From Advenella alkanexedens (lineage in GTDB: Bacteria > Pseudomonadota > Gammaproteobacteria > Burkholderiales > Burkholderiaceae_B): a DNA stretch of 64,000 bases. A program made the position numbers and the translations under genes. Position 1 is the stretch's first letter, and every line of letters begins with the position of its first letter. Below the pieces are notes generated by a model. That model had not been told where the DNA came from and ran no database searches. It worked only from the letters and a program-made list of their open reading frames with translations. Of this stretch, positions 1 through 64,000 are shown piece after piece. The DNA is taken from contig NZ_JAHSPR010000004.1 of the NCBI RefSeq assembly GCF_019132845.1, forward strand, positions 186,001-250,000. Direction: 5' to 3'.

Positions 1-238
1 AGTCATAACCCACCCCAAAACTGCTAACCACTTTTAGTTGAGGCAAGTAATCCAGCCACTCATTCCTGAAACCATATTTGGCTGAGGTAACGGCAGCCAC
101 GCATCCCTGCCCGTGTGCTTTCAGGGCTTCAATGGCGTTTTCCTGCTCCCACAACCTGAGGACATCATAATTATTCTCAAGATGCTGACTAACCAGCAAT
201 GGTGCTGGCCCAACCTGTAACACACGATGTTTGGTCAT
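1..238 (-). CDS. D-isomer-specific 2-hydroxyacid dehydrogenase, N-terminal part (runs off the window)
   Basis: Only the first 79 codons are inside the window; the gene continues to the left. The reading frame starts at ATG 238-236 behind a clear GAGGAG ribosome binding site. The visible protein begins MTKHRVLQVGPAPLL and contains VVSSFGVGYD, which resembles the substrate-domain edge of NAD(P)-dependent glyoxylate/hydroxypyruvate reductases, where a related motif precedes the Rossmann domain. It would reduce 2-oxo acids in the cytoplasm. The Rossmann fold and the catalytic Arg/Glu/His are outside the window, so substrate cannot be judged. It is divergent from lysC. Confidence 0.75.
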   Translation of the reverse strand, partial: MTKHRVLQVGPAPLLVSQHLENNYDVLRLWEQENAIEALKAHGQGCVAAVTSAKYGFRNEWLDYLPQLKVVSSFGVGYD

Positions 239-406
239 TATTTCTGTCTCCTCACGGTGGCGGCACCCCAGGTAAACGCACCGATAATATCCAACGTTGG
301 CAATAATAAAGCACTCATTTTAAAAAAAATATAACAATTCATCTAACTCGTTGTAGAATATCAGGTTTTAGGCTCAATTCAGGGCAAACTTACTTCAATC
401 ATCAAG

Positions 407-1681
407 ATGTCTCTATTCGTCCATAAATACGGTGGCACCTCCATGGGTTCCATCGAACGCATTCAAAATGTTGCGAAACGTGTCGCCAAATGGCATGCAG
501 AAGGCCATCAGGTAGTTGTGGTTCCTTCAGCCATGTCAGGCGAAACCAACCGTTTGCTTGGCCTGGCCAAGGAACTGTCAGAAACCCCCGATCCTCGTGA
601 AGTCGATATGCTTGCCTCAACAGGCGAGCAAGCCAGCAGCGCCCTGCTGGCCATGGCATTGCTGGCACAGGGCGTTCCTGCACGCAGCTACACCGGCTGG
701 CAGGTTCCTGTCAAAACAGACAGCGCTTTCGGCAAGGCCCGTATCACCTCTATCGATGACCAGCGCGTTCGCGCAGACCTGGACGCAGGCAAAGTGGTTA
801 TTGTGACCGGCTTTCAGGGCATAGACCCCGATGGTCATATTACAACGCTCGGACGTGGTGGCTCAGACACCTCGGCCGTTGCCATGGCTGCTGCCCTGAA
901 AGCCGATGAGTGCCTGATTTTCACGGACGTGGATGGTGTTTATACAACAGATCCACGTGTTGTTCCCGAAGCGCGCCGCATGAATGTGGTGTCATTCGAA
1001 GAAATGCTTGAAATGGCATCACTGGGCTCAAAAGTACTCCAGATCCGCTCTGTCGAGTTCGCCGGTAAATATAAAGTTCCGGTTCGTGTCCTGTCATCGT
1101 TAACCGACCCCTTAATTTCGCTCGAAGAAGAAAAAAATTCGGGAACCCTTATTACTTTCGAGGAAGATTCAAAAATGGAAGCAGCAGTAGTTTCTGGTAT
1201 CGCCTTCAGCCGCGATGAAGCAAAAATCACGCTTTTGGGCGTACCTGATAAACCAGGCGTTGCCTTTGCCATTCTGGGCCCTGTTGCCGATGCCAACATC
1301 GACATCGACATGATCATCCAGAATCAGTCTGTTGATGGCACCACAGACTTCTCTTTCACTGTCAATCGCAACGACTTCAAACGCACCCTGGACGTTATTC
1401 AAAAAACCATCGTGCCCAATACCGGTGCCCGCGAAGTCATCACCGATGAAAAAGTCTGCAAGGTATCCATCGTTGGTATTGGCATGCGCTCACACGCCGG
1501 TGTCGCCAGCCTGATGTTCCGCACCCTGGCCGAGGAAGGCGTTAACATCCAGATGATCAGCACCAGTGAAATCAAGACTTCCGTACTGATTCAGGACAAA
1601 TACATGGAGCTGGCCGTTCGTGCCCTGCACAAGGCATTTGGCCTGGATGGCAACCCAGCCGAAACCGCTGTTGAAGAGTAA
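407..1681 (+). CDS. lysC: Aspartate kinase (lysine/threonine/methionine branch)
   Basis: Phosphorylates L-aspartate, the first step toward diaminopimelate, lysine, threonine and methionine. The 424-residue protein has the kinase signature KYGGTSMGS at residues 7-15, GRGGSDTSA at 149-157 and TDVDGVYTTDPR at 173-184. Two ACT domains, where lysine and threonine normally bind for feedback control, occupy roughly residues 262-424. Length and layout match the monofunctional beta-proteobacterial enzyme. The start MSLFVHKYGG is the usual one for the family, although no strong Shine-Dalgarno precedes it. Next to it lie a palindromic terminator and tRNA-Ser, as in related genomes. Confidence 0.97.
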   Translation: MSLFVHKYGGTSMGSIERIQNVAKRVAKWHAEGHQVVVVPSAMSGETNRLLGLAKELSETPDPREVDMLASTGEQASSALLAMALLAQGVPARSYTGWQVPVKTDSAFGKARITSIDDQRVRADLDAGKVVIVTGFQGIDPDGHITTLGRGGSDTSAVAMAAALKADECLIFTDVDGVYTTDPRVVPEARRMNVVSFEEMLEMASLGSKVLQIRSVEFAGKYKVPVRVLSSLTDPLISLEEEKNSGTLITFEEDSKMEAAVVSGIAFSRDEAKITLLGVPDKPGVAFAILGPVADANIDIDMIIQNQSVDGTTDFSFTVNRNDFKRTLDVIQKTIVPNTGAREVITDEKVCKVSIVGIGMRSHAGVASLMFRTLAEEGVNIQMISTSEIKTSVLIQDKYMELAVRALHKAFGLDGNPAETAVEE

Positions 1682-1690
1682 ATGGGGAAA

Positions 1691-1720
1691 AATGCTGTTT
1701 TTTAGCTAAAAAACAGCATT
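1691..1720 (+). terminator. Perfect 30-bp palindrome after lysC
   Basis: A perfect inverted repeat (arm AATGCTGTTTTTTAG) begins 9 bases after the lysC stop codon. The U-rich arms make a weak but extended hairpin, most simply a transcription terminator separating lysC from the tRNA-Ser promoter. Confidence 0.6.
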
Positions 1721-1734
1721 TCCAATACAAACAG

Positions 1735-1764
1735 TTGACAGAAGTAAACTATATTAGTTAGAAT
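1735..1764 (+). promoter_or_regulatory. Sigma-70 promoter of tRNA-Ser
   Basis: TTGACA at 1735-1740 and TAGAAT at 1759-1764 are separated by 18 bases; the mature tRNA starts 12 bases after the -10 box. The -35 element is a perfect consensus match. Confidence 0.75.
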
Positions 1765-1776
1765 CCTTTTTTCTTT

Positions 1777-1869
1777 GGAGATGTGGCCGAGAGGTTGAAG
1801 GTACTCCCCTGCTAAGGGAGCATGCGGCTTATACCCGCATCGAGGGTTCGAATCCCTCCATCTCCGCCA
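1777..1869 (+). tRNA. tRNA-Ser(GCT)
   Basis: Class II tRNA with acceptor arms GGAGATG/CATCTCC, a D-arm TGGCCGAGAGG, anticodon loop CTGCTAA inside the stem CTCCC/GGGAG, a long variable arm, T-arm GGGTTCGAATCCC and an encoded CCA. Anticodon GCT reads AGC/AGU serine codons. Its last 12 bases are part of a direct repeat found again at 13310. Confidence 0.95.
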
Positions 1870-1914
1870 AAGATACTGAAAAGCCCTTGAATTTATTTCA
1901 AGGGCTTTTTTTAT
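1858..1914 (+). repeat. Direct repeat, left copy (attL-like)
   Basis: 57 bp comprising the last 12 bases of tRNA-Ser and the whole downstream hairpin terminator. It matches 13310-13366 with two substitutions, in the part overlapping and abutting the tRNA end. Confidence 0.85.
1879..1912 (+). terminator. Rho-independent terminator of tRNA-Ser
   Basis: Stem AAGCCCTTGAA/TTCAAGGGCTT with loop TTTA, followed by a run of seven T. It lies 10 bases after the tRNA. It may also stop the leftward thiolase operon, which ends at 1959. Confidence 0.85.
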
Positions 1915-1958
1915 TATCTGCAGCACGGGATGGAAAGGAACCATCCCAAAACCTTCAA

Positions 1959-3152
1959 CTAATCCAGACGCTGTACTATCGTTGCCGTTGCCATACCATG
2001 ACCGATACACATTACTTGCAGACCAAGCTCTCCGTCAACATGACGCAATCCTGATAACATCTTGGCCATCAAACCCGCGCCTGTCCCGCCTAAAGGATGA
2101 CCATGCGCTATGGCACCACCCCAAGGGTTAAGAATCGCTGTATCGGGCTTAAATTCACGCTCAAAAGCAAGTGCCACACTGGCAAATGCTTCGTTGACTT
2201 CTATCCAGTCCAAATCGTTAATTGTTAAACCGGCTTTTACAAGTGCCTGGCGTGTAGCTGGAATAATCCCGGTGAGCTGCATGACAGGATCGGAACCGAG
2301 CACAACGCGTGCCAGAAATTTCGCCTTGGGCTTAAATCCCAGCTCAATGGCGGCACCATAACGCCCCACCAATACCGCCGCTGCACCGTCAGACATCTGG
2401 CTTGCATTGGCTGCGGTCACTTTACCCGTTTCCGCAGACCTGAAAACAGGCGCCATCGCATCCATACGGACTCTATCAATCACCTCCCTGATGCCTTCAT
2501 CGCGATCCAGTGTGATGGTATTACCTTCCTTATCAACACCTGGTAAAGGGATGATTTCAGCGTGTAAGCCTGCATCACGTGCAGCCTTGGCGCGTGCGTG
2601 ACTTTCGACCGCGTAATCATCCAACTGTGAACGCGTTAAGGACCAATGGTCAGCAATAAGTTCGGCACTTTCTACCTGATGCGGAATAGCAAAACGTTTG
2701 ACCAGGTCCGGATGCAAATTATCAAAGCCGGTAAAGTCATGCTGCCCTAAAGTCATATCCAGAAACATCGGAACCCGACTCATGCTTTCCACACCACACG
2801 CAATGGCAAAATCCATGTCTTGCATACCGACAGCCTGAACCGCTGCATGAAGCGCATACTGACTGGAACCACACATACGGTTCATCGTAACCCCAGGCAC
2901 ACTGTCAGGAAAACCGGCAACCAATAAAGCCTGGCGTGAGATATTTCCGCCCTGCTCACCTGCCTGGCTAACGCAGCCTGCCAATACATCACCTACCATG
3001 GAAGTCTGCACACCAGAGCGACTGACAAGTGCTTCAAGTGCGGTGGCAAGCAACGTATCGGGGCGCGTATTTCTTAATGCACCACCACGACGACCAAACG
3101 CCGTACGCACAGCTTCAAGAATCACCGCTTCATTAGAATCTATCTTATTCAT
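1959..3152 (-). CDS. Acetyl-CoA acetyltransferase (thiolase)
   Basis: Cleaves 3-oxoacyl-CoA with CoA, releasing acetyl-CoA (or runs the reverse condensation). The 397-residue protein has the full thiolase catalytic set: nucleophile Cys94 in NRMCGSSQYA, His352 in GHPLGGTGAG and the base Cys382 in CIGHGMA near the C-terminus. Full family length. It is the last gene of the leftward livGHMKF-ligase-dehydrogenase-thiolase operon, 23 bases behind the acyl-CoA dehydrogenase, and has an AAAGGTT ribosome site. Context suggests the terminal cleavage step of the beta-oxidation encoded here. Substrate chain length is not predictable. Confidence 0.92.
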   Translation of the reverse strand: MNKIDSNEAVILEAVRTAFGRRGGALRNTRPDTLLATALEALVSRSGVQTSMVGDVLAGCVSQAGEQGGNISRQALLVAGFPDSVPGVTMNRMCGSSQYALHAAVQAVGMQDMDFAIACGVESMSRVPMFLDMTLGQHDFTGFDNLHPDLVKRFAIPHQVESAELIADHWSLTRSQLDDYAVESHARAKAARDAGLHAEIIPLPGVDKEGNTITLDRDEGIREVIDRVRMDAMAPVFRSAETGKVTAANASQMSDGAAAVLVGRYGAAIELGFKPKAKFLARVVLGSDPVMQLTGIIPATRQALVKAGLTINDLDWIEVNEAFASVALAFEREFKPDTAILNPWGGAIAHGHPLGGTGAGLMAKMLSGLRHVDGELGLQVMCIGHGMATATIVQRLD

Positions 3153-3175
3153 ATGTTTAACCTTTATATGATGAA

Positions 3176-4306
3176 TTAAATCAACTCACGCGCGATGATA
3201 TTGCGTTGTATTTCTGAAGTGCCTTCATAAATTTGCAGTACCTTCGCATCACGGAAAAGCTTTTCTGCAGGGTACTCGGTTGAATAACCCATACCGCCAA
3301 ATATTTGTATGGTTTCAGTGGCCGCCCACATCGCCGAGTCCGCCGCATTCACTTTAGCCATCGACGCTTCTAACGTATTATTCAGCCCACAATCCAGACG
3401 CCATGCTGATTGATAAGTCAGCAAACGTGCCGCCTCCAGGCGCAAACGCATATCGGCCAGTTTATGGGCAATGGCCTGATGGCTCATCAAGGACTTGCCC
3501 ATAGACTGACGCTGGCTGGCATAGGCAAGCGATTCGTCAAAACAACGCTGTATCAAGCCAACACCAAAAGCCGCAACCATTGGCCTGGTGCGGTCAAACA
3601 CTTTCATGGCGATTGAAAACCCACTGCCTTCTTCACCTAAAAGCTGACTATCGGGCACAAATACCCCATCCAGAAACACTTCACACGTTGGTGCAGCCTT
3701 TTGTCCCATCTTGGGAAGTGGCGTACCCACAGATAATCCCTCACTATCCGCCTCCACAATGAAAGCGGATAAGCCCTTATGGCCTGCCTGGGCATCCGTT
3801 TTGGCAAACACCACAAAAAATTCCGCCATATTAGCGTTGGAAATCCATATTTTGCCACCTGTTAATCGATAGCCGCCCGATACCTTTTCCGCCTTGGTTT
3901 TAATGGAGGCAACATCCGAACCCGCTGAAGGCTCTGTCAGTGCGAAACTTGCCATCGCTCCCGAGGTGAGACGTTTAAGGTATTTTTCTTTTTGTTCGTG
4001 CGTTCCAGCTATAACGATAGGTTCTGCGGCCAAGGTATTGATACATAAAGCAGCACCAATGCCCAAACAAGCATGGCAAAGCGCCTCTGTTATCAGCACC
4101 AACTCCATGCAACCAAGACCGGCACCACCATATTGTTGTGGCAATACTGAATTTAGCAGCCCCAAGGAAAATGCATCGCTATAAATATGCATGGGAAATT
4201 GTGCAGCCTTATCTGCCTGACTCGCTATGCCTTGTATTTCCTTCTTCGAAAACTGTTGCGCCAAGGCCTGTATTTGCTTCTGCTCTTCAGTCAATTCAAA
4301 TTGCAT
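3176..4306 (-). CDS. Acyl-CoA dehydrogenase
   Basis: FAD enzyme that introduces the alpha,beta double bond in an acyl-CoA. The 376-residue protein has the FAD/substrate motif FALTEPSAGSDVASIKT in the middle domain and the C-terminal YEGTSEIQRNIIARE, where Glu361 is the expected catalytic base of the short/medium-chain family. Start ATG is preceded by CAGGAGTAATAAG. It lies 116 bases after the acyl-CoA ligase and 23 before the thiolase, so it is probably cotranscribed with them and acts on the ligase product. Confidence 0.93.
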   Translation of the reverse strand: MQFELTEEQKQIQALAQQFSKKEIQGIASQADKAAQFPMHIYSDAFSLGLLNSVLPQQYGGAGLGCMELVLITEALCHACLGIGAALCINTLAAEPIVIAGTHEQKEKYLKRLTSGAMASFALTEPSAGSDVASIKTKAEKVSGGYRLTGGKIWISNANMAEFFVVFAKTDAQAGHKGLSAFIVEADSEGLSVGTPLPKMGQKAAPTCEVFLDGVFVPDSQLLGEEGSGFSIAMKVFDRTRPMVAAFGVGLIQRCFDESLAYASQRQSMGKSLMSHQAIAHKLADMRLRLEAARLLTYQSAWRLDCGLNNTLEASMAKVNAADSAMWAATETIQIFGGMGYSTEYPAEKLFRDAKVLQIYEGTSEIQRNIIARELI

Positions 4307-4422
4307 CTTATTACTCCTGAATACTGGCGCATGTCACAAAACGCAAGCAACAGACACCCTTACAGCCATGTTTTGGCTGCTATTAATCATAAAAAACCCA
4401 AAGACCTAAACGGCGTGAAAAA

Positions 4423-6240
4423 CTAGGCGTACAGAGCTTCTATTTCTGTCTCGTAAGCCTTATGAATGCTGCTACGCTTTACTTTCATAGTTGCAGTTAC
4501 CTCACCATCATCATGATCAAGTTCCTTCGTCAATAAATGAAAGCGTCTGATGTTTGCAACGGGTGCCAACAGGGCGTTGCCTTTAGCGACCTCGGACTCG
4601 ATGAGTTCTTTTACCTCATCAAGCTCTGTAAGCGAGCGAAAATGCGTAAAAGCTATTTGACGTGTTTCCGCCCACTTTGACACGGTTTCCAAGTCAATTT
4701 CTATCAATGCAGAAACAAACCGGCGACCGTCCGCAATAACGATACACTCTTTGATGTAAGGGCTGCCCTTCATCGTATTTTCTATTTCTGATGGCGTGAT
4801 GTTTTTGCCACCCGCGGTAATCATGATGTCCTTCATGCGATCAACGATATAAAGCTGACCGTTGCGCTCGTTAACAACGTCCCCCGTATGCAACCATCCA
4901 TCAACAATGGTTTTAGCCGTTTCAGTTTCATTTTTATAATAACCGGCAAAGACCATCGGCCCACGTAACAATAATTCACCCGTATCCGGCTCTATCTTGT
5001 ACTCGGCACCATAAGTAACCTTGCCTACAGAGGCAGGATGGGGGTCATCAAGAGGTTGCCCTGTTACCATTCCCGTGGACTCTGTCAGACCATACACTTC
5101 TACAATAGGCACACCTATGGTACGAAAAAACCTGACGACAGCAGGTGGTACGGGCGCTGCCCCCGTCAAGGCCACCCGGCAATTACGCAAGCCGATAAAG
5201 TTTTGCAAGGCACGCAGAATAATCCAGTACCAAAACCCGTAAATCACATTTTCTTTTAGACTGCGGGCACTTTTTGGTTTGTATCTGAATGGTTCACACG
5301 CCGCGATGGCTTTATTAAACAACCACCGGCGAAAGCGTCCGGTTTCAGTGATTTTGATCGCGATGGATGAATAGAGTTTTTCCCAAATACGTGGCACACC
5401 CAAAAACAGGGTAGGCGCCAGCTCACGCAAGTCTTCCTGGACAGTACGTATGGATTCACCAAAACAAACCACCGACCCCAGATAAATGGGAACAAAAGTG
5501 GTCAGCATTTGCTCGGCCACATGACACAAAGGCAAATAAGATAAATGGTTTGAGTCAGGTTGCAGCTTCAGGCGTTCTATGATGCCTGGTGTCACGCCAT
5601 GTATGTTGGCGTAACTGATCATCGCCCCCTTGGGCTTACCCGTAGAGCCGGAGGTATAAATGACAAGCCCTATGTCTTGCATCGTTTGTTTGGCCAATAC
5701 CTCATCAACAAGCCCGGAATGCGTCTTTTCATACGCTTTGCCGGCTTGCTCAACATCACTATACAGTACGGCAATATCGGCAATACGTTCGTCAGTATTA
5801 CGAAAACCATCAGGCTCGATAATAATGACATGCTTAAGCTGCGGCAGTTCATGCAAAGACTCAGCAACTTTGTCGGCCTGCTCCTGATCTTCACACACGA
5901 CGATTTCAGAGTCAGAATGGTTCAAGATATAAGCAACCTCGGGGGCGGGGCTGGTTGGGTAAACACCAACGGTGACCACGCCCACCATGCCACAGCCTAA
6001 TTGTGCCAACACCCATTCTGAACGGTTTTCAGAAATTATTCCAACATGGCCGTTGTCAGAAAGGCCCAGTGACTTCATGCCCAAGCCAAACCATACAGCA
6101 CGTTGGTAATAAGTAGCCCACGTCAGGGGCTGCCATATACCGTAATCTTTTTGGTGCAAGGCAACTTTATCAGGCTCTTGTTGCGCGCGCTGACGCAGCA
6201 TTTGCGGCAACGTTAATTGTGAAATTAAATGATGACTCAT
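4423..6240 (-). CDS. AMP-forming long-chain-type acyl-CoA ligase
   Basis: Activates a carboxylic acid with ATP and CoA through an acyl-adenylate. The 605-residue protein has the AMP-binding P-loop YTSGSTGKPKGAM at residues 195-207, YGLTESTGM further on, GWLHTGDV, and the hinge/lysine region DRMKDIMITAGGKNITPSEIE. The size and the inserted segment before the central core resemble eukaryotic-type long-chain ligases rather than E. coli FadD. It starts 2 bases after the livF stop codon, so translation is likely coupled. The neighbouring importer suggests it activates the imported acid. Substrate unknown. Confidence 0.9.
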   Translation of the reverse strand: MSHHLISQLTLPQMLRQRAQQEPDKVALHQKDYGIWQPLTWATYYQRAVWFGLGMKSLGLSDNGHVGIISENRSEWVLAQLGCGMVGVVTVGVYPTSPAPEVAYILNHSDSEIVVCEDQEQADKVAESLHELPQLKHVIIIEPDGFRNTDERIADIAVLYSDVEQAGKAYEKTHSGLVDEVLAKQTMQDIGLVIYTSGSTGKPKGAMISYANIHGVTPGIIERLKLQPDSNHLSYLPLCHVAEQMLTTFVPIYLGSVVCFGESIRTVQEDLRELAPTLFLGVPRIWEKLYSSIAIKITETGRFRRWLFNKAIAACEPFRYKPKSARSLKENVIYGFWYWIILRALQNFIGLRNCRVALTGAAPVPPAVVRFFRTIGVPIVEVYGLTESTGMVTGQPLDDPHPASVGKVTYGAEYKIEPDTGELLLRGPMVFAGYYKNETETAKTIVDGWLHTGDVVNERNGQLYIVDRMKDIMITAGGKNITPSEIENTMKGSPYIKECIVIADGRRFVSALIEIDLETVSKWAETRQIAFTHFRSLTELDEVKELIESEVAKGNALLAPVANIRRFHLLTKELDHDDGEVTATMKVKRSSIHKAYETEIEALYA

Positions 6241-6242
6241 AA

Positions 6243-7055
6243 TTATGACAACCAGCGTTTACGGCGTTTGTAATGTTTAATGTTCTTGAAGCTTTTGGCC
6301 TCACCCCCACTACCAACACCTAAATAGAATTCACGAACGTCCGGGTCATTCGCTAAAAACCCGGCCGACCCATCGGTAACTATTTTGCCCATTTCCATGA
6401 TGTAACCATAATGAGAGATGGCTAAGGCAATCGATGCATTTTGCTCGACGAGCAACATAGACACCCCCTGTTCAGCATTAATCCTGGCGATAATTTGAAA
6501 GATGTTTTCCACCAGCAAAGGTGCCAAACCCAGCGAAGGTTCATCCAATAAAATAAGCTTTGGTTTCGCAATTAAGGCCCGTCCAATCGCCAACATTTGC
6601 TGTTCGCCACCAGACAAATAACCGGCCAAACCATGACGACGCTCATAAAGCCGTGGAAAGTACTCATACACCAGTTCAAAGTCCGGTTTCAGCCCTTGAC
6701 GACCATTCAGTGCATAAGTCGCAGCCACGAGATTTTCTTCTACCGTCAAGTCTTCAAACACACGGCGGCCTTCCATGACATGAAACAAGCCGGCACGGAC
6801 TAATTCATGCGGTCGCTTTTGTGATACCGGCTTGCCGTCAAAGCGAATGCGTCCATCCGTAAGCTCACCATTTTCCAGCGCCAACAACGCCGATATGGCT
6901 TTAAGCGTAGTGCTTTTACCTGCCCCGTTGGATCCCAGCAAAGCCACAATTTGGCCTTGCTCAACGCGCAGCGACAGCCCACGTAGAGCCTGAACACTCT
7001 TATTGTAAAAAACCTCAATATTATTTAGTTCCAGTACGGAAGCTGTCGCTTGCAT
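6243..7055 (-). CDS. livF: Branched-chain-type ABC transporter ATPase LivF
   Basis: Second ATPase of a Liv-type importer. Walker A GSNGAGKST lies at residues 41-49; the signature YLSGGEQQMLAIGRAL and Walker B LILLDEP follow. The frame is open for 45 more codons upstream, but those lie inside livK; ATG 7055 is preferred because MQATASVLELNNIEVFY begins the family and a GGAGTAA site precedes it. After the usual end (REFYLG) there is a basic tail ending KHYKRRKRWLS, longer than E. coli LivF. Overlap and spacing with livK and the ligase gene indicate one operon. Confidence 0.92.
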   Translation of the reverse strand: MQATASVLELNNIEVFYNKSVQALRGLSLRVEQGQIVALLGSNGAGKSTTLKAISALLALENGELTDGRIRFDGKPVSQKRPHELVRAGLFHVMEGRRVFEDLTVEENLVAATYALNGRQGLKPDFELVYEYFPRLYERRHGLAGYLSGGEQQMLAIGRALIAKPKLILLDEPSLGLAPLLVENIFQIIARINAEQGVSMLLVEQNASIALAISHYGYIMEMGKIVTDGSAGFLANDPDVREFYLGVGSGGEAKSFKNIKHYKRRKRWLS

Positions 7056-7059
7056 AACA

Positions 7060-8232
7060 TTACTCCAAAACGATCCAGTCAGATACAGGTACCATTTGCC
7101 CCTTGCTTGCGTCAGCCTGATAAATACGGCCAACCGGTATAGAGTTGCCACTGATGGTGATAGGAACACCGATAAGGCCTCCTGTATCAAAATCCTTAAT
7201 GGTATTCAGTGCCGCTTTCATATTTTCCGCCGTTAACTCTTTACCTTCGGCTAACACCCGACGGGCTGATTCGGTATAAAGCATGGCAGATAAAAAGCCC
7301 TGTATATAAGGTACGTTTTGATACTCGGGACGCATTTCACGAATCTTTTCCAACATGGGCGCAGGCGCAGACTCGTCATAGTAGTAACGGTATGGCATAA
7401 CCCCCATAAACCCGTCTCCAACATCGCCCATTTGCATAACGGTAGAATTATCCATGGTCCAGAACGTACCCATGAATTTTGTATCCAACCCCATTTTTCG
7501 AGCCTGTTCAATAAACTCCGGAATGGGGGCCAGGATATAACCGTGGAAAATGGTGTAGTCTGGTTTGGCGCGGCGCATTTTTGCCGTTTCCGTAGATACA
7601 TCAACACTACCGGGTGGTGTCATCAGCTCTAGCGCCACTTTCAAGCCAAGATCTTCTGCCACCTTGCGGCTGGCTTCAATCGGGTCACGACCAAACTCCG
7701 TATCTGAGTATACAAAGGCAACCTTGGCGCCTGGTTTTTCCTGGGCGATATAGCGCAGCAAAATACTAAACATTTCGGTATAGTCCGGGCCCGCTAAAAA
7801 TTGGTACGGGTATTTTTCCGGATCATTAAGTTCAGTGGCAAATGAGGCCCCGGACATTAGTATGGAATCCATACGATTTAATTCAGGGTTAATTGTTTTA
7901 CTGAAACCCGTCGAGTCACCGTAATAAAAATCAACTTTATTCTGGCTGGTTATTTTTTTAAATGCCGCTACAGAGACATCCACTTTATAACCGCTGTCCT
8001 CTGGCACATATCTAAGCTTGTATCCCTCGATGCCCCCCGAATCATTAATGATTTTTACGTAATCCTGTATACCCGCGTGAATACCTATACCAGCGAAGGA
8101 GAACACGCCACTCATTGGTATGGAACCACCGATTACAATTTCTTTATCATTGGCTTGGGCAATACCAGCCACTCCTAACAGGCTGGCAACAACAGAACCC
8201 GCAAGCCAGTTTTTCACAGTTTTAATTTTCAT
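7060..8232 (-). CDS. livK: Periplasmic substrate-binding protein of the Liv-type importer
   Basis: Binds the transported solute in the periplasm and delivers it to LivHM. The 390-residue protein starts with a classic Sec signal (KTVKNWLAGSVVASLLGVAGIAQAND), followed by EIVIGGSIPMSGVFSFAGIGI, the start of a type I periplasmic binding fold (Peripla_BP_6). Start codon has AGCAGGAGACATC upstream. Only 4 bases separate its stop from the livF start. Relatives of this gene linked to acyl-CoA ligases are usually annotated as branched-chain amino-acid receptors, but the neighbourhood of CoA enzymes argues for an organic or aromatic/fatty acid ligand. Confidence 0.88.
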   Translation of the reverse strand: MKIKTVKNWLAGSVVASLLGVAGIAQANDKEIVIGGSIPMSGVFSFAGIGIHAGIQDYVKIINDSGGIEGYKLRYVPEDSGYKVDVSVAAFKKITSQNKVDFYYGDSTGFSKTINPELNRMDSILMSGASFATELNDPEKYPYQFLAGPDYTEMFSILLRYIAQEKPGAKVAFVYSDTEFGRDPIEASRKVAEDLGLKVALELMTPPGSVDVSTETAKMRRAKPDYTIFHGYILAPIPEFIEQARKMGLDTKFMGTFWTMDNSTVMQMGDVGDGFMGVMPYRYYYDESAPAPMLEKIREMRPEYQNVPYIQGFLSAMLYTESARRVLAEGKELTAENMKAALNTIKDFDTGGLIGVPITISGNSIPVGRIYQADASKGQMVPVSDWIVLE

Positions 8233-8255
8233 GATGTCTCCTGCTGTTATAACGT

Positions 8256-9296
8256 TTATGATTTAAAAGGCCATAAGTGAAAAAAACGTCGTATCCGCTG
8301 CCAGATTTCCTGAAGACCCAGCGGTTCTAAAATTAAAAACCCTATAATTAACAGACCAAATACGATCGTACGTACGGGCGATAAAATAAGGGTTGCATCT
8401 GCCGAGACCGGCAACCACCCTACGATGAGCTTGAGAGCCTCGGGTATCATCGTCACAAAAACAGCCCCCAGAATACTTCCCAGGATAGAACCCATACCTC
8501 CCACAATAATGGCGGTTAAAAAGAAGATGGACATACTTAAAGGAAAACTCTCGGGCGTAACGATACGAAAGAAATACGCCCATAAGCCACCTGCCACACC
8601 GGCATAGAAAGAAGACAGGCCAAATGACAAAAGCTTATAACGTAACAATGGTATGCCAAGCACCTCTGCTGAAATATCACGATCACGAATTGCGATAAAT
8701 GCCCTGCCGATGCGTGTGCGAAACAGATTCGCTGCACCCAATAACATCACCACCATAACGGGCACCACCATCCAATAAAACAGGAAAGAGGTGTTCAGGG
8801 AAAAACCAAACAGCACCGGTGGCGCTACCGTTAGACCTGCCGTACCCCCCGTGACAGAACTCCAATTGGCAAAAATAAAATGCAATATCATTGATGCGGC
8901 AATCGTCGCAATGGCAAGGTAAAGGCCTTTTACCCTTAACGATGGAATGCCAACCACAACCCCGCCCAACATCGTGATGCCACCTGCCATCAATAAATTA
9001 AAGATAACGGGTGTACCAAGATGGTTATCCATATAGGCAACCGCATACGCACCAATACCCATAAACGCCGCCTGTCCCAGACTGACCAGGCCTGTGTAGC
9101 CAGTAAGGATATTCAGGCCCGTGGCGCTAACGATATTAATCATCACCAAACACGCCAGGTATAGCCAATACTCATTGGCAATGAAGGGAAATACAACCAG
9201 GCTGCAAGCCAATACCAACAACCACGCATATTGTGTACGACTGTCAAATAAAGCTTCGTCATGTTTATAACTAAATTTTGCCGTTCCTATACGCAT
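8256..9296 (-). CDS. livM: Branched-chain-type ABC transporter permease LivM
   Basis: Inner-membrane permease. The 346-residue protein has many hydrophobic segments and the family stretch ATGLNILTGYTGLVSLGQAAFMGIGAYAVAY near residues 60-90; the loop DRDISAEVLGIPLLRYKL is the coupling region that contacts the ATPases. Its start codon overlaps the livH stop codon (TAATG), indicating translational coupling. The N-terminus is hydrophilic for about 25 residues before the first membrane span. Confidence 0.92.
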   Translation of the reverse strand: MRIGTAKFSYKHDEALFDSRTQYAWLLVLACSLVVFPFIANEYWLYLACLVMINIVSATGLNILTGYTGLVSLGQAAFMGIGAYAVAYMDNHLGTPVIFNLLMAGGITMLGGVVVGIPSLRVKGLYLAIATIAASMILHFIFANWSSVTGGTAGLTVAPPVLFGFSLNTSFLFYWMVVPVMVVMLLGAANLFRTRIGRAFIAIRDRDISAEVLGIPLLRYKLLSFGLSSFYAGVAGGLWAYFFRIVTPESFPLSMSIFFLTAIIVGGMGSILGSILGAVFVTMIPEALKLIVGWLPVSADATLILSPVRTIVFGLLIIGFLILEPLGLQEIWQRIRRFFHLWPFKS

Positions 9297-10180
9297 TACA
9301 ACCTCTCGATTTCACGGGTACCAAACAGGCCATAAGGTCTGATCATCAGTACAATTATTAGTATCAGGAAAGTGACAACAACTTTATACTCACCTCCTAA
9401 AAAACCGCTTGCCCACGCCTCTATAAGCCCGATGGCTATACCAGCGACTAATGCCCCAAGCACGCTATCAAGGCCACCCGCAATCACAACCACCAGTACT
9501 GACAAACCAAAGATGCCCATAGAAGGTGAGATACCGCCAATAGCGCCGACAATCACGCCGGCCACGGTCGCAATCATGGCCCCAATAACCCAGGAAAGCG
9601 AAAAAACGCGAGGCACATTAATACCCATTGAGTAAGCAGCCCCTTGGTCAAAAGCGGTCGCCCGTAACGCCACACCACCACGCCAAAACCTAAACACCAG
9701 TAACCCTAAAGAGATCAGGATGAGGGTCACAAAAAAACCATAAAACACTTTGGAAGAAACAAACGCCTCTCCGATAAATATGGCTTCATCGGGCATAATG
9801 GGTGGCATACGTCGTTGATCTGCCGTCCAGATCAACTCGACGGCCCCCACAAGTACAGAGGCCAAACCCACGGTAATCATAAAGGTTGAGATAGGTGATT
9901 CTCCCACCATGGGCCTAATCGCCAACCGTTCGATAACCCCACCCGCCAGGCCACTGCCAAGGACACCAACGATGATTGCCAGCCAAATTGGCAGACCGAA
10001 ACCGGTGGCCAGCCCATAAACCAAATAAGCGCCAACCATCAACATTTCGCCAATCGCCAGGTTAACCACACCCGTGCTTTTGAAAATGATGACAAAGGCC
10101 AGGGCAGTTAGCGCATAAAGGCCCCCTGTACCAAGCCCGCCCAAACTGATTTCCACAAAAAAGAGCCAATCAAAATCCAT
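9296..10180 (-). CDS. livH: Branched-chain-type ABC transporter permease LivH
   Basis: Partner permease of LivM. The 294-residue hydrophobic protein has GLGTGGLYALTALAFVIIFKSTGVVNLAIGEMLMVGAY at the N-terminus, as in the LivH family, and the coupling loop RATAFDQGAAYSMGINVPRVF, with LDSVLGALVAGIAIG near the end. A ribosome site AGGTGGAACA precedes ATG 10180, and only 8 bases separate it from livG. With LivM it forms the membrane channel. Confidence 0.92.
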   Translation of the reverse strand: MDFDWLFFVEISLGGLGTGGLYALTALAFVIIFKSTGVVNLAIGEMLMVGAYLVYGLATGFGLPIWLAIIVGVLGSGLAGGVIERLAIRPMVGESPISTFMITVGLASVLVGAVELIWTADQRRMPPIMPDEAIFIGEAFVSSKVFYGFFVTLILISLGLLVFRFWRGGVALRATAFDQGAAYSMGINVPRVFSLSWVIGAMIATVAGVIVGAIGGISPSMGIFGLSVLVVVIAGGLDSVLGALVAGIAIGLIEAWASGFLGGEYKVVVTFLILIIVLMIRPYGLFGTREIERL

Positions 10181-10188
10181 TGTTCCAC

Positions 10189-11016
10189 CTACTGTGTGAT
10201 GGGTTGGCGCAAACGCTGACGCAAATCGGCTACATCGCCCGATCCGAGATAGGCACGTATGACTTCCGGGTTTTGCTGTATTTCTTCAGGTGTGCCATCC
10301 GCAATCACCTGACCGAAATTAAGCACCACCACATGGTCGGATAAATCCATAACCATACCCATATCGTGTTCGACCATTAACACGGTAATACCCCACTCTT
10401 GGCGCACATCTAAAATAAAACGCGCCATGTCTTCAGTTTCTTCGCGGTTCATACCCGCAACGGGCTCATCCAGCATAAGAATCTTGGGCTGGATGGCCAG
10501 TGCCCTTGCCATTTCCACGCGTTTTTGTAAACCGTAGGACAGGGCTGAAACAGGGTGATGCCTTATATGATCAATTTCAAGGAAGTCGATGATGCGCTCC
10601 TCAACCTCACGGCGCAGCTCTAATTCTTCACGTCTTGCACGACCTACATAGAGAAAAGAATCTAAAACATTGGTGCGCAAATGCGCATGGCGTCCCAACT
10701 TGATATTGTCCAATACGGTCATGCCGCGAAACAGGGCAATATTCTGGAAGCTTCGTGCCAAACCTAAACGTGCACGCTCTGGTGCGGGGGTCGAGGTGAT
10801 GTTCTTGCCTTCAAAGAATATTTCACCTGCCTGTGGTTTATAAAAACCGGAAATAGTATTGAACAACGAGGTTTTACCGGCACCATTAGGACCAATCACT
10901 GTCGTGATGGTATTTGGTACAACGTTAAAACCCACATCAGTTAATGCTTTTACGCCGCCAAAGGCGAGCGTAATATTGCCAAGCGTTAGCAACGGCTCAA
11001 TAACAGTTTGCTTCAC
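10189..11016 (-). CDS. livG: Branched-chain-type ABC transporter ATPase LivG
   Basis: First gene of the leftward operon and first ATPase of the importer. The 275-residue protein has Walker A GPNGAGKTS, an atypical signature LSYGLQKRVEMARAL (Tyr-Gly in place of Gly-Gly, common in LivG), Walker B ILMLDEP and the switch His in MVEHDMG. The start is GTG 11016 behind GAGGAGACATC, a strong site at good spacing; no better ATG exists nearby. Its upstream region is shared with the divergent AraC-type regulator gene. Confidence 0.92.
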   Translation of the reverse strand: MKQTVIEPLLTLGNITLAFGGVKALTDVGFNVVPNTITTVIGPNGAGKTSLFNTISGFYKPQAGEIFFEGKNITSTPAPERARLGLARSFQNIALFRGMTVLDNIKLGRHAHLRTNVLDSFLYVGRARREELELRREVEERIIDFLEIDHIRHHPVSALSYGLQKRVEMARALAIQPKILMLDEPVAGMNREETEDMARFILDVRQEWGITVLMVEHDMGMVMDLSDHVVVLNFGQVIADGTPEEIQQNPEVIRAYLGSGDVADLRQRLRQPITQ

Positions 11017-11318
11017 GATGTCTCCTCTCGTAACCGTTATATGTTTTTTTAATACCGACTTATTCTATTTTTTTGTCTGAATTTATTGCTTATCTGATTA
11101 AGTTATGTGATTCATTTTAGGACAGTAATTTATATTTTCAAATGACAGAAAAAGACTAAAACTATGCAAAAGCTGCCACCTTCCAGCCACCCTATGTGTT
11201 TACCCTAAGTATTTTGTATGTAAAATAAATCCAGTCACCTTGTCGTGTATCCTGTTCTTTATCTACCCCATGTTTATATATCAAGACGCAGAAACTGCAT
11301 AAATCAAGGTGATAACCC
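11017..11318. promoter_or_regulatory. Divergent intergenic region between livG operon and AraC-type regulator
   Basis: 302 bases, AT-rich, without a convincing ORF. It must contain the promoters of both directions and probably the regulator's operator, but I see no strong inverted or direct repeat and no consensus -35/-10 pair good enough to mark. Confidence 0.5.
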
Positions 11319-12332
11319 ATGGAAGCCCAAACAATTTCTGTCCGTTTTATTAATGTCTTATTAATGGGGGCATCCAGGCATTCAACATATAATGAAAAAT
11401 GGATTACCAAAACAGGACTATCTCCCGCCCTTTTGGAGCTTGAAGGAACACGTATAACCATGAGCAAATTTGCTCAACTATATCGTGTTTTGGCAATCGA
11501 GCTTAACGATGAAACGCCTGGTCTTTTCTCACGCCCACTGCGTAATGGAACGCTTAAATATTTATGTATGATTATGCTGGACGCCCCAGACCTTGGTGTG
11601 GCGCTTAACCGGTTCCGTAATTTTTTCCACTTGGTCAATGACGATGTTGAATACAAAGTCAGAACGTGCCCAAACGGTCTCATTAAAATAGAGCTGGAAG
11701 AAAAGAATAATTTAGGACCTACGCGCACATGGGCGCTTGAGCTGCTACTGATGCTTGTACAAGGAGTCTCATCCTGGCTTATAAGACGCAAAATACCCTT
11801 CGTATCCATCGCCTTTCCCTTTAGCAAACCCGGTCATGCTGCTGAATACGAACAGCTCTATCCTGGTCCGGTAACATTCAATCAAAATGAAACGGCCCTG
11901 TATATGGATCCTGTTTATTTGCATGAGCCCATTCGTCAAGATCAATCTGAGCTAAATGAGTTCATCCGTAACGCACCCCTTAACTGGTTTTATTTTTCAC
12001 CCAATGACAGACCCTATACCCACCAACTACGTCACTACTTGCAAAACCGGTTACATGAAAATGTAACCATCAATGATGTCGCCCTGATTCAGCATATTTC
12101 GCCCCGTACGCTTGCAAGGCATCTTGCCTCTGAAGGCACGACCTTTCAGAAAACCAAGGACAAACTACGACGGGATATCGCCATCGATTTATTAAATAAA
12201 ACCGATACACCCATTGCCACTATTGGTAATAAGCTGGGCTTTGAGGATCCTGCCGCCTTCAATCGCGCTTTTAAAATGTGGACAGGCAGTACACCTGGTG
12301 CCTATCGCAAACAGACCATTTTGCAAATTTAG
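11319..12332 (+). CDS. AraC-family transcriptional regulator
   Basis: DNA-binding regulator, probably of the divergent importer/beta-oxidation operon. The 337-residue protein has an N-terminal ligand domain of the type seen in OruR/ArgR-like AraC proteins (residues about 20-210) and a C-terminal double HTH from about 235, with SPRTLARHLASEGTTFQKTKDKLRRDIAIDLL and the second helix region IGNKLGFEDPAAFNRAFKMWTGSTPGAYR, the AraC signature. Ribosome site AAGGTGATAACCC. Divergent placement beside the operon is typical of a local activator; the inducer may be the imported acid or its CoA ester. Confidence 0.9.
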   Translation: MEAQTISVRFINVLLMGASRHSTYNEKWITKTGLSPALLELEGTRITMSKFAQLYRVLAIELNDETPGLFSRPLRNGTLKYLCMIMLDAPDLGVALNRFRNFFHLVNDDVEYKVRTCPNGLIKIELEEKNNLGPTRTWALELLLMLVQGVSSWLIRRKIPFVSIAFPFSKPGHAAEYEQLYPGPVTFNQNETALYMDPVYLHEPIRQDQSELNEFIRNAPLNWFYFSPNDRPYTHQLRHYLQNRLHENVTINDVALIQHISPRTLARHLASEGTTFQKTKDKLRRDIAIDLLNKTDTPIATIGNKLGFEDPAAFNRAFKMWTGSTPGAYRKQTILQI

Positions 12333-12432
12333 TCTTTGAATATATATCAACTTAATTGAAAACGCCTTCACTGGAAAAAACGTATTTTGCCAGTGCACAT
12401 CAAGATCAGATCAAACCTTTTCTGGAGATAAA

Positions 12433-13251
12433 ATGGGCACCTTAGACCTTAACAACAATCATCATTCGGATATTAAAGCACTTCATTTTAGTATTAATGC
12501 CGGTATTGCCACCATTACGCTAAACAGGGCAGATCATGGGAATGCGCTCAACCTTGACATGGTTACATTATTTGCTGATGCAATAAATGAAATTTTGAAT
12601 ACTGCGTCGGTAAGGGCCATTTTACTGACAGGCGCCGGGAAAAATTTTTGTGTGGGCGGTGATATACGTGCATTTATAGAAGAACAGGCAAATCTGCCTG
12701 CCTATGTTGATTCGCTCGTTACACCCTTGAATAATACGATTTTGAAACTAACGGACTCTGGCATTCCTATTGTATCTACCCTGAATGGCGCTGTGGGTGG
12801 TGCGGGTATCGGCTTAGCCCTGCTGGCTGATTTTGTACTGGCAGCAGAGTCGATGAAATTGCGTTGTGGCTATACGGCTATTGGATTATCACCCGATGCA
12901 GGCAGTTCCTGGTTATTGGCTAATCGTGTGGGTGTATATAAAGCCAAACAATTGTTTATCTCAAATACAACCTTGGATGCTCAAATGTGCTTACGTCTGG
13001 GAATCGTTGATGAAATATACCCAGACTCTGAATTAATGACACAAGCGCATGCCTTGCTCAAGATGCTACAGAACGGTCCATCAAAAGCAATATCAAGGGT
13101 AAAGCGCTTACTCGATCACACTTTTACCCAAAGAACATTGGAAAATCATTTAGCACAGGAACGTCGCTTCATTATTGAGAGTGCGGGTGAGGAGGATGTA
13201 CAAGAAGGTATTTTTGCTTTCACACAAAAACGCAAAGCGTCTTTTTCCTAA
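12433..13251 (+). CDS. Enoyl-CoA hydratase/isomerase family protein
   Basis: Crotonase-fold enzyme, 272 residues, that would hydrate the enoyl-CoA made by the dehydrogenase of this cassette. It shows TGAGKNFCVGGDIRAF (CoA-binding/oxyanion region), LNGAVGGAGIGLALLADF and GYTAIGLSPDAGSSWLL. The last motif has Asp where classical hydratases have the second catalytic Glu, a pattern shared with PaaG-type isomerases, so isomerase activity is also possible. It is 100 bases after the AraC gene on the same strand, and 58 bases before the right direct repeat, thus the last gene of the island-like segment. Confidence 0.88.
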   Translation: MGTLDLNNNHHSDIKALHFSINAGIATITLNRADHGNALNLDMVTLFADAINEILNTASVRAILLTGAGKNFCVGGDIRAFIEEQANLPAYVDSLVTPLNNTILKLTDSGIPIVSTLNGAVGGAGIGLALLADFVLAAESMKLRCGYTAIGLSPDAGSSWLLANRVGVYKAKQLFISNTTLDAQMCLRLGIVDEIYPDSELMTQAHALLKMLQNGPSKAISRVKRLLDHTFTQRTLENHLAQERRFIIESAGEEDVQEGIFAFTQKRKASFS

Positions 13252-13309
13252 TGATTGACTGTGACATGAGATTTTAAGCCTTATCCACGAGAAGCAATGA
13301 TGAAGAGCA

Positions 13310-13366
13310 CCATCTGCGCCAGAGATACTGAAAAGCCCTTGAATTTATTTCAAGGGCTTTTTTTAT
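13310..13366 (+). repeat. Direct repeat, right copy (attR-like) with hairpin terminator
   Basis: 57 bp equal to 1858-1914 except for two substitutions. It holds a fragment equivalent to the last 12 bases of tRNA-Ser (one mismatch) and the complete AAGCCCTTGAA hairpin plus T-run at 13331-13364, which can terminate the rightward hydratase transcript. No intact tRNA precedes it. Confidence 0.85.
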
Positions 13367-13459
13367 GCTATATTTTTTATGCTATAAATCCCTATCCAAC
13401 AGCGTTCCTGGACAATGTGGCGCCCAATAACATGATGTAGTCTCAAACAAAGGAAAAAC

Positions 13460-13657
13460 ATGAGCAAGAAAAACACGCCCGATCCGGACGAAGTGGCACT
13501 CATTGAATGGTGTATTGAAGTGGAAGGCTTTTTGGTAAAGGCGGGAGCAACCCCGCGCGAAGCTCAGGACTACATCGAAGAGAATGCCGAGTGGTTTACA
13601 GACCAATTCTACGAAGGATTAACACCAGAAGAAGCGGCCAATGAAGCGCTAAATTAA
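13460..13657 (+). CDS. Small acidic protein of unknown function
   Basis: 65 codons with an AAAGGA ribosome site 6 bases before ATG. The product is very acidic (many Glu/Asp) and without a signal peptide or membrane span: predicted helices contain IEWCIEVEGFLVKAGATPREAQDYIEENAEWF, and the end is GLTPEEAANEAL. The predicted helices might mediate protein contact. I do not recognise the family. It lies just outside the right direct repeat and is probably monocistronic. Confidence 0.65.
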   Translation: MSKKNTPDPDEVALIEWCIEVEGFLVKAGATPREAQDYIEENAEWFTDQFYEGLTPEEAANEALN

Positions 13658-13868
13658 TAGATATACTTTTTACCCTGGTGGGATAACTTGCATCCCAGCC
13701 CTGCCCCTGCCCCTGCCTTCAGTAACGAAAATATCTTCCGAGTATTATTCTTCCGGGTATTAATTTATCCATAGGGGAGTAATAACCATAAGTTCAGGGC
13801 TTTATGTTAATTTCAATAATTATTAAAAGCTTATATATAATTTCAGAATTCTATTTCCTGGAAAAAAA

Positions 13869-14906
13869 ATGGGCATACTTAATTTGAACTTTTCAGAAGA
13901 TATTCTCATCCAGTATGCTGTTGGTGCTGTGTTGGCACTTGTCTGCCTGCTGCTTTCCATCGGCCTGCGTTTTTACTCCCATCGTCATCGCCAATTAAAA
14001 CGCAGCATCATTTTTCACCTGATGCAGGTTGCTGTGCGGTGCGCCTTCGTACTAGTCGTGAAACAATACACACAAATGGCTATTGCGGAATTTCACTGGA
14101 AGTATGTTTCCACCAAGGATGTGGAGTTTTTGGCAACCCTGATGATTGTACTGATTATTATGCGGGAACTATTCTTGCTGATCAATCGCCTAGAACACAA
14201 CCAGATCCAGAAGGGTAAGGATCAGACTTCATCACGCATGATATCGCGTGTCTTGAAGCTGGCGACTTTCGTTGTCATCATGTTGCTATTTGGTGAGCAT
14301 TTCGGCATGAGCATGTCTGGCCTTATGGCCTTTGGCGGTATCGGTGGCCTTGCCATTGGCCTGGCGGGAAAAGATATCTTAAGCAATTTTTTCTCAGGCA
14401 TCATGCTGTACTTTGACCGGCCATTCAATATTGGCGACTGGGTATGCTCGCCTGACAGGAGCATCGAAGGCACGGTAGCCGAGATCGGATGGAGACTGAC
14501 TAAAATTATTACTTTCGATAATCGGCCCCTGTACGTGCCGAATTCGGTTTTTTCCACAATCATTGTAGAAAACCCGGGGCGCATGACCAATCGCCGCATC
14601 GAGACAGAAATTGGTCTGCGTTATGAAGATGCCAATAAAGTAGCTGTCATTGTTAACGATATCCGGACTATGCTGCAACAGCACGACGGAATCGACAACA
14701 GCCAGACGCTGCTGGTGAATTTCAACCAGTTTGACAGCTCTTCGTTGAATATCATGGTGTATTGCTTCACCAAAACGGTTAAATGGGCTGAGTGGCTGGA
14801 CATTCAAGAAGACGTTTACTTGAAAATCGTCGATATTGTCCATGGGCACGGCTGCGACTTTGCCTTCCCGTCCCGTACCATTTATATCAAAAAAGAGGCC
14901 AGTTGA
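13869..14906 (+). CDS. MscS-family mechanosensitive channel (YnaI-like)
   Basis: Inner-membrane channel that opens on membrane tension and vents solutes on osmotic downshock. The 345-residue protein has about four hydrophobic helices before the pore helix; [38 protein letters not shown] is the MscS pore (TM3) and beta-domain start, with the Gly/Ala-rich packing motif. The C-terminal part is the cytoplasmic vestibule. Length and number of helices resemble E. coli YnaI (343 residues) more than MscS (286). Ribosome site CTGGA precedes the ATG. No operon partner. Confidence 0.9.
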
Positions 14907-14965
14907 TACGGCCAAAGAGGGGGCTCACCTTTTTAATATCCAACCCAAGCCCCGAAAACACTGAA

Positions 14966-15001
14966 TTAAACCAGCTCGATCAATTAAATCGGCTCAATCA
15001 A
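14966..15001 (-). repeat. Two tandem 18-bp units at the 3' end of the Rieske-glyoxalase gene
   Basis: On the minus strand TTGATTGAGCCGATTTAA is followed directly by TTGATCGAGCTGGTTTAA (15 of 18 identical). The first unit encodes the last residues LIEPI plus stop; the second repeats this in frame as LIELV plus stop, after the true stop codon. Confidence 0.7.
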
Positions 15002-15685
15002 CTCAATCAAATAATCATCCGGATCCAACACAAACGCAATAATGCGTTGCCCATGATTCATTTTTTTGGGTGGCGTCTTGATTCTGACACCGGAGTGAGC
15101 CAGTTTGTCCACGGCTTCATGAATATCATTCACCATCAATGCCAGGTGCCCAAAAGCCTGACCCTTTTCATAAGGATCTTTCTGATCCCAGTTATACGTC
15201 AACTCAAGACTGGACTCGGTATTCTCATTAAAACTTAAAAAAACATTGGTGAATCTGCCCGATTCATAGTCGGTATGGCGCAGCACTTTCAGGCCAGGAG
15301 CAGAGACCAGCTCTCCTTCCATGTTATAGACCCAGGCATGCAAAGGACAGCTGATCCGACGTGCATTGCCAGCGCCTTCCAAGAGCAGCATATTGCGATG
15401 ACGGCACACGTTTGACAACACGTTGATCTTGCCTTCACGGGTACGGATGGCAAACAGCGCATCATCGCCCACCTCAAAGGTAAAGAAATCACCGGCCTTG
15501 GGAATATCACTGGCCCGCCCCACACAGAACCACTGCTTTTTCCATACCGCATTCATTTCAAACTGAAAAAACGCTTCCGAGGTGAAGCAGGCAGGCGGCA
15601 AAGCATACACTTCATCCGTCTCATGCTGGAAATAGCTTTGATCAAACTCTTCAATAGCAATGGGTGAACGTACGGCAGTATTCAT
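14984..15685 (-). CDS. Chimera: Rieske oxygenase N-terminus fused to glyoxalase I C-terminus
   Basis: A single open frame of 233 codons joins two unrelated families. Residues 1 to about 131 match the N-terminal Rieske domain of ring-hydroxylating oxygenase large subunits, with the [2Fe-2S] ligands Cys94, His96, Cys113 and His116; the catalytic mononuclear-iron domain is absent. From about residue 132 (KVLRHTDYESGRF) to the end it matches lactoylglutathione lyase, keeping metal ligands Glu161, His180 and Glu228 but lacking the N-terminal strand that carries the first His. Start ATG 15685 has a strong AAAGGAGA site; an upstream in-frame start at 15739 lacks one. It looks like a deletion fusion of two genes; whether the product is functional is unknown. 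Confidence 0.8.
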   Translation of the reverse strand: MNTAVRSPIAIEEFDQSYFQHETDEVYALPPACFTSEAFFQFEMNAVWKKQWFCVGRASDIPKAGDFFTFEVGDDALFAIRTREGKINVLSNVCRHRNMLLLEGAGNARRISCPLHAWVYNMEGELVSAPGLKVLRHTDYESGRFTNVFLSFNENTESSLELTYNWDQKDPYEKGQAFGHLALMVNDIHEAVDKLAHSGVRIKTPPKKMNHGQRIIAFVLDPDDYLIELIEPI

Positions 15686-15898
15686 CTTTGTGTCTCCTTT
15701 AAATTCATGTAAACACCATTCAATGGTTTTTTTATTCAATTGACAGTAATCATGCGACAGATATGCAATCTTGAAAATTGAGCAAATTTGATGGATAGAT
15801 GAATTTTTTTAAAGATGGGTACTTTACCTGAGAGCCAATATGCAGCCTCTGACGCCAAAATGATGCCATTTAATTTCGGGTAGCAGACGACAGAAAAA

Positions 15899-15926
15899 AC
15901 AAAAACGCCTGCAAAATGGCAGGCGT
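15899..15926 (-). terminator. Terminator of the MFS-LysR transcript
   Basis: Stem ACGCCTGC/GCAGGCGT with a six-base loop; on the minus strand it is followed by a T-rich stretch. It lies about 35 bases after the stop codon of the LysR-domain gene. Confidence 0.8.
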
Positions 15927-15959
15927 AAAGTCATGAAAAAATCTGGTGTGAGGATATCT

Positions 15960-16658
15960 TCACGTTATCGCGATCGAGGCCACCCAATCAATGAATTCCC
16001 GCTCCTGGCGACTTAAATTGGCCTTTGTGGGATAGGCCAGAAAATAGGCGTACTCATCCAGATACACGTCAAACAACTGGACAATTTCTTTTTTCTCCAT
16101 TAATGGACGCAACAACACAGGACAGCCCAGCATTATTCCCTGACCATTCAACACCGCATTCATGCGTACATTCGTGTCATCAATATGAAACCCCTTAATG
16201 GCCGTCATTTCCTTTCCGGTTGCTTTTAAAAACCATTGCTGCCAACCCAAATGGTTTTCTTCATGAATCAGGATATGCCGGTTTAAATCAATCGCCGTCT
16301 CGATATTGCCATGTTCCTGTAAATAAGAAGGAGAACACACCGGCGTAAGATTACCGGGAATGATCCGCAAGGTATTTAAATGAGGCCAATCTCCCTGCTT
16401 GCCCCACACAATGGCAAAGTTAATGTTGTCACGAAAAAAATCCGGTGCCTGCAAACTGTGTATCAGATTGATTTCAATCTCTGGATGTTTCGACCACAAA
16501 TCACTTAATTGCCGGGTAAACCACATACTGGAGACAAATGGCCGCAAAGACAGATTAATACGGCTTTTACCATGCGGCATGCGCAATTCGCTTAAAGCCT
16601 GGTTAATCTCATAAAACGGTCTCCTGATCCTGAATTCCGACTTCAGAAAATTAATCAT
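15960..16658 (-). CDS. LysR-type effector-binding domain without HTH
   Basis: A 232-codon frame starting at ATG 16658, which overlaps the MFS stop codon (TAATG), so translation is coupled. From residue 14 on it follows GcvA-like LysR regulators: NQALSELRMPHGKSRINLSLRPFVSSMWFTRQLSDLW is the linker and start of the periplasmic-binding-like effector domain, and the rest is full length. The N-terminal winged helix-turn-helix and most of the linker helix (about 80 residues) are missing, and the preceding frame contains none. It therefore cannot bind DNA as a normal LysR protein: either a 5'-deleted remnant or a soluble ligand-binding or dominant-negative partner. Confidence 0.75.
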   Translation of the reverse strand: MINFLKSEFRIRRPFYEINQALSELRMPHGKSRINLSLRPFVSSMWFTRQLSDLWSKHPEIEINLIHSLQAPDFFRDNINFAIVWGKQGDWPHLNTLRIIPGNLTPVCSPSYLQEHGNIETAIDLNRHILIHEENHLGWQQWFLKATGKEMTAIKGFHIDDTNVRMNAVLNGQGIMLGCPVLLRPLMEKKEIVQLFDVYLDEYAYFLAYPTKANLSRQEREFIDWVASIAIT

Positions 16659-17872
16659 TATCTTCGCAATAGAATATACCCGACAATGCCACCTGTCATC
16701 ACAAGCGCACACATCAGGAAAACCGAAGCAAAAACATCCAGGCCATTAATGTTCAAAATGGAATGCGCATTACCTGACAGGGACTGCATGAATGACACCC
16801 CTAAAAAGAAGGCACTGTTGCCCAAGGCCAGGGCCCTGCCCTGCATTTCCTTGGGGTAGATATCACGGATATCAGCCACCTGCCAGACACTGCAGCTGTT
16901 GACAATGGCAATCACAACGGTACAGGCCACACTCATCCACAGCGAAGTGCTGAAAGCCAGCACGATAAAGCCAATGACCATGATCCATGGAATAAAGCAC
17001 AAGAACCGGTAACGATTACCTGTACCCGGATCAAGACGCCCAAAAAGCGAAGGACTGAACAATGACAGAATTGACAGCGCCAGTGCCAGGTTTCCGGCAA
17101 ATACCAGACTTTGCCCGAAACGCTCTACCAGCAAAGGCCCCAGCCACAAGCCACGCAGGGTAAGAAAAGCGGCATAACAAACAAACAGCAATGAAAAAAT
17201 ACCCCAGGTGTGCCTCATTTTAAACAGCACTTTATAGCCAGAGACAGCCTGCCACGCATTCTGCATTTTTTGTTTAAAGCTCAAAGAAAAATCAATACTG
17301 TCGTCAATATCCCTGACCGTAAAATAAATCAACAGCCACGACAGAAAACTGGCCGCTGCCAACACATAAAAACAGGCGCGCCAGCCAAACGCCTCACTAA
17401 TCATGGCTACAGGGGTAGAGGTAAATATCAACCCGAGACTGCCCAAGCCGAGTGCAATACCATACATGGGTGCAAATTTCTGGGCCGGAAAATTTCTGGA
17501 AATAAGCACAATACAAACCAAAAATGCCGGCGCACAGCCCAGACCCAGCAATATCTGGCCCAGCAGCAGCATCCCGGGGGAGGTGGCCATGCCAGACAAG
17601 ATGGCACCAATAACGGTGAAGGGAGCAAAAGAAAGAATCGTTCTGCGAATACCAAAGCAGTCAACCCAAATACCAATCAGCAATTGCAGGCTGCCAAAAG
17701 TAAGGTGAAATGAACCGACTATACTGCTCAGGGTTTCATTATCAAGCTGAAATTCGTTTTTAAGGGGAACTGAAAGCACACCACCAATGGTTCGATATGC
17801 CTGACTGAGAATGAAACCGGTTAACAGAAAAGCCAGCATCAATCTTAATTGTTTCAAGGGAAGGGTTTGCAT
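16658..17872 (-). CDS. Major facilitator superfamily transporter
   Basis: 404-residue inner-membrane protein with about 12 hydrophobic segments and a large central loop around VRDIDDSIDFSLSFKQKMQ. The N-terminus LPLKQLRLMLAFLLTGFILSQAYRTIGGVLSVPLKNEFQLDNETLSSIVGSFHLTFGSLQLLIGIWVDCFG fits the MFS pattern, with a degenerate form of the loop 2-3 motif (WVDCFGIRR). Substrate cannot be inferred. The ribosome site is weak. Its last codon overlaps the LysR-domain gene downstream, and a palindrome lies about 75 bases upstream of the start. Confidence 0.85.
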   Translation of the reverse strand: MQTLPLKQLRLMLAFLLTGFILSQAYRTIGGVLSVPLKNEFQLDNETLSSIVGSFHLTFGSLQLLIGIWVDCFGIRRTILSFAPFTVIGAILSGMATSPGMLLLGQILLGLGCAPAFLVCIVLISRNFPAQKFAPMYGIALGLGSLGLIFTSTPVAMISEAFGWRACFYVLAAASFLSWLLIYFTVRDIDDSIDFSLSFKQKMQNAWQAVSGYKVLFKMRHTWGIFSLLFVCYAAFLTLRGLWLGPLLVERFGQSLVFAGNLALALSILSLFSPSLFGRLDPGTGNRYRFLCFIPWIMVIGFIVLAFSTSLWMSVACTVVIAIVNSCSVWQVADIRDIYPKEMQGRALALGNSAFFLGVSFMQSLSGNAHSILNINGLDVFASVFLMCALVMTGGIVGYILLRR

Positions 17873-17947
17873 TACTATTGAGTTGTTGGATTAAATTTTG
17901 AGATGGCACAACGAGATTTTGTGCATTGCAATAGCTGTCATTGTATG

Positions 17948-17961
17948 TGTCACCCGTGACA
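17948..17961. promoter_or_regulatory. 14-bp palindrome, possible operator of the MFS gene
   Basis: TGTCACCCGTGACA, two 6-base arms around CC, 76 bases upstream of the MFS start codon. The arms are of a length used by dimeric regulators; no regulator is identifiable. Confidence 0.35.
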
Positions 17962-18143
17962 TTGACAAGAATACCCGGCAAAACAGGACGGAAACGCTAT
18001 TAAGCACTATTGATAGGCAAATTCACCAATTTCCAGTCACGTACCGTTTTTTTTAATTCGTTGTAAAAATAAAACAAAAAGAAGCCCTCTCATACAAAAA
18101 AGCATCATTCCCCCTATTATTTCTTATTCCCCACATAAATTGC

Positions 18144-18172
18144 TTGCCTAATCTTTAGATATTAGTCATAAT
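18144..18172 (+). promoter_or_regulatory. Sigma-70 promoter of the tRNA-Arg pair
   Basis: TTGCCT (18144-18149) and CATAAT (18167-18172) with a 17-base spacer, 16 bases before the first tRNA. Confidence 0.7.
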
Positions 18173-18188
18173 AGCTTTCTTTAAAGAT

Positions 18189-18266
18189 GCGCCCGTAGCT
18201 CAGTTGGATTAGAGTACTTGGCTACGAACCAAGGGGTCGTGGGTTCAAATCCTGCCGGGCGCGCCA
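18189..18266 (+). tRNA. tRNA-Arg(ACG), copy 1
   Basis: Acceptor arms GCGCCCG/CGGGCGC, D-arm TAGCTCAGTTGGATTAGAG, anticodon loop GCTACGA with anticodon ACG, T-arm with GGGTTCAAATCC, encoded CCA. A34 would be converted to inosine by TadA to read CGU/CGC/CGA. Confidence 0.95.
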
Positions 18267-18283
18267 ACAATCTTTAAGTAAAT

Positions 18284-18361
18284 GCGCCCGTAGCTCAGTT
18301 GGATTAGAGTACTTGGCTACGAACCAAGGGGTCGTGGGTTCAAATCCTGCCGGGCGCGCCA
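18284..18361 (+). tRNA. tRNA-Arg(ACG), copy 2
   Basis: Identical to copy 1, 95 bases further on and separated by a 17-base spacer, so both come from one transcript driven by the promoter at 18144 and stopped by the hairpin at 18371. Confidence 0.95.
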
Positions 18362-18370
18362 GTTTTTCTA

Positions 18371-18400
18371 AAAAGCCACTTCATTTGAAGTGGCTTTTTT
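18371..18400 (+). terminator. Terminator of the tRNA-Arg transcript
   Basis: AAAAGCCACTTCA and TGAAGTGGCTTTT form a stem around TT with a T-run, 10 bases after the second CCA. Confidence 0.9.
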
Positions 18401-18567
18401 TATTGCCTGATTTTTCTTCCAGGGCATTCTCAAGCTGCAGACAATGCAAACACCTGCTTCTCCCGCCATAAATTACAAAGCAATATCAAGCGCACACACA
18501 AATAATAGTCGGTTCGCAAACAATGGATTACACTTCTTTTATCTGAAACAACCCAAAAAGAGACATC

Positions 18568-18906
18568 ATGCGAACAGAACGGATTTTATTAAGCCTGGTT
18601 TTGGCAAGTGCAGCAGCATTGGTCGGCTGTGACAAAAAAGCTGAATTTACGCCCTACCCCGAGGAAGTCAAGGCCAATATGACCAATGAATGTATCAGGA
18701 GCTATGCATCGTCAAGCACAACGCAATACTCCGAAGAGCAAGGCCGTACTATTTGTGAATGCTTCACCAAAGAAACCGAGAAAGCACTGCCCCTGGAAAA
18801 AATGAAGCTTTACGAAGAAATGATTGCCAAGAATGATCAAAGTCCGGAACGCAAAAAACTGGATGAGGTTTTTACAAAAATCAGCCAGCAATGTCTGAAA
18901 AACTGA
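18568..18906 (+). CDS. Small predicted lipoprotein
   Basis: 112 codons. The N-terminus MRTERILLSLVLASAAALVGC is a lipoprotein signal with lipobox LVGC (Cys21); Asp at position +2 of the mature protein would, by the E. coli rule, favour inner-membrane retention. The mature part is helical and charged and holds three further Cys (in NECIRSY, TICECF and QQCLKN) that could form disulfides in the periplasm. I do not recognise the family. A GAGA ribosome site precedes the ATG. Confidence 0.75.
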   Translation: MRTERILLSLVLASAAALVGCDKKAEFTPYPEEVKANMTNECIRSYASSSTTQYSEEQGRTICECFTKETEKALPLEKMKLYEEMIAKNDQSPERKKLDEVFTKISQQCLKN

Positions 18907-18986
18907 TTTGAACTCAGGCCGGTTTCAAAAACACCTGTGGCAGGACAGCACCAGGAAATCGCTTGCTTGTCCTGACACAGGACGTC

Positions 18987-19682
18987 TCATAAGGGCTTCA
19001 AAGTCGTCAAATCCAGCAAGGTCATGCCATGCTCCCTGTCCAGCAGGAAAGCACCGGTTTCGATGTAGTAGGTATTGCCCATGATCTGCATGCCTTCAAC
19101 CACGTTATGCCCAACCACCAAGGCACGCACGCCCTGTATGGGAGTTTCATCCCGTTCTTTAAAGCGCCTTCTGGACCAGCACAGCTTTTCTTCCAGATGC
19201 AAGGCATCCTGCTTGCCTTCTTTCAGCAGAAAAATCATGTCATCCCAGGAGTCCAACGGGCACTCGGCATGAACCAGACCAACCTTTCCGGCCAGCGTTT
19301 GCACCTGGATTGCCAAAGGCAAAGCATCAAAAACCTGCCGAATCCTGGCCTGTTCTTTTGGGGGTTTATCCATTAACCAGGCACCACCGATTCTTAACAT
19401 CAAATCCATATAATCCGGATCTGTCGCCGAACGTATCGCGATATCTTCATGATTACCCTTGATGGCATGAAACCAGGGTTGTTCCAGAAAAGACATGACA
19501 CGGGACGATTCCGGGCCCCGGTTCACCAGGTCACCCACCGAAAACAGGCGATCTTTTTGTGGATTGAAATTAACAGCTGCCAGTTTTTGTTCCAGCAGGC
19601 TATACATGCCGTGGATATCACCTACCGCAAAATCACGACCAAGGGTATTTAAAGGAAAAGACTTGAACGAAGGGAATGGCAT
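18987..19682 (-). CDS. Calcineurin-like (PPP-type) serine/threonine phosphatase
   Basis: Metal-dependent phosphatase of 231 residues, cytoplasmic. All PPP motifs are present: GDIHG near residue 22, GDLVNRGP near 48, GNHE near 75, and later HAE and VVGHNVVEG. Size and order resemble the lambda-phosphatase/PrpA-PrpB group, which removes phosphate from proteins or small phosphoesters. It is 46 bases downstream of tilS on the same strand and could be transcribed with it. The substrate is not predictable. Confidence 0.85.
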   Translation of the reverse strand: MPFPSFKSFPLNTLGRDFAVGDIHGMYSLLEQKLAAVNFNPQKDRLFSVGDLVNRGPESSRVMSFLEQPWFHAIKGNHEDIAIRSATDPDYMDLMLRIGGAWLMDKPPKEQARIRQVFDALPLAIQVQTLAGKVGLVHAECPLDSWDDMIFLLKEGKQDALHLEEKLCWSRRRFKERDETPIQGVRALVVGHNVVEGMQIMGNTYYIETGAFLLDREHGMTLLDLTTLKPL

Positions 19683-19728
19683 GAAACTTGACGACCGTAT
19701 TTATATTAACGAAAAGCCAGGTTTCATT

Positions 19729-20790
19729 TTAATCCTTTGACTGGCCAGGAACCATGACAACCCGGCCATTAAGCACACGTACCTCATAATTGCCATGTTT
19801 TAACCGCAGGTTACGATCAGACCCCATTTGGTGAAGCTGACGCAGCTGCTTTATCCACTCGCCGAGCCGTGCTTCGGTTGGCATGGCGATATTTTGCAGA
19901 TCAAGCCAATAACGTAGCAAATTAGCTTGTCGATGCTCGGGCAACTCACGCCATTTTCTTAAAGAAAAACTGCGATTATCACTATCGGCATCCAGCATTG
20001 CATAATCATATTGCGCCAGATCCTTTAACAACAAGGTGTTTTCCGCCATTAAGCGACTGTGCCGGGCCAGATTTTTACGCCATCCTGGCCAGCGCTCATC
20101 AAGCGCGGGCACCAGCATTTCACGCACGGCGGCACGGGTATATTTAGGGTCCAGATTGGTAGGGTCGTGCACGGCCTGCCAGCCGGTTTCCAAGGCAAAT
20201 TGTTCGGCCGCGTCCAGAATGTTCTGACGACTCACTTCCAGCCAGGGGCGATAAAAATGCAACGCCCCCCTTTGCGTATGTGCACCCATAGCCGCCATCC
20301 CCTGCACACCGGCGCCCCGCAACAAACGAAGCAAAACAGTTTCCGTCTGGTCATAAAGATGGTGAGCCAACAAAAAATGACGGATACCGGTTCTGGCCGA
20401 AAAGTCCTCATAAGCCCGGTAGCGTGCATTTCTGGCTGCGGCTTCTGTACCCAGGCCTGATGCCGCATCTACCCTGACATATTCAATGCTGCAATCCACC
20501 TCTAGCATTTTAGCCAGCGCCCGCGTATGCAAGACCCATTGATCGGCAATCGCCTGCAAACCATGGTGTACGTGCACCCCCTGAACCTTTACCTGATATT
20601 GGCGGGCAATATGTGCGGCATAAACCAGCAACATGGCCGAATCGGGCCCGCCACTGACGCCCACCGCCACTACCGGTATGTGCTGGCGTTTGGCCATACG
20701 AAAAAAGGCATGCAGAGGGGGCGATAAAAAAGCGTCTTTAAGAAAAGACGCTTTTGACTGACCGGGCTGTTTATTCTTGAATCCGGCCAT
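19729..20790 (-). CDS. tilS: tRNA(Ile)-lysidine synthase
   Basis: Converts C34 of tRNA-Ile(CAU) to lysidine so that it reads AUA; essential. The 353-residue protein has the N-type ATP pyrophosphatase loop SGGPDS at residues 46-51, followed by HVHHGLQ and the family pattern [16 protein letters not shown]; it is shorter than E. coli TilS (432), lacking much of the C-terminal domains. It starts 20 bases inside the accA 3' end, implying translational coupling; this order accA-tilS is common in beta-proteobacteria, where lysC usually follows, but not here. Confidence 0.93.
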
Positions 20791-21727
20791 ATGACAACAA
20801 ACGTTCCAGGCGCTTATTAATGAGTTCCTGGGGATCTACATTGGCAACCTGACGCAATGCCTCGCTTAAGGCACGACGCAGGGTTCGTGACATGGCAGTG
20901 ACATCACGGTGCGCCCCCCCCACGGGCTCGGGCACAATCCGGTCGATCAGGCCCAGTTCAAGCAAACGGTTGGCCGTGATGGACAGGGCCTCGGCGGCAA
21001 CAGGAGCCTTATCAGCACTGCGCCATAAAATGGATGCACAACCTTCGGGAGAAATAACACTATAGGTGGAATACTGCAGCATTTGCACCACATCACCCAC
21101 GGCAATGGCCAAAGCACCGCCTGAACCGCCCTCACCAATAATAGTGGCAATAATAGGCACTTTCAGTTCGGCCATGGCATACAGGTTATGTCCAATGGCC
21201 TCTGACTGACCACGTTCTTCGGCATCAATACCGGGATAAGCACCCGGGGTATCCACAAAAGTAAAAACAGGCAAATTGAATTTTTCAGCCAGACGCATCA
21301 AACGCAATGCCTTGCGATAGCCCTCAGGACGCGGCATGCCAAAGTTACGCCTTGCCCGCTCTTTGGTGTCACGCCCTTTCTGGTGACCGATCACCATGCA
21401 GGCTTCGCCATTAAAACGTGCCAAACCACCCACAATGGCCTGGTCATCCTTGAACATGCGATCACCATGCAGTTCATGAAAATCGGTAAAGATTTCACGG
21501 ATATAGTCAAACGTATAAGGGCGTTGTGGATGACGTGCCACCATGGCCGTCTGCCAAGGGGTGAGCTTGGCATAAATATTAGTGGTCAGCGCTTCGCTTT
21601 TTTGCTGCAAACGTCCAATTTCTTCAGAAATATCTACAGCTGAATCTGAAGAGACATGACGCAGTTGTTCAATTTTCTGCTCAAGCTCGGCAATGGGTTT
21701 TTCAAAGTCTAAAAAAGTAAATTTCAT
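20771..21727 (-). CDS. accA: Acetyl-CoA carboxylase carboxyltransferase subunit alpha
   Basis: With AccD transfers the carboxyl group from biotin to acetyl-CoA, giving malonyl-CoA for fatty-acid synthesis. The 318-residue protein is full length: [19 protein letters not shown] start, coiled N-terminal helices, and the CoA-binding core [40 protein letters not shown]. Overlaps tilS by 20 bases; the glycosylase gene lies 38 bases upstream on the same strand. Confidence 0.97.
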
Positions 21728-21765
21728 GGTTTTTGATTTTAATATGAATCTGGCTGGAAGTGGGC

Positions 21766-22407
21766 TTATTCGGCAACGGATTCCTGGCTACGCCATAAAT
21801 ACCAGGTTGCCACTGTTCGCCAGGGTTGCCACGTTTGCGCCACCTCTCTGGCTTCATAGCGGGATACCGGCTCTCCACTAAAATAATGTATTGAGATTGC
21901 CTTTAACAGCCTTGGGTCATCCAAAGGTAAAACATCCGGCCTATGCAGGTTGAATATTAAAAACATTTCTGCCGTCCAGCGACCTATGCCACGAATGCTG
22001 CACAGCTCATCAACAATTTCCTCATCGCTCATTTTAGACCATTTTGCCGGATGCACCTTCTTTTCATTGAAGTGCATGGCTAAATCCAGAATGTACTCCG
22101 ATTTTCTTTTTGCCAGACCGGCAGCCCGAAGCTGCTCGACATCATATTCCAAAACCTTGGCCGGTGCAGGACGACTGCCGCACAAGGCGGTAAATTTTTT
22201 CCAGGTCGCTTCAGCGGTATTAACAGATACCTGTTGGCCCACAATGGCACGCGCCAATGTAACAAAAGGCGTTTTATTGCTGGCCAGCCAGACTCCGTCA
22301 TGATCGGGAATGATCTTGCGCAAAATGCGATCCCGTTTCATTAAATAGTTAACCGCCTCATCCCAGTAATCAGGTTTGCAGGCCTGCCCGGGTATTGCTT
22401 GTGTCAT
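21766..22407 (-). CDS. DNA-3-methyladenine glycosylase (AlkA-like, HhH-GPD)
   Basis: Removes alkylated bases from DNA in base-excision repair. The 213-residue protein has the helix-hairpin-helix [30 protein letters not shown], where the final Asp is the catalytic residue of the superfamily, and [23 protein letters not shown] as the N-terminal glycosylase region. It lacks the N-terminal regulatory-like domain of E. coli AlkA, as do the usual short bacterial homologues. Between cysS and accA on one strand; cysS ends upstream 9 bases away. Confidence 0.9.
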
Positions 22408-22416
22408 TTTTTGCCC

Positions 22417-23868
22417 CTATACCCTGCGCCATTGTGTGAGTCCGCCCGGTTTATCTTCCAGTTCCACGCCAGCTTCTTTAAGCGTGTTACGAATCTGGTC
22501 GGCCAGGGCAAAGTCCTTGTCTTTTTTGGCCTGCAGGCGTTGTTCAACCATGGCGTTGATCTGGTCTTCACCAAGCACGTCAATATCGGCTGACCCAGGA
22601 TTTTTACGGGTATAGCGGGTTACCGAACGCAGATAGGTTTCAGGATCATGTGACAACAAACCCAGAACGCCCCCCAATGCCTTGATCTGACCCGCCAGCT
22701 CTTTGGACTTCAGGCGATTGGCCTCGGTGGCCATTTCAAACAGCACAGAAACCGCCACTGCCGTATTGAAGTCATCATCCATGGCAGCCTTGAAAGCGGC
22801 TGCGTAACTGGAAGACCAGTCTATACCTGCTTCCTGCACGCCCACATTGTTCAGCGTCTGGTAAATGCGATCAATGGCAGCCTGGGCATCGAACAGGTTA
22901 TCAGGCGTAAAGTTTTGCGGACTGCGGTAATGATTGCGCACAATAAAAAAGCGCAACATTTCGGCTTCACGCAAATTCCACTCGTAATCCGCCGACTCGC
23001 TGGCCTCTTCCCGGACACCCACGGTTTGACGAATGGTACGGAAATTGCCCAAAGACTTCGACATTTTGTCGTTATCCACCATTAAAGGACCGCAATGCAT
23101 CCAGAAATTGGCCAGATTGCCGCCATAAGCACCTTCGGTCTGGGCTATCTCATTTTCATGGTGAGGAAATTTCAGGTCGGGACCACCCCCATGGATATCC
23201 AGGGGCAAGCCCAGCAATTCTTTACTCATGGCCGAGCATTCAATATGCCAGCCTGGACGTCCGAACCCATAAGGCGATGCCCATTTGGAGTCATCGGGTT
23301 CATCTTCCTTGGCTGATTTCCACAGGACAAAATCAAGCGGATCCTGCTTGCTGGAGGAAACCGCCACCCGCTCACCCGCGCGCATATCGTCCAGTGAACG
23401 GCCTGACAATTTGCCATAACCGTCAAATTTACGGACAGCAAAATTGACATCACCATCATCAGACTGATAGGCCAGACCCTTGTCTTGCAAACGCTGGATG
23501 ATTTCAAGCATGCCTGGCACGTGCAAAGTGGCACGAGGCTCGTGATCGGGCGACTGGACACCCAGGGCCCGCTCATCGGCATGCATGGCATCGGTATAAA
23601 AACCGGTCACTTCAGCCAGGGTTTTATTGGTGGCCACCGCTTTGCGAATGATTTTATCGTCAATATCCGTAATGTTACGCACATAGGTAACTTCGTATCC
23701 CTTTTCCCGCAACCAGCGCTGCACGACATCAAAGCTGACCAGCATCCGGGCATGCCCCAGATGGCAATAGTCATACACCGTCATCCCGCATACATACATG
23801 CGCACCTTATTGGGCTCAACCGTCCTGAACGGCTCTTTCGTACGGGATAAAGAGTTATAGATATGCAT
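22417..23868 (-). CDS. cysS: Cysteinyl-tRNA synthetase
   Basis: Charges tRNA-Cys. The 483-residue class I synthetase has zinc ligands Cys27 and Cys211 with HHENE (236-240), the HIGH-type motif HLGH at 36-39 and KMSKS at 268-272. The start [14 protein letters not shown] at ATG 23868 is chosen as the conserved family start; the frame is open 10 codons further to a TTG with no better ribosome site. First gene of the leftward row cysS-glycosylase-accA-tilS. Confidence 0.97.
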
Positions 23869-24062
23869 AGAAAAAAGAAACAGAAAATCATCCGGCAAAC
23901 ATGACGGATGCAGTTAATCGAAGAATTTAATCAGGTTCAGTGAGAGTTTAATACGTTCTAATCTGAACTGAGGCTAAAATACGCAATAACGGAAGTATAG
24001 CAATTCCATCTGCATATCTGCACCTGGTTTAATTTATGGATCAATTATTTTTTGGATGATCA

Positions 24063-24695
24063 GTGAGACAACGATTAAATTTTTTCAAATGGGCCGGTAT
24101 CGCTGCAATTTCACTCTTCATGCATGGGGCAATTGCACAGGAACCCTCGGCCATCAAACCCGATGGTGGCTGGCAGGCGCTGGCCGATGTGCTGAAAAAG
24201 CTTGAACCCTCGGTTGACACCTCGCTTCCTGAAACACCGGTGCAGGCCAGCCTTCGCATCAACCAACTCATTGCCAGCGGAAAATTCCAGCAGGCCCTGA
24301 ATGAAATTGAAAAAAAACAGCCAACGGTTTCTTATATGGAACAACCCGGCACCGATGTGCAGCTGCGTTTCTTGCGCGCGCGTGCCCTGACCGGTCTTGG
24401 AAGAACCACCGAGGCCATTAACGTTTACCTGGACATGACCAGCAAATATCCTGAGCTTGCCGAGCCCTGGAACAATATGGCCACCCTGCAACTGCAAGCG
24501 GGTTTACTGGATCAGGCTTATCAATCCCTGAAAATGGCCGTTGGCATCAACCCCAAATATGGTATCGCCCATCGCAACCTGGGGCTGGTTCAGCTCATCA
24601 TGGCCAACCACTCTTTTGACCAGGCCGTACAAAACGGGGTTGCCGGTGCCGCGAAACAGGCCGCGGCAACCAAACAAATCATCAACGGAAACTAA
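24063..24695 (+). CDS. Periplasmic TPR-repeat protein
   Basis: 210 residues with a Sec signal ([25 protein letters not shown], cleavage about residue 26) and two or more tetratricopeptide-type helix pairs between about 65 and 185, e.g. [42 protein letters not shown]. TPRs mediate protein-protein contacts; no enzyme domain is present. Start is GTG, because the only ATG nearby falls inside the signal peptide. It is 2 bases upstream of the peptidyl-prolyl isomerase gene and likely forms an operon with it and lpxH. Confidence 0.85.
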
Positions 24696-24697
24696 GC

Positions 24698-25324
24698 ATG
24701 CATTTATTTTCCAGGGCAAGCCTGCTTGCCCGTTCACTAGTATTGCTCAGTGGGCTGGCAATTATGCCTGTTTCACTGGCTGCTGAAACCTCACTATCAA
24801 CAAAGGAATCAACAATGAGCACACTACCCCGTGTCAAACTGGAAACCAATCACGGCGATATCGTTATTGAACTGAATACCGAAAAAGCCCCCGTGACTGC
24901 CGAAAACTTTCTGGGCTATGTCAAGGAAGGCTTTTATGACAACGTTATTTTTCACCGCGTCATTAAAAACTTCATGATCCAGGGCGGTGGCATGCAACCG
25001 GGCATGAAAGAGAAAAACACCCGTGACCCCATCAAAAACGAAGCCGACAACGGTCTGAAAAACGACAAATACACCATTGCCATGGCACGCACCCAAGACC
25101 CTCATTCTGCCTCGGCCCAGTTTTTCATCAACTCCCGTGATAACGACTTCCTGAATTTCACCGCTCCCACCACCCAAGGCTGGGGCTATGCCGTTTTCGG
25201 TAAAGTCGTGGAAGGCACTGAAGTCGTTGACCAGATTGAAAACGTGAAAACCGGCAACCGTGGTTTCCACCAGGACGTCCCTGTCGATGACGTGGTTATC
25301 CAGAAAGCCAGCATCGTTGAATAA
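24698..25324 (+). CDS. Cyclophilin-type peptidyl-prolyl cis-trans isomerase with possible dual start
   Basis: Cyclophilin isomerase that speeds proline isomerisation in folding proteins. Two starts are plausible. ATG 24698 adds a typical Sec signal ([22 protein letters not shown]) and directs the enzyme to the periplasm. ATG 24815 ([14 protein letters not shown]) has an AAGGAATCAACA ribosome site and is the usual start of cytoplasmic PpiB. The domain is complete, with [25 protein letters not shown] and AVFGKVVEG. Total 208 residues, or 169 from the inner start. Confidence 0.92.
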
Positions 25325-26099
25325 ACTTTCGCTTGACGGAACCCTCTGGCTCGCCTCGGATATTCATCTGGGCGAGCATATTCCCAGGACCAGACAGGCT
25401 TTTTATGCTTTCCTGGACAGTGCGCGGGCCCAGGCCAATGCACTGATACTGGTCGGGGATATTTTTGATTTCTGGGCCGGTGACGACATCGCCCTGAAAT
25501 CACCCGAGCCCTGGCTGCAAGAGGCCCTTGGCCAACTCGAAAAAACAGCCACCCGGATTCCCCTGTATTTAATGCATGGCAACCGCGATTTTCTTATCCG
25601 GCACAAACTGGCCCAACAGATAAACGCGACCCTCCTGGCAGACATGGTTGTCATAGAATCGGCAGCCGGCCCTATCCGTCTCAGTCACGGAGATGAATAC
25701 TGTACCGATGACCCGGGCTACCTACGATTCAGAAAAATCGTGCACAACCGCTTTATCCAGGCCACATTCCTTGCCCTACCCCGCCGTTTGCGTCATCGTA
25801 TAGCCAACCACATTCGCAACAAAAGCAAAAACTCGCATCAATATAAAAACAACGCCATGATGGATGTCTCTGCTGCCGCGATAGAACAGGCCTTCCTTGA
25901 AAACACCCAGGTTCATACCCTGATCCATGGCCACACCCATAAGCCGGGCCATCACACAAGCACACTTCATGGCAACATAGTTGAACGCTGGGTGTTGCCC
26001 GACTGGGAATATGACCGCGAACCGGTTCGCGGTGGCTATATAGAGATAAAAAAAAACGGTGTTTGTTTACACCGCTTTGACTGGCCTGCCAGCCCCTAA
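25287..26099 (+). CDS. lpxH: UDP-2,3-diacylglucosamine diphosphatase
   Basis: Membrane-associated Mn-dependent hydrolase of lipid A synthesis, making lipid X. The protein has the calcineurin-like motifs [35 protein letters not shown] and HGHTHKPG in order. The start is uncertain: ATG 25287 overlaps ppiB by 38 bases with an AGGA 11 bases upstream; TTG 25317 would give a product starting [14 protein letters not shown], nearer the usual family start, but without a good ribosome site. Length from 25287 is 270 residues. Confidence 0.9.
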
Positions 26100-26120
26100 G
26101 GTCGGGGCAATGAACAAAGA

Positions 26121-26921
26121 CTAGGTGCCCCGAAACACAGGAGGCCGTTTTTCAAGAAAAGCCACGGAACCCTCCCGATAATCTTCGGTTGCTCCCATTT
26201 CCCGCTGCAATTCGGTTTCCAGGTCAAGCTGCTGTTCCAGTGAGTTTTCACTGCTGGCATAAATCGCCTGTTTGGTGGCTGCCAAAGCTTTGGTGGCCCC
26301 ACTCAACAGGGTTTGATGCATTTGCGCAATTTCATCCTGCAAGGACTCATCTGGAATGCATTTCCAGATCATTCCCCACGCCTGGGCCTGTTCGGCAGAA
26401 ATCGGCTGGGCCAGCATGGAAGCGGCCATGGCGCGTTGCGTACCAATAAGACGCGGCAGGAAGTGGGTTGAGCCGGCATCGGGAATCAAACCGATTTTGG
26501 CAAACGCCTGAATGAATTTGGCTGATTGTACGGCATAAATAATATCACAGGCCAATACCAGGCTAAACCCGGCACCCGCCGCTACCCCATTGACAAAACA
26601 CACCACGGGTACTGGCAAGGCACGCAAACGCAAAACCAGTGGCTTGTAATTATTCTCAAGGCTTTCACCCAAATCACGCACTTCACCCGGTTGCAGGGGC
26701 TTACGCTCACTTAAATCCTGACCGGCACAAAACCCCCGCCCGGCACCGGTCAAAATAACGCCTCGCAAATCCACCCGGGACTCCAGCAGGGAAAGGACAT
26801 CCTTAAGCTCATCATGCATTTTTGCCGTAAAACTGTTCAAGCGCTCGGGACGGTTAAGGGTAATGTAAGCCACGCCTTCGCGATAAGCAAACAGAATGGT
26901 TTCATATAATTTGGCAATCAT
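26121..26921 (-). CDS. Enoyl-CoA hydratase/isomerase, PaaG-like
   Basis: Crotonase-fold protein of 266 residues. It has TGAGRGFCAGQDLSERK, NGVAAGAGFSLVLACDIIYA and IGLIPDAGSTHFLPRLIG; the Asp in PDAG and the overall wording match PaaG (1,2-epoxyphenylacetyl-CoA isomerase/enoyl-CoA isomerase). No other phenylacetate gene (paaABCDE) is nearby, so it more likely acts in the surrounding acyl-CoA pathway. Its ATG overlaps the stop codon of the upstream acyl-CoA dehydrogenase (ATGA), the last gene of a three-gene operon. Confidence 0.9.
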   Translation of the reverse strand: MIAKLYETILFAYREGVAYITLNRPERLNSFTAKMHDELKDVLSLLESRVDLRGVILTGAGRGFCAGQDLSERKPLQPGEVRDLGESLENNYKPLVLRLRALPVPVVCFVNGVAAGAGFSLVLACDIIYAVQSAKFIQAFAKIGLIPDAGSTHFLPRLIGTQRAMAASMLAQPISAEQAQAWGMIWKCIPDESLQDEIAQMHQTLLSGATKALAATKQAIYASSENSLEQQLDLETELQREMGATEDYREGSVAFLEKRPPVFRGT

Positions 26922-28030
26922 TCCAGGGCCTCCAGCTGTTTCAGATGATATTGGGTATCACCCAGTAAATAATCAATAAATATCAGACGTTTGAAATAAT
27001 CGCCCACCTCAAGCTCATGGGTCATGCCCATACCGCCATGCAACTGCACGGCACTCTCACCAATAAAACGACCGGCCATCGCCACCTTGATCTTGGCCGA
27101 AGACAGCATGCGACGCTTTTTATCCTGGTCAGGCTCACCTGCCCCGGCCGCTGCCACATAGGCCATGGACAAGGCCACTTCTTTCTGGATGTACATATCA
27201 GCCAGACGGTGTTGCAGCACCTGGAACTGGGCCAGTGGTTTGCCAAATTGCTGACGGGTTTTAAGATACTCAACCGTGATCTGCAACAGATGATCCATGG
27301 CACCGGCGGCATGAGCACACAAGGCAACAATACCGTCATCCAGCCCCTGGTTCAGCAATTGCAAGGCAGCCTCACCGTTTGCCAGCAAAGCAGATTCATC
27401 AAGCCGCACGCCAGCAAAATCCACATTGCCACAACGGCTGCCATCCATGGTGGGGTAGTCGTTAATGACAATCCCTTCCACGCCTGCAGGCACAACCAGC
27501 AAAGCCAGTTCATTATTGAGCAAAGCGCTCACGACAAATGCATGGGCAGCACCGGCATGCCATACTGCCCGCTTCTGCCCAGACAACACCAACTGGCCAT
27601 CCTGGAGGACGACCTGTGTGTCAATGTTTGCCAGATTGTCGCTACGCTGGCTTTCCTGATACGCCAGGCTGAAAATGGTTTGTCCACTGGCAATCGCACT
27701 CAAGTATTGCTGCTTGAGCGCTTCGTGATCGCTGTTGGCCAGAATTCTGGCACAAATAACCGCGCTGGGCACAACCGGCTCGGAAACCAGACCACGCCCC
27801 AATTCCTGATGAATGGCCAGCAAGGAAGACGCAGACTCACCAAAACCGTCATACTCGGCCGGTACGCTCAGACCCAGCACCCCCAGCTCGGCCAGGGTGT
27901 TCCAGCTGTTGCTGTCCAGTTCATTGTTCTGCTGGCGCTGGCGCCGTTTTTCAAAACTCCAATCTTCTTTAACTACCCTGCCCAGGCTTTCCGCCAGCAT
28001 TTGCTGTTCTTGACTATATGCAAAATCCAT
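26918..28030 (-). CDS. Acyl-CoA dehydrogenase, divergent subunit
   Basis: 370-residue protein of the acyl-CoA dehydrogenase fold; N-terminus MDFAYSQEQQMLAESLGRVV and C-terminal LHGGMGMTHELEVGDYFKRL are recognisable. The usual YEGTSEIQ-type end with catalytic Glu is missing, ending instead with IDYLLGDTQYHLKQLEALE, and FAD-binding motifs are degenerate (FSLAYQESQRSDN). Such partners occur as the non-canonical subunit of heteromeric dehydrogenases, as in steroid-catabolic ChsE1-E2. Start ATG 28030 has TTGGAGAAAATA. It directly follows the 396-residue dehydrogenase gene. Confidence 0.88.
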   Translation of the reverse strand: MDFAYSQEQQMLAESLGRVVKEDWSFEKRRQRQQNNELDSNSWNTLAELGVLGLSVPAEYDGFGESASSLLAIHQELGRGLVSEPVVPSAVICARILANSDHEALKQQYLSAIASGQTIFSLAYQESQRSDNLANIDTQVVLQDGQLVLSGQKRAVWHAGAAHAFVVSALLNNELALLVVPAGVEGIVINDYPTMDGSRCGNVDFAGVRLDESALLANGEAALQLLNQGLDDGIVALCAHAAGAMDHLLQITVEYLKTRQQFGKPLAQFQVLQHRLADMYIQKEVALSMAYVAAAGAGEPDQDKKRRMLSSAKIKVAMAGRFIGESAVQLHGGMGMTHELEVGDYFKRLIFIDYLLGDTQYHLKQLEALE

Positions 28031-28078
28031 TATTTTCTCCAAAATCCCTTAGTTCTTTGTTCTACGTTCAACAACCCT

Positions 28079-29269
28079 TCATACATCCAGAATCTGCTTG
28101 GCAATAATGGATTTCTGAACTTCTGTCGTACCACCGTAAATCGTGGTTTTGCGCATATCAAAATAATTGGCCGATGCGGCTGCCGCAAACGGGTGTCCCG
28201 GTCCAAACACATCCTCTCCGGCTTCCAGCCAGGACGGGCTATAAGGCCAGCTGTTCAAGCCCATGACTTCAAGCTGCAGGCGTGCCAGATCCTGCTGGAT
28301 TTCCGAACCACGGATTTTCAGGACGGACGCCTGTGGGCCCGGACCTTGCGTACTGTCTGCCGCCACGCGCAACAACATCATTTCAAGGGAAAGAATATCC
28401 GCCTCAATCAGGGAAATCCGGTCTTTCATGCGAACATCCTGGTTGGCCGGCTTGCCATTCCACTGTACTTCAGCGGCCAGGTTTTTAAGGATCTGCAACT
28501 CGCGATAACATAAACCGATACCGGCAATACCGGTACGCTCATGACCCAGCAGATATTTGGCATAAGTCCAGCCTTCGTTTTCGTTACCCACCAGGTTTTC
28601 ATAAGGCACTTTGACATTTTCCAGCCAAACCTCATTCACGTCATGGCCGCCATCCAGCGTTTTAATGGGGCGCACCGTCACGCCAGGCTGTCGCATATCA
28701 ATCAACAGCATGGAAATACCGCGTTGTGGCTTGGCATCAGGATCGGTACGAACCAGGCAGAACATCCAGTCGGCATACTGACCAAGCGTGGTCCAGGTTT
28801 TTTGCCCGTTCACCACATAACCTTCAGGGGTTTTCTCGGCACGGGTTTTCAGTGAAGCCAGGTCAGAGCCCGAACCCGGTTCGGAATAACCCTGGCACCA
28901 CCAATCTTCAATTCTTAACATGCGAGGCAAAAAGCGCCGCTGCATTTCAGGACTGGCATATTTCATCAAGACAGGACCAATCATGCTTAGGCCAAACGGC
29001 AGCAGGCGAGGGGCCCCACCCTTAAAGCTTTCAATTTCAAAAATCAGTTTTTGCAATGCACTCCAGCCGGTCCCACCGAACTCGACCGGCCAGCTGGGTG
29101 CACCCCAACCATGATCATCCAGCACACGATGCCAACGGATGTAATCATTGTTATCCAGCCTTTGGTGTTTGAACACCTTGTCTTTAATGTCCTGGGGCAA
29201 GGACGTTGCCACAAACTGCCTGACCTCTTCCCGAAATGCAATATCTTCCTGCGTTAAATTCAGATCCAT
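28079..29269 (-). CDS. Acyl-CoA dehydrogenase
   Basis: 396-residue dehydrogenase, first gene of the leftward operon. It has the FAD/substrate region WWCQGYSEPGSGSDLASLKTRAEK, KTWTTLGQYADWMFCLVRTD and the C-terminal YGGTTEVQKSIIAKQIL. The catalytic Glu of the usual FadE position is not obvious (Gly-Gly-Thr-Thr-Glu instead of Glu-Gly-Thr). Start ATG 29269 is preceded by GGAGG; an ATG 4 codons upstream is too close to that site. Together with the next gene it probably forms a heteromeric alpha2-beta2 dehydrogenase. Confidence 0.9.
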   Translation of the reverse strand: MDLNLTQEDIAFREEVRQFVATSLPQDIKDKVFKHQRLDNNDYIRWHRVLDDHGWGAPSWPVEFGGTGWSALQKLIFEIESFKGGAPRLLPFGLSMIGPVLMKYASPEMQRRFLPRMLRIEDWWCQGYSEPGSGSDLASLKTRAEKTPEGYVVNGQKTWTTLGQYADWMFCLVRTDPDAKPQRGISMLLIDMRQPGVTVRPIKTLDGGHDVNEVWLENVKVPYENLVGNENEGWTYAKYLLGHERTGIAGIGLCYRELQILKNLAAEVQWNGKPANQDVRMKDRISLIEADILSLEMMLLRVAADSTQGPGPQASVLKIRGSEIQQDLARLQLEVMGLNSWPYSPSWLEAGEDVFGPGHPFAAAASANYFDMRKTTIYGGTTEVQKSIIAKQILDV

Positions 29270-29418
29270 AATGTCCTCCATTTTTTAATTCATGCTATGA
29301 CACTACAAAAAACAGGGTTTCACAATTTACTTTTTTGGAACCCCCCATTCAAGAAAGGCTGAAGCGAAAAACATATCAGTATCCCGTCGTATTAGTAGAA
29401 ACCATAATTAAATCCGTC

Positions 29419-29453
29419 TTAAGACAGACTTCATAAAAACAAGATTGTCTTAA
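29419..29453. promoter_or_regulatory. Inverted TTAAGACA/TGTCTTAA pair, candidate operator
   Basis: TTAAGACA at 29419-29426 and its exact reverse complement TGTCTTAA at 29446-29453 (27 bases centre to centre); a further GTCTTAAGAC palindrome sits at 29416-29425. It lies between the divergent dehydrogenase operon and the DUF35/thiolase operon, where a shared regulator would act. The motif is not seen near the LysR gene at 37674. Confidence 0.5.
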
Positions 29454-29518
29454 ATTTCATATAGAGGAATACTGTAGCCCACTATGAATACGTTTATTAT
29501 CACTTTACGAGAATTTTC

Positions 29519-29908
29519 ATGACGCAAAATAAATCTCTAAGCGTGGGTGCCGAAAAGCATTACCACGATCAACTTGCCCAGGGAAACTTCCTGATTCAAC
29601 GCTGCAGCGATTGCAGCAAAAGTATTTTCTTTCCACGCATGGTCTGCCCAAACTGTGGTTCGGATGAACTTGAATGGTACGCACCCTCAGGTAAGGGAAC
29701 CGTTTACTCCACCACTGTTATCCGCCGCAAACCGGACGCAGGTGGTGACTATAACGTTGCCCTGATCGACCTGGATGAAGGTCCGCGCATGATGGCGCAT
29801 GTGGAAGGCATTGCACCCGATGAGGTGAAAATCGGCCAGAAAGTCCAGGCAGGCATTCGCCAGTCTGGCGACCAGAACATCGTTATTTTCACACCAGCAG
29901 GAGCATAA
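29519..29908 (+). CDS. DUF35 OB-fold/zinc-ribbon acyl-CoA-associated protein
   Basis: 129 residues: an N-terminal rubredoxin-like zinc ribbon with Cys29, Cys32, Cys43 and Cys46 (CSDCS, CPNC) followed by an OB fold (GTVYSTTVIRRKP, EGPRMMAHVEG). DUF35 proteins are known to bind CoA esters and to serve as obligate partners of thiolase-fold proteins, e.g. ChsH2 with the aldolase Ltp2, and archaeal acetoacetyl-CoA thiolase complexes. The following gene, 2 bases away, is a thiolase-fold protein, so the two are very likely a complex. Confidence 0.9.
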   Translation: MTQNKSLSVGAEKHYHDQLAQGNFLIQRCSDCSKSIFFPRMVCPNCGSDELEWYAPSGKGTVYSTTVIRRKPDAGGDYNVALIDLDEGPRMMAHVEGIAPDEVKIGQKVQAGIRQSGDQNIVIFTPAGA

Positions 29909-29910
29909 AA

Positions 29911-31083
29911 ATGATTGACAAAAAACTAAGGGGTGCTGCCGCTGTTGTCGGTGTAGGGCAAGCAGGTCTGGGTATGGCAACCGGTTACACCGAAATGGAA
30001 ATCCTGATCCAGGCGGCCAAGCGTGCCGTTGATGATGCAGGCCTGACCATGCAGGATATTGATGGCATTGCCACCGCCAGCGTAGCTTCCACCATGTGGG
30101 TCATGCCGGTTATCGAACACCTGGGTATTCGTCCCACCTTTATTGACAGCACCATGATTGGCGGCTCCAGCTTTGTAGCTCATTTAATGCCGGCGATCCA
30201 GGCACTGGAATCCGGTCAATGCAATGCCGTACTGGTCTGCTATGGCAGCACACAGCGCACCTCTACGCTTAGCCGCAGCGCCATCGGCAATATGCGCAAG
30301 CAAATGGATCCACAGCCTTATGAAAATCCGTACAACCCGCTGAGTCCGCTCAGCTCCTACGCTTTGGCTGCAGCACGTCACATGCATCAGTACGGCACCA
30401 CCCGTGAAAACCTGGCTGAAGTGGCCGTTGCAGCACGTAAATGGGCACAAATGAACCCGGAAGCCACCATGCGTGATCCACTCACGATTGAAGACGTCCT
30501 GTCCTCAAAAATGGTTTCCGACCCACTCACCGTTCGTGACTGCTGTCTGGTCACCGATGGAGCCGGTGCATTCGTGCTGGTACGTGCCGACCGCGCCAAA
30601 AACATGAAACAAAAACCAGTGTATGTCCTGGGTAACTCAACCGCCTGCTGGAACCGCCAGATTTCCTCCATGCAAGACCTGACCGTTACCGCGGCACAAC
30701 AATCAGGCAAGATCGCCTTTGAAATGGCCGGCGTAAAACCGTCTGATATTGATGTGGTCGAAGTATATGACGCCTTTACCATTAACACGATCCTGTTCCT
30801 GGAAGACCTGGGTTTCTGCAAAAAAGGCGAAGGCGGTGCATTCGTGAGCAATGGCAATATTGCCCCAGGCGGCATCTTGCCAGTCAACACCAACGGCGGT
30901 GGCCTGTCCTGCGTTCACCCCGGCATGTATGGCATTTTCATCCTGATCGAAGCAGTACGTCAATTGCGTGGCAGCTGTGGCGAGCGCCAGGTGAACGGTG
31001 CTCAACTGGCAGTTGTCCATGGCAATGGCGGTACGCTGTCAAGCCAGTCAACCGCTATTCTGGGCACCGCTGAAACACTTTAA
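29911..31083 (+). CDS. Thiolase-fold protein lacking catalytic cysteines (SCP2/Ltp2-like)
   Basis: 390-residue protein of the thiolase/lipid-transfer family. Where thiolases carry the nucleophilic Cys the sequence reads IGGSSF (84-88), and the second Cys near the end is replaced by HGNGGTLSSQ; neither catalytic Cys is kept. Conserved are YDAFT (286-290) and GGGLSCVHPGM (His336). This pattern fits Ltp2-type retro-aldolases, which split a 3-hydroxy (tertiary) acyl-CoA without CoA-thiolysis, and not true thiolases. Adjacent to the DUF35 gene with 2 bases spacing. Function as an aldolase is inferred. Confidence 0.87.
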   Translation: MIDKKLRGAAAVVGVGQAGLGMATGYTEMEILIQAAKRAVDDAGLTMQDIDGIATASVASTMWVMPVIEHLGIRPTFIDSTMIGGSSFVAHLMPAIQALESGQCNAVLVCYGSTQRTSTLSRSAIGNMRKQMDPQPYENPYNPLSPLSSYALAAARHMHQYGTTRENLAEVAVAARKWAQMNPEATMRDPLTIEDVLSSKMVSDPLTVRDCCLVTDGAGAFVLVRADRAKNMKQKPVYVLGNSTACWNRQISSMQDLTVTAAQQSGKIAFEMAGVKPSDIDVVEVYDAFTINTILFLEDLGFCKKGEGGAFVSNGNIAPGGILPVNTNGGGLSCVHPGMYGIFILIEAVRQLRGSCGERQVNGAQLAVVHGNGGTLSSQSTAILGTAETL

Positions 31084-31167
31084 GTGTTAATAAAAAACTT
31101 AAATTCACCCAACCGGCCCTTTCCAGAAAAGGGCCGGCAAACCCATAACCATAAGACCGGAGACATT

Positions 31168-32130
31168 ATGAAACGTATTAAATCAGTACTGGCCCTTTCG
31201 CTTGGCATTTTGTTCAGCACCTCTGCCATGGCTGAATGGCCAGAACAAAATATCACGATTATTGTGCCCGCTGCGCCTGGTGGTACCACGGATATTGCGG
31301 CCCGTATCCTCAGTGAAAAAATGGGCAAGGAACTGGGTCAAAGCGTTGTGGTTGAAAACAAGGCGGGTGCCGCTGGCATTATCGGTACCCAGGCACTGGT
31401 ACGATCCAAACCCGATGGTTATACCTTGATCATGGGTAACATTGGCCCCAATGCCATTAACTACAGCCTGTACGATTCACTTCCCTATAAAAAAGAAGAT
31501 TTCGCCCCCATCTCCCTGGTTATTTCAGTACCCAATGTACTGGTTGTCAATGAGCAAACACCTGTCAATACGGTTGACGAACTGATCAAGTACGTTTCCG
31601 AGAACAAGCAGCACCAAACGTTTGGTTCATCTGGCAAAGGCCAGTCTCCGCATATGTCGGCAGAAATGTTCATGCAACGCGCCAACCTGAAAGCCGAGCA
31701 TATTCCCTATAAAGGCGCCGGCCCTGCCGTCAGCGCCCTGCTTGGCAATCAATACACCTTCATGATTGACAACCTGCCCAGCTCACTGCCTTCCATCAAG
31801 TCTGGCAAGTTCAAGGCACTGGCAGTGACCAGCGATGAACGGGTTGCCGAACTGCCCGACGTGCCCACCATGAAAGAAGCCGGTATTGACAACATGGTGG
31901 TGACCGCATGGTTTGGCCTGCTGGCACCGGCCGGCACCCCCGATGATGTGGTTAACAAGCTTCATAAAGCCGCCAAAAATGCCCTGGAAAGCGAGGACGT
32001 AAAAGCCCGTTTTGCCGCCATGGGCGGCCAGCCGGGTGGCAACACGCCTGCAGAGTTTGCCAAATTCATTGAAGACCAGCAAGCCTTGTGGGCCGATACC
32101 GTTAAAGCGGCCAATCTGAAAATGGACTAA
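31168..32130 (+). CDS. Bug-family periplasmic solute receptor (TctC-like)
   Basis: 320-residue extracytoplasmic receptor for organic acids. Signal peptide MKRIKSVLALSLGILFSTSAMAEW; the mature protein starts with WPEQNITIIVPAAPGGTTDIAARILS and has the ligand-loop signature KAGAAGIIGTQALVRSKPDGYTL, both typical of Bug proteins, whose closed fold grips a carboxylate. ATG 31168 is preceded by CCGGAGAC; an open frame continues upstream only to a GTG without ribosome site. No membrane partner (TctA/TctB) is in the window. Between the thiolase-fold gene and the CoA-transferase genes. Confidence 0.9.
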   Translation: MKRIKSVLALSLGILFSTSAMAEWPEQNITIIVPAAPGGTTDIAARILSEKMGKELGQSVVVENKAGAAGIIGTQALVRSKPDGYTLIMGNIGPNAINYSLYDSLPYKKEDFAPISLVISVPNVLVVNEQTPVNTVDELIKYVSENKQHQTFGSSGKGQSPHMSAEMFMQRANLKAEHIPYKGAGPAVSALLGNQYTFMIDNLPSSLPSIKSGKFKALAVTSDERVAELPDVPTMKEAGIDNMVVTAWFGLLAPAGTPDDVVNKLHKAAKNALESEDVKARFAAMGGQPGGNTPAEFAKFIEDQQALWADTVKAANLKMD

Positions 32131-32138
32131 CACTTAGC

Positions 32139-32813
32139 ATGATCAATAAAATCGTTTCATCCCATCTTGAAGCGCTGGAACAAATCCCCAACGGTGCCTC
32201 CGTCATCGTTGGCGGTTTTGGGGATGCCGGCATTCCTTTCGAGCTGCTGGCCAGCCTTCAGAAGATCGGCACCAAAGACCTGACGATCATCAGCAATAAC
32301 GCGGGTACCCGCGAAATCGGCATAGCCGGCCTGATCAAAAACGGACAGGTTCGCAAGATCATCTGTTCGCACCCACGCCCGCCTTTATCGGATGTGTTTG
32401 CCCAAGCCTACCGTGCCGGCAAAGTGGAGCTTGAATGCATGCCCCAAGGCACACTGGCCGAGCGCCTGCGCGCAGCCGGTGCCGGTCTGGGCCCCTTCTT
32501 TACACCCACCGGTTATGGCACCCGTGTTGCCGAAGGCAAAGAACAACGTGTTGTTGATGGCGTAGGCTATATTCTTGAACAACCCCTGCACGGTGATTTC
32601 GCCCTGATCAAAGCCCATTTGGGGGATCGCTGGGGGAACCTGACTTATCGCTGGGCCGCCCGCAATTTCAATCCCGTTATGAGTACGGCAGCCAAAAACA
32701 CGATCGCCCAGGTTGACCGGATTGTAGAACTGGGGGAAATTCACCCCGAACACGTCATGACACCTGGTATTTTTGTCAAATCAATTGTTCTGGCAGGAGC
32801 TGGCAATGTCTAG
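32139..32813 (+). CDS. 3-oxoacid/3-oxoadipate-type CoA-transferase subunit A
   Basis: Alpha subunit of a class I CoA-transferase, 224 residues. Typical GGFGDAGIPFELLASLQKIGTKDLTIISNNAGT glycine loop near residue 23, and GFFTP-like GPFFTPTGYGTRVAEGKE in the middle. With subunit B it moves CoA from succinyl- or acetyl-CoA to an acid. The sequence resembles PcaI/ScoA but the acceptor is not predictable from sequence. Overlaps the subunit B gene by 8 bases, indicating coupled translation in stoichiometric amounts. Confidence 0.9.
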   Translation: MINKIVSSHLEALEQIPNGASVIVGGFGDAGIPFELLASLQKIGTKDLTIISNNAGTREIGIAGLIKNGQVRKIICSHPRPPLSDVFAQAYRAGKVELECMPQGTLAERLRAAGAGLGPFFTPTGYGTRVAEGKEQRVVDGVGYILEQPLHGDFALIKAHLGDRWGNLTYRWAARNFNPVMSTAAKNTIAQVDRIVELGEIHPEHVMTPGIFVKSIVLAGAGNV

Positions 32814-33507
32814 TATTACTTCATTGAACCGGGCCCAGATTGCCAAACTTGTCGCCCAAACCCTGCCCGATGGCGTCTACGTGAACCTGGGCATTGGCAT
32901 GCCAACCCTGGTTGCCGATTATCTGCCCGAAGACCGGGAAATCATTCTTCACAGCGAAAACGGCATTTTAGGGATGGGTCGCACGGCCATTGATCATGAA
33001 ATTGATTACGACATCATCAATGCCAGCCGCACACCCATCACGCTTCTGGAAGGCGCTTCCATCACCGAGCACACCAATTCTTTTGCCATGATGCGAGGCG
33101 GTCACCTGGACTATTCCATTCTGGGTGGCTTTCAGGTAGCCGTAAACGGAGACCTGGCCAACTGGATTACCGATGCACCTGATGCCATCGCAGCCATTGG
33201 CGGTGCCATGGACCTGGCTGTTGGCGCCAAAAATGTCATTGTCATGCTGGATCATACCACCCGGGACGGACAGCCCAAATTGCTGAATGCCTGCACTTAT
33301 CCGCTTACCGGTATCAGCGTGGTTGATTGGGTCTATACCGACTTGGCCGTGATTGAAGTGAAAGACAATGCCTTTCACGTACATGCCATGGTAGACGGTT
33401 TAAGCCTTGAAGACCTGCAGGCAAAAACCGAAGGCAAGCTGGTGGCGGAAACACCACCCAAAAAAATCCTTCTGGACAAGAACCAGCAACCTTATTACAG
33501 CAACTAA
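32806..33507 (+). CDS. 3-oxoacid/3-oxoadipate-type CoA-transferase subunit B
   Basis: Beta subunit of the class I CoA-transferase, 233 residues. The catalytic glutamate is Glu51 in HSENGILGMG, the SENG motif forming the glutamyl-CoA thioester. NLGIGMPTLVADYL and GGAMDLAVGAKNVIVMLDHTTRDGQPKLL are conserved. Start ATG 32806 has GGCAGGAGC; an upstream in-frame start at 32773 would overlap subunit A further and lacks a site. Adjacent genes suggest it activates the acid taken up here. Confidence 0.92.
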   Translation: MSSITSLNRAQIAKLVAQTLPDGVYVNLGIGMPTLVADYLPEDREIILHSENGILGMGRTAIDHEIDYDIINASRTPITLLEGASITEHTNSFAMMRGGHLDYSILGGFQVAVNGDLANWITDAPDAIAAIGGAMDLAVGAKNVIVMLDHTTRDGQPKLLNACTYPLTGISVVDWVYTDLAVIEVKDNAFHVHAMVDGLSLEDLQAKTEGKLVAETPPKKILLDKNQQPYYSN

Positions 33508-33540
33508 GCGGTTCCAAAAAATAAATCGAGGAGACATAAA

Positions 33541-34533
33541 ATGAAAGCATCAAAAACGATCGTTGCAAAATTATTGGCAGGCATGGGAACCGTATTATTT
33601 TGTGGCGGATTGACGGTTGCCCACGCACAAGCCGACAATTTCCCAACCAAGCCAGTCACCTTGCTTATTCCTTACCCTCCTGGTGGCAGTGCCGACATGC
33701 TGGCTCGCCCGGTTGCCGCGCAAATGCAAAAAGCCCTGGGCCAGCCCATTGTGATTGAATACAAGCCGGGTGCTGGCGGCAGCATTGCCACTTCCCAACT
33801 GGCAAGATCAAAGCCTGATGGTTATACCGTCCTGATGGTACTGGCTGCGCATGCCATCAATCCAAGCATGTACGCCTCATTGCCTTACAACACTGAAGAG
33901 GATTTTGCACCGGTATCCCTGTTGGCCACCCTGCCCATGCTTGTTGCTGCGCCCCACAAGACACCGGCTAACAATATCAGTGAACTCATCGACTACGCCA
34001 AAAAGAATCCGGGGGCCCTTACCTTTGCCTCGGCAGGCAATGGCAACACCAGCCACCTGGCCGCAGAACTGTTCAAGGCAGCCACCGACACCGATATGAT
34101 TCATGTTCCTTACAAGGGCAGTGGCCCGGCAGTCGTCGCCTTGTTGGGCGGGGAAGTCTCCCTGATGTTTGACAGCATTTCCACTTCCATGCCACACGTT
34201 AAAAGCGGCAAGCTAAAAAGCCTGGCCGTAACCGGGAAAAACCGTTCAAACGTATTGCCCGATGTCCCTACCGTTAGCGAATCTGGCCTGCCCGACTTTA
34301 CGGTTGACGGCTGGTACGGAATTATTGCCCCGGCCAAAACACCTGATGCGATTGTCGAGAAACTGAACAAGGCATTTGTTGATGCGGCCAATGATCCTGA
34401 AATTAAAAAACAACTCAACAGTTACGGCTACGAAATCACCGGTTCAACACCGGATGAATTTAAACAACATATCAGCAGCGAAATCCAGAAATGGAAAGTG
34501 GCCGTTGAAAAATCAGGTGCCAAAGTTCAATAA
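33541..34533 (+). CDS. Bug-family periplasmic solute receptor
   Basis: 330 residues. Signal peptide ends near THAHA-like GLTVAHAQA (about residue 31); the mature part starts FPTKPVTLLIPYPPGGSADMLARPVAAQM and contains YKPGAGGSIATSQLARSKPDGYTVLM, as in Bug proteins. Second of three receptors in this operon, 33 bases after the CoA-transferase with GAGGAGAC as ribosome site. No TctAB genes nearby; it might share a membrane part encoded elsewhere or act as a sensor. Confidence 0.9.
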   Translation: MKASKTIVAKLLAGMGTVLFCGGLTVAHAQADNFPTKPVTLLIPYPPGGSADMLARPVAAQMQKALGQPIVIEYKPGAGGSIATSQLARSKPDGYTVLMVLAAHAINPSMYASLPYNTEEDFAPVSLLATLPMLVAAPHKTPANNISELIDYAKKNPGALTFASAGNGNTSHLAAELFKAATDTDMIHVPYKGSGPAVVALLGGEVSLMFDSISTSMPHVKSGKLKSLAVTGKNRSNVLPDVPTVSESGLPDFTVDGWYGIIAPAKTPDAIVEKLNKAFVDAANDPEIKKQLNSYGYEITGSTPDEFKQHISSEIQKWKVAVEKSGAKVQ

Positions 34534-34569
34534 CTTTTGGCACATCTAAAATTTTAATTTTGAACTTTT

Positions 34570-34587
34570 TTAAGGCATTTGCCTTAA
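34570..34587. promoter_or_regulatory. 18-bp palindrome between two receptor genes
   Basis: TTAAGGCATTTGCCTTAA, two perfect 8-base arms, preceded by a T-run and followed 22 bases later by the next gene start. It could be an operator or an attenuating hairpin. Confidence 0.4.
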
Positions 34588-34609
34588 GATTGTATCTTCT
34601 GGAGACCCT

Positions 34610-35587
34610 ATGTTAGTCAAGAAACTATTGGTGGCAGCAACTGCCCTTACTGCCCTGTCCGCTTCAATGTCTGCCTTTGCGGCAGAATGGCCGGATCGTC
34701 CCATCAAACTGCTGGTTGGTTATGCGGCAGGCGGACCGGTTGATACCGCAGCCCGTTCATTTGCGAAATTCCTGTCCGATGAACTCAAGCAATCCGTCGT
34801 GATTGAAAACAAAACCGGTGCCAGTGGCATGATTGCCGCCGAAACCGTCATTCGTTCCAAACCCGATGGCTATACCCTGTATTTTATTGCCAGCCCTACC
34901 CCCACCATCACGCCACATATCCAGAAATCAGCCAACCTCAATCTTGACAAAGACTTTACCTATATTGGCAATATTGTTGACTACACCAACGTTCTGGTCG
35001 CCAACAAAGACCTGCCCATCAAATCCGTCAAGGAACTGGTTGAATACGCCAAGGCCAACCCCAACGCCATTTCTTTCGGTTCTGCCGGTATTGGTTCTTC
35101 CAACCAGCTGTCTGCCGAGTTAATGAAGCAAAAAACGGGTACGGAAATGCTGCATGTACCTTACCGCGGCAATGCCCCCGCCATGGTTGACGTGATGAGC
35201 GGCAAGATTTCTTTCATGTTTGACATTAGCGGCACCGCCATTTCTTATATCAACGGTGACAAAGTGCGCCCGCTGGCCGTCACATCAGCCACTCGCAACA
35301 AGGCACTGCCCGATGTACCGACCATGATCGAAGCCGGCATTGAAGACTATGCCGTAACCGGATGGTATGCCCTGGTTGGCCCCGCAGGCTTGCCGGAAAA
35401 TGTTGTAAAGCGTCTTGAAGTGGCCCTGCAAAACATTGACCAAAACCCCGAGTTTGACAAACTGATGGAAACCGGTGGCTACACCCGAACATTCAGTAAC
35501 GGCGCTGACCTGAAAGCCAAAGTGGATCGTGAGTACAAGCTTTGGGAAGCAGTGATTGAGAAAGCGGGTATCCAGCCAAATCAATAA
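34610..35587 (+). CDS. Bug-family periplasmic solute receptor
   Basis: 325 residues. Signal peptide KKLLVAATALTALSASMSAFAAEWP; the mature N-terminus WPDRPIKLLVGYAAGGPVDTAARSFAKFL and KTGASGMIAAETVIRSKPDGYTLYF match Bug receptors. ATG 34610 follows TCTGGAGACCC. Last gene of the rightward operon, ended by a strong bidirectional hairpin at 35608. Confidence 0.9.
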   Translation: MLVKKLLVAATALTALSASMSAFAAEWPDRPIKLLVGYAAGGPVDTAARSFAKFLSDELKQSVVIENKTGASGMIAAETVIRSKPDGYTLYFIASPTPTITPHIQKSANLNLDKDFTYIGNIVDYTNVLVANKDLPIKSVKELVEYAKANPNAISFGSAGIGSSNQLSAELMKQKTGTEMLHVPYRGNAPAMVDVMSGKISFMFDISGTAISYINGDKVRPLAVTSATRNKALPDVPTMIEAGIEDYAVTGWYALVGPAGLPENVVKRLEVALQNIDQNPEFDKLMETGGYTRTFSNGADLKAKVDREYKLWEAVIEKAGIQPNQ

Positions 35588-35607
35588 TCCGGCGAACCTG
35601 TTCCATA

Positions 35608-35640
35608 TAAAAAAATCCGGCCATATGGCCGGATTTTTTA
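35608..35640. terminator. Bidirectional terminator between convergent receptor genes
   Basis: Nearly perfect palindrome with A-run, stem TCCGGCCA/TGGCCGGA and T-run, 20 bases after the rightward receptor and 21 bases after the leftward one. Confidence 0.9.
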
Positions 35641-35661
35641 TCGGGTGGCAAAACTCAAACT

Positions 35662-36660
35662 TTAACCCTGAACTTTAATGTTGGCATTCTGGATCGTATC
35701 GCGCCACTTCTTGATTTCAACATCCAGGAACTGGCCAAACTCTTCAGGCGTTGTAGGCATGGGCTCAGAGCCGGAACCGTTCATTTTTTCAATAATCTCG
35801 GGCGTATTCAGGCTTTCATTCATGTCTGCATTCAGCTTTTTAATAACATCAGCCGGTGTGCCTTTGGGGGCAAACAGACCACTCCAGGAATAAGCCTCAT
35901 AGCCAGGCAAACCGGATTCAGCAATGGTGGGGACATCAGGTGCCAAGGCAGAGCGCTCTTTATTGCCCACACCCAACGGGATCACCTTACCGCTTTTAAT
36001 AAAGGGCAAGGCAGAAGTGGCATCGGCAAACATTAACTGTACCTGCCCACCCACCAGATCCTGTACCGCAGGTGCACTGCCTTTGTAAGGAATGTGCTGC
36101 AACTGGACATCCGCCATACTGGCAAACAATTCGCCTGCCAGGTGCGTACCGCCACCCGTACCTGATGAACTGTAAGAAATGGTATTGGGCTTTTCTTTGG
36201 CCAGGTCAATCAATTCCTGGACCGACTTCACATTCAGCGAAGGATGGGCCACCAGAATTAACGGAAAACGCGCAACACCCCCGACAGGCTCAAAATCTTT
36301 CTGGGCATCGTAACCCAGATTGTCGTTCAGACTGGGCAAAATGGCATGATGAATAGCTGTAAAGAAATAGTTGTAACCATCGGGTTTGGCCTTGGCGGAA
36401 TATCGGGCACCCACAATACCACCTGCTCCCGCCTTGTTATCAATCACGATGGGCTGCTTCCATTTATCATTCAAGGGTGCAGTCACAATGCGGGCTGCCG
36501 TATCAACCGGACCGCCTGGTGCAAATGGCACCACAAAATTAACCGCCTGCTCTGGCCACTTGTCGGCATCCGCCCAACTGGCGCCAAAAGGCAAACCTGA
36601 CACCACTACGGCTGCCAATGTTTTAATAACTGCTCTGCGATGTTTGAATAAGACCGGCAT
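35662..36660 (-). CDS. Bug-family periplasmic solute receptor
   Basis: 332 residues. Signal peptide FKHRRAVIKTLAAVVVSGLPFGASWADA; mature start WPEQAVNFVVPFAPGGPVDTAARIVTAPLN and KAGAGGIVGARYSAKAKPDGYNYFF are Bug signatures. The leftward orientation, opposite to the other three, and the LysR gene 105 bases upstream in the same direction suggest a separate unit. Substrate unknown. Confidence 0.9.
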   Translation of the reverse strand: MPVLFKHRRAVIKTLAAVVVSGLPFGASWADADKWPEQAVNFVVPFAPGGPVDTAARIVTAPLNDKWKQPIVIDNKAGAGGIVGARYSAKAKPDGYNYFFTAIHHAILPSLNDNLGYDAQKDFEPVGGVARFPLILVAHPSLNVKSVQELIDLAKEKPNTISYSSSGTGGGTHLAGELFASMADVQLQHIPYKGSAPAVQDLVGGQVQLMFADATSALPFIKSGKVIPLGVGNKERSALAPDVPTIAESGLPGYEAYSWSGLFAPKGTPADVIKKLNADMNESLNTPEIIEKMNGSGSEPMPTTPEEFGQFLDVEIKKWRDTIQNANIKVQG

Positions 36661-36765
36661 GATTAACGTCTCCTTTATTTACTTAACCGCCAATTATGCC
36701 GTTTCTTTTTATCTTTTAACCCTTTTCTTTTTAAAAGACATCCCTCATGAAATTGAAAGCCATGC

Positions 36766-37674
36766 TTATTGCCGCTTGATGTTACCGGCAATTTTCATCA
36801 CGTGTTCGATGAACTTCTCGGCAAAGGCAGGAATATCCTTGCCCCCCGGGCGACAGATGAAGCGCTCGCGATTGGCCCAATCATTGCTGATGCGCACAAT
36901 ATTCAAACGCTCTGACTTGCTGTAATTACGGGCACATTCTATAGGCACGATTGCCAGGCCAATCTTGGCGTCAACCATGCGGCAGACCGTTTCAAAACTC
37001 CCCACATACACACGCTGATGAATGCGCTTGCCCAATTTGTATGCTTTTTCTTCCAGGAATGACTGAATGACGCTTTCTGGGTGAATCCCGACAAACTGAT
37101 ATTTTTCGATCAAATCCTCAAACCTGATTTCTTCAACATCTTTTAATTCATGTTCAAGATCGGTAATCACCACCAGTTCGTCCTTGAAAAGGGGAACAAT
37201 ATCCAACCCATCCAGATTGATGCTGCCAGATGCAATACCCAAGTCGGCAGACCCGGCCCGAATGGCGGAAACGATGTCTTTGGTCAGTTTTTCTTCCAAC
37301 TCGATATCAACATCGGGGTTTTCAAGCAGGAAAGAAGAAAGGGCTTCAGATAAAAAAGAATGGGTGGCAGTCATGTTGGCAAGAATTCTCAGCTTGCCTT
37401 TGATGCCGGTTGAAAAAGGCTGCAGTTCGGAATGCAGACAATCGAGCTGCTGAAAAACCCCTTTGGCATATTTAAGCAGGATCTCACCAGCGGGGGTCAT
37501 TTTTACCCCGGTCACCTGACGGATCAATAATCGCACCTTCAACGACTCTTCAAGATTCTTGATTCGAGCACTGGCCGCTGGTAAAGAAAGAAAGGTCTTT
37601 TCGGCAGCACGGGTCAGATTCGATGTCTCACCAATATTGATAAATAATTTTAAATCCGTTAAATCGTAGCGCAT
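36766..37674 (-). CDS. LysR-family transcriptional regulator
   Basis: 302 residues, N-terminal winged HTH LKLFINIGETSNLTRAAEKTFLSLPAASARIKNLEESLKVRLLIR at about residues 8-52, followed by the linker helix and an effector domain. It diverges from the SDR-MaoC-CoA-transferase operon whose start is 155 bases away, and the Bug gene downstream lies on the same strand; both are likely targets. The signal molecule is unknown. Confidence 0.93.
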   Translation of the reverse strand: MRYDLTDLKLFINIGETSNLTRAAEKTFLSLPAASARIKNLEESLKVRLLIRQVTGVKMTPAGEILLKYAKGVFQQLDCLHSELQPFSTGIKGKLRILANMTATHSFLSEALSSFLLENPDVDIELEEKLTKDIVSAIRAGSADLGIASGSINLDGLDIVPLFKDELVVITDLEHELKDVEEIRFEDLIEKYQFVGIHPESVIQSFLEEKAYKLGKRIHQRVYVGSFETVCRMVDAKIGLAIVPIECARNYSKSERLNIVRISNDWANRERFICRPGGKDIPAFAEKFIEHVMKIAGNIKRQ

Positions 37675-37829
37675 CTTAAATAAATTGAAAGGGGGTAGTT
37701 AAAAAATATGAATAAGTAAAATTCATTTTATGGCCTACTATACTCCAACCATATGTGTAAACCATGAACACATCGTGTTTTTATGGTTGCATTCTTATTT
37801 ATATCCTAAAAAAACCTCGGAGATCAAAA

Positions 37830-38744
37830 ATGAGCGGAATTGCAGAAGGAAAAGTAGTTGTTGTAACCGGTGCCGGTGGCGGTATTGGCCGTGATATTGC
37901 CCTGGCTTATGCCAAAGCAGGTGCCAAAGTTGTCGTCAATGACATTGGCGTTTCCCTGACCGGTGAAGGCGGTGGCGACGGCCCGGCCAAAACAGTTGCT
38001 GATGAAATCATCAAGGCCGGTGGTCAGGCAGTTCCCAACCTGGATAGCGTTGCCAGCTACGAAGGTGCCAACAATATCATCCAGACCGCGATTGACAGTT
38101 TCGGCAAAATTGACATTATCGTGAATAACGCCGGTAACCTGCGTGACCGTCTGTTCCACAAAATGAGCGAAGAAGAGTGGCGCCAGGTGATTGATGTTCA
38201 CCTGCATGGTTCATTCTTCGTCAGCCGTGCCGCTGCGCCTTACTTCCGCGAACAGGAATCCGGTGCTTTCGTACACATGACCTCTACTTCCGGCCTGATC
38301 GGCAACTTTGGCCAGTCCAACTACTCTGCCGCCAAAATGGGCATTGTTGGCCTATCCAAGTCTATTGCGCTTGACATGGCCCGCTACAACGTACGTTCAA
38401 ACTGTATTGCTCCGTTTGCCTGGAGCCGCATGACCAGCTCCATTCCAGCCGAAACACCCGAAGAAAAAGCACGCGTTGCAAAATTGCAAAAAATGGAAGC
38501 CAATAAAATCGCGCCAATGGCCGTTTATCTGGGCAGTGACGCCGCTTCTGAAGTAACCGGCCAGATCTTTGGTGTACGTGCCAACGAAATCATGCTGTTC
38601 AGCCAGCCTCGTCCTATCCGTTCAGTTCACATGTCTACCGGCTGGACCCCTGAACTAATTGCCGAAGTGGCCGCACCTGCACTGAAAGGCAGCTTCTTCA
38701 AACTTGAGCGCTCTCCCGAAGTCATCAACTGGGATCCTATTTAA
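37830..38744 (+). CDS. Short-chain dehydrogenase, HSD17B4-like 3-hydroxyacyl-CoA dehydrogenase
   Basis: NAD-dependent oxidoreductase of 304 residues. Glycine loop TGAGGGIG at 13-20, NDIG coenzyme region, NNAG, catalytic Ser in TSTSGLIGNFGQSNYSAAK with Tyr and Lys of the YxxxK motif. The additional DIGVSLTGEGGGDGPA insert and length resemble the dehydrogenase domain of peroxisomal multifunctional enzyme 2 (17-beta-HSD4), which oxidises 3-hydroxyacyl-CoA. ATG 37830 has TCGGAG; an ATG 22 codons upstream lacks a good site. A MaoC-type hydratase gene follows 27 bases later, the same pairing as in that enzyme. Confidence 0.88.
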   Translation: MSGIAEGKVVVVTGAGGGIGRDIALAYAKAGAKVVVNDIGVSLTGEGGGDGPAKTVADEIIKAGGQAVPNLDSVASYEGANNIIQTAIDSFGKIDIIVNNAGNLRDRLFHKMSEEEWRQVIDVHLHGSFFVSRAAAPYFREQESGAFVHMTSTSGLIGNFGQSNYSAAKMGIVGLSKSIALDMARYNVRSNCIAPFAWSRMTSSIPAETPEEKARVAKLQKMEANKIAPMAVYLGSDAASEVTGQIFGVRANEIMLFSQPRPIRSVHMSTGWTPELIAEVAAPALKGSFFKLERSPEVINWDPI

Positions 38745-38771
38745 TTCCTGTTGATCAACAAGGAGACAAGA

Positions 38772-39629
38772 ATGGCTTTAGACTATAACCTTATTAAAAA
38801 CTGGACGTTCCCCGATGTCGTGCAGGAATATACTGTCAAGGACAGCATCCTGTACGCGCTGGGTATTGGCCTGGGACAAGACCCCCTTGATGAAAACCAG
38901 CTGCAATTTGTTTACGAAAAAAACATCAAGGCCTTCCCCACCATGGCGGTTGTTCTGGGTTATCCCGGCTTCTGGATGCAAGATCCGGCCGCCGGCATTA
39001 CCTGGGTAAAACTGGTTCACGGCGAGCAACGCACCACGATTCATCAACCGCTGCCTGCCAGCGGAAAAATCACCGGTAAAATCAGGGTATCCCACGTAAT
39101 TGACAAGGGTGCCGACAAAGGCGCCCTGGTGATTACCGAGCGCAAGCTTTACGATGAGGCAGGTACCTTGCTGGCCACCATCGAACAAACCACCTTCTGC
39201 CGTGCAGATGGTGGCTTTGGTGTTAGTGATGAACCGCCCCCAGCCCTGCCCAAGGTCCCCGATACGGCACCGGATCAGGTCTGTGAATTACCCATCCTGC
39301 CGCAGGCGGCCATTTTGTATCGTCTCAATGCCGACCCGAATCCCCTGCATATCGATCCGGCCGTTGCCAGTGCAGCTGGTTATCCACAACCCATTTTGCA
39401 CGGCCTGTGCACCTATGGCGTAGCGGCTCATGCTATCATGAAGACCTTCTGCGACTATGATCCTGCGCGTCTGGTTCGTTTTGATACCCGTTTTTCTGCA
39501 CCTGTTTATCCGGGTGAAACGCTGGTATGTGAAATGTGGAAACGCAATGAGCACGAAATCCAGTTCCAGGCTAAAGTCAAAGAAAGAAATATTATTGTAT
39601 TAAGCAATGGCTTTGCCGAGATTAAATAA
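38772..39629 (+). CDS. MaoC-like enoyl-CoA hydratase
   Basis: 285 residues, double hot-dog fold. The hydratase 2 motif is complete: YRLNADPNPLHIDPAVASAAGYPQPILHG, with the catalytic Asp and His. Matches the hydratase domain that in multifunctional enzyme 2 accompanies the dehydrogenase encoded just upstream; the two may form a complex in this organism. Start ATG 38772 has AGGAGACAAG. Its stop codon touches the next ATG (39630), so translation is coupled. Confidence 0.9.
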   Translation: MALDYNLIKNWTFPDVVQEYTVKDSILYALGIGLGQDPLDENQLQFVYEKNIKAFPTMAVVLGYPGFWMQDPAAGITWVKLVHGEQRTTIHQPLPASGKITGKIRVSHVIDKGADKGALVITERKLYDEAGTLLATIEQTTFCRADGGFGVSDEPPPALPKVPDTAPDQVCELPILPQAAILYRLNADPNPLHIDPAVASAAGYPQPILHGLCTYGVAAHAIMKTFCDYDPARLVRFDTRFSAPVYPGETLVCEMWKRNEHEIQFQAKVKERNIIVLSNGFAEIK

Positions 39630-40841
39630 ATGACTAAACGTGGATTACCATTAGAAGGCATCAAGGTGCTTGACCTGTCGCGTGTGCTGGCAGGCCCCTG
39701 GTGCTCGCAAAACCTGGCCGACCTGGGCGCTGATATCATCAAGGTTGAACGCCCCGAAACGGGCGACGATACCCGTGCCTGGGGGCCTCCATACCTGAAA
39801 GATGCGCAAGGTAACGACACCAGTGAAGCGGCCTACTATTTAAGTGCCAACCGCAACAAGCGCTCTATCGCCATAGATATTGCCAGTGAAGAAGGCAGCA
39901 ATCTGGTTCGTGAACTGGCCAAATCATGCGATATTCTGGTTGAAAACTTCAAGGTCGGTGGCCTGAAAAAATACGGCCTTGATTACGAAAGCATCAAGGA
40001 AATCAACCCCAGGCTGATTTATTGCTCCATTACCGGCTTTGGCCAGACTGGCCCCATGGCCAAGGAGCCCGGCTATGATTTCATCATCCAGGGAATGGGC
40101 GGCCTGATGAGCATTACCGGTGAACGCGACGACTTGCCTGGCGGTGGCCCGCAAAAGGCAGGCGTGGCGGTTACCGATCTCATGACGGGTATGTATGCCA
40201 CTATTGGTATCCTGGGCGCCTTGCAAGAGCGCAACAAAAGCGGGCTTGGCCAGCACATTGATGTTGCCTTGCTGGACTGCCATATTGCCATGTTGGCCAA
40301 CCAGAACCTGAACTACATGACCTCGGGTGTTGCCCCCAAACGGGCAGGTAATGCTCACCAGAACGTCGTGCCCTATCAGGTTTTCGCTTCCAGCGACGGG
40401 CATTTGATTGTCGCTGTCGGCAACGACCGTCAATTTGCAGCATACAGCAAAGCCATTGGCCGCCCTGATCTGGCAGAAAATCCGGATTACACAACCAATA
40501 GCAGTCGCCTGAAAAACCGCAAGGAATTGATTGCCATTCTGGAGCCCATCATGCGTACCGATACCCGGGACAATTGGCTGGACAAACTGAAAGCGGCAGG
40601 CGTGCCTTGTGGCCCTATCAATACCATTGACCAGGTTTTTGAAATGCCACAAGTCAAGGCAAGAAATATCTGGAAAACGGTTGAGCACCCGATTGCCGGA
40701 GTTGCGCCTACCACGGCCAACCCGATTAACTATTCAGCAACGCCCATTCAATATCGCATGGCCCCGCCTTTATTGGGGGAGCATACTGAAGAAATCCTGC
40801 GCGAATTCAATCTGGATAAGCAGTATAAGCTGAACAAATAA
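39630..40841 (+). CDS. Class III CoA-transferase (CaiB/BaiF family)
   Basis: 403 residues. Family start GIKVLDLSRVLAGPWCSQNLADLGADIIKVERPETGDDTRAWGPPY and the catalytic Asp in VAVTDLMTGMYATIGILGAL. The enzyme moves CoA between carboxylates by a mixed anhydride on that Asp. The last gene of the SDR-MaoC operon; it would activate the substrate with CoA, or take CoA from it. Acceptor unknown. A REP-like cluster and a strong terminator follow. Confidence 0.92.
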   Translation: MTKRGLPLEGIKVLDLSRVLAGPWCSQNLADLGADIIKVERPETGDDTRAWGPPYLKDAQGNDTSEAAYYLSANRNKRSIAIDIASEEGSNLVRELAKSCDILVENFKVGGLKKYGLDYESIKEINPRLIYCSITGFGQTGPMAKEPGYDFIIQGMGGLMSITGERDDLPGGGPQKAGVAVTDLMTGMYATIGILGALQERNKSGLGQHIDVALLDCHIAMLANQNLNYMTSGVAPKRAGNAHQNVVPYQVFASSDGHLIVAVGNDRQFAAYSKAIGRPDLAENPDYTTNSSRLKNRKELIAILEPIMRTDTRDNWLDKLKAAGVPCGPINTIDQVFEMPQVKARNIWKTVEHPIAGVAPTTANPINYSATPIQYRMAPPLLGEHTEEILREFNLDKQYKLNK

Positions 40842-40853
40842 TCGCCCTTCTGC

Positions 40854-40940
40854 TGGTTCCCACGCTCCCGCGTACTCGTTCCCACGCTCCCGCGTGGGAA
40901 TGCAAACCGGAGCGGTTCCCACGCGGGAGCGTGGGAACCA
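40854..40940. repeat. REP-like palindromic cluster
   Basis: TGGTTCCCACGCTCCCGCGT at 40854-40873 and its exact reverse complement at 40921-40940 flank a further smaller palindrome TTCCCACGCTCCCGCGTGGG (around 40879-40900). GTTCCCACGCTCC belongs to a palindromic family also seen after mutS at 48780 to 49130. Confidence 0.75.
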
Positions 40941-40957
40941 GAAAGCGTGGAAACCAG

Positions 40958-40997
40958 AAAAAAATCCCCCTGAAACCAGGTTTCAGGGGGATTTTTT
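40958..40997. terminator. Bidirectional terminator
   Basis: 12-base perfect stem ATCCCCCTGAAA/TTTCAGGGGGAT around CCAGG, flanked by A-run and T-run. It separates the rightward CoA-transferase operon from the leftward uppP. Confidence 0.92.
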
Positions 40998-41043
40998 CAC
41001 TGCCGCTTCCTTATTAACAAAACCCCGGGAGTCGCAGAGAACC

Positions 41044-41898
41044 TTAAGCGGCTGCCGACCACACCCAGAGGCCGACAATCAGGCCCAGCACAATACGATA
41101 CCAGCCAAACGGCCGATAAGAATAAACGCTGATAAACTTAAGCAAAGCACGAACCAGCAACAGGGCACTGACAAAAGCTGCGATAAAACCGATCACCACG
41201 GCCAGCATATTGCTGTCGCTAAGCTCGCCACCGTATTTATACATACTTAAGACCGTTGCTCCCAGCATGGTAGGCATGGCCAGGAAAAATGAAAACTCGG
41301 TCGCGGTTTTACGGTGTATGCCCGCCATCATGCCGGCAATAATCGTGGCACCGGAACGGGACGTACCGGGAATCATGGCCAGGCACTGGGCAAAACCCAC
41401 CACCAGCGCCTGTTTCCAGGTAATATCTTCCAGACGTTTCACCTTGGCATTTTGAGCATCAGAATCGGCTGGTGCATGCTTGGCCATATCGGGGCGGCGT
41501 TCAACCCACAACATCAGAATACCACCCAGTACCAGGGTAAAGGCATAAACAATAAACTTGCCATCAAGCAGCTGGGCAATCTGCTTGATCAGAATAAGCC
41601 CAATAACCGCAGCCGGCAAAAATGCGAGGATCAGGTTACGCGTAAACAGCAGCTCGGTACGGTCACCGGTAAACGTACCCCGTATGACCTGCCACAGACG
41701 AAACCTGAAAATCCACATAACCGCCAGAATGGAACCCAGCTGAATGACAATCTCATAAACCTTGAAATCACCCGAATCAAAGTTGATCCAGTCACCAAGA
41801 ATTAACAAATGCGCCGTACTTGAAATAGGCAAAAACTCGGTCAGGCCTTCCACCACACCCAGGAAGGCCGCCTTCAGTAAATAAATAAACTGTTCCAT
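41044..41898 (-). CDS. uppP: Undecaprenyl-diphosphatase
   Basis: Membrane enzyme that dephosphorylates undecaprenyl pyrophosphate so the carrier lipid can be reused for peptidoglycan and O-antigen. The 284-residue hydrophobic protein has the two catalytic signatures: GLTEFLPISSTAHLLI near residue 19-33 and MIPGTSRSGATIIAG near residue 180. Full length. suhB lies 16 bases upstream on the same strand. Confidence 0.95.
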   Translation of the reverse strand: MEQFIYLLKAAFLGVVEGLTEFLPISSTAHLLILGDWINFDSGDFKVYEIVIQLGSILAVMWIFRFRLWQVIRGTFTGDRTELLFTRNLILAFLPAAVIGLILIKQIAQLLDGKFIVYAFTLVLGGILMLWVERRPDMAKHAPADSDAQNAKVKRLEDITWKQALVVGFAQCLAMIPGTSRSGATIIAGMMAGIHRKTATEFSFFLAMPTMLGATVLSMYKYGGELSDSNMLAVVIGFIAAFVSALLLVRALLKFISVYSYRPFGWYRIVLGLIVGLWVWSAAA

Positions 41899-41914
41899 TC
41901 ACGTTTTCTTGGCG

Positions 41915-42709
41915 TTATTCTTGCAAAGCAGCAATCATTTGAGTAAATACTTTGGGACTACCTGCCAGCAAATTGCCGGTTTTCATCCAGGTTTGCTCAC
42001 CTTCAAAGTCACCAATCAGGCCACCGGCTTCCAGAACCAGCAGACTGCCTGCCGCGATATCCCAGGGTTTCAGGTTGACACCGCAGAAACCATCAAGACG
42101 CCCGCAAGCCACATAGGCCAATTCAAGCACCGTGGCACCCAAACGGCGAAAACCCGTACTTTCATCAATCAGGGGATAAAAACGCTCGGCCCCTTTACGG
42201 TTGGAGCTGGTCACGGAAGGGAAGCGGCCAGCCAGCATGGCGTCGGAAAAACGGGTACGGTTGGCAACGCGGACACGACGGTCGTTCAAAAAGGCGCCAC
42301 CACCACGGGTAGAGGTAAACATTTCATTACGGGCCGGATCATAAATAACGGCCTGTGTAATAACGCCACGATGCGCCAGGGCAATGGAAACCGCGTAGTT
42401 GGGCAAGCCATGAATGAAATTTTTGGTGCCATCCAGTGGGTCGATAATCCATTGATACTCAGGTGCAACACTTGTGTCGCCTTCCTGTGCGGATACAAAA
42501 CCGGACTCTTCCCCCAGGAAAGCGTGATCAGGATAAGCCTCACGCAACACATCAATAATCGCCTCTTCGGCCGCATGATCAATGTCGGTCACATAATCAT
42601 TATGGCCTTTACGGGCGATTTGAACTTTATCAATATCAAGACTGCCGCGATTGATGATTGCGCCGGCACGTCTTGCTGCCTTGATGGCAATGGTGAGCAT
42701 TGGATGCAT
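41915..42709 (-). CDS. suhB: Inositol-1-monophosphatase family protein
   Basis: Mg-dependent phosphatase, in enterobacteria a partner of the NusG/ribosomal-RNA antitermination complex. The 264-residue protein has the metal motifs GEESG, IDPLDGTKNFIHGLPNYAVSIAL and WDIAAGSLLVLEAGG of the IMPase family. The short gap of 16 bases to uppP suggests one operon. Divergent from trmJ, as in related genomes. Confidence 0.93.
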   Translation of the reverse strand: MHPMLTIAIKAARRAGAIINRGSLDIDKVQIARKGHNDYVTDIDHAAEEAIIDVLREAYPDHAFLGEESGFVSAQEGDTSVAPEYQWIIDPLDGTKNFIHGLPNYAVSIALAHRGVITQAVIYDPARNEMFTSTRGGGAFLNDRRVRVANRTRFSDAMLAGRFPSVTSSNRKGAERFYPLIDESTGFRRLGATVLELAYVACGRLDGFCGVNLKPWDIAAGSLLVLEAGGLIGDFEGEQTWMKTGNLLAGSPKVFTQMIAALQE

Positions 42710-42822
42710 ATTTGTTCTGTTTTAGTCGAGTTGGGTAAAATAGGCATTTTAAATGACAACCGCCACAAGTTCTAGCCAAACACCTGTTTTTCACTAGAAT
42801 ATATGGTTTTTGAAGGAATATC

Positions 42823-43587
42823 ATGCTTCCCAGCTTTGCCCATACCCGTTTTATCATGGTGGCACCCAGTCATCCCGGCAATGTCGGTGCCGCCGCCAGG
42901 GCCATCAAAACCATGGGCTTTAACGAGCTGGTACTGGTGTCTCCCAAAGACCCGGACATCAAAAACAACCCCGAAGCCATTGCCCTGTCCAGTGGCGCAA
43001 CCGATGTCCTGCACAATGCCCACCTTGTTTCAACCCTGGATGAAGCCCTGGCCCCGGTCACGCTGTCATTCGCGCTGACCGCACGTAGCCGGGACATGGG
43101 CCCGCCAGCCCTGGACATCCGCCAAAGCGCCCAATTAAGCGCCCGTCATTTGGCCAGCGCCCCCGAAAACCGCGTGGCAGTGGTATTGGGTACGGAAAGA
43201 ACCGGCCTTGAAAATGAGGAAATCAGCCGCTGCCACCGGATCTGTCACATTCCGGCCAATCCGGCCTACAGCTCCCTGAATGTATCCCAGGCACTGCAAC
43301 TGGCCGCCTGGGAACTGCGTTACGCCCTGATGGAAAACAATCCGGCGGCCACCCAGGCCAATGAAACCCAAAATGCAATCGCGTATGCTCCCAGTGAAAA
43401 AGTGGAAGCCCTGCTTAAACACTGGGAACAGGCCCTGATCACCATTGATTTCCTGAACCCGGCACACCCGAAAAAACTGATGCCCCGCATGCGCTACCTG
43501 TTCACCCGCATTCATATGAACCAGGAAGAAGTGGACATGATGCGCGGTGTCTGCACCAACATTATCAAACACGCCAGCAAAAAATAA
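42823..43587 (+). CDS. trmJ: tRNA (cytidine/uridine-32-2'-O)-methyltransferase
   Basis: SPOUT-family RNA methyltransferase that 2'-O-methylates residue 32 in the tRNA anticodon loop. The 254-residue protein has VAPSHPGNVGAAARAIKTMGFNEL near the N-terminus, the SAM-binding knot GTERTGLENEEI and ANPAYSSLNVSQALQLAAWELRYA, matching TrmJ with its C-terminal extension. Start ATG 42823. Next to suhB in divergent orientation. Confidence 0.93.
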   Translation: MLPSFAHTRFIMVAPSHPGNVGAAARAIKTMGFNELVLVSPKDPDIKNNPEAIALSSGATDVLHNAHLVSTLDEALAPVTLSFALTARSRDMGPPALDIRQSAQLSARHLASAPENRVAVVLGTERTGLENEEISRCHRICHIPANPAYSSLNVSQALQLAAWELRYALMENNPAATQANETQNAIAYAPSEKVEALLKHWEQALITIDFLNPAHPKKLMPRMRYLFTRIHMNQEEVDMMRGVCTNIIKHASKK

Positions 43588-43669
43588 TGGGGGTGCTGTC
43601 ATTGTCATAATATGCCGCTATACTGTCTGGAAAGAAAAACCCCTTGAATTCCAATAACAAAATACGACA

Positions 43670-45166
43670 ATGACATATACGCATCTTACCCCCAAAGCCA
43701 TCTCCACACCCGAGCATATTGCTTTTATGGCTTTTGACAATGCCGAAAAGGCCTATGAGCAGCTGGTGTATATATATCAACGCAATACCCGGTTTATTCG
43801 CACGGCTTTCTACGATTTCATCAACAATGAAAACCCGCCCGAATACAGCGTGCGGGCATTTTATCCGGCCATCCGCCTGCGTGTTACCGATCACCGGGAA
43901 ATTGACTCGCGCCTTTCCTACGGTTATGCCACCGAACCGGGTATCTACGCCACCACTATTACCCAGCCCGAGCTGTACAAATCCTATTTACTGGAACAAA
44001 TCAGCCTGCTCATCAAAAACCATGGGGTGGCGGTTGAGATTGGCGAATCCAAAACCCCCATTCCCCTGCATTTTTCTTTTACGGGCAGCCAGTATGTGGA
44101 AAGGGTCTATGACGATACCAACAACCTGACCCTGCGCAATTATTTTGATGTGCCCGACCTGGCGATCATGGATGACGCCATCGTTAACGGCACCCTGAAA
44201 ACCGACACCAATATGCCAGAACCACTGGCCCCCTTTACCGCGCCGCGCATTGATTATTCCCTGCACCGCCTGCAGCACTATACGGCAACCGCCCCTGAAC
44301 ACTTTCAGGGTTTTGTCCTGTTCACCAACTACCAGTTTTATGTAGATGCCTTCTGCAACAAGGCCCGCGAACTGGTCCGTGACCCCGACAGCGGTTATAG
44401 TGAACTGGTTGAGCCAGGCAATCTGGTTACCACCGCCACCCACACCCCCGAAACCGGCAGTCAACCGGTGCGCCTGCCGCAAATGCCGGCCTATCACCTT
44501 AAACGCCCTGACGGGCTGGGCATTACCCTGGTCAATATGGGCGTAGGACCGTCCAATGCCAAAACCATTACCGATCATATTGCCGTGCTGCGCCCCTCTG
44601 CCTGGATCATGCTGGGCCACTGCGCAGGCCTGCGCAACACCCAAAGACTGGGCGACTACGTACTGGCACACGGTTATGTGCGCGATGATCACGTACTGGA
44701 TGCCGACCTGCCTTTATGGGTACCCATCCCCCCCCTGGCTGAAGTCCAGGTTGCCCTTGAAGAAGCCGTCGCCCAGGTATCCGGCCTGGATGGCTGGGAA
44801 CTCAAACGCATTATGCGCACCGGCACTGTCGCCAGCATCGACAACCGCAACTGGGAATTGCGCGACCACGATGAACCGGTTCAACGCCTGTCGCAATCGC
44901 GTGCCATCGGGCTGGATATGGAATCGGCCACCATTGCCGCCAACGGTTTTCGCTTCAGGGTACCGTATGGCACCTTGCTATGCGTGTCAGACAAACCCCT
45001 GCATGGTGAACTGAAGCTGCCCGGCATGGCCACCGATTTTTACCGCACCCAGGTAAACCAGCATTTATACATTGGCATGCGCGCATTGGAAATTTTGCGT
45101 GAAATGCCACGCGAACGCCTGCAATCGCGTAAACTACGCAGCTTTATAGAAACCGCTTTCAAATAA
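43670..45166 (+). CDS. amn: AMP nucleosidase
   Basis: Hydrolyses AMP to adenine and ribose 5-phosphate, helping to keep adenylate pools. The 498-residue protein has the family N-terminal domain and the C-terminal nucleoside-phosphorylase-like half with VNMGVGPSNAKTITDHIAVLRPSAWIMLGHCAGLRNTQRLGDYVLAHGYVRDD and MESATIAANGFRFRVPYGTLLCVSDKPLHGE. Size agrees with E. coli Amn (484). 16 bases upstream of the transporter gene; may be cotranscribed. Confidence 0.95.
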   Translation: MTYTHLTPKAISTPEHIAFMAFDNAEKAYEQLVYIYQRNTRFIRTAFYDFINNENPPEYSVRAFYPAIRLRVTDHREIDSRLSYGYATEPGIYATTITQPELYKSYLLEQISLLIKNHGVAVEIGESKTPIPLHFSFTGSQYVERVYDDTNNLTLRNYFDVPDLAIMDDAIVNGTLKTDTNMPEPLAPFTAPRIDYSLHRLQHYTATAPEHFQGFVLFTNYQFYVDAFCNKARELVRDPDSGYSELVEPGNLVTTATHTPETGSQPVRLPQMPAYHLKRPDGLGITLVNMGVGPSNAKTITDHIAVLRPSAWIMLGHCAGLRNTQRLGDYVLAHGYVRDDHVLDADLPLWVPIPPLAEVQVALEEAVAQVSGLDGWELKRIMRTGTVASIDNRNWELRDHDEPVQRLSQSRAIGLDMESATIAANGFRFRVPYGTLLCVSDKPLHGELKLPGMATDFYRTQVNQHLYIGMRALEILREMPRERLQSRKLRSFIETAFK

Positions 45167-45182
45167 CAAAGGAATTTTCAGC

Positions 45183-46106
45183 TTGACGGCTGTTGTCAAT
45201 GCGGTAATACCGATTTTTGCCCTGATCCTGATCGGTTACCTGGCTGCAAAAAAGAAAATACTCAGTCATGAGGCCACCCACCACCTGAATCTTTACGTGG
45301 TGTGGCTGGCCCTGCCTGCGCTGCTGTTCCAGGCAATGGCAACCACCCCCTGGCAAGACCTGTACCAGCCAGGCTTTATTGCGGCCTCTATGGGCGCCAT
45401 GCTGATCGTCTTTCTTGTCTATCTGGTCTGGCAGAAAAAAACAACGCCACTGGCCGACCGGAGTGTTAACAGCCTAAGCGCCGCCTACAGCAATACCGGT
45501 TATATGGGCCTTCCTTTATGCACCCTTGTGTTTGGGCCGGAAGGACTGATACCGGCGATCATTTCCATGATCCTGACCGCCTGCGTACTGTTTGCAATGG
45601 CCATTATTTTTATCGAGTTTGGCGTGCAGTCTTCGCCCAAATTAAGTGAGACCCTGCGCAAAACCGCACTTTCCCTGGCTAAAAATCCACTGATTGCCGC
45701 ACCGGTTCTGGGTGGTTTGATGGCAGCAAGCCCTGTCAGCATGCCAGTACCACTGCTGGAATTTACCCGTTTGCTGGGTGCATCGGCAAGCCCCTGTGCC
45801 CTGGTTACCATTGGCCTGTTTCTGGCACAAACCCCCAATAAGGATCTGCAAACCCGCACGGTAACCGTACTTACCCTGAAGCTGTTGCTCCTGCCCGCCT
45901 TTACGGCGCTTCTGGTGTTTTACGTTTTTGATATGCCGCCGGTTTACCGGCAAGCCGCCATCCTGCTGGCCGCACTGCCAACCGGCACGGGCCCTTTCAT
46001 GCTGGCCACCCTGTATAAGCGCAATTCACAGCTGGTTTCCCAAAGCATTTTCCTGTCTACGGTCATCTCGGTCCTGACCATTTCATTGCTTATTTCCTGG
46101 TTTTAA
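45183..46106 (+). CDS. AEC-family (auxin efflux carrier type) transporter
   Basis: 307-residue membrane protein with about 10 hydrophobic spans. N-terminus AVVNAVIPIFALILIGYLAAKKKILSHEATHHLNLYVVWLALPALLFQAMA is characteristic of the AEC family, which exports organic anions such as malate or malonate. The start is TTG 45183 behind AAAGGA (8-base spacing); no ATG lies in a suitable position. Placed 16 bases after amn and 18 before mutS. The substrate is unknown. Confidence 0.88.
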   Translation: MTAVVNAVIPIFALILIGYLAAKKKILSHEATHHLNLYVVWLALPALLFQAMATTPWQDLYQPGFIAASMGAMLIVFLVYLVWQKKTTPLADRSVNSLSAAYSNTGYMGLPLCTLVFGPEGLIPAIISMILTACVLFAMAIIFIEFGVQSSPKLSETLRKTALSLAKNPLIAAPVLGGLMAASPVSMPVPLLEFTRLLGASASPCALVTIGLFLAQTPNKDLQTRTVTVLTLKLLLLPAFTALLVFYVFDMPPVYRQAAILLAALPTGTGPFMLATLYKRNSQLVSQSIFLSTVISVLTISLLISWF

Positions 46107-46124
46107 CCGCTACAATACCCCTCT

Positions 46125-48779
46125 ATGAGCACAAAGTCCCTTTCTTCCAAAGCCGAAGCGATCCCTAACCGTTTTGCCGGCCACACGCCCATGATGCAGC
46201 AATACCTTGCCCTTAAAGAAGAAGCAGGCTCAATATTGCTGTTCTATCGCATGGGCGATTTTTATGAAATGTTTTATGACGATGCCATTAAAACGGCACG
46301 CCTGCTGAATCTGACCCTCACCAAGCGCGGCACCTCCAATGGCGAGCCGATTCCCATGGCTGGTGTACCCATGCATGCCATGGAGCAATACCTGGCACGC
46401 CTGGTGGCCATGGGCGAATCAGTCGCCATTTGTGAACAGGTGGGTGACCCGGCTGCCAGCAAAGGCCCGGTTGAGCGCAAGATTGTACGTATTGTCACCC
46501 CCGGCACCCTGACCGATGAAACCCTGTTGCCATCCAAGTCCGACCGTCCTTTAATGGCCATTTACCTGCCCCATAAAGGTCGCCAGCCCAAATATGGCCT
46601 GGCTTGGCTGAACCTGGCCAGTGGCGAGTTCCGCCTGACCGAATGCGATGCGGCCTCGCTGGACTCCGAGATCCACCGCATTGCTCCGGCTGAAATCGTG
46701 CATGCCGACTCTTTCCAGCCGGAAACCAGCTGGCAAGGCACCTTAAGCACCACCGCAGACTGGCACTTTGACCAGAACGAAGCCAATGCCTTGCTGTGTC
46801 AGCATTTTGGTGTTGATTCCCTGGCCAGTTTTGGTATTCACGACATGCCTTCGGCAGTGACCGCAGCCGGCGCCCTGCTGCGTTACACGGAAAGAACACA
46901 AACCCAGTCGCTGTCCCATGTGCAAGGCATTAGCGTTGACCAGGCCAGCGATTACCTGGTGTTGGATCCGGTAACCCGCAAAAATCTGGAAATTACCGAA
47001 ACCATTAGTGGCGAAGAAAGCCCCACCCTGTTCTCTTTGCTGGACGCCTGCGAAACCCCCATGGGCAGTCGTCTGCTGCGCCGCTGGCTGCACCACCCGC
47101 TACGCGCCAATGAGCCGATTGCCGACAGACAGGCCTGCGTTCATGCCTTCCTGACGGGCAAATCAGACAGCCCCTTGCACCCGGCTATTGTGCTGGAAAA
47201 AATCAACCAGCTGTTCAAATCCTTCCCCGACCTGGAGCGCATTGCCACCCGTATCGCCCTGCAGTCGGTGCGCCCTCGCGAACTGGCCAGCCTGCGCGAT
47301 GCCCTGGCCCGCCTGCCCGATTTGTATCAGTTGCTTAACGAACACATTGCCTCTACCCCCCGCATGGAAACGCTGTTTGCGTCCCTGACCATAGACCCTG
47401 CCCTGCAGCACCGCCTGCACCAGGCCATTGATGAGGAACCTGCTGCGCTTATCCGTGAAGGTGGCGTGATTGCCCCGGGTTTTGATGCCGAACTGGATGA
47501 ACTGCGTACCCTGGCCAGTGATAATGGCGCCTTCCTGCTGGAGCTGGAAGCCCGGGAACGCACCCGCACCGATATTGCCAACCTGCGGGTTGAATACAAC
47601 CGGGTACATGGTTTCTTTATTGAGGTATCCAAAGGGCAAATTGACAAAGTCCCCGATGATTACCGCCGGCGCCAAACCCTTAAAAATGTTGAACGCTACA
47701 TCACACCCGAACTGAAAGCCTGGGAAGACAAGATCCTGTCGGCCAAGGACCGCTCATTAAGCCGGGAAAAATGGCTTTATGAGCAGTTGGTGGAAGAGCT
47801 GACCCAGTCCGTCCCAGCATTACAGCAATGCGCCCAAGCCGTTTCTGAAATTGACGTGTATTTATCGCTGGCGCAACATGCCCGCAACAATGAGTGGGTG
47901 GCCCCTGAATTGTGCGAGGCCCCCATTATTGAGATTGAGGCGGGCCGCCATCCGGTGGTTGAACGCAGCATAGAACGCTTCACCCCCAACAGCTGCCAAA
48001 TGAACCCCAACCGACGCATGTTGCTGATTACCGGCCCCAATATGGGGGGTAAATCCACGTACATGCGGCAAATTGCCCTGATTGTTTTGCTGGCTCGCAT
48101 GGGCAGTTTCGTACCGGCCCAGTCTGCCCGCATTGGCATGATAGACCGTATTTTCACCCGCATTGGCGCTGCCGATGACCTGGCCGGCGGCCGCTCCACC
48201 TTCATGATGGAAATGACCGAAGCCGCTGCGATCCTGGCCGCCAGCACGCCACACAGTCTGGTACTGATGGATGAAATCGGGCGCGGCACCTCGACCTATG
48301 ACGGCCTGTCATTGGCCTGGTCAATTGCCTGCCGCCTGTTAACCCACAACCAAGCACTGACACTGTTTGCGACCCATTATTTTGAAATTACGCGCCTGCC
48401 CGAGCAAAACGAGGCTGCCGTTAACGTTCATCTGGCCGCGGCCGAATCACCCGGTGGCATTGTGTTTTTACATGAGGTCCAGGAAGGCCCCGCCAGTCGC
48501 AGCTACGGGATCCAGGTTGCCCAGCGGGCCGGCATTCCCGCTGCGGTTATCCGCCAGGCCAAGCGTGAACTGGAACGCCTTGAAAACCAGGCCAGCAACA
48601 CGGCACAACTGGATTTATTTGCCGAAACCGCCCCGGCCAATGACCAGGCCAGCGATGACCAGCTTGAGCTACAGACCCTGCGGGAAGCCATTAACGATCT
48701 TGACCCTGACAGCATGAGCCCACGGGAGGCTTTGGATGCCCTGTATAAACTGCGTAATCTTTTTGGGCAGAAGGAGTAG
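46125..48779 (+). CDS. mutS: DNA mismatch repair protein MutS
   Basis: Recognises mismatches and starts repair. The 884-residue protein contains the mismatch-binding motif [11 protein letters not shown] near residue 46, the clamp/lever region, the Walker [10 protein letters not shown] at 637-645, Walker [15 protein letters not shown] and the C-terminal tetramerisation tail [20 protein letters not shown]. Ends FGQKE at 48779. The last 119 bases are repeated at 48812 and partly at 48965. Overall length is normal for the beta-proteobacterial enzyme. Confidence 0.96.
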
Positions 48780-48811
48780 GCATTCCCACGCAGGAGCGTG
48801 GGAACGAGTCA
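48780..48811 (+). repeat. 32-bp palindromic (REP-like) unit 1
   Basis: Begins directly after the mutS stop codon. Contains the arms TTCCCACGC and GCGTGGGAA around AGGA. Exactly the same 32 bases appear at 48931-48962 and 49046-49077; a related inverted variant lies at 49107-49130. Confidence 0.85.
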
Positions 48812-48930
48812 AGCTTGAACTGCAGGCCCTGCGCGACACCATTAACGACCTTGACCCAGACAGCATGAGCCCGCGAGAGGCGCTGGATGCCTTGTATAAA
48901 CTGCGTAATCTTTTTGGGCAGAAAGAGTAG
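48812..48930 (+). repeat. Second copy of the mutS 3' end (119 bp)
   Basis: Matches 48661-48779 with 14 differences; translated in its own frame it reads [38 protein letters not shown] and stop, differing from the real MutS end at only three residues. It is shifted +1 relative to the mutS frame and has no start codon of its own in a useful position. Confidence 0.9.
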
Positions 48931-48962
48931 GCATTCCCACGCAGGAGCGTGGGAACGAGTCA
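48931..48962 (+). repeat. 32-bp palindromic (REP-like) unit 2
   Basis: Identical to unit 1 and placed directly after the stop codon of the second mutS-tail copy, so tail plus unit form a 151-bp tandem duplication (48661-48811 and 48812-48962). Confidence 0.85.
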
Positions 48963-48964
48963 AG

Positions 48965-49045
48965 CTTGACCCTGACAGCATGAGCCCGCGGGAGGCTTTG
49001 GATGCCCTGTATAAACTGCGTAATCTTTTTGGGCAGAAGGAGTAG
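48965..49045 (+). repeat. Third, shorter copy of the mutS 3' end (81 bp)
   Basis: Matches 48699-48779 with one difference, so it is closer to the functional gene end than copy 2 is. Confidence 0.9.
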
Positions 49046-49077
49046 GCATTCCCACGCAGGAGCGTGGGAACGAGTCA
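49046..49077 (+). repeat. 32-bp palindromic (REP-like) unit 3
   Basis: Identical to units 1 and 2; follows the third mutS-tail copy. A partly matching element in the other orientation, GCTCCCATGCTCCTGCGTGG and on, lies at 49107-49130. Confidence 0.85.
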
Positions 49078-49250
49078 GCATGTGAACGAGGCCAGGTTTC
49101 GTTCTGGCTCCCATGCTCCTGCGTGGGAGCAAATCATCCACTAATACGCATCTTCTGAACAAAAAACCCGTTTTGCTGCCACCAGCATTCAAAACAAGTG
49201 AGTTATTTTCAACGATATATAAAAATCCATCACTTGCCGCTCAACATGAA

Positions 49251-49271
49251 CTTTGCTTATCATAAGCAAAG
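49251..49271. promoter_or_regulatory. Perfect palindrome upstream of fdsG, candidate operator
   Basis: CTTTGCTTAT, one central base, then ATAAGCAAAG: two perfect 10-base arms, 104 bases before the fdsG start codon. The length and symmetry fit a dimeric repressor or activator site. No regulator gene is adjacent. Confidence 0.55.
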
Positions 49272-49375
49272 ACATTTACTATACTGAAATCGTGGCGGCA
49301 AACAAAACAATATAAACTGCATAATGCCTATGCGAATTTGAAAACATTATAAATAAGCATTACAAAGGATGAGAC

Positions 49376-49855
49376 ATGCAACCGGCTACCCTTCATGAGC
49401 CCCGGCACACGCACGGCCAACTATTAAACCAAATACTGGAAGAACACCAACACAAAGAGGGAAACCTCTTGCCCATCTTGCATGCCGTTCAAGACCATAT
49501 CGGCTATATCCCTGAAAACTTGATCGCCCCCATCGCTCAGGCGATCAATCGTTCCAGTGCCGAAATCTTTGGCGTGATCAGTTTTTACAAACACTTCAGA
49601 ACGCAAGCCTGTGGCGATATTCATATTGAGTTTTGCCAGGCCGAAGCCTGTCAGGCGCGGGGTTCAAAAGAAGTTGAGCAAGCAGTAAAAGAAATGCTTC
49701 ACACCGAATGGCCGAATGCCACCCTGGAACCGGTTTATTGTCTTGGCTTATGCGCCCAAGGCCCTGCCGTCGCCGTCAATCAACAACCGCTAGCTCGCAT
49801 TACCCTTGAAAAAATCAAGGCAAAAATTCAAGGAGTGGCCACATGCAAAGGGTAA
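49376..49855 (+). CDS. fdsG: NAD-dependent formate dehydrogenase gamma subunit
   Basis: Small NuoE-like electron-transfer subunit, 159 residues. The [2Fe-2S] ligands are the two Cys pairs EFCQAEACQ and YCLGLCAQG in a thioredoxin-like fold. FdsG carries electrons from the alpha subunit towards the flavin of FdsB. Start ATG 49376 has AAGGATGAGAC. Its 3' end overlaps fdsB by 13 bases, so translation is coupled. Confidence 0.93.
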   Translation: MQPATLHEPRHTHGQLLNQILEEHQHKEGNLLPILHAVQDHIGYIPENLIAPIAQAINRSSAEIFGVISFYKHFRTQACGDIHIEFCQAEACQARGSKEVEQAVKEMLHTEWPNATLEPVYCLGLCAQGPAVAVNQQPLARITLEKIKAKIQGVATCKG

Positions 49856-51378
49856 AGGTATATATTCCCATGGACTCTGCAGCCGTTGCCATGGGTGCCA
49901 ACGAATTAGTCGCCCCCATTCAAAAAATGGCACTGGCACAAGATATCAGCATTGAGATTATCCGCAATGGCAGCCGCGGTCTTTTATGGCTGGAGCCCCT
50001 GGTTGAAATTGAAACCCCGCAGGGCCGAATAGGCTATGGCCCAGTCACCCTTGAAGACCTGCCCGGTTTATTCAACACCGGGTGGCTCTCTGGTCACGAT
50101 CACCCCTTGTCACAAGGCATAACCGATGACATTCCTTACCTTAAAAACCAGGAACGGCTGACCTTTAAGCGCGTAGGCATCATTGACCCCTTGAACATTC
50201 AAGACTATGCCAACCATGGTGGCTGGCAAGGCTTATTGAAGGCCCTGACCCTCAACGATGAAGCCATTACCAACATGGTGACGCAGTCTGGTCTGCGGGG
50301 GCGTGGTGGTGCCGCCTTCCCGACCGGCATCAAGTGGAATACCGTCCGGCAGGCGCAAGACCAGCAAAAATATATTGTCGCCAATGCCGATGAAGGCGAC
50401 TCGGGCACGTTCTCGGACAGAATCCTCATGGAAGGGGATCCTTTCAGCTTGATTGAAGGCATGATCATTGCCGGCCTGGCTGTCAATGCCAGCAAAGGCT
50501 ATATCTATGTGCGCTCAGAATATCCCATCGCCATTGAGACCTTGCAAAAAGCCGTCGATATTGCCACTGGCCACCACTATTTGGGATCCAACATTTTAGG
50601 CTCCGGCTTCTCTTTTGAGCTGGAAGTCAGAAAAGGCGCCGGCGCTTACATCTGTGGCGAGGAAACAGCACTGCTTGAAAGCCTGGAAGGCAAACGTGGC
50701 GTTATCCGATACAAGCCGCCTTTGCCGGCCATCAAGGGTTTTATGGGCATGCCAACCGTTGTCAACAACGTGGTTTCCCTTGCCACCGTTCCTGTCATTC
50801 TCGCCCAAGGCGCTGATTTTTATAAAAACTTTGGCAGCGGCAAGTCTTACGGAACCCTGGCTTTCCAGCTGGCTGGCAATATCAAACGCGGCGGCCTGGT
50901 TGAAAAAGCCTTTGGAGTGAGCCTGAAAGAATTGCTCTACGATTATGGTGGTGGAAGCGAAGACGGCCTGGCCCTGAAGGCCGTTCAGGTTGGCGGGCCA
51001 CTGGGGGCTTATTTATCTGAAAAAGAATGGGACATTCCCCTGGACTATGAAGCCTATTCACAAATTGGCGCCATGGTCGGTCACGGTGGCATTGTGGCTT
51101 TCAGCGAAAATACGGATATGGCGGAAATGGCCGAATATGCCATGGCATTCTGTGCGCATGAATCCTGTGGAAAATGCACGCCCTGCCGGATTGGATCAAA
51201 ACGGGGCGTGGAAACCATTATCAAAATCCGCCAGGGCATTCAAACGGAAGAAAACCTGGCACTCTTGGAAGAATTGTGTGACACCATGATTGCCGGCTCT
51301 TTATGTGCCCTGGGTGGCATGGCTCCATACCCGGTCATGTCGGCCGTCAACAAATACCCACAAGACTTCCAAAAATAA
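49843..51378 (+). CDS. fdsB: NAD-dependent formate dehydrogenase beta subunit
   Basis: NuoF-like subunit, 511 residues, holding FMN and the NAD site. The N-terminal extension (residues 1-110) is a thioredoxin-like domain; the FMN/NADH core begins with RGRGGAAFPTGIKWNTV and the [4Fe-4S] cluster motif SCGKCTPCRIG lies near residue 445. Cytoplasmic, member of FdsGBA. The start at 49843 lies inside fdsG. Confidence 0.94.
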   Translation: MQRVKVYIPMDSAAVAMGANELVAPIQKMALAQDISIEIIRNGSRGLLWLEPLVEIETPQGRIGYGPVTLEDLPGLFNTGWLSGHDHPLSQGITDDIPYLKNQERLTFKRVGIIDPLNIQDYANHGGWQGLLKALTLNDEAITNMVTQSGLRGRGGAAFPTGIKWNTVRQAQDQQKYIVANADEGDSGTFSDRILMEGDPFSLIEGMIIAGLAVNASKGYIYVRSEYPIAIETLQKAVDIATGHHYLGSNILGSGFSFELEVRKGAGAYICGEETALLESLEGKRGVIRYKPPLPAIKGFMGMPTVVNNVVSLATVPVILAQGADFYKNFGSGKSYGTLAFQLAGNIKRGGLVEKAFGVSLKELLYDYGGGSEDGLALKAVQVGGPLGAYLSEKEWDIPLDYEAYSQIGAMVGHGGIVAFSENTDMAEMAEYAMAFCAHESCGKCTPCRIGSKRGVETIIKIRQGIQTEENLALLEELCDTMIAGSLCALGGMAPYPVMSAVNKYPQDFQK

Positions 51379-51427
51379 AAAATTACAACTTTAAAATATA
51401 AAAAACACAAGTATCCAGGAGACAAAA

Positions 51428-54304
51428 ATGTTAGAAACGGTTCTCAGGCGCGACCAGGATTTTGGTACCCCGGCCATTACCCGGGCGCTCAAGCAAGTCA
51501 GTCTTCAAATAGACGGACAAACCATTCAGGTGCCGGAAGGCACCTCCATCATGCGCGCTGCCTCAATGCTGGGACTGAATATTCCAAAATTATGCGCTAC
51601 CGACTCCCTGGAGCCCTTCGGCTCTTGCCGCCTGTGTCTTGTCCAGATAGAGGGACGCCGGGGATACCCTGCGTCATGCACTACCCTGGCTGAAGAAGGT
51701 ATGGTGGTGACAACGGAAAACAAACGCCTTGCCGACCTGCGCCGCCATGTCATGGAGCTTTATATTTCAGAACACCCGCTGGATTGCCTGACCTGTTCGG
51801 CAAACGGCAATTGCGAGCTGCAGGAAACTGCCGGCCAGGTGGGACTCAGGCAGGTCCGTTTCGACGGTTACGATAAAACACAGGCCAATAAAAGCGCCGA
51901 TACCTCAAACCCCTACTTTACCTTCAATCCCGATTTATGCATTGTCTGCAATCGCTGCGTCAGATCCTGTGAAGAAACACAGGGCACGTTCGCCTTAACG
52001 GTGGATGGCAGAGGCTTTGAATCGCAAATCAGCACGGGATTAAACACCAACTTCAAAGACAGCGACTGCGTCTCTTGCGGTGCCTGTGTCACGGCCTGCC
52101 CAACGGGTGCACTCATGGATAATAGTGTGATACAAATGGGTCAGCCCAATCATGCGGTCATCACCACCTGTGCTTATTGTGGGGTTGGCTGCGGCCTTAA
52201 GGCAGAGCTTAAAGGTGAGGAACTGGTTAGAATGACACCCTGGAAAAACGGTAAAGCCAACGAAGGCCATGCCTGTGTCAAGGGCCGCTTTGCCTGGGGA
52301 TATGCCACACACCCGGACCGCATTACCACGCCAATGATCCGTGCGTCAATCAACGAACCCTGGCGCAAGGTATCCTGGGAAGAGGCCATCAATTATGCGG
52401 CCGGCGAAATAAAACGCATCCAGGCCAAATACGGAAAAATTTCGGTGGGCGCCATTTCTTCATCCCGTTGCTCAAACGAAGAAGTCTATCTGGTGCAGAA
52501 AACCGTGCGGGCGGCATTGGGCAATAACAATATAGACACCTGTGCCCGGGTTTGCCATTCACCCACCGGATTCGGTTTAAAACAAACGCTGGGTGAGTCT
52601 GCAGGTACGCAAACATTTGAATCCGTCGCAGACAGCGATGTGATACTGGTCATGGGCGCCAACCCCACCGATGCTCATCCGGTGTTCGGATCGCGTTTGA
52701 AGAAACGTTTACGCCAGGGTGCTAAACTGATTGTCATCGACCCAAGAACCATCTCCCTGGTGTCCACGGCGCATGCCAGGGCCGATTTTCACCTGCCCCT
52801 GAAACCCGGCACCAATGTGGCCATGCTTAATGCCTTTGCGCATACCATCATTTCAGAAGGCCTTCAAGACAAGGCGTTTATCACCGGACGTTGCGATTCG
52901 GACACCTTCAAAGAGTGGCTTGAGTTTATCCTGCTTGATGAAAACTCACCCGAATCAGCCGCCACCATAACCGGGGTTCCTGCCCAAACCATCCGTGCAG
53001 CGGCACGCCTGTTTGCCACGGGTGGCAAAGCCGCGATTTATTATGGCCTGGGTGTCACCGAACACAGCCAGGGCTCAACCGCTGTCATGGCCATTGCCAA
53101 CCTGGCCATGATCACCGGCAATATTGGCCTGAGTGGCGTTGGCGTCAATCCGTTACGGGGCCAGAATAACGTCCAGGGATCTTGTGACATGGGCTCATTT
53201 CCCCATGAGTTTCCCGGTTACCGCCACGTATCCGATGCGGCAACCCGCAAGCAGCTGGAACAGGCCTGGCAAGTCAAGCTTGACGAAAATCCGGGCCTGC
53301 GCATTCCCAATATGTTCAATGCAGCCATTAGTGGCACATTCAAGGGACTGTATTGCCAGGGAGAAGACATTTTGCAGTCCGACCCCAATACACAGCATGT
53401 CGAAGCTGCTTTAACCAACCTGGAATGCCTGATTGTCCAGGATCTGTTCCTGAATGAAACGGCCAAATATGCCCATGTGTTTTTACCCGGTGCATCTTTT
53501 CTGGAAAAAGACGGGACATTTACCAATGCCGAGCGCCGTATTTCGCGCATTAGAAAAGTCATGCGTCCCAAATCGGGAATGGCAGACTGGGAAATCACCC
53601 AGGCCCTGTCCAACGCCCTGGGCTACCCCATGCAATACGAAAATCCAAGCGAAATCATGGATGAGATTGCGCGTCTGACTCCCACCTTCGCCTCGGTCAA
53701 CTATGCCCATATCGATAAAATGGGAGGTAGCGTTCAATGGCCCTGCAACCCCCAGAACCCCGAAGGAACACCGATCATGCATATCGACAGCTTCCCTCAT
53801 GGAAAAGGAACCTTTGTACCCACCCAATATATCCCCACCAGCGAGCGCACCAATAAACGCTTTCCGCTTATTCTTACCACGGGCCGTATTCTTACCCAAT
53901 ACAATGTGGGGGCACAAACGCGTCGAACCGGCAATACCGCCTGGCATGAAGAAGACCTGCTGGAAATCCATCCTCATGACGCCTCAGACAGGGGGATTGA
54001 AAATGGCGACATTGTGCAAATTGCCAGCAGGGTCGGACAAATTGCCATGAAAGCCAAAGTGTCCACACGCGTACAGCCGGGTGTGGTTTATACCACTTTC
54101 CATCACCCGGTCTCCGGCTCGAATGTCATTACCACCGACAATGCCGATTGGGCCACAAGCTGCCCCGAATACAAGGTAACGGCAGTTCAAATCAGCAAGG
54201 TGGAAAACCATGCTTCAGAATGGCAAGATCACTGGGCCAGCACCGATAAGAAACAGCATGATTTTTTGAAATCGGCAGAATCGGGCACACATGAACACAC
54301 ATGA
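51428..54304 (+). CDS. fdsA: NAD-dependent formate dehydrogenase alpha (molybdopterin) subunit
   Basis: Catalytic subunit, 958 residues. N-terminal [2Fe-2S] domain (CATDSLEPFGSCRLC), His-Cys cluster HPLDCLTCSANGNC, two [4Fe-4S] motifs (CIVCNRCVRSC and CVSCGACVTAC), the cluster CAYCGVGC and the bis-MGD domain, with metal ligand Cys in CARVCHSP (no selenocysteine codon). Ends in the molybdopterin-dinucleotide-binding C-terminal domain. It oxidises formate to CO2 with NAD+ through FdsGB. No accessory gene (fdsC, fdsD) follows. Confidence 0.95.
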   Translation: MLETVLRRDQDFGTPAITRALKQVSLQIDGQTIQVPEGTSIMRAASMLGLNIPKLCATDSLEPFGSCRLCLVQIEGRRGYPASCTTLAEEGMVVTTENKRLADLRRHVMELYISEHPLDCLTCSANGNCELQETAGQVGLRQVRFDGYDKTQANKSADTSNPYFTFNPDLCIVCNRCVRSCEETQGTFALTVDGRGFESQISTGLNTNFKDSDCVSCGACVTACPTGALMDNSVIQMGQPNHAVITTCAYCGVGCGLKAELKGEELVRMTPWKNGKANEGHACVKGRFAWGYATHPDRITTPMIRASINEPWRKVSWEEAINYAAGEIKRIQAKYGKISVGAISSSRCSNEEVYLVQKTVRAALGNNNIDTCARVCHSPTGFGLKQTLGESAGTQTFESVADSDVILVMGANPTDAHPVFGSRLKKRLRQGAKLIVIDPRTISLVSTAHARADFHLPLKPGTNVAMLNAFAHTIISEGLQDKAFITGRCDSDTFKEWLEFILLDENSPESAATITGVPAQTIRAAARLFATGGKAAIYYGLGVTEHSQGSTAVMAIANLAMITGNIGLSGVGVNPLRGQNNVQGSCDMGSFPHEFPGYRHVSDAATRKQLEQAWQVKLDENPGLRIPNMFNAAISGTFKGLYCQGEDILQSDPNTQHVEAALTNLECLIVQDLFLNETAKYAHVFLPGASFLEKDGTFTNAERRISRIRKVMRPKSGMADWEITQALSNALGYPMQYENPSEIMDEIARLTPTFASVNYAHIDKMGGSVQWPCNPQNPEGTPIMHIDSFPHGKGTFVPTQYIPTSERTNKRFPLILTTGRILTQYNVGAQTRRTGNTAWHEEDLLEIHPHDASDRGIENGDIVQIASRVGQIAMKAKVSTRVQPGVVYTTFHHPVSGSNVITTDNADWATSCPEYKVTAVQISKVENHASEWQDHWASTDKKQHDFLKSAESGTHEHT

Positions 54305-54348
54305 ACAGGCCAGTTGGTTATCCAGGCACAAATAGCCATTAAACCCGG

Positions 54349-54387
54349 AGTCCCCTAAAATCCGTAATCAGGACCCGTTAAGGGACT
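54349..54387 (+). terminator. Probable terminator of the fds operon
   Basis: AGTCCCCTAA and TTAAGGGACT form a 10-base stem with one mismatch and a 19-base loop, 45 bases after fdsA; a T-rich stretch follows. The long loop makes it only moderately convincing. Confidence 0.5.
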
Positions 54388-54521
54388 TGATTGCGGTTTT
54401 TGCATGCCTGCTTTGTTTTTATCAATACGGCAGGAATCTTTTTTGCCCTTTGAAGCAGAGCATCAAAGGCTTTTAGTTGGCAATTTATTATTATATAAGT
54501 CACTAGCGCAAAAAAAAGACG

Positions 54522-54547
54522 AAAAAAAAACCGCACCAAGCGGTTTA
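54522..54547 (-). terminator. Terminator of tRNA-His
   Basis: On the minus strand AAACCGC/GCGGTTT with loop TTGGT, followed by a nine-T run, right after the tRNA-His 3' end. Confidence 0.9.
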
Positions 54548-54554
54548 ATTTTTT

Positions 54555-54631
54555 TGGGGTGACCGATGGGGCTCGAACCCACGACAACCGGAATCACAAT
54601 CCGGGACTCTACCAACTGAGCTACGGTCACC
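54555..54631 (-). tRNA. tRNA-His(GTG)
   Basis: Acceptor GTGACCG/CGGTCAC with extra 5' G (G-1) and the C73 discriminator characteristic of tRNA-His, anticodon loop TTGTGAT with anticodon GTG, T-arm GGGTTCGAGCCCC and an encoded CCA. Ends at the hairpin terminator beyond. Confidence 0.93.
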
Positions 54632-54729
54632 ACTGAATAAAGATAGAACTATAGCAAGACCTTTCAGATTTTGCAAGCACGCTTTACAATAAAGTACATT
54701 ACTGTTGTTTATTTGTTGGATTTTTATCT

Positions 54730-56184
54730 ATGACCGCTTTGTGGGCTTTTCTGCTTGAATACCAAACACACCTGTTATTTGGAGTAGGTTTACTTGTTGG
54801 CTTACTGGCCACCATTCATGCAGCAATGACCAAACGCGATGTAAGGGCAGCCATTGCCTGGGTGGGTGTGGTGATTCTATCGCCATTTTTTGGGGCTTTC
54901 TTATATTTCCTGGTAGGTATCAACCGCATCAACCGCAGCAGACGCCTGCAACACAATGAATATTTGCTTCAAGAACAAGTCAACGGCAAACACCAGGTAA
55001 CCACCAATATTGCCGAGATATCCGGGTCCCAGTTCGAGTCCCTGAAAAAAGCCGGCAACCAGCTAAGCCGCTTTCCCATCTGGAGCAATAACGACATTAC
55101 CCCGCTGCCGGGAGGAGACGAGGCGTATCCAGCCATGATCGCCGCTATTGACAGCGCCACCAAAACCATCGCCATGCAAAGCTATATTTTTGACAATGAC
55201 GTAGTTGGCAAACGCATTGTACAGGCCCTGGTGCGAGCCCACCAAAGAGGCGTCACCGTCAAGGTCTTGATTGATGCCATTGGCGCCAAATACTCCAGGC
55301 CATCCATTATTAGTCTGTTCAAAAACACCGGCATTGATGTCGCCCTGTTTGAGGCACATTTCTTTACCTTCAAAATGCCCTATTCCAACTTGCGCTGTCA
55401 CCGCAAGATCCTGGTCATAGACGGCCAGCTTGCCTTTAGCGGCGGCATGAACATCAGAGAAAGCTTCACCTCTGAAATATGCCGTGGCGAGCCCATGAAA
55501 GACGTTCATTTTCAAATACGGGGTCCGCTGGTCTTTCAGCTGTTACTGGTGTTTTTTCATGACTGGTCATTTACCACCCAGGAAAAACTCAAACCCGACC
55601 TCTGGATACTTACCCCTGAAACCCTGCCCGAATCGAACATTGCCGCCCGCTGCATCACTTCAGGACCCGATAACGACATTACCAGCACCCATCGACTCAT
55701 CCAGGCGGCCTGTGCAGTGGCACAAAAACATATTCGCATCCAGTCCCCTTACTTCCTTCCTGACCAGGTCTTGCTGGGCGCCCTGAATACAGCCGCACGC
55801 AGAGGCATTCGGGTTGATATATTAATTCCGGGTAACAACAACCTGTACCTGGTTAACTGCGCCATGATGGCCCAGCTCAACCAGGTACTGGACGCGGGTT
55901 GCCATGTCTGGCGCAGCAACGGCCCTTTTGACCATTCCAAGCTATTCACGGTAGATGATGGCTGGGCCCTGGTGGGCTCCTCAAACTGGGATGCCCGCAG
56001 CCTGCGCCTGAATTTTGAAGTGGATATCGAAGTGTATGACCGGCCCTTCAGCACCCGCATTGGCCAACACATAGACAGGGAGATTGAAAAGGCTATCCCT
56101 ATAACCCGGGAAACGTTAAAATCAATGAGCTTTATCAAACAGCTCAGAAACAAAATCATCTGGCTGGCCTCCCCCTACCTTTAA
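54730..56184 (+). CDS. cls: Cardiolipin synthase (phospholipase D superfamily)
   Basis: Makes cardiolipin from two phosphatidylglycerols at the inner membrane. The 484-residue protein has two N-terminal membrane helices and two HKD motifs: His224 in HRKILVIDGQLAFSGG and His402 in HSKLFTVDDGWALVGSSNWD. Length agrees with ClsA-type synthases. It is 25 bases upstream of an MFS gene on the same strand. Confidence 0.93.
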   Translation: MTALWAFLLEYQTHLLFGVGLLVGLLATIHAAMTKRDVRAAIAWVGVVILSPFFGAFLYFLVGINRINRSRRLQHNEYLLQEQVNGKHQVTTNIAEISGSQFESLKKAGNQLSRFPIWSNNDITPLPGGDEAYPAMIAAIDSATKTIAMQSYIFDNDVVGKRIVQALVRAHQRGVTVKVLIDAIGAKYSRPSIISLFKNTGIDVALFEAHFFTFKMPYSNLRCHRKILVIDGQLAFSGGMNIRESFTSEICRGEPMKDVHFQIRGPLVFQLLLVFFHDWSFTTQEKLKPDLWILTPETLPESNIAARCITSGPDNDITSTHRLIQAACAVAQKHIRIQSPYFLPDQVLLGALNTAARRGIRVDILIPGNNNLYLVNCAMMAQLNQVLDAGCHVWRSNGPFDHSKLFTVDDGWALVGSSNWDARSLRLNFEVDIEVYDRPFSTRIGQHIDREIEKAIPITRETLKSMSFIKQLRNKIIWLASPYL

Positions 56185-56208
56185 ATTGAAAATAAAATAT
56201 CAATAAAA

Positions 56209-57411
56209 ATGAGCACAATCGCTGACAACAAAAAAGCCTGGCTGGTACTTGTACTGACAATTACCATCCAGTCCCTGGGTTCTATGGTTTTGCTGATTCC
56301 GCCAGTTTTAATTCCGGTCCTCAGCACCGATCTCGATATTTCCACCAGTAACCTGGGCCTGTATATTGCCTGCGCTTACCTGACCGCCATGACCATGAGC
56401 GTTTGTACCGGCATGCTGCTCACCATAACCGGCCCCATCCGCTTAAGCATACTGTGCATTGCCTCTTGTGCCATCGGGATGCTGCTTTTCCTGCTGCTCC
56501 CCTCCTTACCCACCCTGCTGCTGATGGGCGCTTTTATTGGTGCCGGCTATGGACCCATTACACCATGCAGCTCGCAAATCCTAATTAAAAACACCCCCAA
56601 ACACCGGCTTAACCTGATTTTTTCCATCAAGCAAACCGGTGTTCCTTTAGGGGGTGTCCTGGCGGCCTTATTGATACCGGCCCTGCTGGAAGTGATGAGC
56701 TGGCATTCAGCCATGCTGGTTATTTTGCTGGCACTCATCGTGTTTGTGTGCATTGCCCTGTTTACCCCCAAAGACTGGGAGCCTGAAAATACGGTGATGA
56801 CCACTTCCTTCAAGACCGAATTCATCAATGCCCTGAAAACCGTTTTTCGTACTCCCGCTTTACGCACGCTGGCCCTGTCTTCATTTTGCTTTTCCATCTG
56901 TCAGCTCACCTTAATGACTTATGCCATTACTTTCCTGAATAAAGAGCTGGGTTTTGCGCTGGTCATTGCCGGCATGCTGCTGTCCTTTTCACAGGTATCC
57001 AGCGTCATTGGCCGGATTTTCTGGGGCTGGCTGGCCGACCGTTTCTTTTCTCCGTGGAGCATGCTGGTCTTCCTTGCCCTGGGCATGATTACCGCTTCAT
57101 TGGCAGTCTACTCCATTACCCCCGATACCAGCACCTTGTTCATTGCCCTGTTTTTTATTTTATACGGTGCCATGGGTATTGGCTGGAATGGCGTTTACCT
57201 GACCGAAGTGGCCCGCAAATCACCCGAAGGCAAATCGGGCTCCATCACGGGCGTTACACTTTCCATGACATACCTGGGTGTAGTAGTTGGCCCACCACTA
57301 ATTGGCCTGATCTCTGAATACATGGGCAGTTACGCCTATGGCTTTTTATTCCTGCTGATACCGCTTGGCATTGCGCTGTTATTGTTATTGGGTACGCGCA
57401 AGGCGTTTTAG
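56209..57411 (+). CDS. Major facilitator superfamily transporter
   Basis: 400-residue protein with about 12 hydrophobic helices. MFS motif LADRF after helix 8 (GWLADRFFSPWSM) and a central loop near residues 185-205. Pattern similar to CynX/NimT-type carriers, but no substrate can be given. The ribosome site is weak; ATG 56209 follows the cls stop codon by 24 bases and the two may be cotranscribed. A bidirectional terminator at 57468 separates it from the convergent adhesin gene. Confidence 0.88.
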   Translation: MSTIADNKKAWLVLVLTITIQSLGSMVLLIPPVLIPVLSTDLDISTSNLGLYIACAYLTAMTMSVCTGMLLTITGPIRLSILCIASCAIGMLLFLLLPSLPTLLLMGAFIGAGYGPITPCSSQILIKNTPKHRLNLIFSIKQTGVPLGGVLAALLIPALLEVMSWHSAMLVILLALIVFVCIALFTPKDWEPENTVMTTSFKTEFINALKTVFRTPALRTLALSSFCFSICQLTLMTYAITFLNKELGFALVIAGMLLSFSQVSSVIGRIFWGWLADRFFSPWSMLVFLALGMITASLAVYSITPDTSTLFIALFFILYGAMGIGWNGVYLTEVARKSPEGKSGSITGVTLSMTYLGVVVGPPLIGLISEYMGSYAYGFLFLLIPLGIALLLLLGTRKAF

Positions 57412-57467
57412 GGAAAAACGCGCCAAACCCGCCCTATTTTTTAATCGACAACATTTATCCCAAGCGC

Positions 57468-57510
57468 AAAAAAACCGATTCATACTTGAAAAACGCATGA
57501 ACCGGTTTTT
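57468..57510. terminator. Bidirectional terminator between MFS and adhesin genes
   Basis: Stem AAAACCGATTCAT/ATGAACCGGTTTT (one mismatch) with A-run and T-run, about 60 bases after the MFS stop. A second inverted repeat, GGGCTTGC/GCAAGCCC, lies at 57516-57540, nearer the adhesin end. Confidence 0.75.
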
Positions 57511-57591
57511 GTTACGGGCTTGCATATTAACAGCAAGCCCTTGGGCATTCCTGGCAAGCCGGATTAAACCACACCCGGCCTTACCAAAGGT

Positions 57592-60500
57592 TTACCACAA
57601 GTAGGTAACGCTGGCACCGCCACCGGCACCGCCACGGCCTGAACCGCTAACCGCACCTTTAAGCAGCCACTTTCCGTTCTCGGAGACGGTAGAAAGACCC
57701 ACCGCATAGCCGGCCTCACCACGCCATGTACCACCACCGACTGAGAACGCGCTTTGACCGGGCTGATAAGCCTGACCAAGCGTTGCGACCGCAGTCGCTG
57801 CTGCCGCACCGGCATCGGCACGTTTTTCGGCACGACGGATATCACCCTTCAAGGAATTGGTGGCGCCAGCAATCATCTCCTGGGCCTGCTGGACGTTAAC
57901 GGCATCGGTCGGGCCTTTACCAGCCGCCACCCCACTAATTACACGAGCCTCACCGTTGCTGTTGGCAAAGTTGACTTCCGTGCCATCGGTATTGCCACCC
58001 ACGGAAATAACCCGGGTTGTTGAGTCTTGTCGCACCAAACCAATTGCCGTATTGGTATTGATTTGATCCTGCAAGCTGGCCACTGACGTATTCAGACTTG
58101 TCAAGGCACCGCCGACATTATCAAAGGTTACCGCTTTTTTGCTACCATCCTGCTGAATTTCCTGCAGAGCATAAAGCGGATTAACAAAGGTGCCATCATC
58201 ATTGGCTTTTGCTCCACCACCCAACGCACTGGCTGTAAATTGACTGCTGGCTTTCACCTGCTGATTGGTCGCATGCAATTGCTTGCCTGTTACGGCATCT
58301 GAACTGGTGGCGGAAAGCTCACCATCAGCAATACCCGTCAGTTTTCTGACTCCGGCAGTACCGGTAAAGTCAACAGACGAACCCGCAACTTCGCTACCTA
58401 CGGTAATCTTGTCTGCCGCTGAATCAAACTTGACAATACCCGCGGCGCCATTTTTAATATCGGTAATGTCGCCTTCAATCGTAGTAACACGACCGTCCAG
58501 ATTGGTGATATCACCTTTAATGTTAGTGATATCACCCTCAATCGTGGTAATACGGTTTGTATTGGAAGTAACACGACCGTCCAGGTTAGTCAGCGCACCA
58601 CCCACATTATCAAATGAGGCACCACCGATGTCATAGATGGGTCCTGTAACGACGCCATTCGTATCAATCGATGCCCCCCCCCCCAAAGCTGTCAGCGCAG
58701 CGGCAACCGCAACATTAGTGGTATTCAATTGATCGCCCGTTACGGCCTCGGTACTGCCTGCCGCCACGTTACCATTGGCAATACCTGTGAGTTTGCGTAC
58801 GCCAGCAGTACCGGCAAAATTGACCTCTGCTCCATCAGTGTCACCACCTACCGTAATAACGCGTGTGGTGCCGTTCTGCTTAACAATACCTAGCGTACCA
58901 TTTGTAATATTGGTGATATCAGTCTGTATATTGGATATATCGCCTTTAATCGTCGTGATTTCTGTTGTATTGGAAGCAACACGACCATCAAGATTGGTCA
59001 GCGCATCTTCCACACCGGTAACGGTAACTTTGGTTCCACTATCGGTACCATCATCAAGCTCGTACTCTGGTGCGCTCACAGCACCGGTTGTCGGGTCTAC
59101 CGTTGAACCACCGCCCAATGCATCGGCCACAGATTTGCTGCTGGTAAACAGCTGGTCACCGGTTATGGCATCGGTGCTGCCTGCCGCTACGCTGCCATTG
59201 GCAACACCGGTCAGTTTGCGTACGCCATCCGTACCGGTAAAGTCAACAATCGTACCACCTGTCGCCACACCCACCGTAATCGGTGCTGTGCCATTCGCCT
59301 GTTGAACCAAACCGGAAGTACCATTCATCAGGTTGGTGATATTAGTGGTATTGCTATCAACACGAGTGTCCAGATTCAGTAACGCATCACCCACACTAGT
59401 CTGGGTACCTGCAATGAAATCATAGCCGACGTTGGTCAGGTTACCATCAGCATCAACCACCGCATTGCCACCCAATGCAGCAGCCAGGTCAGAAGTGGAA
59501 CGATACAGCTGGGCCCCATTAATGGCTTCGGTACTGCTTGCACTTACCTCACCATCCTTAAGATTGCTAATGGTTGTGCCACCCGCACCCGCCAGATTAA
59601 TGGCAGTTTTAGTTGCATCAGTATAGGTTACGGCATTGGCCGTCAAATCACCCAAATCGTTGGTAATATCGGTAATATCGCCTTCTATATTGGTAATACG
59701 GCCTGTATTGGACGTTACACGACCATCCAGGTTGCCCAGGGCACCGCCTACGTTATCGAAGCTTGTTGTCACGCCCGTGTTGGTGCCATCATCCAGCACA
59801 TATGAAGGGGCGGTCACAGTACCGCTGACAGGATCCACCTGTGCACCACCCCCTAGGGCGGCCAGGGTTGAATCAAGATTTGCATTGGTCGCAGCCAGCT
59901 CAGTATTGGTGTTAAACAACTGGTTACCGGTTACGGCATCGGTACTGGTTGCAGACAGCTCACCATCTTTCAATCCAGTCAACGTACGCACGCCATCTGT
60001 ACCGGTAAAGTCAACAACCGTACCGTCAGTTTCACTGCCTACCGTAATGTTGCGTGTGGTGGCATCCTGCTTAACAATACCGGTCTCACCATTAATGATG
60101 GAGGTAATATCACCCTCAATATTGGTAATGCTTGTTTCGTTGCCAGCGACACGACCGGCCAGATTACCCAGCGCACCACCCACATTATCAAATGCCGGCA
60201 ATGTTGCATCAACGGCATAACTCGGCGCTGAGATGGTGCCATCGGCATTGACCGCTGCACCACCACCTAAAGCAGTTGCAATAGACTGGTTACCCGCATA
60301 AAGCTGAGCCCCATTAATGGCGTCGCTGCTGGTTGCATTCACGGCACCGGCTTGCACATTGGTAATGGTTGTCCCGGTTGCACCACCCAAGGTAACCATG
60401 GACTTGTCAGCGCCATCATACTGGACCGCATTATCACTTAATGTGGCAATACTCTGATTGGTTGCATTCAATTGCTTGCCGGTGACCGCATCGGTACTGG

Positions 60501-61431
60501 TTGCAGACAGCTCACCGTCAGCAATTCCAGTCAATTTACGAGTTTGTGCTGCTATGTTAGTAAAATCTACCACGGTACCCGCGCTATCCTTACCTACCGT
60601 AATGGGCGCCAGATTATCAGCCTGCTGAACCAAACCCAGACCTGTTGAGATGGCTAATTGATGTAATTGACCACCGTTAATGGCATCGGTGCTGCCAGCA
60701 GCAACAGTACCATCAGCCACGTTAGTGATTTTACGCTCATTTCCAACAGAACCTACAGAAACGGTATTGGCGACTGTGGCAACGGAACCATTGCCCAGCG
60801 CTACCGAGTTCGTCGCATTGGCTTGGGCTCCGGCACCAAGGGCTGTTGAGCCTGCTGCTGTGGCTTGTGCGCCAGTACCAACTGCAATTGTATTGACACT
60901 CAAAGCCTTGGCATTATTACCAAAAGCAATTGAAGTAATGTCCGTTGCTTCAGCTTCCATACCATTTGCACCCAAACCGGTAATTTTATTGCCGCCAATA
61001 GCAATACCACCTTCAGTATTTAAGGTGTATGAATCTGCTGTAGTTTCACAAGGTGCGTTATCAGATAAAACCGTGCCACTAGTGTCAAGCACATTAAGTT
61101 TAACAGGATCGCCGTCTACAACCTGCGCAAGCAAACCATCCACTCCCAGCAGCGAAACCACGGGACCAACTACCGGCAAACCAGTCAAAATTGGATACAA
61201 AATGTCTCCAACGACCACATCTGAGACAACACTTGAGGGCAAACTAACGCCAGTACAAGCACTCACCAACTGCGCCTGCGCAGACCCCATCGCTCCAAAC
61301 CCCAAAGCGGCAGACAACGCTGTTGCAGCCAGTACTTTATTTCCTTTTTTGCCCTTGTTTTTTGTGTTTTCAGAAACCGCTACATAGGTTCCTGTTTGTT
61401 CATTAAAAATGCTTTTGTAAATCCTGTTCAT
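57592..61431 (-). CDS. YadA-type trimeric autotransporter adhesin
   Basis: Type Vc surface adhesin of 1279 residues. The N-terminus has the extended signal region (MNRIYKSIFNEQTGTYVAVSE, then GNKVLAATALSAALGFGAMGSAQAQ). After it lies a YadA head-type segment with ALGNGSVATVANTVSVGS, followed by repeated stalk modules of roughly 100-150 residues, each with a Trp-ring/neck type motif (KLTGIADGELSATSTDAVTGKQL, DAINGAQL), a TFDNVGGAL segment and a coiled coil (ITNIEGDITDITN). The C-terminus is the four-strand membrane anchor with AFSVGGGTWRGEAGYAVGLS and SVTYLW. ATG 61431 is the expected start; an in-frame TTG 2 codons upstream is unlikely. Probably binds host or abiotic surfaces. Confidence 0.95.
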   Translation of the reverse strand: MNRIYKSIFNEQTGTYVAVSENTKNKGKKGNKVLAATALSAALGFGAMGSAQAQLVSACTGVSLPSSVVSDVVVGDILYPILTGLPVVGPVVSLLGVDGLLAQVVDGDPVKLNVLDTSGTVLSDNAPCETTADSYTLNTEGGIAIGGNKITGLGANGMEAEATDITSIAFGNNAKALSVNTIAVGTGAQATAAGSTALGAGAQANATNSVALGNGSVATVANTVSVGSVGNERKITNVADGTVAAGSTDAINGGQLHQLAISTGLGLVQQADNLAPITVGKDSAGTVVDFTNIAAQTRKLTGIADGELSATSTDAVTGKQLNATNQSIATLSDNAVQYDGADKSMVTLGGATGTTITNVQAGAVNATSSDAINGAQLYAGNQSIATALGGGAAVNADGTISAPSYAVDATLPAFDNVGGALGNLAGRVAGNETSITNIEGDITSIINGETGIVKQDATTRNITVGSETDGTVVDFTGTDGVRTLTGLKDGELSATSTDAVTGNQLFNTNTELAATNANLDSTLAALGGGAQVDPVSGTVTAPSYVLDDGTNTGVTTSFDNVGGALGNLDGRVTSNTGRITNIEGDITDITNDLGDLTANAVTYTDATKTAINLAGAGGTTISNLKDGEVSASSTEAINGAQLYRSTSDLAAALGGNAVVDADGNLTNVGYDFIAGTQTSVGDALLNLDTRVDSNTTNITNLMNGTSGLVQQANGTAPITVGVATGGTIVDFTGTDGVRKLTGVANGSVAAGSTDAITGDQLFTSSKSVADALGGGSTVDPTTGAVSAPEYELDDGTDSGTKVTVTGVEDALTNLDGRVASNTTEITTIKGDISNIQTDITNITNGTLGIVKQNGTTRVITVGGDTDGAEVNFAGTAGVRKLTGIANGNVAAGSTEAVTGDQLNTTNVAVAAALTALGGGASIDTNGVVTGPIYDIGGASFDNVGGALTNLDGRVTSNTNRITTIEGDITNIKGDITNLDGRVTTIEGDITDIKNGAAGIVKFDSAADKITVGSEVAGSSVDFTGTAGVRKLTGIADGELSATSSDAVTGKQLHATNQQVKASSQFTASALGGGAKANDDGTFVNPLYALQEIQQDGSKKAVTFDNVGGALTSLNTSVASLQDQINTNTAIGLVRQDSTTRVISVGGNTDGTEVNFANSNGEARVISGVAAGKGPTDAVNVQQAQEMIAGATNSLKGDIRRAEKRADAGAAAATAVATLGQAYQPGQSAFSVGGGTWRGEAGYAVGLSTVSENGKWLLKGAVSGSGRGGAGGGASVTYLW

Positions 61432-61719
61432 CCTCAAATCCTTTTTAATACCAGACAGATACGAGTCTTCGCTGCCTTAGCTGACCATTCCCATCAATCA
61501 TATAAAAAAAATGAAGGACTTACATTAAATTACTTTTATGGCTATTCCTGATGTTTTGTAAAATAAAAAAAAACTCATTGCAAATCAATTAGTTACGAAT
61601 TTTTCTAATTTTAATGATAATCATTGACTTTTCATTTCCTTACAATAATGATTGATTACTGTCTTATATAAACAACTCCTTGAATCTTAAATGTTTCTTT
61701 TGGTGAATTATCAAAATAA
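61432..61719. promoter_or_regulatory. Region upstream of the adhesin gene
   Basis: 288 bases, AT-rich and without a gene. A Fur-box-like sequence at 61610-61628 is the only strong signal. A leftward TTGCAA/TACAAA pair with 17-base spacing (61555-61585) could be a promoter but is too weak to be sure. Confidence 0.5.
61610..61628. promoter_or_regulatory. Fur-box-like operator upstream of the adhesin gene
   Basis: TTTAATGATAATCATTGAC matches the E. coli Fur consensus GATAATGATAATCATTATC in 15 of 19 positions including all 13 central ones. It lies about 180 bases upstream of the adhesin start codon and about 90 bases past the azurin terminator. Confidence 0.6.
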
Positions 61720-61753
61720 AAAGCCTGAATTTCAATATTGAAATTCAGGCTTT
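61720..61753 (-). terminator. Terminator of the azurin gene
   Basis: 34-base perfect palindrome with arm AAAGCCTGAATTTCAAT; on the minus strand a T-rich run follows. About 65 bases after the azurin stop codon. Confidence 0.88.
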
Positions 61754-61817
61754 GACCATTTCCAAAAAGCCCCGCTTTCCCGGCAGGACTTTTAAAGATC
61801 ATTGATTGGGCTAGAAA

Positions 61818-62270
61818 TTAGTCAACCAGTTTAACGTCACCTTTCATAATGGCAGAATGGCCAGGGAAAGAGCAGAAAAAGGTGTAATCGGTATCAGCCA
61901 CCAGATCTTTCACAGGGAAAGTAACGCTTGTGGATTCACCGCCACCAATCAGTTTGGTGTGGGCTACAATACGCTCATCGCCTTCTTTGACATAATCTTT
62001 GGCCGCACCCGCTGCAATGCCGTCGGTAGCAACCGCTTGCATGTCTTCAGTTTTGGTAATAACAACGTTATGACCCATGGCAGCCGCAGGCAATTTACCT
62101 ACGTGCTTCATGTTAATGGTAAATTCTTCGCATGTTTTACTAATGGAAATTTCTTTCGTGTTGAATTGCATGGCATCGTTCGATTCGATGTCTACAACAC
62201 ACTCGGCTGCCAATACAGGGGTTGCAGCAACAGACAGAACAGCAGCAAGCGCCAATTTTTTGAAAGACAT
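61818..62270 (-). CDS. azu: Azurin (blue copper protein)
   Basis: Periplasmic one-electron carrier of 150 residues. Signal peptide [21 protein letters not shown], cleaved before AECVVDIE. Copper ligands are Gly66-His67 (GHNVV), Cys133 and His138 (FFCSFPGH) and Met142; Cys24 and Cys47 form the conserved disulfide. It serves nitrite reductase or peroxidase pathways in related bacteria. Ribosome site CAGGAGA. An FNR/ANR site is upstream, suggesting induction at low oxygen. Confidence 0.95.
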
Positions 62271-62385
62271 ATATTTCTCCTGTGAATAAAACTTTTATAC
62301 TTTCGTATCATACGATAAGTAATAAGCTAATGTTCAATATTAAACACTATTTTTGATTAATAGTTGAGTAAAATAGTAATAATTT

Positions 62386-62399
62386 TTGATAAAAATCAA
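62386..62399 (-). promoter_or_regulatory. FNR/ANR box of the azurin promoter
   Basis: TTGATAAAAATCAA is a perfect match to the FNR/ANR consensus TTGAT-N4-ATCAA. A TATTAA/TATTAAT -10-like element begins 23 bases downstream toward azurin, the spacing of class II FNR-activated promoters (box centred near -41.5). Confidence 0.75.
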
Positions 62400-62490
62400 G
62401 GGAATACCCTAGGATTTTTTAGCATGAGTGTAGATTGGTACTATACTGGCCGGTTGCGAATTATTTATTAACAACTCAAACAAATTGCAT

Positions 62491-62535
62491 TAGTTAGATC
62501 AATCTTAGTTAGATCAATCTTAGCTCGATCCATCA
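62491..62535 (+). repeat. Three tandem 15-bp units
   Basis: TTAGTTAGATCAATC occurs twice in a row (62491-62505, 62506-62520), followed by a degenerate third copy TTAGCTCGATCCATC (62521-62535). Confidence 0.75.
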
Positions 62536-62560
62536 AAAATAGATTCCGCCTAAAACAAAA

Positions 62561-62588
62561 AACCCTCACTCTTAAGAGTAAGGGTTTG
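62561..62588 (-). terminator. Terminator of tRNA-Leu
   Basis: AAACCCT and AGGGTTT with the inner stem ACTCTTAAGAGT, followed on the minus strand by a T-run, 31 bases after the tRNA end. Confidence 0.85.
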
Positions 62589-62618
62589 CATTTTTGCTGA
62601 TTCAGTTTTAAACCGAAT

Positions 62619-62702
62619 GGTGCTCATGGCGAGACTCGAACTCGCACAGCTTTCGCCACTACCCCCTCAAGATAGCGTGTCTACCAATTCCACCACATGA
62701 GC
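62619..62702 (-). tRNA. tRNA-Leu(GAG)
   Basis: Class II tRNA on the minus strand: acceptor GCTCATG/CATGAGC, D-arm TGGTGGAATTGGTAGACAC, anticodon stem CTATC/GGTAG with loop TTGAGGG (anticodon GAG), variable arm, T-arm GAGTTCGAGTCTC and an encoded CCA. It reads CUC/CUU. tpiA-secG-tRNA-Leu order is common in this order of bacteria. Confidence 0.95.
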
Positions 62703-62754
62703 ATAAAACGTGTTCTGGAAAGCATTAAATTATAACGCATTTTCCAGAAAATTG

Positions 62755-63240
62755 TTATTGTTGCGTACTTTCTGCTGTTTTTTCAGACTCCGGCACCAAT
62801 TCTGTTGGTGTTTCTACAACAGTTTCAGCAGGGGCAGCTTCAGAGACGGGAGCAGCAGGAACCGCTTCCGGTGCCGCAGGGACTGCGGGGGCAACCGGAA
62901 CTGCAATATCAGCAGCAGGAGCCACTGGCAAGGCAGGATTCTGTGGTTGAAAACCTTCCATTAAACCACTGCTTGTTTGACTTGTCGCTGAATCGGGCGA
63001 TGAATTGCCCAAATAAGCAAGACCTGCGGTGGCCGCAAAAAACAGCACAGCCACCCATTTGGTTAAGCGCGAAAAAAAGTTTGCCGCACCGGTGGCCCCA
63101 AACAAACTGCCTGCGGAACCACTTCCAAAGGAAGAGCCCATATCGGCGCCTTTGCCCTGCTGCAGCAACACGAGCACAATGACGCTTAACGCAGCAATCA
63201 CCTGTACTACGGTTAGCAATGGATATAAATATGAAGGCAT
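62755..63240 (-). CDS. secG: Protein translocase subunit SecG
   Basis: Inner-membrane partner of SecYE, aiding SecA-driven export. The 161-residue protein has two membrane helices (LLTVVQVIAALSVIVLVLLQQGKGADMGSSFG, KWVAVLFFAATAGLAYLG) with the conserved GSSFGSGSAGSLFGATGAANF loop. The C-terminal tail from about residue 95 is a long Ala/Pro/Val-rich stretch, common in beta-proteobacterial SecG. Lies 21 bases after tpiA on the same strand. Confidence 0.95.
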   Translation of the reverse strand: MPSYLYPLLTVVQVIAALSVIVLVLLQQGKGADMGSSFGSGSAGSLFGATGAANFFSRLTKWVAVLFFAATAGLAYLGNSSPDSATSQTSSGLMEGFQPQNPALPVAPAADIAVPVAPAVPAAPEAVPAAPVSEAAPAETVVETPTELVPESEKTAESTQQ

Positions 63241-63261
63241 AAAAGTAAAACTCCAAAAATA

Positions 63262-64000
63262 TTAAGCAGTAGCAATATTCAAAAATTCTTCGGCAACCAA
63301 GGCGGCACCACCCACCAATGCACCATCAATGTCGCTCATGGCAAACAGACTGGCCGCATTGGCAGCCTTGACACTGCCACCATACAGAACCTGGACATTT
63401 CCGGCACCCACCGTGTTTAACTGGGCACGGATATAAGCATGCACTTCCTGAGCCTGCTCAGGTGAAGCGGTAAGACCGGTACCAATTGCCCAGACCGGCT
63501 CATAGGCAATAACCATTTTATTGACCGCCTGCTCACCCAGAGCAAGCACCGGAGCCAGCTGCGCCTGAATGACCGCCAGGGTTTTTTCCTGTTCACGATC
63601 CTGCAGGGTTTCACCCACACAAACCACAGGTGTAATATTGTGAGCCAAGGCAGCCTGCGCTTTCAAGGCCACCTGTTCGCTGGTTTCCCCATGCAGGGCA
63701 CGACGCTCGGAATGACCCACCAGTACCCAGGTACAATTGAAGTCATTCAGCATGGTCGCAGACACTTCACCGGTAAATGCACCGGACTCCTGCAGGCTGA
63801 CATCTTGTGCACCCCAGGATACCGGGCTATCGGCCAATGCCTGCGATACCTGCCCCAGATAGGGAAAAGAAGGACAAACAGCAATTGTACAGTTAACAGG
63901 CGCTGTGGCATTTTCCACACCTTCACGAATGCCTTTCAAAAGCACTTCATTGGCAGCCAGGCTGCCATTCATTTTCCAGTTCCCAATAACCAGTCGCTGA
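63262..64000 (-). CDS. tpiA: Triosephosphate isomerase, 5' end outside the window
   Basis: Interconverts glyceraldehyde-3-phosphate and dihydroxyacetone phosphate. The frame is open to the right edge of the window: the residues RLVIGNWKMNGSLAANE at the edge are the N-terminal active-site strand (Asn and Lys of NWK), so only a handful of codons are missing. The electrophile His is in VGHSERR and the catalytic Glu in AYEPVWAIGTG; the phosphate loop YGGSVKAANA is near the end. Confidence 0.95.
   Translation of the reverse strand, partial: QRLVIGNWKMNGSLAANEVLLKGIREGVENATAPVNCTIAVCPSFPYLGQVSQALADSPVSWGAQDVSLQESGAFTGEVSATMLNDFNCTWVLVGHSERRALHGETSEQVALKAQAALAHNITPVVCVGETLQDREQEKTLAVIQAQLAPVLALGEQAVNKMVIAYEPVWAIGTGLTASPEQAQEVHAYIRAQLNTVGAGNVQVLYGGSVKAANAASLFAMSDIDGALVGGAALVAEEFLNIATA

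Follow-up and report, generated by a model that had tools for sequence, protein, structure and literature searches.

Tandem copies of the mutS 3' end bounded by REP-like hairpins in Advenella alkanexedens, a possible scar of imprecise DNA exchange

The window, the whole stretch of 64,000 nucleotides from Advenella alkanexedens that was analyzed here, carries an intact mutS gene followed by an array of three units, each composed of a mutS tail and a 32-bp REP-like segment that is identical in all three. The next gene encodes a thioredoxin-like [2Fe-2S] protein and is, we assume, the first of a formate dehydrogenase-like cluster. Positions below are those of the window; G000 denotes the genome studied, and G001, G005 and G009 are relatives.

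46125-48779, + strand: mutS, intact, 884 aa (open reading frame; Pfam MutS domains I-V)
48500-48779, + strand: mutS 3' tract near relative G001 (sequence comparison)
48661-48779, + strand: copy 1, the functional mutS 3' end, 119 bp
48780-48811, + strand: REP-like segment 1, stem at 48783-48804 (hairpin fold, pattern match)
48805-48818, + strand: joint 1, REP foot CGAGTCAAG followed by CTTGA of a mutS tail
48812-48930, + strand: copy 2, a displaced tail of 119 bp, read as that of a different mutS allele
48931-48962, + strand: REP-like segment 2, stem at 48934-48955, identical to segment 1
48965-49045, + strand: copy 3, an 81-bp tail without the first 38 bp
49046-49077, + strand: REP-like segment 3, stem at 49049-49070, identical to segment 1
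49078-49177, strand not assigned: 3' flank of the array, 0 of 100 differences from G005 (comparison with relatives)
49108-49129, - strand: inverted REP variant, 3 mismatches (pattern match)
49376-49855, + strand: gene of the thioredoxin-like [2Fe-2S] protein, next after the array (open reading frame, Pfam)

A preliminary description of this DNA had reported a 119-bp tail with an identical 32-bp segment, a duplicate unit and a shortened third one, as well as 14 differences and three amino acid changes between copies 1 and 2 and a near-identity of copy 3 to the gene; all of this was borne out by the sequence, copy 3 differing from copy 1 at 1 of 81 positions. The 14 differences between copies 1 and 2 (of 119 sites) fall 4, 0 and 10 on the first, second and third codon positions and exchange T/A, E/D and A/T, so that the encoded tail reads LELQ(T/A)LR(E/D)(A/T) and continues with 29 residues identical in both. 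The share of third positions (10/14) exceeds the expected one third (p = 0.004), and pooling the pair with that of a second locus, L160 (see below), gives 17 of 23 coding differences at third positions (p = 8e-5). By our reading of the alignment, few changes lie on copy 2's own branch, about 4 with 3 of them at third positions, and a relaxed decay of copy 2 is therefore compatible with the codon positions taken alone.

Measured against G001, copy 1 shows 3 differences, copy 3 shows 1 and copy 2 shows 11, and copy 2 thus looks like the tail of another mutS allele; a source closer than G001 (91%) was not found in the four genomes searched. The mutS gene of G001 matches copy 2 at the first 3 of the 14 sites and copy 1 at the remaining 11. 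These three sites are the sole hint of a recombinant between mutS and copy 2, an arrangement that the preliminary description had proposed to look for, and no clear case was seen among G001, G005 and G009. Because G009 carries G001's base at two of the three sites, we read them as an old state rather than a switch.

The hairpin of each segment is 22 bp long, with a 9-bp stem and a 4-nt loop (TTCCCACGC-AGGA-GCGTGGGAA), and is identical in the three units. When the 36 nt composed of GTAG and the 32-bp segment were folded as RNA, a free energy of -18.4 kcal/mol (z -5.4) was obtained. The 22-base pattern has six matches within the window at up to 3 mismatches versus none in 100 shuffles, and 90 matches at up to 2 mismatches in G000 (2.99 Mb, 20 contigs) versus 0 for the reversed control; this is the short, abundant hairpin expected of a REP. 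Among 61 genomes sampled from the family, 2 contain an exact 29-base version, both of them in the GTDB genus Advenella. The definition of REPs in the available text of PMC3686654 includes a 5' GT(A/G)G tetranucleotide. A GTAG precedes each of the three mutS hairpins, and the one ahead of hairpin 1 (48776-48779) overlaps mutS and supplies its stop codon (GAG TAG), a feature missed in the preliminary description. The tetranucleotide is not general, as many of the other hairpins listed have GTAT or another sequence in its place.

A RAYT encoded in the genome was considered and rejected: the one Y1_Tnp match in G000 has no REP in the surrounding 3.5 kb, no Y1_Tnp match was found in G001 or G005, and a cognate RAYT flanked by the same REP was found in none of these three genomes. 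REPs without their RAYT are reported quite often, according to the available text of PMC3686654. A known RNA family was likewise rejected (no match at the gathering score), as were plasmid relatives (none found). Several other observations concern these hairpins. Two REPs lie in inverted orientation 15 bp apart at 40879-40937 of the window. At three G001 loci (L134/L135, which is the mutS REP, L201/L202 and L213/L214), insertion-sequence ends lie inside REP hairpins, and the transposase part of L135 matches Pfam rve domains; two G005 REPs (L208, L205) hold short end-to-end remnants of a similar insertion element, one of these sites being shared with G001. Also found near REPs is a further hairpin-like family (CCACCCC...GAGGGG), which is present in G001 (L232, L253), there in tandem, and in G000 (L147, L148). 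The flanks of L170 are 9.4 kb apart in G005 (G005:C38:13927-23294) and about 0.4 kb apart in G001, which suggests that something was inserted or rearranged at that REP site in G005.

The mutS gene itself is a patchwork of alleles, since its divergence from G001 swings between 0 and 16 differences per 100-nt step over the 2542 nt compared. A single difference was counted in the 400 nt from 1776 to 2175 of the gene, and 5 in its last 280 nt, versus 155 in the preceding 2262 nt. Each of G001, G005 and G009 has one mutS tail and no second one. In G001, an insertion sequence that lies at the end of a contig interrupts the hairpin of the mutS-tail REP; the continuing contig gives the REP foot as CGAGTCAAGGGCC, from which the native foot of G001 would be CGAGTCAAG. 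After this foot G001 reads GGCC where joint 1 has CTTGA. In G005 the single tail ends with a TAA stop and is followed by one REP variant; in G009 it is followed by no REP and a different next gene. Directly behind mutS, G009, G003, G004 and G007 carry another gene (cupin-like by eye) instead of the formate dehydrogenase-like cluster (L084, L087, L089, L090). G001 is shorter and different at 49078-49177, where the window is identical to G005; over the next 100 bp the window shows 10 differences from G005, and thereafter it follows G001. Farther on, 400 bp of coding DNA (49378-49777) show 0 differences from G005 and 1 from G001, while the DNA on both sides departs from G005 by up to 10-20%; this near-identity would reflect either a recent shared transfer or very strong conservation.

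The array pattern recurs at other REPs of G000, which the preliminary description had also missed. We scanned 40 G000 stretches, placed around REP matches, for direct repeats with the REPs masked; 40 of 81 REP candidates were scored, and weak REP variants may be missing. Near REPs (40.7 kb), 15 pairs of repeats were found, 13 of which straddle a REP; the other two (L147 and L171) have no REP between them by the pattern used, an imperfect one being visible by eye at L171. Eight of the 40 stretches (L143, L144, L148, L151, L160, L164, L165, which is mutS, and L170) contain such a straddling duplication, and the duplicated flank is several times a gene 3' end. At L164, by our reading, it lies in an apparent noncoding 5' region, and at L144 in a terminator-like hairpin. 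Farther from the REPs in the same stretches (105 kb) only 1 pair was found. Twenty control stretches with no recognized REP (300 kb) gave 19 pairs, confined to 4 stretches and with spacings mostly divisible by three, which we take for coding repeats.

The same scan detected straddling pairs in 0 of 40 stretches of G001 and 0 of 20 of G005; the 4 near and 2 far pairs of G001 and the 1 near pair of G005 do not straddle a recognized REP. A closer reading of G001, prompted by a test for matches at the hairpin edges, revealed two loci with a flank duplicated across REPs: at L251 a 25-bp sequence is repeated exactly, with a REP after each copy, and at L254 a REP is flanked by two copies of a 27-bp sequence that have 4 differences, and the second of them starts 6 nt past the hairpin. 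The scan passed over both and is therefore not fully sensitive. The edge test gave nothing at 22 REPs of G005. At least two species of the genus thus have REP-straddling duplications, which are commoner in G000 and rarer in G001. A Fisher test on the scan counts (8/40 versus 0/60) gives p = 0.0004, and p = 0.013 with the two G001 loci added, in a comparison where G000 and its relatives were read with unequal closeness and the mutS locus itself had prompted the test.

Of the 13 straddling pairs, one at L143 is nested and one, mutS copy 1/copy 3, is redundant; without these two, 11 distinct pairs are left. With the copy start defined by the first unbroken run of six matches, 10 of the 11 start 5-14 nt past the same side of the stem (the CGAG/CCAG side): nine at 5, 6, 7, 7, 7, 8, 9, 10 and 11 nt, and L160, compared with G005, at 14 nt, or at 5 by a run of four. 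The exception is one of two pairs at L164 (pair Y), an AT-rich match at 40 nt. A looser matching rule places the starts of the same ten pairs 2-7 nt past the stem. Copy 3 of mutS shares this arrangement, its left joint having the same foot as joint 1 and then the second CTTGA. REPs on both strands use the same foot, L143 and L144 being 7 kb apart in opposite orientation. The edge test covered 5 nt beyond the edges, and its joints are a biased sample; it gave matches on the 5' side at L143, L147, L151, L157, L164, L165 and L176, of which L143, L151 and L165 belong to the repeated unit. The asymmetry of the joint is strong, not absolute. A one-sided start on both REP strands suggests that something reads the asymmetry of the REP, or its boundary as an element. 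We propose, tentatively and as one possibility among others, that a strand-asymmetric activity works at one REP edge, where the DNA would be nicked or a 3' end exposed shortly beyond the stem (a few nt), and repeatedly joins this edge to gene ends in the vicinity, another allele's among them; REPs would then record discarded alleles.

At three loci the two copies differ markedly in their relatedness to G001. Those at mutS, L160 and L164 differ by 9-12%, one being 0-3 sites from G001 and the other 7-11. The clearest two-allele case is L160, where G005 has a gene tail without a REP and G001 has REPs followed by one tail. In G000, the left flank and the displaced tail of 110 bp have the layout of G005; REPs come next, and then the gene, whose own tail is identical to G001 over 110 bp. 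This closeness reaches some 190 bp into the gene; the initial 200 bp hold 1 difference, and the 250 bp that follow hold 22. The displaced tail has 9 differences from G005 and 10 from G001, and so represents a third allele, not that of G005. At L164 (pair X), one copy matches G001 at every site and G005 at all but 1; the other differs from them at 7 and 8 sites, respectively. The remaining pairs show no second allele; they are either near-identical (L143a 0/30, L144 1/35, L170 1/59) or more diverged (L148 3/48, L143b 5/59, L151 4/34, L164 Y 18/52), and some could be single-lineage duplications.

Taken together, we consider it somewhat probable that related lineages exchanged DNA imprecisely at a REP-type hairpin located on the mutS stop, and that the mutS array is the scar of this exchange. 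The steps would be, in the order that we infer, as follows. A REP was present at the mutS stop, as is seen here and in G001. A donor piece ending with tail and REP, taking the G001-like allele as the immigrant, would have undergone homologous recombination within mutS at one end; at the opposite end, immediately beyond the hairpin, it would have been joined with little homology to the resident mutS, 119 bp short of the end of that gene. The gene would thereby retain a complete tail (copy 1), with the resident one (copy 2) displaced behind the REP. The shorter copy 3 could then have arisen by additional duplication and by the loss of 36 bp between two CTTGA repeats of a full-length copy that had this same left joint. 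A crossover in the gene together with a low-homology joint at the REP edge would yield L160 and, with an added duplication, mutS; the pattern of homology-facilitated illegitimate recombination would accordingly fit L160, and mutS less cleanly. Homologues with ComEC and DprA domains are present, which counts toward such an exchange, whereas a copy 3 that resembles G001 yet stands behind the dissimilar copy 2 calls for one more step. Transfer between the lineages of G000 and G001 may have gone either way. Two earlier suggestions survive in part: the capture of a neighboring allele's tail mediated by the REP, insofar as copy 2 is allele-like (11 versus 3 differences from G001) and joined at the REP edge, and repeated slippage with gene conversion, insofar as repeated duplication with exchange also fits copy 3.

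Some of the same features are expected from a plain tandem duplication by template switching, in which the nascent strand folds at the REP, its 3' end slips to an upstream match, and the copies later diverge or are partly converted. Copy starts shortly past the hairpin with little microhomology, tandem REP-plus-flank units and the several near-identical pairs (L170, L143a, L144) all agree with it, but with a symmetric hairpin the side of the joint should vary with the direction of replication, while L143 and L144 share the foot, and the G001-matching copy in the diverged pairs at mutS, L160 and L164 is left unexplained. We regard it as a doubtful account of the whole; it explains the near-identical pairs, and both mechanisms may operate. 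The single REP that separates two flank copies at L164 raised the question of a long target-site duplication by REP insertion; this was set aside, since in G001 the mutS REP has no second tail and since at L151 and L144 each copy is followed by a REP.

An assembly artefact merging two co-existing strains at REPs might account for a pattern that is commonest in one of three assemblies and for the two-haplotype content of three loci. It is nevertheless improbable: gene-internal sequence stands directly behind the REP foot with almost no overlap, which by our reasoning is unexpected for repeat misjoining, the estimated contamination is 0.16%, the genome is no larger than that of G001, and two such loci occur in the separate G001 assembly. 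Least probable of all, and hardly to be entertained, is the earlier suggestion of a reservoir of alternative MutS C-termini switched by recombination. Copy 2 does retain an open frame, a stop and the conserved motif, and the G001 gene agrees with it at three of 14 sites, but the products differ by only three residues outside the motif, in contrast to the different products of silent cassettes that recombine with an expressed gene. In addition, residues A and D of copy 2 are common to G005 and G009, copy 3 is a fragment, G001, G005 and G009 each have a single tail, and the same structure is found at unrelated loci, including the apparently noncoding L164 and the terminator-like L144. As the full copies encode almost one and the same C-terminus, a switching reservoir is not supported, and the array most likely has no function for MutS; by reasoning, if recombination collapsed the array, mutS would remain intact and keep its own stop and REP.

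If the exchange reading is correct, short hairpin repeats at gene ends mark sites of imprecise joining of incoming DNA, and displaced tails constitute a readable record of replaced alleles. Such arrays should thus be taken with caution and not for functional C-terminal switches, and the one-sided joint offers a testable handle on how REPs rearrange their neighborhood when a RAYT is absent. Mosaic mutS genes and horizontal exchange of mismatch-repair genes are known, and these are patchworks of alleles, as in the mutS body here; to our knowledge, the published cases do not describe tail arrays.

For Vibrio arrays of displaced 3' ends and immunity genes, a process akin to homology-facilitated illegitimate recombination is proposed in the available text of Kirchberger et al. 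2017 (PMC5361080). As far as that text goes, both systems share a homology anchor on one side, an illegitimate joint on the other and a resident 3' end pushed downstream, with repeated rounds producing arrays; in Vibrio, however, polymorphic effector and immunity genes are concerned, whereas here a housekeeping gene is affected, in its 40 final codons, and the joint falls at a REP edge. In Pseudomonas fluorescens SBW25, 16 ordered tandem REPIN clusters that include flanking sequence are described in the available text of Bertels and Rainey 2011 (PMC3116915). Units of flank and REP, repeated head to tail at several places in the genome, are found in both cases. According to the same text, SBW25 has nearly identical REP doublets in a genome with RAYTs, whereas in the present case the hairpins are single, the ends of coding genes are involved, the copies diverge by up to 12% and no RAYT was found; the units here are not nearly identical (14/119 between copies 1 and 2). 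Among the literature matches listed, as far as their available text goes, no paper dealt with REP-bounded gene-tail copies from different alleles. In summary, there are precedents both for tandem clusters of REP plus flank and for the displacement of gene 3' ends; what appears to be new here is the combination of two-allele copies with a one-sided joint.
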